Positions 1-33,525 of a DNA stretch of 33,525 bases are shown here, one piece after another. Origin of the DNA: an uncultured Spartobacteria bacterium (GTDB taxonomy: Bacteria > Verrucomicrobiota > Verrucomicrobiia > Chthoniobacterales > Chthoniobacteraceae); NCBI GenBank assembly GCA_903916085.1, contig CAIWVL010000046.1:1-33525 (forward strand), read 5' to 3'. Numbering within the stretch: the first letter of the stretch is position 1; every line of letters begins with the position of its first letter. A program made the position numbers and the translations under genes. The notes below the pieces were generated by a model. That model saw only the letters and a program-made list of their open reading frames with translations. It was not told the DNA's origin and made no database searches.

Positions 1-1132
1 AGGTGATGATCTTTCCGTAATTGGGGGTGAACTTATTTTCAGGATCCTCAGTGGTGACGCGGCACTGCACCGCATACCCGTTGCGAGGCACTGACTCCTG
101 CGCGGGAAGCATCAGTTCTGGGCCGTGCAGTTGGGCGCCCTGCGCAATAAGAATCTGGGAGCGAACGAGATCAATACCTGTGATTTGCTCGGTGACCGTG
201 TGCTCCACTTGGATGCGCGGGTTCATCTCGATAAAAAACCAGGCCTTGGTGTCGAGATCGTACAAGAACTCAACCGTGCCTGCGTTGTCGTACCCGATCT
301 CGCGAGCGATCCGGACGGCTGCATCGCAGAGTTCAGTGCGCACGCGTTCGTCGAGGCAAACCGAGGGTGCAATCTCAACCACCTTCTGGTGGCGACGCTG
401 CACGGAACAGTCGCGTTCGTGCAGATGCAAAACGTTCCCGTGGGCATCTCCAAGCACCTGCACTTCAATGTGTTTAGCGCGTGGGATGTATTTCTCCAAG
501 AACACGGCAGAATTCCCAAAAGCGCGTTCCGCCTCGCCCTGAGCCTCATCGAGAAGTGCTGCGAGATCCTCGGATTTCCGCACCACACGCATCCCGCGAC
601 CGCCGCCCCCGAAAGCGGCCTTGATGATCAGTGGGAAGCCGATTTCCTTGGCAATCGCCAGGGCCTCAGCCCGGTCGCTCACGGGATCTTCCGTACCCGG
701 GAGAGTGGGAACGTGGAGTTTTTGCGTGAGGGCGCGCGCGGCGACTTTATCGCCCATGAGCTCCAGCAACTCTGGCTTCGGCCCCACGAAAGCGATTCCA
801 GCCGCCGCACATGCACGGGCAAAGTGGGCATTTTCAGCGAGAAAGCCGTACCCTGGATGGATCATGTCGACGCCCTTTTCTTTGGCGAGGGCAACGATCC
901 CTTCAATGTCTAAGTAAGCTCCAACCGGGCCTTTACCTTCACCGACGAGATAGGCTTCGTCGGCCTTAAAGCGGTGCATGGAAAAGCGGTCTTCCTGTGC
1001 GTAAATGGCGACCGTCCGGAGGCCAAGTTCCGTGGCTGCTCGCATGATGCGAATGGCAATTTCAGAACGGTTTGCCACCAAGAGCTTTTTGGAGCCGATG
1101 ACGGAAGCGAGAGAAGTAGTCGAGCAAGACAT
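1..1132 (-). CDS. pyc: Pyruvate carboxylase, N-terminal biotin carboxylase domain (partial; C-terminus beyond window)
   Basis: Reverse-strand reading from ATG at 1132: MSCSTTSLASVIGSKKLLVANRSEIAIRIMRAATELGLRTVAIYAQEDRFSMHRFKADEAYLVGEG...FFIEMNPRIQVEHTVTEQITGIDLVRSQI...GYAVQCRVTTEDPENKFTPNYGKIIT. 'RVTTEDPENxFxPxYG' is typical of pyruvate carboxylase rather than AccC. Absent from the ORF track because it is truncated. Confidence 0.9.
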   Translation of the reverse strand, partial: MSCSTTSLASVIGSKKLLVANRSEIAIRIMRAATELGLRTVAIYAQEDRFSMHRFKADEAYLVGEGKGPVGAYLDIEGIVALAKEKGVDMIHPGYGFLAENAHFARACAAAGIAFVGPKPELLELMGDKVAARALTQKLHVPTLPGTEDPVSDRAEALAIAKEIGFPLIIKAAFGGGGRGMRVVRKSEDLAALLDEAQGEAERAFGNSAVFLEKYIPRAKHIEVQVLGDAHGNVLHLHERDCSVQRRHQKVVEIAPSVCLDERVRTELCDAAVRIAREIGYDNAGTVEFLYDLDTKAWFFIEMNPRIQVEHTVTEQITGIDLVRSQILIAQGAQLHGPELMLPAQESVPRNGYAVQCRVTTEDPENKFTPNYGKIIT

Positions 1133-1220
1133 AAGGGGGTCGCCGGAAAGATAAAGGCAAGCTAGTGGGGATGGGAAGAATGGGATTCAAGGAGAGGGAG
1201 TCCCATGGAGTCCCATTGCC

Positions 1221-1970
1221 TCACGCCAAATCCACAGCCACGGGGCAGTGGTCGGAACCAGTCACGTCACCTAAGATCCACGCGCGATTGAGCCGGGGGC
1301 GTAGCGTGGCGCTCGCCAAAAAGTAGTCGATCCGCCACCCAATGTTCCGTTCCCGCGCGCGCGCCATGGGACTCCACCAAGTGTAGTGGCCGCCGGCCTT
1401 CTCAAACTCGCGGAACGTGTCCACAAACCCGGCATCCACAAATGCCTGAAAGCCGCTTCGTTCTTCGGCGGTAAAGCCATGATTCCGGGTATTATCCTTG
1501 GGGCGAGCAAGATCCAGTTCCTGATGCGCCACGTTTAAGTCCCCGCAACACACTACCGGCTTGAGCGCCTCCAGCGCTTTCAAGTACGCCAAAAAATCCC
1601 GATCCCACTCCTGTCGATACGGCAAACGTGCCAGTTCTCTCTGCGAATTAGGCACATACACGCACACCAAATAAAACCCCGCAAACTCAGCTGTTAACAC
1701 CCTGCCCTCCCGATCGTGTGCCGCTACGCCGATGCCGGTGCTCACAGAGAGCGGTGGGATCCGAGTCAGCAATGCCGTCCCGGAATACCCTTTCTTTTCT
1801 GCGCTGTTGAAAAAGGCGCTATAACCTTCCCAGGCTGGGGTCACATCTGCCTCGGTACATTTAGTTTCCTGCAAGGCAAGAATGTCGGGCGCTTCGGTAG
1901 CAAGAAATTCACCAAAGTTCTTGCGCATCACAGCGCGCAACCCGTTAACGTTCCAAGAGATAAGTTTCAT
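1221..1970 (-). CDS. xth: Exodeoxyribonuclease III
   Basis: MKLISWNVNGLRAVMRKNF...LQETKC...CGDLNVAHQELDLARPK...GWRIDYFLAS...GSDHCPVAVDLA; EEP-family AP endonuclease motifs. Start taken at ATG 1970, not the extended ORF start at 2276. Confidence 0.95.
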   Translation of the reverse strand: MKLISWNVNGLRAVMRKNFGEFLATEAPDILALQETKCTEADVTPAWEGYSAFFNSAEKKGYSGTALLTRIPPLSVSTGIGVAAHDREGRVLTAEFAGFYLVCVYVPNSQRELARLPYRQEWDRDFLAYLKALEALKPVVCCGDLNVAHQELDLARPKDNTRNHGFTAEERSGFQAFVDAGFVDTFREFEKAGGHYTWWSPMARARERNIGWRIDYFLASATLRPRLNRAWILGDVTGSDHCPVAVDLA

Positions 1971-2829
1971 GAGGTGGTAAGTTTTCAGTCCCGCCAGCGG
2001 CGCCCAGCACTGCGCCGATCGTACGCACAGCCGCACTTGTTGCGCGGACGTTGTGCACGCGGAAAATGTGCGCGCCCCGCAGCATTCCCTGAACCACGCA
2101 CGCCACTGTGCCGGCGTCTCGCTGGGCTGGATCTGTAATGCCCAACACATTTCCAATGACCGTTTTACGCGATACAGGGAGAAGCACAGGCCGACCGAAC
2201 CGATTGAGCCGCTCCAAATGCGCGTAGATCCGGAGGTTGTCGGCAGTTTGTTTGGCGAAGTCGATGCCCGGATCAAGAATCACAGCTTCACGTGGCAGTC
2301 CGGCGGCTTCGACGAGCGCAAGTTTTTCCTCAAAAAACAGTTCCAACGCCTCCAACACGTCTGCGTAGCCAACGTGTGTGTGGGGAACCTTGGGCAGCCC
2401 AATGCTGTGCATCACCAAAAGCGCGGCTCCCGTTTGTGCACAAATGCGTGCATTGGAATCGTCCGGCAAAGCGCCGATGTCATTGAGTATATCGCCTCCG
2501 AGCGCCAACACTTCCCGTGCGACTTCAGGGCGCCAGGTGTTTATGGAAAGCGGCTGTTCGATGCCACTTTCGATCCAGTGCTCTACAAAACCACACAGGC
2601 GATCGACTTCCTCCTGCACGCTAATGGGTTCACGATTGGTGCGGGCGCTCTCGGCCCCGACGTCGATAATGTCCGCGCCATCGGATAAAAGCTGCTGTGC
2701 ATGGGCGAGACACGCCGTGGCATCAGCAAGGCCATCGCCTGAAAATGAATCTGCCGAGAGGTTTACAATCCCCATCACCAAAGGTTGGCGGGGGAACTCA
2801 AAGACATGACCGCGCGCTCGTAAAATCAT
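1945..2829 (-). CDS. folP: Dihydropteroate synthase
   Basis: LVMGIVNLSADSFSGDG...GADIIDVGAESAR...DILNDIGA...ILDPGIDFAKQTADN...VSRKTVIGNVLG; DHPS motifs. Overlaps the xth start by 26 nt. Confidence 0.92.
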   Translation of the reverse strand: MILRARGHVFEFPRQPLVMGIVNLSADSFSGDGLADATACLAHAQQLLSDGADIIDVGAESARTNREPISVQEEVDRLCGFVEHWIESGIEQPLSINTWRPEVAREVLALGGDILNDIGALPDDSNARICAQTGAALLVMHSIGLPKVPHTHVGYADVLEALELFFEEKLALVEAAGLPREAVILDPGIDFAKQTADNLRIYAHLERLNRFGRPVLLPVSRKTVIGNVLGITDPAQRDAGTVACVVQGMLRGAHIFRVHNVRATSAAVRTIGAVLGAAGGTENLPPHETYLLER

Positions 2830-3659
2830 TCTGCACCCTCCGCCCTTCGCGACGCCGGGAGAGGCACGCTAATGCGGCGCCCCGCCTCAAACCGCACGAG
2901 TTCGGTATAACCCACCTCACGCAGCATTTCGACCGTAGCCTCGAACCCAGCGCCAAGCTCCTCTACTGCATGGGCATCCGAATTAATCAGAACGGGTACG
3001 CCCGCTTCCTTGGCCAGTGCCACAAAGCCCCGCGCCGGGTACAGTTCGCGACAATCCTTACGCAGCCCAGCGGTGTTCACTTCATACGCAAGCCCTGTGT
3101 CCACGAGCGCCTGGATGCTCCCCTCGTAAAACCGCCGCAAATCGCCCTTCGGTACAAAGCCAAACTTCTTGGGCAGATCAGGATGCGCCATAAAATCAAA
3201 CCAACCGGAACGAATGCACTCCTCATAGCGAGCCCAGTATGCGGTCCAGATTTCCTCGGGATCCTGGTCTCGATAGCGGCTCAGATACTTGGGATTATCG
3301 ACTTCAAAGCCGTCGCCCAAATAATGGACACTCCCAATCCAAAAGTCCCAAGAAGCGGCACTACGAAGCTCCTCCCACCAGGACTGGCAGCCATCGAGAT
3401 AATCCATTTCGAGACCGAGTCGGATTGGGAGCTGAGGCAAACGCGCCCTCACATCTTCAATGGATGCAAGGTATTGGGGAAGCTCTTCGCGGAGCATACG
3501 CCAGTCGTCAAAAAGAGACGGCATGGGGTTATGGTCGGCAAATCCGAGTTCATCCAAGCCCAGAGCTAACGCCTTCTGCGCCATTTCCAACGGCCAGCCT
3601 TGCGCATGCCTGCAAAGGGGCGTGTGCACGTGGTAATCGGTGAATCCGGAAAGGGGCAT
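2826..3659 (-). CDS. PHP-domain histidinol-phosphatase (HisJ/HisK family)
   Basis: FTDYHVHTPLCRHAQGWPLEMAQKALALGLDELGFADHNPMP...GSVHYLGDGFEVDNP...FDFMAHPDLPKKFG...VLINSDAHAVEELG; PHP-family motifs. 4-nt overlap with folP. Confidence 0.88.
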   Translation of the reverse strand: MPLSGFTDYHVHTPLCRHAQGWPLEMAQKALALGLDELGFADHNPMPSLFDDWRMLREELPQYLASIEDVRARLPQLPIRLGLEMDYLDGCQSWWEELRSAASWDFWIGSVHYLGDGFEVDNPKYLSRYRDQDPEEIWTAYWARYEECIRSGWFDFMAHPDLPKKFGFVPKGDLRRFYEGSIQALVDTGLAYEVNTAGLRKDCRELYPARGFVALAKEAGVPVLINSDAHAVEELGAGFEATVEMLREVGYTELVRFEAGRRISVPLPASRRAEGAE

Positions 3660-3751
3660 CCGAACTTTCTACGACAATCCCGTAGCGATTGGGAGAGGTG
3701 AAACGTCCCGCCTTTGCGTTCGATGTGAGCTTGACGTTAGATTCTCGTAAA

Positions 3752-4402
3752 ATGGAGCAGCCAGACCTCATTCCTTTTCAGGCCGACACCCCAGGCATAA
3801 GTGGACGCGCGGTACCGCCCTTCTTCGCCGAGTCCGGACCAATCACATCTGTTATTTTTGGCGAGGCCCCGGGCCCACGCGGAGCGGACCGCAGCGGCAT
3901 TCCGTTCTGGGGCGATGGCGCTGGCCTGCCGTTGTACAGAGCGTTGGAGCGCGCAGGCTGTGCACACATTCCAGATCAAGCATGGGAGCCTTGGGAAGGA
4001 AGTCGTCTCATTGCGGCTGGCCTGCGCCCAACACTTTCCGGCGTAGCGCTTAGCAACGCGTTCCCACGCTGCCCCACTAACGACGGACGCCGTTTCCGCG
4101 CTCCCTCGCGAACAGAACTGCACTCTGCAGAAAATCTCACAAGACTGGAAAACGAACTGCGTGCCGCCATGTTACGAGGAGCCGTCCAAGTCGTAACACT
4201 AGGTCGATGCGCCGGGGACGTTCTTGCACCGCTCGCGGAGAAGCTGGCGCTTCGGCTACTGGCGCTACCGCATCCCAGTGCACAGGGACTCCTCTCAGAC
4301 GCCCCAAATCGAGGCAAAGGCCAGCGTTTAGCGGATCTGCAAACTGCTTGGGAAGAAAGATTAGCGGCGGCTCTCTGCAACCAACCCACGGACCATTTAT
4401 GA
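3752..4402 (+). CDS. Uracil-DNA glycosylase superfamily protein (divergent)
   Basis: Motif VIFGEAPGPRGADRSGIPFWGDGAGLPLYRALERAGC, then ALSNAFPRCPTNDGRRFRAP and LALPHPSAQGLL. Likely ATG at 3752; the ORF track gives an upstream TTG at 3689. Confidence 0.7.
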   Translation: MEQPDLIPFQADTPGISGRAVPPFFAESGPITSVIFGEAPGPRGADRSGIPFWGDGAGLPLYRALERAGCAHIPDQAWEPWEGSRLIAAGLRPTLSGVALSNAFPRCPTNDGRRFRAPSRTELHSAENLTRLENELRAAMLRGAVQVVTLGRCAGDVLAPLAEKLALRLLALPHPSAQGLLSDAPNRGKGQRLADLQTAWEERLAAALCNQPTDHL

Positions 4403-4423
4403 ATCTGACAATTCCGCACCCGT

Positions 4424-6121
4424 TTAGAGGGTCCCAAGCATCTCCCCCCAATTGATCGGCTCCGCTAAAAGCGCAGGCTCATCAAACTCGCTCCGCTGGA
4501 ATTTTTCTAACGCCTCAGCCACGTCCTCCCATGGCTGCAACTCAAAGCTCACCCGGTCCCCCGGACGCAGCCCCGCCGCACTCGTGAGCACCTGCTCCTT
4601 CATACTCCACGTCAAAACGAGGCACTCCTGCCCCGAGCCCACGCCCTCCGCCTGCACATCCACAAGGTGAACACACACAATGTGTTCTCGATACGGAACA
4701 CTCCCCGGACGAGGCACCGACGAAAGGCGAGATACGATGCCAGTCACCCTTTGACGTGAGCCGGTGGCTATCCCATAAAAACTCGCTGGCGGAGACTCCC
4801 CCGTTTGCATCGACAGCTGCTTCCAGTCTCCAAACGCCAACTCCCGGGCGGCCAGCTCCCAAACGACCACGCGTTTCCTGCGTAACCGGTCGTGACCCGA
4901 AGCCAATTCGCGTTGCAGAAGCTGGCGGGTGGCAAACGCGCCGTCACTGTTACGGACGATCGCGTCCACTGACCGACCAAGCTTGACGCTCAGCTGCTCG
5001 GCAAACCCAGCACCCTCGCCCCAGCCCATCGCACCCATAGAAAAGATGTTCGAGAAACTGTCTCCCAATAAGAGAACATCCGAGTCTGGCGAAGGCTTCC
5101 AGAGTGCATTTTCTTGAGTCACCGGTTGGATTTCTACGGCCTCAGGCGTGAAAAGCGCCTGGTCCTGGGGCAAACCCAACAACCCAAGGGTATCGCCCAA
5201 GCCCGAAACCACCACGGGACGGTTACGCTCCAAACCACGCGTCGGGGGGGCCGACAGCGGCTCAATGGCACGCGCCACCGCGCCGGCAACCGCCTCCATA
5301 GCAGTAGGGGTCCAGTGCGTGTCAGTGGCCAGATACTGCGGTTCACCCGTTGTTTTGAGGCGCTCCAAAAGTACGTCGGTGGCGTCGTAAACCGTCACGC
5401 CCTGTTCCCGGAGGCGGGACACCCAGTCTTCAAAAGAGACATTGTGCCGCGCTCGAACCACATCGGTGCCAGTCAGCCGGTGCCCTTCAATACACGGCTT
5501 CACCGGGACAGGCACAACCACAAGCCGAATGCTTCTTGCGGCTAGTTGCCGTTGAAAATCCACAATACACCCGAGCGAATCTGGGTTGATGTGCTCCTTT
5601 GACTGCCGCGCCTTCTGCACATTCTCCTTCAAAAAGGGCGCGCCATTCACGTAATCCACGTCTTTACGAAAAAAAAGCCACCCACCAGCGGCAGGCAACA
5701 CTTGCTGATTACCCGTGCCTAAAAAGTGCGTCAAAAACGCCTGCACTCTCGGACGCAATGCGCTCATAAGCTGGGAGTGATCCTCCAGCCCCTTCTCAAC
5801 ATCACGCGTCGCGCTTGGGGACGGAAGCAACGCCCAAATTGCGGCAGGTGTGCGCGCCTGAACAAGCAACTCGGCCCTAGGTAACAACCGAGCGAACGCA
5901 GCACCCACAGAAACGTGATCCGAGGTATGAGGGGCTTTTATAAAGAGCGCCGTAGCAAAACCAGCACCCAGCATCAGCAGAAAGCCAACACACAAAACGA
6001 CTCGCGCTCCCCGCGAAAACCGAGTTCCTGTCAAATCGCGCTGCGCCTCCTGCTCACGGGGAGCCAAAGGAGAGTGGAGCGCAGGCGTCTGCTCTGGAGA
6101 AACTGGCGGGGCGCTGTGCAT
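4424..6121 (-). CDS. AlgJ/AlgX-like SGNH-fold O-acetyltransferase accessory protein with C-terminal extension
   Basis: GGWLFFRKDVDYVNG...RLVVVPVPVKP...LATDTHWTPTAMEAVA...VLLLGDSFSNIFS...VVWELAARELAFG; AlgJ/AlgX motifs (DTHW, GDSF). ATG at 6121 lies adjacent to the upstream MBOAT stop. About 130 aa extra at the C-terminus. Confidence 0.8.
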   Translation of the reverse strand: MHSAPPVSPEQTPALHSPLAPREQEAQRDLTGTRFSRGARVVLCVGFLLMLGAGFATALFIKAPHTSDHVSVGAAFARLLPRAELLVQARTPAAIWALLPSPSATRDVEKGLEDHSQLMSALRPRVQAFLTHFLGTGNQQVLPAAGGWLFFRKDVDYVNGAPFLKENVQKARQSKEHINPDSLGCIVDFQRQLAARSIRLVVVPVPVKPCIEGHRLTGTDVVRARHNVSFEDWVSRLREQGVTVYDATDVLLERLKTTGEPQYLATDTHWTPTAMEAVAGAVARAIEPLSAPPTRGLERNRPVVVSGLGDTLGLLGLPQDQALFTPEAVEIQPVTQENALWKPSPDSDVLLLGDSFSNIFSMGAMGWGEGAGFAEQLSVKLGRSVDAIVRNSDGAFATRQLLQRELASGHDRLRRKRVVVWELAARELAFGDWKQLSMQTGESPPASFYGIATGSRQRVTGIVSRLSSVPRPGSVPYREHIVCVHLVDVQAEGVGSGQECLVLTWSMKEQVLTSAAGLRPGDRVSFELQPWEDVAEALEKFQRSEFDEPALLAEPINWGEMLGTL

Positions 6122-6122
6122 T

Positions 6123-7604
6123 CTAAAAAATGGAGTAGATGAAAGGATTGTAGTCCTGAGTAAGCAGAGCCACAACCGCCCCCCAGCCTAACAGAAGCGC
6201 CACGACAGCCTTTTGCCAGGACAGGCACTGGGTCCATTCCCACGTCTGCTGACCGAAAGCCACCACCGAAGCCGCGACCCCTAAGTGCAGCACCAGAAAG
6301 GGTTGCTGCCAGGGACCACCCAAAATCTCGCGCCCCACGGCTGGCCCCCGCGAAAACGCGAACATGCTGCCCAAATAGTCCAAGGCCTCACTCAAAGTTG
6401 CCGAACGAAAAAGCACCCAACCCACAAGCACCACACACAGCGTCAAGGAGCGGCGAAAAAGCAGAGGCAAGCGCAGTCCGGGTGCGACTTTCCCGACGAT
6501 CCGCTCAAAGGCGAGCACGGCGCCATGAAGAGCACCCCAGAGGACAAAGGTCCACGACGCGCCATGCCACAAGCCGCCCAAAAGCATGGTAGCAAATAGA
6601 TTCAAACAGGTCCGCGCTTCTCCTTGCCGGTTTCCTCCGAGAGGAATGTACAAATAATTCCTAAGCCATGAAGAAAGAGAAATGTGCCAGCGCCTCCAAA
6701 AGTCTGTTATCGAAACAGCCGAGTAAGGTGCATTAAAATTACGAGCGAAAACAAATCCAAACAGCAGGCCTAAGCCAATCGCCATGTCGGAATAACCACT
6801 GAAATCAAAATAGATTTGCAGTGCATACGCGGTAACGCCCGTCCACGCATCCACAACACCACGCGTTGCGGCATCAAAAACTGCATCTGCCACTTTGCCG
6901 CAGGGATTAGCGAGAAGCACCTTTTTGCTAAGGCCCAGGAGGAAGAAAGCGGCGCCACGAGCGCATTTGTCTAAGGAAAGAGACCGAGACTTAAGCTGTT
7001 CAGCCAAAAACGAGAATTGTAGAATCGGCCCGGCGACCAAGTGTGGGAACATCGAAACGAAACAGGAGAAATCGATAAAGTTTTCCATCGCCTCCGCTTC
7101 ACCCCGATAGACATCTATAATATAGCTAAGAGCCTGAAACGTATAAAAACTAATTCCCAAAGGAAGCACTACTTGCAAGGTCGTTTGAATACTCGCCGAG
7201 GATATTCCCAAAGCAGCAGTCATTTGATTCCAACTCTCCACACCGAAGTGAAAGTACTTAAAAAAACCCAATGCCAAGAGATTGCTACAAATAGAAAGCA
7301 ATAAAGCGCATTTACGCGTTTGACTGGGCTTACCAGACGCTCCCAATGGCGGCGACGCAACATCGCCGGATTTACTCCACCAACGCCAGCGGTTTCTGGC
7401 GATGACTAGACTCAACAACCAATCAAACGTAGTGGTCGCAAACATCAGCACGATAAAGCGTGGCTCCGCCCAGCCATAGAAGGCGTACCCAGTCACCACC
7501 AGCCACAAATTACGCAACCGTTGCGACGCACCCGCAAGCAGGTAGTAAACCGCCAGCGACACGGGTAGGAAATAAAACAAAAAAAGGTGCGAGCTGAAAA
7601 CCAT
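6123..7604 (-). CDS. MBOAT-family O-acyltransferase (AlgI-like)
   Basis: MVFSSHLFLFYFLPVSLAVYYLL...NLWLVVTGYAFYGWAEPRFIVLMFATTTFDW...LPLGISFYTFQALSYIIDVYRGE...DFWRRWHISLSSWLRNYLYIPLGGNR...MLLGGLWHGASWTFVLWGALHG; classic AlgI/DltB features. Confidence 0.95.
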   Translation of the reverse strand: MVFSSHLFLFYFLPVSLAVYYLLAGASQRLRNLWLVVTGYAFYGWAEPRFIVLMFATTTFDWLLSLVIARNRWRWWSKSGDVASPPLGASGKPSQTRKCALLLSICSNLLALGFFKYFHFGVESWNQMTAALGISSASIQTTLQVVLPLGISFYTFQALSYIIDVYRGEAEAMENFIDFSCFVSMFPHLVAGPILQFSFLAEQLKSRSLSLDKCARGAAFFLLGLSKKVLLANPCGKVADAVFDAATRGVVDAWTGVTAYALQIYFDFSGYSDMAIGLGLLFGFVFARNFNAPYSAVSITDFWRRWHISLSSWLRNYLYIPLGGNRQGEARTCLNLFATMLLGGLWHGASWTFVLWGALHGAVLAFERIVGKVAPGLRLPLLFRRSLTLCVVLVGWVLFRSATLSEALDYLGSMFAFSRGPAVGREILGGPWQQPFLVLHLGVAASVVAFGQQTWEWTQCLSWQKAVVALLLGWGAVVALLTQDYNPFIYSIF

Positions 7605-7698
7605 GCGAAGCGGGCACTAAAACTCTGGTCAGCAAAATCAGGATTGGAAGCCCAACTGCTGTTTCCTTTATACTCTCGAAGCCCATTTTCAAATAACG

Positions 7699-8757
7699 AT
7701 GACAACGATTGTGCCCCGGATGCGCTTTTTCTTACGCACGCTTCTCAGCCTGCTGGCGCTGGCCGCCCCAGCACTCTCCATCGCCGTGGACGCGAGAAAC
7801 GCCTCAACTACCAACTCAAGCGCTCAAGCGCCCAGTCCCGTCGTGGAAACAGAAAACGGTACTCTTTTCCTCACCTCAGAACTGCGCTTCCTCCAGTTCC
7901 CGACGTTCTGGGCGGAAGCCGCCCTCAAAGCCGCCCGCTCCCCAAAACCCGAGAATGCCGATCCACTCCCAGCAATTGTCGATTTCCATAAGCAACTCGC
8001 TGAAATGGGAATTCGTTTGTTGCTCGTCCCGGTGCCTCCCAAAGCGTGGTACGCCAAGTTTGCTCCAGAAATCGAGGGCGAGCTCCACGGACGCCAAACC
8101 GATTCTTTAAGCCAATTCTACGCCCGCCTCGCGGAGGAAGGAGTCCAGTGTATCGATTTACGCCCCTCCTTCGCACAACACGAAGCCGCTGGAGAGGCTA
8201 TGTACTGCAAAACCGACTCTCATTGGTCCGGCGCTGGGTGCGTCGTCGCCGCACAAACCGTGGCCACCCAACTAGCTGCGCTTCAAGCGCTTCCCGCCAG
8301 CCCGGCATCGCCCCCCGCGCTGACGCAACGCTGGAGCGACGTCCAAATAAAGGGCGATTTACTGGAGTGGAGTCACGCCTCCAAGACCACCCAGGAAGCG
8401 CTCCGTGTGCGTGAAATCACTCTTCCCCAACACCAGCCGCTGTCTCCTGATGTTGCGAGCCCGATCCTCATCCTTGGCGATAGCCATACTCTTGTGTTTC
8501 ACGATTTTCTCGCGGAACACGCCGGATTTCCCGATCAAATCGCCCTGGAATCTGGTCGCGTCCCAGACTGGATCGGAACCCGTGGTTCAGGCGCTAACGC
8601 GGTGCGTGTGAGCTTATTCCGGCGCAACCTCAAGGATGCGTCCTATCTCGCCGGTAAAAAGGTGGTGATTTGGTGCTTTGCAGCTCGCGAGTTCACGGAA
8701 GCCGAACAGGGCTGGCAGAAAATACCGCTCACTCCACGTGCCAACACAGGGAAATAA
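7699..8757 (+). CDS. AlgJ/AlgX-like SGNH hydrolase-type acetyltransferase protein
   Basis: N-terminal signal-like segment; FLTSELRFLQFPTFW...RLLLVPVPPKAWYAKF...MYCKTDSHWSGAGCVVAAQ...ILILGDSHTLVFHDFLAEHAGF...KKVVIWCFAAREFTE. Confidence 0.8.
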   Translation: MTTIVPRMRFFLRTLLSLLALAAPALSIAVDARNASTTNSSAQAPSPVVETENGTLFLTSELRFLQFPTFWAEAALKAARSPKPENADPLPAIVDFHKQLAEMGIRLLLVPVPPKAWYAKFAPEIEGELHGRQTDSLSQFYARLAEEGVQCIDLRPSFAQHEAAGEAMYCKTDSHWSGAGCVVAAQTVATQLAALQALPASPASPPALTQRWSDVQIKGDLLEWSHASKTTQEALRVREITLPQHQPLSPDVASPILILGDSHTLVFHDFLAEHAGFPDQIALESGRVPDWIGTRGSGANAVRVSLFRRNLKDASYLAGKKVVIWCFAAREFTEAEQGWQKIPLTPRANTGK

Positions 8758-8787
8758 ACTTCGCCCTTTGCCTGATCGTTGATTGCA

Positions 8788-10227
8788 ATGAATGCCGTTT
8801 CCTTCCTCCCAGCCGAACGCTGGCTCAAGCGCCTTTTACCGCTCAGCATCTGCTGCCTCGCCACAGTCTTTCTCGCGACTCATACGGTTGCAGCCGAGAA
8901 CACCACGGCTCCAGATCCCGACTGTCCCTGTACAAACGCTCCAGCACCCAACACACAGCCTCCCAAACCCCCTAACAAACCACAGCCGGTCGCGAAGGCG
9001 CAACCCCCGCAGCCACCACAGGCAGCGCCCCCCCCAGTGCACGCCGCACCTACTCCCCAAACCGCCAATGCACCAACCCGAGGGCGGGGGGCCTCGATTC
9101 TTTTCCTTGGAGATTCACTGGGGCTCTGCGGTTTTGGAAAATCTTTAGACTCCAGACTGCGAAGTTCTCCCGACGTGTCTGCGGTTTACACCTACATGGC
9201 CTGCGGAACTGTACCCATTAGCTGGCTCAAAACGGGCCCCTTGGCCCGGGCGCACACAGGGTGCGGGTACTGGAGCATCGAGGGTAAACAGAGCGAAAAA
9301 GCCGCTGAAATCAAAGATACATACGGCATGGAAAAAGGCCGCCGCCCGGGCTCTCATCCAGTGCCAAAGCTAGAAAATTTATTAGAAGAACATCATCCAG
9401 ACATTCTTATTATTCAAAACGGCACCAATCTTTTGAGCCTGTTTAGTGATGGAAAGACCCTCCTGCCTGCGCGCCACGAAGTACAACTACGCGCCTACAT
9501 TTATCCCTTTCTGGAACATCTCGCAGAAAAGGCGCCCACGTTAAAAAAAGTGTATTGGGTTTGCCCGCCTGTCTCCGGAAGAGTCACTCCTGAGATCCAA
9601 AACTTTCTATTCACTCGTATAAATACACACGCCAGTCCTTTTTTACAAACCATCGACAGTCGGACGCTCATCACGTTTCCTTACAAAAATACGATGCCGG
9701 ATAAAGAGCATTTCATCGGTCACGACATGGATCTGTGGGCGGAGGGTGTGTTCAAGATCATATCTCAAGACGTGGCAAGAGGCATCAATCGGGTGGAACC
9801 CACAGCACGCCAGGCCATTCTCTCCGGTGCGACCAAAGCAGGTGCCCCACAGAAGCGACGTGACCTCGGCACAGACCGCGAGGCGATCACCGTGAAAGCC
9901 TCGCTTCTTTCCAAATCCGAGCCTCTGACATTAGAACGTCTACTGCCCTACCAGGAATCCATGGTGAGCTATCTATATCATGTGGACTCCGTCCTTTCGG
10001 GCGAATACCGCGAATCCGAAATCGTAGTCATGCACCCGGCTCACATCCGCTCAAAGCCCGAGGCACTCACCGAGTTTAAGGTTGGAAAATCTTATAAATT
10101 AGAACTTTTAGATTTTGAAGGCTCACCTTGGGAGTCGATCAAGCGCAGTGAAGGAACCGGAAGAATTGAATTGCGCCCATACATTCGTAAACAAGACGAA
10201 GCGCGTTTTCCCTCTCTGGCTCGATAG
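8788..10227 (+). CDS. Secreted SGNH/GDSL hydrolase with Pro-rich linker and C-terminal extension
   Basis: Signal peptide-like N-terminus, Pro/Ala/Gln-rich linker, ILFLGDSLGLCGFGKSLDSRL...ACGTVPISWLK...DILIIQNGTNLLSLF...DKEHFIGHDMDLWAEG; Ser, Asn and Asp/His block positions present. ATG at 8788 preferred over TTG at 8779. Confidence 0.75.
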   Translation: MNAVSFLPAERWLKRLLPLSICCLATVFLATHTVAAENTTAPDPDCPCTNAPAPNTQPPKPPNKPQPVAKAQPPQPPQAAPPPVHAAPTPQTANAPTRGRGASILFLGDSLGLCGFGKSLDSRLRSSPDVSAVYTYMACGTVPISWLKTGPLARAHTGCGYWSIEGKQSEKAAEIKDTYGMEKGRRPGSHPVPKLENLLEEHHPDILIIQNGTNLLSLFSDGKTLLPARHEVQLRAYIYPFLEHLAEKAPTLKKVYWVCPPVSGRVTPEIQNFLFTRINTHASPFLQTIDSRTLITFPYKNTMPDKEHFIGHDMDLWAEGVFKIISQDVARGINRVEPTARQAILSGATKAGAPQKRRDLGTDREAITVKASLLSKSEPLTLERLLPYQESMVSYLYHVDSVLSGEYRESEIVVMHPAHIRSKPEALTEFKVGKSYKLELLDFEGSPWESIKRSEGTGRIELRPYIRKQDEARFPSLAR

Positions 10228-10239
10228 AGGAGGAAGCAC

Positions 10240-10980
10240 ATGAATACAGCCCGCATCTTCCTCGTATTTCTATTGGCATTCACCGCCACCCCCGCGAAGG
10301 CAGGATACACGCTTCCGCTGTTCGGCTCTCGGCAGAATATTTTGCTGATTGGAGATTCTCTTTCTGTAGGGCCCTTTGGCCGTGAAATGCAATCTTACCT
10401 GACTGAAGAGTATGGTGAGAATCGGGTTTTTATTTACGCCGCCTGCGGCTCCTCCCCAGAAAACTGGTTGGATAGCGAGCCTTCTTTCCTGTCCAAATGC
10501 GGGGCACGTGTCAAAACTCCGCGTCTTTTTGTCCACACCGAGTACGAAAAAGGGCGGCCGCCCGAACCCTTTGCCACCCCGAAGCTCACCCCCGTTCTCC
10601 GGAGCGCGCGCCCGAACGTGGTGCTGGTTCAACTAGGTACCAACTGGTTTGATGTGCTCGAAGGAAGCTCCAGCCCAGAGGCACTCAATCGACTCGCCGC
10701 CATTCTAGAACGCTTTGCAGACACCATTCTCAACTCGGATTCCCATCCCACTCTGGTATGGATCACCCCACCCGATTCCGAACGATACCGCCGCGTTCAA
10801 GCCGACGTCACCAAAATGATCTGCTCCATCGGCCAACGCAAAAAATTTAGAACCATCGACTCCTCGAAAATGGTCCATTACGTCATGGGCCAGTCCGGCG
10901 GCGACGGTATCCACTACTACGGTCCGGACGCCTTAAAGTGGGCGGATGCAGTCAAGACGCGCCTGAAGCGTATTCTTTAA
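10240..10980 (+). CDS. SGNH/GDSL hydrolase family protein
   Basis: Signal peptide-like N-terminus; ILLIGDSLSVGPFGREMQSYL...ACGSSPENWLD...NVVLVQLGTNWFDV...GDGIHYYGPDALKWADAVKTRL. Paralogous to the preceding CDS. Confidence 0.78.
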   Translation: MNTARIFLVFLLAFTATPAKAGYTLPLFGSRQNILLIGDSLSVGPFGREMQSYLTEEYGENRVFIYAACGSSPENWLDSEPSFLSKCGARVKTPRLFVHTEYEKGRPPEPFATPKLTPVLRSARPNVVLVQLGTNWFDVLEGSSSPEALNRLAAILERFADTILNSDSHPTLVWITPPDSERYRRVQADVTKMICSIGQRKKFRTIDSSKMVHYVMGQSGGDGIHYYGPDALKWADAVKTRLKRIL

Positions 10981-11987
10981 GCGGTACCTATTCCCCGCAA
11001 ACATTCAGCCGCGACTTCCGGCCAAACGCCGTTGACCCACGAGCCCGTTGCCAGCTCCAAAGGCCCACTCGGGTAGAGTCTCGGTAGGATCTCAATGTGC
11101 CACCGAAAGTCGCGCTCAATAGACCCCCAGTGGTCTTGGCGCTGAGTTCGGGTCGGGGCAGTGATGAGGGCGAGTTGGTAAGGGGGATGGTCCAACGCAC
11201 CATTAAGCTTCGTTAATGCGACCTGCAAGGCATCCGCCAACTGCACCACTTCGGCGTCTGTGATCGCGAAATAATCTGGGCTCTGGCGTTTTGGGTACAC
11301 CGATAGCTCAAAAGGTGTCCGCGAAGCGTACGGGCAGAATACGCAGAATCCGTGGTTTTCGTACACCACACGAGAGCCGGTGCGGAGCTCTTCACTGAGA
11401 ATGTCCTCAAAAATAGAGCGTTTCTTCTGACTATAAAAAGACCGCGCCACTTCCAGCTTGCGCTTCAAGCGAGCTGGGATCACGGCCATGGCCACGAGTT
11501 GGCTCAGGGCATGCGGCAGCAGCGCGCCGGCCGGCCTGCCAACAGCTTTGACCACGGAAAAGGCCCGCAAGCGCACATCACGCATCAGGTCGATCATCCG
11601 CAGTTTCCAAGCCGCAAGCACTTGTTCAATTTGCCAAAGATCGAGCTGTTCGAGAGCGCGGCTATCGCTGGTTTCAATAATGACTTCATGTGCGCCTAAA
11701 CCATCCATGTGGTCATAGAAACCGTCGCTATGACGGGTCGGATCACCTTCGACGCGGAGCACTGGCGCGCGATTCGGAACGACGCGTACCTTCCATTGCC
11801 CATCAGCAGTCACCTGGTGAAGAGTGTGTGGCGAGTACTGTTCCAGCCCGGCCAAAAAAGGGTTTGCAGCCGTTTGTGCCGCGTTTTCCTCCAGCACAGA
11901 AGCCGCCGGAGCCTGATGCGCGCGAGCCTCTGAAAAAAGCGTCCACTCATCCGTCAGCGGATCCAACCGCATCTCGTTTTTGTGCAT
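10977..11987 (-). CDS. Galactose-1-phosphate uridylyltransferase-like protein (HIT superfamily) with degenerate active-site motifs
   Basis: RLDPLTDEWTLFSEARAHQ...KVRVVPNRAPVL...LGAHEVIIETSDS...GRPAGALLPHALSQLVA...CPYASRTPFELSVYPKRQ...RWHIEILPRL...WPEVAAECLR. Overall GalT family architecture with substitutions in key motifs. Start at ATG 11987. Confidence 0.8.
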   Translation of the reverse strand: MHKNEMRLDPLTDEWTLFSEARAHQAPAASVLEENAAQTAANPFLAGLEQYSPHTLHQVTADGQWKVRVVPNRAPVLRVEGDPTRHSDGFYDHMDGLGAHEVIIETSDSRALEQLDLWQIEQVLAAWKLRMIDLMRDVRLRAFSVVKAVGRPAGALLPHALSQLVAMAVIPARLKRKLEVARSFYSQKKRSIFEDILSEELRTGSRVVYENHGFCVFCPYASRTPFELSVYPKRQSPDYFAITDAEVVQLADALQVALTKLNGALDHPPYQLALITAPTRTQRQDHWGSIERDFRWHIEILPRLYPSGPLELATGSWVNGVWPEVAAECLRGIGTA

Positions 11988-12094
11988 GGGGCCGTTTTTA
12001 ACGGTACGCAGGGTATTGTACAAGCCAAGGGGCGGAATAGCGTGCAGCTATTAGATAGTACGAGCTAGAAATACAGACGAGGGCAGGGGAGCGT

Positions 12095-12514
12095 TTACTC
12101 GCCCAGGATCGAGACGACTAGGGTGCGTTGATGCGGGGCGCGGCGGTGTTCAAAAAGGAAAATTCCCTGCCACGTGCCCAGCTGAAGCCTCGCCTGCGCA
12201 ACGGGAATCACCTCGCTTGTGCGGGTAAGCACCATGCGTAGGTGCGACGGCATGTCATCCGGTCCTTCGTCGGTGTGCACGAAGTAGTCCGTGTCTTCGG
12301 GCACCAAACGTTCAAAAAAAGCGGCTAGATCGTGGCGGGCGGTGGGATCTGCATTTTCATAAATGACAAGGCTCGCGCTGGTGTGCTGGATGAAAACGGT
12401 GACTGTACCAGTGCGCACACCGCTTTCCTGGAGGAGACGGGCGACGGGGTTGGTGATTTCGTAGGTACCCTTGCCGTGCGTCTGAACGGTGAAAGAGCTG
12501 GTAAAAGCGCGCAT
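12095..12514 (-). CDS. YjbQ family protein (UPF0047)
   Basis: FIQHTSASLVIYENADPTARHDLAAFFERLVPE...HTDEGPDDMPSHLRMVL...QLGTWQGIFLFEHR...RTLVVSILGE; family hallmark motifs. Confidence 0.93.
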   Translation of the reverse strand: MRAFTSSFTVQTHGKGTYEITNPVARLLQESGVRTGTVTVFIQHTSASLVIYENADPTARHDLAAFFERLVPEDTDYFVHTDEGPDDMPSHLRMVLTRTSEVIPVAQARLQLGTWQGIFLFEHRRAPHQRTLVVSILGE

Positions 12515-12596
12515 GGCCTGATCCCAGCGCAAGAGGCGGGCGCTTGGCAAATGCTGTTTACCTCGGGGGAAAGCGGCTGCTATACTCCAAAGCCTT

Positions 12597-13328
12597 ATGG
12601 GTCGCCAGTGGTTACTAGCCAAACGTCAGGTTAACGCAAAGAAACGCTCCGCCGCCACGGGGAAACTCGTCAAGGAAATCGCCGTCGCCGCCAAAATGGG
12701 CGGCCCCGATCCGGACGGTAATGCTCGGCTGTTCGCAGCCATCGAAAAAGCGCGCAGAGAATCCGTCTCCCGAGACGTGATTGAACGCGCCATTAAGAAA
12801 GGCGCGGGGCTTGGGGGAGAAAAGATGCTCATGGAGGAGGTCGCCTTCGAAGGCTATGCCCCGCACAAAATCCCGCTCATTGTGGAAGTCCTCACCGATA
12901 ATAATAACCGCACGGCACCCGAGATCCGAGTGTTATTCAAAAAAGGACAGCTTGGTGCGCCCGGAAGTAACAAGTTCCTGTTTGATCACGTGGGGCTCGT
13001 GGAAGCCCACCACGCTGCCGACGGGGTGGATCCCGAGGAAGCTGCGATCGAGGCCGGGGCTCAAAATTTTGAACCCCTCACGCACGAACAGAACGACGAC
13101 ATCCCAGCGGATGCGCTCGGGGTCCGGTTCATCACGGAGCGCACAGACCTGCATTCTGTTTCGAAGTGGCTGGGAGCGCATGGCTGGACGATTGTAACTT
13201 CGGAAATGGGCTATCTCCCCAAGAACTTCCCAGAGCTCACGGAAGCGCAGCAATCTGAAGTGGCCGAGTTTTTAGAAGCCTTGGACGAACATGACGACGT
13301 CCACCGTGTGTGGGCGGCGGTGCGATAG
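12597..13328 (+). CDS. YebC/PmpR family transcriptional/translation regulator
   Basis: MGRQWLLAKRQVNAKKRSAATGKLVKEIAVAAKMGGPDPDGNARLFAAIEKARRESVSRDVIERAIKKGAG...YAPHKIPLIVEVLTDNNNRTAPEIRVLFKKG; YebC family. Confidence 0.93.
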   Translation: MGRQWLLAKRQVNAKKRSAATGKLVKEIAVAAKMGGPDPDGNARLFAAIEKARRESVSRDVIERAIKKGAGLGGEKMLMEEVAFEGYAPHKIPLIVEVLTDNNNRTAPEIRVLFKKGQLGAPGSNKFLFDHVGLVEAHHAADGVDPEEAAIEAGAQNFEPLTHEQNDDIPADALGVRFITERTDLHSVSKWLGAHGWTIVTSEMGYLPKNFPELTEAQQSEVAEFLEALDEHDDVHRVWAAVR

Positions 13329-13352
13329 GTAAAACGTTGAGCGGCGGGTGAA

Positions 13353-13497
13353 GCAGATTTCCGAGGAGCCACAGGGGAGAGCGCGGAGAGCGAAAGGAAA
13401 TCTGCGCGCAAAACGGCCAAAAAACAGACTAAAACCGCCGGAATTACCCCTAGAAGGGGCCTCCGGCAGGTGGGGAAGGTGTCCATAGCGGACACCT
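13353..13497. other. Three consecutive hairpins between convergent yebC and mnmG
   Basis: GCAGATTTCC...GGAAATCTGC (13353-13405); GCCGGA..CCCCT-AGA-AGGGG..TCCGGC (13437-13467); AGGTGTCC-ATAGC-GGACACCT (13477-13497). Confidence 0.65.
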
Positions 13498-13535
13498 CCC
13501 ATCAAAAGCAGCACTCTGCGCCTCTCGGGGTCCGT

Positions 13536-13551
13536 TGTTCCACGTGGAACA
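13536..13551. promoter_or_regulatory. parS: parS-type palindrome, site 1 (intergenic yebC/mnmG)
   Basis: TGTTCCACGTGGAACA, perfect 16-bp palindrome; extends to a 20-bp palindrome GTTGTTCCACGTGGAACAAC (13534-13553). Confidence 0.85.
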
Positions 13552-13560
13552 ACGCCAAGC

Positions 13561-15456
13561 CTACGCCACGTCCCCGGTGGGTTCTGGCTCATGCCACGCC
13601 GCCCGAGGCTTGTCCAACAACAACCCCAACAACGCCAAATCCGATGGCGTCACGCCGCTGATCCTACCCGCCTGTCCCAACGTTGCAGGACGGAACTTCT
13701 CGAGTTTCTGCCGGGCCTCAATCCGTAAACCTCGCACCCGCGCGTAATCCAAATCCGGCGGCAACGCCCGCCCGTCCTGGGAACGCAACTTCTCAACCGC
13801 CATGTGCTGGCGGCTAATGTACCCCGCGTAGCGCAAATCAATCTCCACCGCATCCCAAGCTTCCGCTGGGAAGGGACGCCGGATTTCCTCCGGCAACTCG
13901 CGCCAATCCGTCTCTGGACGTCTCAACCACTGCGCCACACGCCCCTCGCCATGCCGCGTTTGCTCCGCATAAGTCACAAGTTCGGCGAGCTGACGACGGC
14001 GCGCTTCCGCCCGGTCCGCGCGCTCGGTATCCACCAAACCCGCCTCCCGGGCCAGGGGAGTCAGCCGCAAATCGGCGTTATCGTGACGCAAAAGCAACCG
14101 GTGCTCGGCACGGCTGGTGAACATCCGGTACGGCTCCTCGGTACCGCGGAGCACGAGGTCATCCACCAGAACGCCCAGATAAGCATCCGCCCGGCTCAGA
14201 ATCAGAGGCATTTTTCCGAGCACCTTCAGGGCAGCATTGGCACCGGCTAGAAGTCCTTGGCCAGCGGCTTCCTCGTAGCCAGAGGTTCCATTGATTTGAC
14301 CCGCGAAATACAACCCGGGTAGGCGCCGCGTTTCGAGGGTAGAATGGAGCTGCGTCGGCGGGCAGTAATCGTATTCGACAGCGTACCCAGGCCGGAGAAT
14401 CACGGCGTTTTCAAGACCCGGCACAGTGTGCAGAAAGGCGTATTGAACCTCCAGCGGGAGCGAGGTTGAGATGCCATTGACGTAGAATTCCTCAGTATGA
14501 CGACCTTCGGGTTCGAGGAACAGCTGATGCCGATCCTTCTCCGCAAAGCGCACCACCTTGTCTTCGATGGACGGACAATAGCGCGGCCCCACGCCTTCAA
14601 TGTGCCCGGCGTAGAGGGGAGATTGATGAAGGTTATCGCGGATAATCCCGTGGGTCGCGGGGTTAGTGTAGGTGCTCCAGCAGGGCATTTGTTCCACGTG
14701 GAACACACCCGCACACCACCGGTTCAGGGTGAAAATGTCGTTTCCTCCACCCCCAATCCGCTCCGGCAAGCTCGAAAACGGGACCGGAATTTCATCGCCG
14801 CCCTGGACCTCGCACTTTGAAAAATCAATGCTCCGGCCGTTCAACCGGCAAGGCGTCCCCGTCTTAAAACGACCCACCTCAAACCCCAATTCCCGCAGAC
14901 TGTCGCTCAAGGTGGAAACACTATCGCCAAGCCTTCCACCCGCCGCGTTCTGAAGCCCGATATGCAGCAACCCCCGCATGAAAGTTCCCGTCGTCACCAC
15001 CACCGAACGCCCCAAAATCCTTAGCCCCAAACTCGTCTCCACACCACACGCCCCATCGTCATCCCGCAGAATCCGCACCGCGTTGCCCTGACAAAGCGTC
15101 AAGCCAGACGTGCGCTCCAACTCCGCCTTGGCCCGAAACTGGTACGCCTTCTTGTCGCACTGCGCGCGGGGAGACCGAACGCTCGGACCTTTCCGAGCAT
15201 TTAGCATCCGGAACTGGATTCCCGTGGCGTCGGTATTCAATCCCATGAGGCCGCCCAGAGCGTCAATCTCACGCACGATCTGACCCTTGGCCTGACCGCC
15301 GATTGCTGGATTGCAAGACATCTGCCCGACGGAGTCCAGGTTTTGAGTCAGCAATAGCGCCGAGCACCCGAGACGCGCAGCGGCCAGGGCGGCCTCGATT
15401 CCGGCGTGTCCGGCGCCGAGGACGATCACATCGTAGCGGGTGGGGAGAGTGTACAT
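13561..15456 (-). CDS. mnmG: tRNA uridine-5-carboxymethylaminomethyl modification enzyme MnmG/GidA
   Basis: [62 protein letters not shown]...[29 protein letters not shown]...[25 protein letters not shown]. Start at ATG 15456 ([10 protein letters not shown]). Confidence 0.97.
14690..14705. promoter_or_regulatory. parS: parS-type palindrome, site 2 (inside mnmG coding sequence)
   Basis: TGTTCCACGTGGAACA, perfect 16-bp palindrome, translated as part of MnmG (..[12 protein letters not shown]..). Confidence 0.85.
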
Positions 15457-15555
15457 GAAGAGTAGGGTGCGAGGTGGCTGAGCGGTTCGTGGGAGGGGGA
15501 CCGGAGAACGCATCCCAAGCATAGCAGACCAGAGGCCCAAGCCAAGGACAGGCCG

Positions 15556-15571
15556 TGTTCCACGTGGAACA
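15556..15571. promoter_or_regulatory. parS: parS-type palindrome, site 3 (upstream of mnmG)
   Basis: TGTTCCACGTGGAACA, perfect 16-bp palindrome. Confidence 0.85.
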
Positions 15572-15717
15572 ATGCCAGTTCTGAGGCAATTTTTCACCAC
15601 CCGTCCGCTATAGTCACCCTCTATGCCGTATACTGACCCCTTTAAGGGCCATTTCTGGCGTTTTCGAGGGTATTTTTCTCTCAAACCGGGGGAGCGCACC
15701 CCCATCACAGGTCCCGC

Positions 15718-16845
15718 TTACCCGCGCACCCCCCACCGGGACCAAATCGCTTCCGTCCGCCGCACTAACTCCGCCCAATCCGTGGGCGTTGTGTCCCAAC
15801 CCGCACTGAAGCGAACCGACCGGTCGCTCTCCTGCGCTGCTACGCCCATGGCGGCTAACACACGCGACGGTTTTTCTTGGCCGCTCGCGCACGCCGACCC
15901 CGCAGAAGCAGCCACGCCTGCCGCGTCCAAGCGAACCACCCAACGCTGGCGACAATCCCCCAAAGCGGGGAGCAAAAGCGTGCACGTGTTCCAAAGCCGA
16001 TCCACGCCCGCACCCAACACGCGCGCCCCAGGTGCCGCGCGAAGCAACTCCGACTCCACCTGCGCACGCAACGCCAGACGGTTTTCCACCTCCTGAAACC
16101 GCTCCCCGCACGCCTCTAAGGCGGCGACCAAAGCCACCGCGCCCGCCACATCCCGGGTGCCTGCACGCCGACCTTCTTCTTGAGCGCCTCCCCGCAACAA
16201 AGCACCCAAGGGCGTGTTGGTTTTTAAAAAACCGATTCCCACAGGCGCACCGCATTTGTGGGCGCTGGCAAACAGATAGTCGCATGCACCCAGACCACGC
16301 GCCGGGAGACGCCCCAACCATTGAGTCGCATCGCAAACAAACGGAACGCCGCTCGCCCGACACGCGGCAAGCGCTTCCTGCCAGGGCTGGAGGACACCCG
16401 TCTCGTTATTGGCCGCCATTAGAACCACCGCTGCGGGACGGGGACCGGTCAGAGCCCCGGCCAAAGGGGCGAGCTCCAGACGACCGCTCGGAGAAACAGG
16501 GAGCTCCCGTACACGGTTAGGAAACCAATAAGCGGCGGCTTCACTCACGCAGGGATGTTCGATCGCGGAAATCCAGAGCGGCGCCTCGGGCGGGGAAACT
16601 GCGGCGAGATGGGCAAGGATCGTAGCTGCGGCTTCTGTGGCACCACTTGTCCAGACCAGGGATTGAGAAGGGCAGTCGAGAAGGGCGGCGAGGGTTTCGC
16701 GGGCGGCTTCCAGAGTGAAATCGGCGCGCTGCCCGAGGCGATGGGCGCTCGCTGGGTTGGCAGGAAAACGGTCGTGAGCGTCTAGCCAGGCGGCGCGGGC
16801 GGCTGGGTGGAGCGGGGCGGTGGCGTTGTGATCGAGGTAAAGCAT
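15718..16845 (-). CDS. Cysteine desulfurase family protein (NifS/IscS-like)
   Basis: MLYLDHNATAPLHPAARAAW...TSGATEAAAT...AANNETGVLQP...FASAHKCGAPVGIGFL (PLP lysine)...SAGSACASGQ. Start at ATG 16845. Confidence 0.88.
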   Translation of the reverse strand: MLYLDHNATAPLHPAARAAWLDAHDRFPANPASAHRLGQRADFTLEAARETLAALLDCPSQSLVWTSGATEAAATILAHLAAVSPPEAPLWISAIEHPCVSEAAAYWFPNRVRELPVSPSGRLELAPLAGALTGPRPAAVVLMAANNETGVLQPWQEALAACRASGVPFVCDATQWLGRLPARGLGACDYLFASAHKCGAPVGIGFLKTNTPLGALLRGGAQEEGRRAGTRDVAGAVALVAALEACGERFQEVENRLALRAQVESELLRAAPGARVLGAGVDRLWNTCTLLLPALGDCRQRWVVRLDAAGVAASAGSACASGQEKPSRVLAAMGVAAQESDRSVRFSAGWDTTPTDWAELVRRTEAIWSRWGVRG

Positions 16846-16858
16846 GGGGGCGGGGGCG

Positions 16859-16874
16859 TGTTCCACGTGGAACA
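16859..16874. promoter_or_regulatory. parS: parS-type palindrome, site 4 (between cysteine desulfurase and CPBP protease genes)
   Basis: TGTTCCACGTGGAACA, perfect 16-bp palindrome. Confidence 0.85.
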
Positions 16875-16882
16875 AAGCGCAC

Positions 16883-17809
16883 TCAGACGATCTTCGCACT
16901 GGGCTCAGGCTTCGTCATCACCCACAAAACAACTCCCGCGAAAAGCAGGACGGCGACCGGCGCCAGCCCAATTTGAAGCTCCGGCCCCACCCAAGGCAGC
17001 ATTTCGAGCTTTCGTTCAGCAGCCTTGGAGAACAGGAGCTTCACCAAAACAAGCCCCCCATGAAATCCGATGCTCACCCAAAGCGAGCCCGTTCGTTGCA
17101 CCGCCAAGCCTAATACCAGCCCCAGCACCAAAAGGGTGCCAAACCCACCCAGGAATAAGAGCGGCTGCGCGAACTGATGAAACATGTGGGGCACCAATTC
17201 AAAACCCGACAGCCACCGTACCGTCTCCACCTGCACCGCCGGATCCGGCTTCAAGAAATGCACCATCGCGAACAGTCCACTCGTACACCATAACGCCACG
17301 GTCCGGCCTCGCGCCCGTTCTAAAAGCCCGCTTATGCCGCCCCGAAACAGGCTTTCCTCCAAAACCGCCACCGTTACCGCCGAGAACAGGACCTTGAAAC
17401 AGACGCCGGTCGAAGGCAGCGCATCCCAGACGTACACGCCACTCGCCAAATAGCCCCAGGCTAGCACCAACATCGCCCCCGCACCCATGCCGGCACCCAA
17501 CCATAAACGTCGCCGCCACAGCGGATCGGGCCGGAAGGCGGGCGGCGTCCAGCCCCGCACCCCGAGCCAGCGCACCAAAGGCCAGAACAACGCCACGGCA
17601 ACGACCAGCACTGCTCGGTTGAAATACTTTTGAAAGGCGTACTTTTTTAGAACCAAAAGCCAGCCCGCAGCCATCAGAGCGTGAGCCGCACCGTAAAGAG
17701 CCGGCGCCAGGAGAGCGCCTCCCACTAAAACAGCACCCAAGTAAGCCAGGATTTTTGCGAACTCTTTCACGATGCCCCGTATTCTCAACAGGCCGCGTCC
17801 ATGCTCCAC
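16883..17809 (-). CDS. CPBP family intramembrane metalloprotease
   Basis: Hydrophobic multi-span protein with EESLFRGGISGLLERA, FAMVHFL and SIGFHGGLVL (motifs 1-3 of the CPBP/Abi family). Confidence 0.85.
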   Translation of the reverse strand: MEHGRGLLRIRGIVKEFAKILAYLGAVLVGGALLAPALYGAAHALMAAGWLLVLKKYAFQKYFNRAVLVVAVALFWPLVRWLGVRGWTPPAFRPDPLWRRRLWLGAGMGAGAMLVLAWGYLASGVYVWDALPSTGVCFKVLFSAVTVAVLEESLFRGGISGLLERARGRTVALWCTSGLFAMVHFLKPDPAVQVETVRWLSGFELVPHMFHQFAQPLLFLGGFGTLLVLGLVLGLAVQRTGSLWVSIGFHGGLVLVKLLFSKAAERKLEMLPWVGPELQIGLAPVAVLLFAGVVLWVMTKPEPSAKIV

Positions 17810-17868
17810 TCCAAAACCCGCAGATCCGAATGTTTCCCGTGGAAAGAACGGCCCGAGACAGGCACGCT

Positions 17869-18171
17869 ATGGACATGAGAAATGTTCACGTCTGGAAAAC
17901 CGTCACTGACGGTGAAAAACGAGAAGCTCGGGCCGAACGGTTCGGAGGCCGTTGGCGCTTCCAAGCCAAACTGCGCTCAGAGGCCGTGTGGACCTACTAC
18001 GATACGCCCAGCCTCGAAGACCTCGAAGAATTGCGGGACATCCTGTGGCGAAAGTACCAGCGCAAACGTCTTCCCTGGGACGACGTCGCGTCCCTGGACA
18101 AAATGCTCGAAGACCGCCGTGCCGCCGAGCCCGCTGCGGACTCCCCCGCAACGGAACCTCCCACCGAGTAA
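17869..18171 (+). CDS. Small hypothetical protein (about 100 aa)
   Basis: MDMRNVHVWKTVTDGEKREARAERFGGRWRFQAKLRSEAVWTYYDTPSLEDLEELRDILWRKYQRKRLPWDDVASLDKMLEDRR...; charged, compact, coding-like composition. Confidence 0.6.
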   Translation: MDMRNVHVWKTVTDGEKREARAERFGGRWRFQAKLRSEAVWTYYDTPSLEDLEELRDILWRKYQRKRLPWDDVASLDKMLEDRRAAEPAADSPATEPPTE

Positions 18172-18255
18172 TCTTCCCCAGGGCGGGGGAGGGCGCCCAG
18201 TCCGTGTCTCCCCACCCGCTCACCGCCCACCGCCCGTACCCATCTGCAACCAAAC

Positions 18256-19041
18256 TTACTTCTGGAGACGGCCGGTCACCCACAAAATCCCGCGGCTGAC
18301 TAGTTCGAGATACTCGGACGAGGCCACAACCGGGTTAGAATGACCCAGACTTGTGGAAAAAGAGCGCACCTTGCCGGCCTCGTTGACCCAGACGACCGGG
18401 TTCTCTTTGTTCAGCTTGTCACTGTGTGACGTGGCCAGAACCGTGGCGGTGTCCCACAGTTTCTCGATAATGTAGAGTTCGTCTTTTTCCGGAGTCACGA
18501 ACTCAGCTGGAAAACCTGCCATCACCGGGTGCTGAGGCACCGTCGGTTTGACCGTGAGAACGGCAGCGGCTTCATGGTACATGCTTTTCGAGCCGAGAAG
18601 ATCGCGCCAGAGGTTGGCATCTGCATCAGCCGCCTTACGGTAGCTATGCACTGAGCAGTGAAGAAACACTGCGGGCACTCCGCCCTCGGAGTGTGGCTTC
18701 GTAATGCGGGCAAGCATCGCCGGATCCTTCATCTCGCCGTAACACTCGTCGTGCACGACCACGTCATAGCCCTCGGCCCAGTTTTCCTTCGCGTACACCG
18801 AGGAAAGGTGATCCCGCACGGCCGCAGTATCCTTGCCATCGACCATCTCAACGTCGTGCACCACAGTCCACACAATGGGCACCCGGGCAGAAATGCCTTC
18901 TGTGAGAATGCGCTTCTGGTTTTCGTAATCGTGACAGCAGCCGCCGGCAATCAGAAGGGCCCGCAGAGGTTTGGGAGTATCGGCGATGACAGTCGAACCG
19001 AACAAGAGAAGGAGGGCGAGGAGCCGGGGCAGCATTTGCAT
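18256..19041 (-). CDS. ThuA-like domain protein, secreted
   Basis: Signal peptide MQMLPRLLALLLLFGSTVIADTP, then LRALLIAGGCCHDYENQKRILTEGI...YDVVVHDECYGEMKD...VFLHCSVHSYR...PVVWVNEAGKVRSFSTSLGHSN; ThuA-like fold motifs. Confidence 0.8.
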   Translation of the reverse strand: MQMLPRLLALLLLFGSTVIADTPKPLRALLIAGGCCHDYENQKRILTEGISARVPIVWTVVHDVEMVDGKDTAAVRDHLSSVYAKENWAEGYDVVVHDECYGEMKDPAMLARITKPHSEGGVPAVFLHCSVHSYRKAADADANLWRDLLGSKSMYHEAAAVLTVKPTVPQHPVMAGFPAEFVTPEKDELYIIEKLWDTATVLATSHSDKLNKENPVVWVNEAGKVRSFSTSLGHSNPVVASSEYLELVSRGILWVTGRLQK

Positions 19042-19090
19042 GACTTGGGACAAGCGTTGGGGGTTGAAAATGCCACGGCACGCATGACAC

Positions 19091-19119
19091 TTGGTATCTA
19101 GTTGAACCGCCTTTATACT
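19091..19119 (+). promoter_or_regulatory. Candidate sigma70-type promoter for the ABC transporter operon
   Basis: TTGGTA - 17 bp - TATACT; GTG start at 19133 leaves a very short 5' UTR. Confidence 0.45.
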
Positions 19120-19132
19120 TAAGACATTTCCC

Positions 19133-19981
19133 GTGATTGCGTCAGCTATTTCCATTCGTAATCTCTCCAAACAATTCCAAGTGCCGTTCCGCCGCGAACC
19201 GGTGCACGCACTTCAGGACATCTCTTTAGAAATCCCCGCGGGCGAGGTGTACGGGCTACTCGGACCGAACGGTTCGGGAAAAAGCACCGCGATGAAAATA
19301 GTTCTCGGCCTTGTGAGTCCCACTTCGGGAACCACCTCTCTCTTTGGAATGGATTCACGCCAGGTAGAGAGCAGAGAGCAGGTCGGATTTTTACCTGAAA
19401 ACCCCTACTTTTACAAGTACCTCACGGGCTTAGAAACACTGCTTTTCTTTGGAAAACTATGCGGCCTTCGCGGCACAGCATTAAACGACAAAGCACGCGC
19501 ATTGCTCAAAACCGTGGGCCTCAGCGAGGCCGCCGACCGCCGTTTGGGCGGCTACTCGAAGGGGATGCTCCAGCGTATCGGTCTGGCACAAGCGCTTGTC
19601 GGCGACCCACGTTTGCTTGTGCTGGATGAACCCACGGCGGGCGTCGATCCCGCCGGTTCCCATGACATCCGCGATCTGATTCTCCAATTCAAGGCGCAAG
19701 GCATCACCGTTCTGTTGTGCTCACATCAGCTTAGCCAAGTGCAGGAAATTTGTGACCGTGTCGGCATTCTGCACCAAGGCTGCCTCGTCGCAGAGGGGCG
19801 CATCGAGGATCTCGTCTCCACTCGAAACCAAACGGAACTGGTGCTCGAAAACGCCACACCCGCCTTTTTAGAAGCGCTCGCGACCCTCGCCCAATCCTCG
19901 AACACGCGCATTCTCGCCCAGCGCAAACCGCACGCCGACCTGGAACGGTACTTTCTGGAAGTCACCCGAAACCAAGCCTGA
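19133..19981 (+). CDS. ABC transporter ATP-binding protein
   Basis: GTG start; Walker A GPNGSGKST, signature-region YSKGMLQRIGLAQAL, Walker B LLVLDEPTAGVDP, H-loop CSHQLS. Confidence 0.95.
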   Translation: MIASAISIRNLSKQFQVPFRREPVHALQDISLEIPAGEVYGLLGPNGSGKSTAMKIVLGLVSPTSGTTSLFGMDSRQVESREQVGFLPENPYFYKYLTGLETLLFFGKLCGLRGTALNDKARALLKTVGLSEAADRRLGGYSKGMLQRIGLAQALVGDPRLLVLDEPTAGVDPAGSHDIRDLILQFKAQGITVLLCSHQLSQVQEICDRVGILHQGCLVAEGRIEDLVSTRNQTELVLENATPAFLEALATLAQSSNTRILAQRKPHADLERYFLEVTRNQA

Positions 19982-20008
19982 GTTCTCACCTGCACCCGCC
20001 TTTTTCTG

Positions 20009-20890
20009 ATGCACGCCGCCCCCGCACACCACCTGTTTTCGCCTCGCCGGGTGATCGCCCTGGCGCACAACACACTCTTGGAACTCGTTCGACTGAAGGT
20101 ATTTTACTTTCTATTGCTGTTCGCCCTCCTCGTGATTGGGAGTTCCATTTTCACGGTAAAATTCAGCTTCCAAAACCCGCTCCAAGTTCTCAAGGACGTC
20201 GGCCTCGGTGCCATGAGCATTTTCAGCTGGCTCTTGGGTCTGTCGTGCACCGCTAACCTGCTTCCCAAAGATCAGGAAGACCGCACCCTCTACACGATTC
20301 TCGCAAAACCCGTGTCCCGATTTGAATACTTACTTGGCAAACTCAGTGGCGTGTTTCTGCTGCTGACAGTCGCTGTACTGCTCATGAGTGCGATGTTTGC
20401 CGGGGTGCTAGGGGTTCGAGAGCAGCAGGAGATTAACGAACTCACATTGAGCACCCCCCCCGAACTACTCGCTCAAGCGGTAGCGGCGGTGCACGCAGCC
20501 GCTTTCCAGGTCAGTCTTATTCCGGCAATCGCCCTGATTCTGCTCAAGGCTCTGCTGTGTTCCACCCTGACACTCTTCATCTCCACGTTCGCCACTTCTT
20601 CTGTATTCACGATCCTAACTTCGGTCGTGGTTTACCTCATCGGACACGTCCAAGGAATCGCCCGAGAAGCGTGGCTTGCAGGCGGGGAAGCCACTGCCTT
20701 TTTGAAAGTCTTGTCCGCCGCCGTGGCTCTCCTGTTTCCAGACCTCCAAATGTTCAACGTGGTGGATGAAGTCGCAGTCGGCACTGTTTTACCGGCCGGT
20801 CTATTTTGGCAAGTGAGCGGGTTTGGGGTACTGTACATCGCCGTCTATTTTCTACTGGCACAGGTTGTTTTCGCGTCCAAAGAGCTATAG
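20009..20890 (+). CDS. ABC-2 type transporter permease
   Basis: Multi-span hydrophobic protein directly downstream of the ATPase; ALAHNTLLELVRLKVFYFLLLFALLVIGSS...DQEDRTLYTILAKPVSRFEYLLGKLSGVF, typical of ABC-2 membrane proteins. Confidence 0.88.
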   Translation: MHAAPAHHLFSPRRVIALAHNTLLELVRLKVFYFLLLFALLVIGSSIFTVKFSFQNPLQVLKDVGLGAMSIFSWLLGLSCTANLLPKDQEDRTLYTILAKPVSRFEYLLGKLSGVFLLLTVAVLLMSAMFAGVLGVREQQEINELTLSTPPELLAQAVAAVHAAAFQVSLIPAIALILLKALLCSTLTLFISTFATSSVFTILTSVVVYLIGHVQGIAREAWLAGGEATAFLKVLSAAVALLFPDLQMFNVVDEVAVGTVLPAGLFWQVSGFGVLYIAVYFLLAQVVFASKEL

Positions 20891-20905
20891 CCGCCTTTCA
20901 TACGC

Positions 20906-21700
20906 ATGAAAAAAGTGCTTCTGGTCGCCGTTATTCTGCTGAGCTTCGGGCTTTTAAAAACGCCGCTTGAACAACACCTGCTCCAAACCCAACGGACCGC
21001 AGGCTTTCAAATGGCTCGGCTCAATCTGAACTCACGCACCCAACTGGGCCAGGGCGGGTTCATCGCCGCGCTGAGCGGATTCCGCGCGCTCATGGCAGAT
21101 TTGCTCTGGATTCGAGCGGGAACAGCCTTTGAACAAACCGCCTGGTCCCGAATGGAGCTCCTGCTGCACTCCGCCACGCAACTGCAACCTAAAGCAGTTT
21201 TATTCTGGGAAATGGCCCATTTTCACATGGCCTACGACGCAGCCACAAGCCGACGTATGGACGATAAACACCAGCCCGTGGCAGCGTTGCGCCGTAAAGC
21301 TGAGTTAGAGTTCATTCACATTGGAGAAGGCTTTTTGAAGGACGGCCTGGCCTTTAACCCAGAAAGCTCCCGGCTTTGGGAAAGGCTGGGGGACTTGTAC
21401 AACCGACGCCTGAGCAACCACGCGAGTGCCGCTGAGGCGTATGCCATTGCAGCAATCAAGCCCGGTGCCATGGGCTACCTGAGACGTTTTGCCGCTTATG
21501 AACTCGCCCGAGTGCCCAGCCGCGAAAACGAGGCCTACACCCAACTACGCGCCCTTTACGACGAGGGACCTGCTCAGAGAGTGCCCACCCTCGTCCATCT
21601 CGTACAGGAGTTGGAACAAAAATTGGCTGTTCCGATAGCCCAACGTGCCTATGTTCCTAAAGCGGCACCTGAACCCAGCGATCCCCCGCCAGCCCGCTAA
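20906..21700 (+). CDS. Hypothetical membrane-anchored TPR-like protein
   Basis: N-terminal TM segment MKKVLLVAVILLSFGLL, helical repeat-like body (FNPESSRLWERLGDLYNRRLSNHASAAEAYAIAAIKPG). Close downstream of the ABC permease, same strand. Confidence 0.6.
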   Translation: MKKVLLVAVILLSFGLLKTPLEQHLLQTQRTAGFQMARLNLNSRTQLGQGGFIAALSGFRALMADLLWIRAGTAFEQTAWSRMELLLHSATQLQPKAVLFWEMAHFHMAYDAATSRRMDDKHQPVAALRRKAELEFIHIGEGFLKDGLAFNPESSRLWERLGDLYNRRLSNHASAAEAYAIAAIKPGAMGYLRRFAAYELARVPSRENEAYTQLRALYDEGPAQRVPTLVHLVQELEQKLAVPIAQRAYVPKAAPEPSDPPPAR

Positions 21701-21824
21701 TCTGGCGGAACTCGCAGGGTCGACGCCTTCAGCACCCGTCCAACACCCCACGCCTACCCCACGCCTCAGCGCACTTTCCACACCGCACGCGAAACAGACC
21801 GCGACCGCCCCTTGTCTTTCCCCC

Positions 21825-22547
21825 ATGCGCTACGCGATATTTGGCGACATCCACGCAAATCTCGAAGCCTTCCAAGCCGTGCTCCTCGATGCACGCGCCA
21901 ACGATGCGACAGAATACGTGTGTCTGGGCGACATCGTCGGATACAACGCCGACCCGTGCGCTTGTCTGGAAATGGTTCGCGACCTGCAATGTCCGGTTGT
22001 GAAGGGTAATCACGACGAGCAATCCGCCGAGTGGACTGATCTTGCCTACTTTAACGCCCTGGCCGCTCGCGCTATCCAATGGACGCGGGACCAGCTTACC
22101 CAAAGTCAAAAAGACTGGCTACGCGCCTTAAAGTTCAGTCGCCTCGTCCGCAACTTTACCATCGTCCACGCCACGCTCGATTCTCCGACGAGCTGGGGCT
22201 ACGTCATCTCGGATTTAGACGCCTCCGCGAGCTTCAGCTATCAGTGCACCCAACTGTGCTTTTACGGCCACACGCACGTCCCACGCGCTTACGTGCGCGA
22301 TGTGCGCATCAACGAAGTCCCTGCTTCCTCGCTCATCATCGAGCCCGGAAAGAAGTACTTCCTGAACGCAGGCTCCGTCGGCCAACCCCGTGACCACGAT
22401 TGGCGCGCCTCCTACGTCCTGTACACCCCCGCCACCCACACCGTGGAATGGCGTCGGGTTGAATACGACATTCAAACCACTCAAAACAAAATCCTCGCCG
22501 CCGGTCTTCCTGAACGCCTCGCAAGCCGTCTCGCTGAAGGGCGCTGA
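21825..22547 (+). CDS. Calcineurin-like metallophosphoesterase
   Basis: MRYAIFGDIHANLEAFQAVL...YVCLGDIVGYNADP...VVKGNHDEQ...CFYGHTHVPRAY...FLNAGSVGQPRDHD; GDxH, GDxxG, GNHD and GHTH motifs. Confidence 0.93.
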   Translation: MRYAIFGDIHANLEAFQAVLLDARANDATEYVCLGDIVGYNADPCACLEMVRDLQCPVVKGNHDEQSAEWTDLAYFNALAARAIQWTRDQLTQSQKDWLRALKFSRLVRNFTIVHATLDSPTSWGYVISDLDASASFSYQCTQLCFYGHTHVPRAYVRDVRINEVPASSLIIEPGKKYFLNAGSVGQPRDHDWRASYVLYTPATHTVEWRRVEYDIQTTQNKILAAGLPERLASRLAEGR

Positions 22548-22565
22548 TCTCGCAACCCGCTCCGC

Positions 22566-23549
22566 GTGAGAACGGCGTTCCAGCTTCCCGAACCACCCGG
22601 GACCATCCTCATCCTGAAGCCTAGTTCGCTGGGGGACGTCATTCACACACTCCCCGCAGTCGCCGCCCTCAGGCGGCACTGGCCCAAGGCACGGATCCGT
22701 TGGCTAGTGAACCCCGAGTGGGCACCTCTTCTCCAACACAACCCTGTGGTGGACGAGGTGCTCCTGTTCCCGCGCCCAAAGTTTCGCGGCCCGCTCGGTC
22801 CTCTACGCATGCTTTCTTGGGCACGCTCCTTTGCACCCGCGCACAAGGCTGACCTTGTGCTAGATTTCCAGTGCCTACTGCGTTCCGCCGTCATTGGTCG
22901 ACTGTGCCGCCGCGCCCATTTTTATGGCCTCTCTGACGCTCGAGAAGGTGCCCGCTTCTTTTACGACGCCGCCGCGCCTGTACGGCGTTCCCAGCACGCC
23001 GTGGACCGGTATCTCGCGCTTGTTCGGGCACTGGGCGTACCTGTGCCACAGCCACCGGCACCCCTGGAATGGACCTTGCCACCCTCCAGTCTGCCTGCTG
23101 GTTTTGAATGCTCAAAGCCCTTTATCGCCCTACATCCCTTTTCCCGAGGACAAGGTAAATCCCTCTCCCTGAATGAGGTGACGCTTCTTTGCAAGGCCTT
23201 GGCACCTGCACGCATTGTCCTCTTAGGACGCGCTGACACTGCGCCTGCGCCGCTGCCCAATGTGGAAAACTGGCTCAACCGGACCTCTCTGCCGGAGCTC
23301 ACAGCCGTGCTCCGCCATGCGACTTGGACCATCAGTGTAGATAGCGGCCCCATGCACATCGCGGCGGCGCTCTCGCCACGGGTGCTAGCATTGCACACTT
23401 GGAGCGACCCTCAGAAGGTTGGCCCCTATCCAGCGCAAGCCTGGGTTTGGAAAGATGGTGCGCTTTTTCAACGTGGAACCCCTGAAAGGCACATTGAAGC
23501 GCGCAATCTAACCAAGGTGGCAGCGTGGATGGCTAAACAGATGCCTTGA
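22566..23549 (+). CDS. Glycosyltransferase family 9 (ADP-heptose:LPS heptosyltransferase-like)
   Basis: ILILKPSSLGDVIHTLPAVAALRRHWPKARIRWLVNPEWAPLL...ISVDSGPMHIAAALSPRVLALHTWSDP; GT9 motifs. Confidence 0.92.
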   Translation: MRTAFQLPEPPGTILILKPSSLGDVIHTLPAVAALRRHWPKARIRWLVNPEWAPLLQHNPVVDEVLLFPRPKFRGPLGPLRMLSWARSFAPAHKADLVLDFQCLLRSAVIGRLCRRAHFYGLSDAREGARFFYDAAAPVRRSQHAVDRYLALVRALGVPVPQPPAPLEWTLPPSSLPAGFECSKPFIALHPFSRGQGKSLSLNEVTLLCKALAPARIVLLGRADTAPAPLPNVENWLNRTSLPELTAVLRHATWTISVDSGPMHIAAALSPRVLALHTWSDPQKVGPYPAQAWVWKDGALFQRGTPERHIEARNLTKVAAWMAKQMP

Positions 23550-23631
23550 ATTAGATACACAAGGTGTTTCTCATTATTGCCAAACTCGCTGCTTCCCCAA
23601 AAGCCCGCGTGCCAACCCAAACACCACCCCT

Positions 23632-24930
23632 ATGATGATCACCTCCCACTCCAAAGCCGCCGCCGCTGCTCTCAGCGCCGCCGCATTACTCACAGGTGCC
23701 GCTATCGCCGGCGATAGCTGTTGCAAAGACGGTTCCTGCGCCAAAAAAGACGAAGCACCCAACTTCCCCGGACTCACAGGCGACTGGGGCGGCGTGCGTT
23801 CCACTTTGAAAGAGCACGGGTACGAAATTAACGCCTCTTACACCGCCGAACTCTTTGGCAACGTCAAAGGCGGTATGCGCCGGAGCGCCGTATTCGACGG
23901 GTTGCTCAAGATGTCTCTGGACGTCAATTTGGAAAAGGCCGTTGGTTGGTCCGATGCAACCTTCCGTATCAGCGGACTTTATCCCCATGGCACGAGCGGA
24001 ACGCTCCGCAATGTGGGCGATAAATCTATCTTCTCCAACATCGACGCCTTCGACACCTACCGCCTCGTAGATTTCTGGGTAGAACAGAAATTCGCAGAAG
24101 GCAAACTCGCGTTGAAAGTCGGACAGATGCGTGTGGACGATGAATTCGGCGTCACGGACTCTGCTGCGCTCTTCATCAACAGCACGTTCGGCGTCCCTAA
24201 CCCGCCCTACACCGCGATGCCCATCGCCGACTATCCCGTGGGTGGCCTTGGTATTCGGCTACGCGTCGAGCCTCTCGAAGGTCTTTACGGCATGGCAGGT
24301 ATCTACGACGGAAATCCCTCCTCTGGCGACTTTGCCGACCCCTCCAACGGCCAGATCGGCGGTGCAGCACGCCACGGCACCGATTGGGCCCTCCGCAAGA
24401 GCGAAGGCACGCTTTACACGGGCGAAGTGGGTTATCAGCGTTCGAACTGCGCTTATCCCGGCGCGGTGCGCGCGGGCTTCCTGCGTCATACCGACGACTT
24501 TGCGGATGTTTCAGGAAACGGCAACCAGCATAGCTCCAGCACGTCCTCCTACTTCGTGATCGACCAAATGGTGTGGCAGAAAGCACCAAAGTCCACGGAA
24601 GGCCTCAGCACCTTCTTGCGCGGCACGATGGCCCCCAAGGGCAGCAGCCCCATGGACAACACCATCCAAGCTGGCGTTGTTTACACAGGCCTCGCCACCT
24701 CCGACGACAAAGTCGGGCTCGCTTACGCCCGCAACAAGTTCAGCCCCCACCAGAGCGACTCAGCTGGCAATTCGCTCAATCGCGAAGCCATCACCGAGCT
24801 CTCCTACCAGATCCCGGTGCAGCCTTACCTCCGCGTCCAGCCTGACTTGCAATACATCAGCCATCCCGGCGGCTCCTCCCTCAACAACAACGCTTGGGTC
24901 ATTGGCGTTCGCGCGATCCTCGACTTCTAA
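23632..24930 (+). CDS. OprB-type carbohydrate-selective porin
   Basis: LTGDWGGVRSTLKEHGYEINASYTAELFGNVKGG...VDFWVEQKFAEGKLALKVGQMRVDDEFGVTDSAALFINSTFGVP; OprB family pattern with C-terminal aromatic (ILDF). Confidence 0.87.
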   Translation: MMITSHSKAAAAALSAAALLTGAAIAGDSCCKDGSCAKKDEAPNFPGLTGDWGGVRSTLKEHGYEINASYTAELFGNVKGGMRRSAVFDGLLKMSLDVNLEKAVGWSDATFRISGLYPHGTSGTLRNVGDKSIFSNIDAFDTYRLVDFWVEQKFAEGKLALKVGQMRVDDEFGVTDSAALFINSTFGVPNPPYTAMPIADYPVGGLGIRLRVEPLEGLYGMAGIYDGNPSSGDFADPSNGQIGGAARHGTDWALRKSEGTLYTGEVGYQRSNCAYPGAVRAGFLRHTDDFADVSGNGNQHSSSTSSYFVIDQMVWQKAPKSTEGLSTFLRGTMAPKGSSPMDNTIQAGVVYTGLATSDDKVGLAYARNKFSPHQSDSAGNSLNREAITELSYQIPVQPYLRVQPDLQYISHPGGSSLNNNAWVIGVRAILDF

Positions 24931-24950
24931 AAAACTCGACGCCTTCTTAG

Positions 24951-24998
24951 AAAAGACGGGAGCCACCCTCACAGGGCGTGGACTCCCGTCTTTTTTTT
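24951..24998 (+). terminator. Rho-independent terminator downstream of porin gene
   Basis: AAAAGACGGGAG-CCA ... TGG-ACTCCCGTCTTTTTTTT: 12-bp perfect stem followed by a T run. Confidence 0.9.
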
Positions 24999-25067
24999 GG
25001 ACGCGCATCCCCCCATAATTCCCCTTTGCAGAGCGTCCGGCGGGTGTAGCGTTCGGGCATATCTTTT

Positions 25068-26108
25068 ATGGCACAAAAACCCGACGCAACTCCGGACGAC
25101 AGCAAGGCGACCGCCGCCCGCAACAAGAACCTCGATATCGCCCTCCAACAGATCCACAAGGACTTTGGTGATGGAGCAATCATGCGGTTGGGCTCGGCGC
25201 AACAGATGGATGTGGAAGTCATCCCCACAGGCAACATTCTGATCGACAGAGCTTTGGGCGTTGGGGGTTTCCCTCGGGGACGTATCGTTGAAATCTTCGG
25301 CCCAGAGTCCTCTGGAAAAACCACATTGACACTCACGGTCATCGCTCAGGCCCAGAAAATGGGTGGACTGGCTGGTTTTATCGACGTGGAACACGCTCTG
25401 GATCCCGCTTACGCCAAGAAACTGGGCGTGAACATCGAAGAACTACTGGTTTCCCAGCCTTCTTCCGGGGAAGAAGCGCTTCGCATTTGCGAAACTCTTG
25501 TCCGCTCCAATGCTTTGGACGTCATCGTGTTAGACTCCGTCGCAGCGCTCGTCACCAAGGCAGAACTCGAAGGCGACATCGGTGACGCCACCGTAGGCGC
25601 CCAAGCACGTCTCATGAGCTCCGCGCTGCGTAAGCTCACCGCCCTGATTTCCAAGGCCAGCACGGTGGTCATTTTCACAAACCAAATCCGCGAAAAGATC
25701 GGGGTCATGTTTGGCAACCCCGAAACGACACCAGGCGGGAAGGCGCTTAAGTTCTACGCGAGTGTGCGTTGCGACATCCGGCGTATCGGTGCGATTAAAA
25801 TTGCTGACGGCACGGTCACCGGCAACCGCACGAAGGTGAAGATGGTGAAAAACAAAGTTGCGCCTCCGTTTACGGAAGCTGAGTTCGACATCATGTACAA
25901 CGAAGGCATTTCTTCCACGGGTGCCCTGTTGGATCTAGCTCTGGAACAAGGCATTGTCGAAAAACGTGGCTCCTGGTTGTCCTATAAGGGCTCGCAGTTG
26001 GCACAAGGCCGCGACGCCGCCAAGGAAGTCCTCAAAAATAACGCCGAGCTGTACGCAGAAATTGAGACTGCGGTGAAAGCCAAGCTCGACGAACCCTCTA
26101 CCAAATAG
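25068..26108 (+). CDS. recA: Recombinase RecA
   Basis: [24 protein letters not shown]...[26 protein letters not shown]...[18 protein letters not shown]...[31 protein letters not shown]. Confidence 0.98.
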
Positions 26109-26110
26109 AC

Positions 26111-26162
26111 GGTTAGGGCGCTTTCTGGGGTCTTCTGTCGCCCCAAAAAGCGCTCCGAACCG
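26111..26162 (+). terminator. Candidate hairpin terminator/attenuator downstream of recA
   Basis: GGTTAGGGCGCTTTCTGGGG tcttctgtcg CCCCAAAAAGCGCTCCGAACC: long imperfect inverted repeat right after the recA stop; no clear T tract. Confidence 0.5.
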
Positions 26163-26233
26163 CAGGCTTGCCAGAAATTAGAGACCGGTGGTTCCAGCCG
26201 CTACGCTCCTGTCACCACCATCCGATTTCTTCC

Positions 26234-26290
26234 GAAGCCTCCGGTTCGGTTGCCAGCCTGGACCTTACAGCAAGCCAAACAATTTCACCG
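26234..26290 (+). repeat. Dispersed intergenic repeat, copy A
   Basis: GAAGCCTCCGGTTCGGTTGCCAGCCTGGACCTTACAGCAAGCCAAACAATTTCACCG; 46/57 ungapped identity to the reverse complement of 32639-32695. Confidence 0.75.
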
Positions 26291-26328
26291 TACTGCCCAC
26301 TAGGCTGTGAATCCTTAAAACCTGCACT

Positions 26329-28443
26329 ATGCGCTGGGAAACGCCGCTGAATGAGCTGCCCTGGATTGGGCCACAACGGGTTAGACAGCTCACTCGGTTT
26401 GGCCTCGAGACCCTGGGGGATCTCGTCTCCCATTTTCCCAAGCGCTGGGAAGACCGTTCCCGATTCGACCGCTTTCCCCGCGAGGAATCGGACACTCCGG
26501 TATGCGTGTGCGGCGTGGTCCAAGCCACCACAATCCAACGCCGGGGCCGCGCTCGCAACTTCGAGGTGCTGCTTGTCGAAGAAAATGGAGGCGCACTTTC
26601 CGGCCAAATCACGGTCCGTTGGTTCAATCTGTTTTGGGTAGAAAAAGTAGTCGCAACAGGCTCACGCCTTGTTATTTACGGCAAACCTAAACGACGCGGC
26701 CGCCAAATCGTTTTCGAGCAACCAGAATTCGAAGTCTTAGAGGACGAATCCGGCGGTTCGCTGCACCTCCAGCGCATCGTACCGATCCACCGGGCCACCG
26801 AAGGACTGTCTACACGGATGCTCCGCTGGCTCATTTGGGAGGCCTTGCAACTGCTTGAGGCAGCGCACCTTCCCAATCTTATACCAGCCAACCTGGACGC
26901 CTTCCCGCGCGTCGAAGCACTCCGCCAAATCCATTTCCCAGACTCGTTTGAAGCCCTCGCTCGGGCACGGAAACACCTCGTGCTCACCGAGTTTTTTGGT
27001 ATGCAGCTCTTCATCGCGCAGAGACGCGCCCAGCAACAAGCGGAACCCGGTCTCTGCCACGCCGCATCCTCTGTTCTCCTTGAACGTCTCCACGCCAACC
27101 TGCCCTTCCCGCTCACCGGCGCACAGTTACGCTCCATTGCAGAGATTCGCGCGGACATGGCGTCCGAACGTCCCATGAACCGATTACTGCACGGAGACGT
27201 CGGTGCCGGCAAAACGCTCGTCGCCCTATCTGCGATGCTGCTAGCCGTTGAAGCAGGTTTCCAAGCCGCCCTCATGGCACCTACGCAGATTCTCGCGGAA
27301 CAGCATTATCTCCAATTCCAAAGGCTCTGCACGCCGCTGGGCATTCGAGTGGCTTTGCGCACGGGAAATCGACGCGAAGAATCCGGACCGATGCCACTTT
27401 TTGATCATGACCGGTGGCAGCAAGCGCTCGTGTCGGGAAGCGGCGAGCGACCAACCGCGCCTGCGCAAGAGCCACCGCATATCGTTGTCGGCACCCATGC
27501 GTTATTGCACAGCAAAACACTTTTCTCGCGCCTCGGCCTCGCGGTGATCGACGAACAACACAAGTTTGGCGTCCTCCAACGCGCCACCCTCCGGGCGCAG
27601 GGCCGGTGTCCGGACATGCTCGTGATGACGGCTACGCCCATTCCGCGTACGCTCACGATGAGCCTGTACGGGGATCTCGATGTTTCTACGCTGGATGAAC
27701 TTCCCAAGGGACGCGGCAAGATTATCACCGGCGTCCGGGACGCCTCCAAAGTCCCAGAGGCAGCCAAGTTTATCCGCGAACACCTGGAGGCAGGAAGACA
27801 GGCTTATGTGGTGTATCCGCTGATTGACGCCTCGGAAAAGTCCGAGGCCAAGGCAGCGGCGGCTGAGTTTGAAAAGTGGCAGCAACTCCTCGCTCCGATG
27901 CCCTGCGCCCTGCTTCACGGCAGGATTCCGCCTGAGGAAAAAGAGAGCATCATGGAGCAGTTTCGTTTGGGGAACACGAAGGCGCTGATCGCAACGACCG
28001 TGATTGAGGTGGGCATCGACGTTCCCAACGCGAATTTGATGCTCATCGAGAATGCCGAACGCTTCGGCTTAGCACAATTGCATCAGCTACGAGGCCGGGT
28101 GGGGCGAGGCGTTCACAAGAGCTACTGCATCTTGCTCACAAACGCGGCAGAACCCGGTGCCCTTGAAAAGTTGCAGGTGCTTGAGCGCACCTCCAACGGC
28201 TTCGACATCGCAGAAGCCGACTGGGAGCTACGAGGTCCCGGGGACCTCCTGGGAACCGCCCAAAGCGGCCTGCCGCCACTACGCATCGGCAACCTGTCGC
28301 GTGACTCCGACCTGATGCATCAGGCGCGGGGAGCAGCTTTCGTGGTCGTGGAACGCGATCCCGCCTTGGAAGAGCCCTCTCACCGACCCTACCGTGCGCT
28401 ACTCCACGCGAAACCGGCGAGCGACCTCTCACAGGTGAGCTAG
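26329..28443 (+). CDS. recG: ATP-dependent DNA helicase RecG
   Basis: WIGPQRVRQLTRFGLETLGDLVSHFPKRWEDRS...RLLHGDVGAGKTLVALSAML...MAPTQILAEQHYLQF...VIDEQHKFGVLQR...MTATPIPRTL...LHQLRGRVGRG. Confidence 0.97.
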   Translation: MRWETPLNELPWIGPQRVRQLTRFGLETLGDLVSHFPKRWEDRSRFDRFPREESDTPVCVCGVVQATTIQRRGRARNFEVLLVEENGGALSGQITVRWFNLFWVEKVVATGSRLVIYGKPKRRGRQIVFEQPEFEVLEDESGGSLHLQRIVPIHRATEGLSTRMLRWLIWEALQLLEAAHLPNLIPANLDAFPRVEALRQIHFPDSFEALARARKHLVLTEFFGMQLFIAQRRAQQQAEPGLCHAASSVLLERLHANLPFPLTGAQLRSIAEIRADMASERPMNRLLHGDVGAGKTLVALSAMLLAVEAGFQAALMAPTQILAEQHYLQFQRLCTPLGIRVALRTGNRREESGPMPLFDHDRWQQALVSGSGERPTAPAQEPPHIVVGTHALLHSKTLFSRLGLAVIDEQHKFGVLQRATLRAQGRCPDMLVMTATPIPRTLTMSLYGDLDVSTLDELPKGRGKIITGVRDASKVPEAAKFIREHLEAGRQAYVVYPLIDASEKSEAKAAAAEFEKWQQLLAPMPCALLHGRIPPEEKESIMEQFRLGNTKALIATTVIEVGIDVPNANLMLIENAERFGLAQLHQLRGRVGRGVHKSYCILLTNAAEPGALEKLQVLERTSNGFDIAEADWELRGPGDLLGTAQSGLPPLRIGNLSRDSDLMHQARGAAFVVVERDPALEEPSHRPYRALLHAKPASDLSQVS

Positions 28444-28614
28444 CGGGAGAGGAGGCTCGGAAGCATGGGATCCAGCAAGGGGAGATAGGGGAGACACAAG
28501 CCCGCCATGAAAGAGCAAAAGACGCTTGCTGATTAGCGCTCTTCCATTGCCACCCATTCCCTCCCCTTGATTCCCATTCTCACTTCTCGCCTTCTCCCCC
28601 TGAGACTCCCTACC

Positions 28615-31386
28615 ATGCCCGCTTTTGCACCCATGATGACGAGCGCCCAGATCCGCCAATCGTTTCTCGATTTCTTTCGGGGGAAACAACACACCCTCGT
28701 ACCCTCCTCGAGCCTGCTCCCGGATTCCCCCAACCTACTGTTCACCAACGCCGGGATGAACCAGTTCGTTCCCATCTTCCTAGGCCAAAAGCAGCCCGAT
28801 GTGACGCGCTGGGCCTCCGCCACGCCCACCCTCGATACACGCGCGGCCGATACTCAAAAGTGCATCCGCGCCGGTGGTAAACACAACGATCTCGAGGACG
28901 TCGGCCTCGACACGTATCACCACACTTTCTTTGAAATGTTGGGAAACTGGTCCTTTGGCGATTACTTCAAAAAAGAAGCCATCCAATGGGCTTGGGAACT
29001 TATCGTCGTCATCTGGAAATTCCCGCCGCAGAGACTCTACGCCACCATCTACCAACCCGACCCCGCACTCGGCGACCCTGCCTCCCGCGATCAGGAAGCC
29101 TGGGAACTCTGGGCCGACCTATTCCGTAGCGTCGGTTTGGATCCAGCGGTTCACATCGTTAACGGCAACAAGAAGGACAACTTCTGGATGATGGGCGACA
29201 CCGGTCCCTGCGGCCCCTGCTCGGAACTGCACGTCGACCTCACCCCCTCGGGCGACACCAAGGGTGCCCTTGTCAACATGGGCTCAAGTGAGTGCATCGA
29301 AATCTGGAACCTCGTCTTCATCCAGTTTAACGCCAACCCTGACGGCTCATTTTCGCCCCTCCCTGCCCAGCACGTGGATACTGGTATGGGTTTTGAACGC
29401 GTCTGCTCTATTATCCAAGGCACGCGCAACTTCGCAGAGTTCAGCAACGTACGCATCTCCAACTACGAGACGGACGTTTTCCGTCCCATTTTCGACGAAC
29501 TCGAAAAACTCAGCGGCCGTCATTACGCCAGCACGCTTCCTCAACAAAACGCCACCGGCCAATACGTGGCCGTCACTCCCCAGGAACAGCTCGACGTCGC
29601 TTTCCGCGTCATCGCCGATCACATCCGCACCCTCTCTTTCGCCGTGGCCGATGGCATCCAGCCCGGTAACAACGACCGCAATTACGTTCTTCGTCGCATC
29701 CTCCGCCGGGCCATTCGTTACGGACGCATTCTAGGCTTCCGCGAACCATTCTTCTACAAACTCGTCCCTGTGCTTTCCCGTACGATGGGCGATGTTTTCC
29801 CCGAAATCCGCACTCGCCAGGCCTTTGTGGAAGAAGTCTTAAAGCGTGAGGAAGAGGCCTTTAACAAGACCCTCGACCGTGGCATCGCACTCTTTAATGA
29901 AGAGTTGTCTCGCCTGGACGCTGCGGGAAGCCGCGCCGTTTCAGGCGCATTCGCCTTCCAACTTTACGACACCTCAGGCTTCCCTCTGGATCTCACCGAG
30001 CTCATGGCTCGTGAACATGGGTTCAGCGTCGATACCGCTGGGTTTGAAGTCCTCATGGAGGCCCAGCGTTCCAGAGCCCGTGCCGCTCAGAAAAAAGAAA
30101 TCATTGAACTTTCTCAAATAGAGACAGTAACACCCACGCAGTTCATCGGGTACGACGCTCTCTCGACCACCGCCAAAGTCATCGAGGTCGTTTCTCTCAA
30201 AAACAAAACAGCCGTTATTCTCGACGTATCTACCGCTTACGCCGAAATGGGCGGTCAAATCGGGGATTCTGGTGTGCTCGAATCAGGTGCCGACTACTGG
30301 CAGGTTCTGAACACCACCAAGAGCGGTCCCGTGTGGCTCCATTTCATCGAAGGCGAGCACGCTCCCGCTGTAGGCCAGGACGTTACTTTCTTCGTCAACA
30401 CCGACCGTCGGCGCGCCGTCGAACGTCATCACTCCGTCACGCATCTCCTGCATTGGGCTTTGCATGAAGTCGTTTCCAAGGAAGCCTCTCAAAAGGGCTC
30501 TTTCGTCGGCACAGATAAACTCACTTTCGACTTCTCCAGCAGTGCTCTTTCACCAAATCAGTTGCGCGATGTCGAGCGACTCGTCAATGAGCGCATTCTG
30601 GAAAACGGCCAAGTCAGCTGGCACGAACTTCCCTATTCAGAGGTCAAAAAACAGCCCGGCATTCTACAGTTCTTCGGCGAGAAGTACGGAGACATTGTGC
30701 GCGTTGTCCAAATGGGAGGAAAAGCCAGCGCCCTCGATGGTTACTCCATGGAGTTGTGTGGCGGCACGCACGTGCGTCACACCGGCGAAATCGGTCAATT
30801 CAGGATCGTTTCCGAAGGTGCCGTTGCTGCAGGTATCCGCCGTATCGAAGCGTTCGCAGGCCTTCCAGCGTATCATTCCGCTGTCGACGAAACGGCGAGG
30901 CTGAAGGCCGTCGCCTTGCAGCTTGGAACGCCTCTCGCAGATCTCGAGCGCAAGATCGAATCCCTTCTGGCCCAGCAACGTGAGTTAGAAAAAAACCTCA
31001 AAGCCGCTCTCCAACGTGAGGCCGCTCAGGAGGCGCACCGCTTGCTCAAACACGCAGACACGTTCGGTTCCACCCCTGCGATCATTGCCACCGTGCCAAA
31101 CACTTCCGCAGACGCGATTCAAGCCATCGCGGACGCTCTCAAAAGCCACTTCGAGGGAGTCGTATTCCTCGCGGCAACGCTCGACTCCAACGTCGCTCTT
31201 GTTGCCACCGTTTCCCCCAACTTCACCAAAGTTGCAGCCGCCGGAAAACTGATCCAGACGGCAGCTCCTCTTGTTGAAGGAAAAGGCGGGGGACGACCAG
31301 ACGCTGCGCGCGGGGCGGGGCGCCATTTAGCTGGGGTTGCTGCGGCATTACAATCGGTGCGCGAGACGCTCGCTGGGACTGCATAG
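28615..31386 (+). CDS. alaS: Alanyl-tRNA synthetase
   Basis: MTSAQIRQSFLDFFRGKQHTLVPSSSLLPDSPNLLFTNAGMNQFVPIFLG...KCIRAGGKHNDLEDVG...HHSVTHLLHWALHEV...MELCGGTHVRHTGEIGQFRIVSEGAVAAGIRRIEA. Confidence 0.98.
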   Translation: MPAFAPMMTSAQIRQSFLDFFRGKQHTLVPSSSLLPDSPNLLFTNAGMNQFVPIFLGQKQPDVTRWASATPTLDTRAADTQKCIRAGGKHNDLEDVGLDTYHHTFFEMLGNWSFGDYFKKEAIQWAWELIVVIWKFPPQRLYATIYQPDPALGDPASRDQEAWELWADLFRSVGLDPAVHIVNGNKKDNFWMMGDTGPCGPCSELHVDLTPSGDTKGALVNMGSSECIEIWNLVFIQFNANPDGSFSPLPAQHVDTGMGFERVCSIIQGTRNFAEFSNVRISNYETDVFRPIFDELEKLSGRHYASTLPQQNATGQYVAVTPQEQLDVAFRVIADHIRTLSFAVADGIQPGNNDRNYVLRRILRRAIRYGRILGFREPFFYKLVPVLSRTMGDVFPEIRTRQAFVEEVLKREEEAFNKTLDRGIALFNEELSRLDAAGSRAVSGAFAFQLYDTSGFPLDLTELMAREHGFSVDTAGFEVLMEAQRSRARAAQKKEIIELSQIETVTPTQFIGYDALSTTAKVIEVVSLKNKTAVILDVSTAYAEMGGQIGDSGVLESGADYWQVLNTTKSGPVWLHFIEGEHAPAVGQDVTFFVNTDRRRAVERHHSVTHLLHWALHEVVSKEASQKGSFVGTDKLTFDFSSSALSPNQLRDVERLVNERILENGQVSWHELPYSEVKKQPGILQFFGEKYGDIVRVVQMGGKASALDGYSMELCGGTHVRHTGEIGQFRIVSEGAVAAGIRRIEAFAGLPAYHSAVDETARLKAVALQLGTPLADLERKIESLLAQQRELEKNLKAALQREAAQEAHRLLKHADTFGSTPAIIATVPNTSADAIQAIADALKSHFEGVVFLAATLDSNVALVATVSPNFTKVAAAGKLIQTAAPLVEGKGGGRPDAARGAGRHLAGVAAALQSVRETLAGTA

Positions 31387-31421
31387 TTTCATTTAGCCCA
31401 GAAACTTGTTATGTGTTGTAA

Positions 31422-32156
31422 ATGAACCCTCTTGAGCAACGCATTCAATACAAGTTCAGGAATCCGCTTCTCCTAGCCGAGGCCCTGACTCATCCCAGCC
31501 TCGGCTACGAGACTCAGCGTCATCACTTTGACAACCAGCGTCTTGAGTTCCTTGGAGACGCTGTGTTGCAACTTATTTTCACCGAATTCCTATTCGACTC
31601 GTATCCTGAACTGCCAGAAGGTGAGTTAACTAAGCTCAGAGCGCGTTTAGTTTCACGCGATGGGTTACGCGTCAACGCAGAGGCCCTCGACCTTGGCAAG
31701 TATCTGATGATGGGACGTGGCGAAGAGGCCACAGGTGGTCGGGGCCGCGCCTCAGCACTCGCAGACGCCTATGAGGCCATGATCGGTGCCCTCTACCTGG
31801 ATTCCGACTACGTCACCGTAAGGCGGATCGTCCTTACCGAAACGCGCGAACGCCTCGAAGAACTCGTTGTTGAAGATCCAACTGCCAATCCCAAAGGCCG
31901 TTTGCAGGAAATTCTTCAAGCCATCACTCCGCAGAGTCCTTCCTATGAGGTCGTCGAACAATTCGGCCCTGAACACATGAAACAATTTGTCACTCGGATC
32001 CTGTGGGAAGGTCGGGAACTCGCGCGCGGCAATGGACGCAGCAAAAAGGACGCCGAAGTCCAAGCGGCTCGAAAAGCCATTGAACTACGCGCGTGGGAGG
32101 CCTCCACTTTGCCCCAACCCAACGCATCTTCTCCCACGAACAACTTTGCCGAATAG
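31422..32156 (+). CDS. rnc: Ribonuclease III
   Basis: NQRLEFLGDAVLQLIFTEFLFDSYPELPEGELTKLRARLVSRDGL...ALADAYEAMIGALYLD plus a C-terminal dsRBD-like region (NPKGRLQEILQA...GNGRSKKDAEVQAARKAIE). Confidence 0.96.
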   Translation: MNPLEQRIQYKFRNPLLLAEALTHPSLGYETQRHHFDNQRLEFLGDAVLQLIFTEFLFDSYPELPEGELTKLRARLVSRDGLRVNAEALDLGKYLMMGRGEEATGGRGRASALADAYEAMIGALYLDSDYVTVRRIVLTETRERLEELVVEDPTANPKGRLQEILQAITPQSPSYEVVEQFGPEHMKQFVTRILWEGRELARGNGRSKKDAEVQAARKAIELRAWEASTLPQPNASSPTNNFAE

Positions 32157-32157
32157 C

Positions 32158-32370
32158 TGTGAACAACTTCCCACAAGTGCGAGCAACTTTGAACCATCCA
32201 CAAACTCCACGTCTTTGTTCACAGCCATTCGCCAGTTGTACACAGGCATTTTTACTACATAAATCCCTGCTCAAACGGTGGTTATTGGTGCCTTAGAGCG
32301 CTTATTCACACACTGAAGAAGAAGAAGAATGGCCTCGTTTTTTCTATATCTCTTCAGAAGCTGTGTACAA
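32158..32370. promoter_or_regulatory. DnaA-box-like cluster (candidate oriC or DnaA-controlled region)
   Basis: Five TTRTNCACA matches: TGTGAACAA 32158-32166 (-), TTGTTCACA 32215-32223 (+), TTGTACACA 32236-32244 (+), TTATTCACA 32302-32310 (+), TGTGTACAA 32362-32370 (-). Weaker sites TTCCCACAA (32168) and CCATCCACA (32194). Confidence 0.6.
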
Positions 32371-32483
32371 CTTCCACATCTCCTGCCTCGCTCCACTTCG
32401 GAACCTTACCTGCCATACTGTTGGAATGGGGCAGCGATCATCTCTTAAATCATGCCGAACATTTGCTTGGTTTGCGGTGCTAG

Positions 32484-32632
32484 TTAGAGCGCCTAAAAAA
32501 GAGAGCTCACGCGGAGATGCGGAGAACGCGGAGCTTTTATAAAACCTTATTTCGAAGGTTATTCCGTAATTTCTCCGCGCTCTCTGCGCCTCCGCGTGAG
32601 CCCTCTTTTTTGGGTTAATTTAGGCGTTCTAA
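32484..32632. repeat. Long imperfect palindromic intergenic element
   Basis: Left arm TTAGAGCGCCTAAAAAAGAGAGCTCACGCGGAGATGCGGAGAACGCGGAG (32484-32533) pairs with right arm CTCCGCGCTCTCTGCGCCTCCGCGTGAGCCCTCTTTTTTGGGTTAATTTAGGCGTTCTAA (32573-32632). Inner hairpin AACCTT-ATTTCG-AAGGTT at 32543-32560. Confidence 0.8.
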
Positions 32633-32638
32633 GTAGTG

Positions 32639-32695
32639 CGATGAAATTGTTCGGACTGCTAACAGGTCCAAGTCGGCAACCGAGCCGGAGGCTTC
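32639..32695 (-). repeat. Dispersed intergenic repeat, copy B
   Basis: Reverse complement reads GAAGCCTCCGGCTCGGTTGCCGACTTGGACCTGTTAGCAGTCCGAACAATTTCATCG, matching copy A at 46 of 57 positions. Confidence 0.75.
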
Positions 32696-32807
32696 AGAAG
32701 CGAACTGATCCGACTTTCTTGCCCGTACTACCTACTAGACGCCTCAATTTCACTTCCATCCTTGGAACCTCGCACCCTTCGGCATTACCTTGCTGGGCTT
32801 CCTTCCG

Positions 32808-33525
32808 ATGAGCGCCTCCGACTCCCTGATCTACTTAGATAATAATGCCACCACTCAGGTGGATCCTGCCGTCTTGGAGGAAATGTTACCCTTCCTCTCT
32901 CAGCACTACGGAAATCCATCCAGTCCGTACAAACTGGGCAAAACCACCGCCCAAGCTTTGGAATTGGCCAGAGAACGCGTCGCAGCCCTGCTTCAGTGTG
33001 AAGCTCAGGAGGTCATCTTCACCAGTTGCGGTACAGAATCGACCAATGCCGCCATTCATTCTGCTTTAGCCGCAGATCCTGACCGCCAACACATCGTGAC
33101 CACCCGTGTCGAGCACTCCGCCACGCTGAAGACTTGTGAACTCCTAGCCAAACGTGGCCACGAAATCACCTGGATCGGTGTGGATTCCAAAGGACAGGTC
33201 AATCTTGAGGACATTGAAAAAGCCGTGCGTTCAGACACCGCTCTCTTGAGTGTCATGTGGGCTAATAACGAAACAGGAACGATCTTTCCCATCAGTGAGC
33301 TCCAGCAAATCGCTCACCGGAAAGGCGTCTACTTTCATACCGATGCCGTCCAGGCTGTCGGTAAAATCCCGATCCTCTTAAAGGACGCCGGTATTCAATT
33401 CGTTTCTGTTTCCGGTCACAAATTACACTGTCCCAAGGGAGTAGGCGTTTTATATGCAAACCGCCGGACCCGTTTTAATCCGTTCATGACGGGTGGAAGC
33501 CAGGAAAACGGCAAACGCGGCGGGA
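32808..33525 (+). CDS. Cysteine desulfurase (NifS/IscS family), truncated by window end
   Basis: ATG at 32808: MSASDSLIYLDNNATTQVDPAVLEEMLPFLSQHYGNPSSPYKLG...FTSCGTESTNAAIHSAL...WANNETGTIFP...HTDAVQAVGKIPI...VSGHKLHCPKGVGVLY. Not in the ORF track because it is open at the 3' end. Confidence 0.92.
   Translation, partial: MSASDSLIYLDNNATTQVDPAVLEEMLPFLSQHYGNPSSPYKLGKTTAQALELARERVAALLQCEAQEVIFTSCGTESTNAAIHSALAADPDRQHIVTTRVEHSATLKTCELLAKRGHEITWIGVDSKGQVNLEDIEKAVRSDTALLSVMWANNETGTIFPISELQQIAHRKGVYFHTDAVQAVGKIPILLKDAGIQFVSVSGHKLHCPKGVGVLYANRRTRFNPFMTGGSQENGKRGG

Follow-up and report, generated by a model that had tools for sequence, protein, structure and literature searches.

Sequence evidence for a probable chromosomal replication origin beside rnc and away from dnaA in a member of the Chthoniobacterales

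In Escherichia coli, oriC lies apart from dnaA and its AT-rich unwinding element stands beside a DnaA box directed at it; the element is one-sided, carries T-rich 13-mers and has neighbour genes different from those of the site described here. The DnaA-trio consensus of Bacillus subtilis is 3'-GAT-5', the middle adenine of which contacts Asn187 through its amino group, and a cytosine in the middle position, which also bears an amino group, works better with B. subtilis DnaA than G or T (PMC10721633). A box, a short spacer, a triplet tract and AT-rich DNA follow one another in oriC2 of Helicobacter pylori (PMC8235120). The origin of Methylacidiphilum infernorum lies 250 nt upstream of dnaA (PMC2474590) and that of M. 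fumariolicum ~6.6 kb from dnaA (PMC4210602). For the Chthoniobacterales, our literature search found no published origin, DoriC entries aside. Origins distant from dnaA often remain unlocated, and metagenome-based estimates of replication rate depend on where the origin lies.

We analysed a stretch of 33,525 nucleotides (hereafter the window; contig CAIWVL010000046.1) from an uncultured Spartobacteria bacterium of this order, in which a preliminary description had proposed an origin next to rnc. The named relatives comprise MAGs of Chthoniobacteraceae/Spartobacteria as well as Chthoniobacter flavus Ellin428. Judging from the sequence comparisons reported below, the box cluster on the rnc side (32157-32372) is very probably the chromosomal oriC of this bacterium, located away from dnaA. 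Cluster uniqueness, conservation with fixed spacing, a skew switch in the genus and parS proximity were computed and support the proposal; the weak duplex, the triplet register and the conservation of DnaA residues were computed as well.

The box cluster and its intergenic region

A pattern scan of the window identified five exact TTRTNCACA sites within 213 bp (32158-32370), just after the rnc gene for ribonuclease III (31422-32156, plus strand), which is the constant left neighbour of the putative origin in the family. These were the same five sites that had been claimed before for about 215 bp. The first box (TTGTTCACA, 32158-32166, minus strand) starts 2 bases past the rnc stop codon and was found at the same place in several same-genus relatives, while the second (TTGTTCACA, 32215-32223, plus strand), 87 bp before the core box and 21 bp from the next one, is an extra box of the window's genus. 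They are followed by box 1 (TTGTACACA, 32236-32244, plus strand), which precedes the core box by 66 bp and has its counterpart at -65 in other genera and other families, by box 2 (TTATTCACA, 32302-32310, plus strand), which is the core box and is directed into the predicted unwinding region, and by the inverted box 3 (TTGTACACA, 32362-32370, minus strand), which closes the core.

The whole window contained 8 TTRTNCACA matches versus 0.99 expected from dinucleotide shuffles, and the 3.7 Mb draft genome (379 contigs) contained 140, compared with 77 for a control pattern. When both half-patterns were listed completely, no second locus with at least three sites inside 1 kb was found in the draft genome. 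At the genome density, ~2e-8 five-site clusters in 213 bp were expected. When the 651-bp gap between rnc and nifS was simulated 20,000 times with a Markov model, no simulation exceeded 2 sites. The density scan proposed in the preliminary description could have shown an unexceptional site; instead, the cluster proved exceptional genome-wide.

The gap had also been described as unusually long and AT-richer. Its AT-richness was borne out (G+C was 48.5% in the gap and 46.3% in 32157-32480, versus a comparison value of 57.4%), and so was its length, although this is partly due to a ~150-bp repeat occupying 32484-32634. The repeat has inverted-repeat ends and ~40 further copies in the genome with 83-96% identity, and looks like a MITE or similar element inserted beside the origin. 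In relatives, the downstream gene starts ~250-300 bp past rnc. The right neighbour in the window, a nifS/iscS-like cysteine desulfurase gene (32808-33525, plus strand), occupies this place in the window's genus only and is cut by the contig end, ~1.2 kb beyond the box cluster. The 3' part of nifS is absent from the assembly and the window could not be joined in that way to its right-hand continuation; the next recognisable right-hand piece is contig C198, which starts in recJ.

Conservation and anatomy of the core

The boxes form a frame that recurs in the family at ~50 (plus strand), ~115 (plus strand) and ~176 bp (minus strand) after the rnc stop codon, some of the positions being occupied by weaker matches. 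The number of exact boxes differed among same-genus genomes, and two genomes (G100 and G116) had no box matching the strict pattern and near matches at the same positions. The 78-bp core was modelled from sequence alone (A1/R1, with R1 built from 23 rows), and 197 genomes of the order were searched with the model. The window's copy (32301-32372, plus strand) was matched with an E value of 7e-15 in its genome and was one of the 23 rows used for building R1. The best R1 match lay beside rnc in nearly every genome of the family, including genera outside the training set (g4, g8 and g9). In G128, the match was on contig C2 and rnc on C54. Most genomes of the order had one locus each, which in other families was situated at places away from rnc (E values of 1.8e-13 in G113, 2.6e-11 in G009 and 5e-10 in G042). 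Owing to the partly palindromic nature of the core, matches were often obtained on both strands. Beyond the order they were few and weak (12 genomes at E<=0.01, the best being 3.6e-6 in G290), so that single R1 E values of 1e-4 to 0.1 are untrustworthy one by one.

Two loci showed peculiarities. In one genome (L015 / G092:C39:111607-112964) the origin core was repeated, with boxes every ~375 bp in both orientations and six model matches, representing either an amplification or an assembly artefact. In the draft of Chthoniobacter flavus Ellin428 (L163), boxes at 5830 and 5895 fit the frame of the family; its rnc frame (5001-5769) met a stop at 5210 and the similarity ran on beyond it, which may reflect either a sequencing error or a true interruption.

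The DNA between the facing boxes 2 and 3 (32311-32361; 39% G+C) is a candidate unwinding element. According to the computed duplex stability, the weakest 25-bp windows lay between these two boxes in 10 members of the genus and in 15 other members of the family, which places a low-stability stretch directly next to the boxes. Three bases after the box at 32302 there is a (GAA) tract resembling DnaA-trios (32314-32328, plus strand), which on the box strand reads TGA AGA AGA AGA AGA, that is, five W-K-A triplets, and on the opposite strand 3'-ACT TCT TCT TCT TCT-5'. In the family rows, the middle base of the triplet was G or T in 92/92 cases (C or A on the opposite strand), and 40/40 triplets from ten genomes of five other families fitted W-K-A (middle G in 25, T in 15); in a mixed set, the middle-base register was kept in 104/104 triplets. 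Because a model favouring GA-rich triplets had retrieved these ten genomes, the strictness of their triplets was partly selected, although the alternation between G and T and between A and T within triplets was free and not a product of model selection. The strand putatively held by DnaA would read 3'-W-M-T-5', with C or A in the middle. No W-K-A register was detected on the box-3 side and, since the register exists on the box-2 side only, an arrangement of two head-to-head modules of the basal unwinding system (BUS) was rejected.

The strict BUS rule, by which a box must have three or more 3'-NAN-5' trios no further than 16 bp away (PMC8287927), does not describe the conserved box at 32302, where the middle base is C. 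A strict run of three trios is present in the window after the box at 32236, and the TTTTTACTACATAAAT stretch located there is not conserved even within the genus. A relaxed rule allowing any middle base with an amino group (A or C) in constant register (PMC10721633) describes all 92/92 and 40/40 triplets. Both (GAA)5 and TTTTTACTACATAAAT had been suggested as unwinding elements; the former gained from the strong conservation of its place and triplet register, and the latter found no such support. The conserved tract is thus not a BUS by the strict middle-A rule, yet it appears to work like one, and the triplets are likely to act as mostly cytosine-centred DnaA-trios. The opening motif would be one kept across the order and differing by one base type from the textbook trio.

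The arrangement in most of the other genera and families had box 1 at -65, two G[T/C/A]GGAAC motifs at -43 and -21 and box 2 at 0, followed by 3 bases, the triplets, weak DNA and the inverted box at +59 to +62. The two motifs stand 21-22 bp apart, in phase with the DnaA boxes, and the GTGGAAC form corresponds to a parS half-site; they may represent either weak DnaA sites or ParB half-sites. They were not found in the window's genus, which has the extra box at -87.

GC skew, parS sites and the dnaA locus

The plus strand of the window was C-rich almost throughout, regardless of gene strand, as expected to the left of an origin. An earlier caution concerning this C-richness was right, and the window by itself cannot reveal a skew switch. 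In the window's genome no switch was visible, as the contig stops within nifS; C198 was flat (-0.008 over 6.9 kb), compared with -0.094 to the left of the site. In the same-genus contigs, the best change point estimated by maximum likelihood fell between -2.3 kb and +0.6 kb from the 3' end of rnc in 8/8 cases, with block-permutation p values of 0.003-0.06 (n=8). In seven of the eight, negative skew gave way to positive values or values of about zero, and the right side was often only weakly positive or near zero (whole-stretch values to the left and right were -0.118/+0.078 in G112 and -0.073/+0.018 in G100); in the eighth contig (G144) the skew rose from ~0 to +0.2 near rnc. At the change the cumulative skew reached a minimum, and parS was nearby, indicating an origin and not a terminus. 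In same-genus relatives the minimum was therefore at the cluster, and the distant minimum that had been named as an argument against an origin was not seen there.

Outside the genus, the skew was uninformative in most genera, being too weak or irregular in the rest of the family to mark a switch. It was near zero in G092 and G078, weakly consistent in G139 and flat in G002, and it disagreed in other genomes, changing elsewhere in G083 and G023 and being negative to the left and right of the module in G084. The cumulative minimum of G042 was 3.4 kb from the module, and the skew sampled along its chromosome was negative before the module and mostly positive after it.

Perfect parS sites (TGTTCCACGTGGAACA) were found in the window at 13536-13551, 14690-14705, 15556-15571 and 16859-16874. 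All four lay at or within the coding regions of mnmG and the first nifS/iscS. Their distance to the cluster was 15-19 kb, in agreement with the ~15 kb previously indicated, and 15-35 kb in those relatives of the same genus whose examined stretch carried parS on the alaS side. In G144, the order alaS-rnc-module-nifS-recJ was kept, and mnmG and parS were on the right of the site. In other families, parS sites were 0.2 and 1.5 kb (G042), 6-7 kb (G084), 9-10 kb (G002), 0.2-1.0 kb (G057) and 0.2 kb (G073) from the module, and the sole parS-like site in the 360 kb sampled from G019 was 2.6 kb from a weak module match; no parS was present on the 11.8-kb module contig of G009. With this short contig excepted, parS sites were proximal to the proposed origin wherever the flank examined was long enough.

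The dnaA and dnaN genes of the window's genome were located together on a separate contig (C325), whose skew was uniform (+0.09 to +0.18 over 15.5 kb), implying that there is no origin switch at dnaA. Only one exact DnaA box was found upstream of this gene. In G100, the skew of the dnaA region was mostly negative on both sides. Adjacency to dnaA, a common and not a defining feature of oriC, was not observed, and the notion of an origin without dnaA and dnaN beside it held. When the DnaA of the window organism was aligned with 8btg, the residues that hold the trio (E183, N187, I190, I193, N196, R202 and E228 in B. subtilis numbering) were identical. Two single-contig genomes of the order of 0.9 Mb (G007 and G017) had neither a DnaA domain match nor a match to the origin core; these reduced genomes seem to have lost dnaA and the core together.

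Alternative readings and comparison with described origins

DnaA doubles as a transcription factor, and nifS comes directly after the cluster in the window's genus, as it would after a DnaA-controlled promoter or operator of nifS/iscS that is no origin at all. However, the right neighbour differs in other genera (argG, rhaB-like, pilT, uvrC on the opposite strand, S4-like and pfkB-like genes, named by sequence recognition) and was switched at least six times in the family while boxes and spacing persisted, which argues strongly against a regulatory site for one downstream gene. Moreover, the skew of the genus switches at the site, and the modules of other families are near different genes but near parS, leaving the operator scarcely credible. 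Clusters of boxes distant from dnaA are also known as DnaA-titrating or reactivating sites of the datA or DARS type, which would regulate an origin located elsewhere. Such clusters are expected away from the origin, whereas this one coincides with the skew switch of the genus and holds phased triplets in a putative unwinding region between facing boxes; besides, the genome offers no other cluster to act as oriC, and there is a single exact box upstream of dnaA. We consider a datA- or DARS-like role very improbable.

The two remaining alternatives accept the site as oriC and concern the way in which it opens. Extrusion of a cruciform by the inverted repeat between the facing boxes would be compatible with the folding of two loci, L107 (z -4.1 versus shuffles) and L114 (z -2.6), but z was -1.4 in the window and ~-1.5 in other genera; being weak outside a few species, the cruciform was rejected as the driver of opening and its involvement seems very doubtful. 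Alternatively, the GAA triplets could be just a purine-rich structural tract and DnaA could be loaded at TTTTTACTACATAAAT after the box at 32236, where TTGTACACA GGCA TTT TTA CTA has a GGCA spacer and then three strict trios with A in the middle, as the search rule demands (PMC8287927). That stretch is unconserved in the genus and the register of the GAA tract is kept across the order, in the weakest duplex, which makes loading at TTTTTACTACATAAAT unlikely.

Under the preferred reading, that is, an oriC opened at the triplet tract, DnaA would bind the row of boxes directed at the core (32215, 32236 and 32302), and from the box at 32302 a DnaA filament would extend onto one strand of the tract at 32314-32328. 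The triplets would serve like DnaA-trios whose middle base is cytosine and sometimes adenine. The filament would then open the weak stretch at 32311-32361, bounded on the far side by the inverted box at 32362, helicases would load and forks would depart both ways, the left one through rnc, alaS, recG and recA and then beyond the parS sites at 13.5-16.9 kb, and the right one through nifS. DnaA binding, unwinding at 32311-32361, helicase loading and actual initiation are the steps that we infer from the computed features. More broadly, and with moderate confidence, we propose that the Chthoniobacterales share a single origin core that relocates as a unit within the chromosome, independently of dnaA, and opens via natural cytosine-middle trios, the counterpart of the substitution tolerated by B. 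subtilis DnaA, with upstream boxes and G[T/C/A]GGAAC motifs 21-22 bp apart. The core would provide a searchable origin for an order widespread in fresh water and soil, as well as natural sequences for the question raised by the BUS structure, namely whether DnaA is able to use trios with a central base that is not adenine (PMC10721633), and the rule of A or C only in the middle position makes the cytosine-trio reading directly testable.

The site resembles oriC/BUS of B. subtilis (boxes 6/7, GC-rich spacer and trios) in having a box of the same orientation, a short spacer and triplets leading into AT-rich DNA, as well as identical trio-contact residues in DnaA. It differs in that oriC of B. 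subtilis is located at dnaA and has A-centred trios, whereas the window site is distant from dnaA, reads 3'-W-M-T-5' with mostly C and has an inverted box on the far side. With Methylacidiphilum it shares the phylum, Verrucomicrobiota, and an origin located by skew, but the dnaA of the window's genome is on a different contig without a skew switch. Like the E. coli oriC, it is separate from dnaA and has a candidate AT-rich unwinding element by an inward box. The order of box, spacer, triplets and AT-rich DNA is that of H. pylori oriC2, which, unlike the window site, is one half of a two-part origin and has T as the middle base on the box strand and A on the trio strand.
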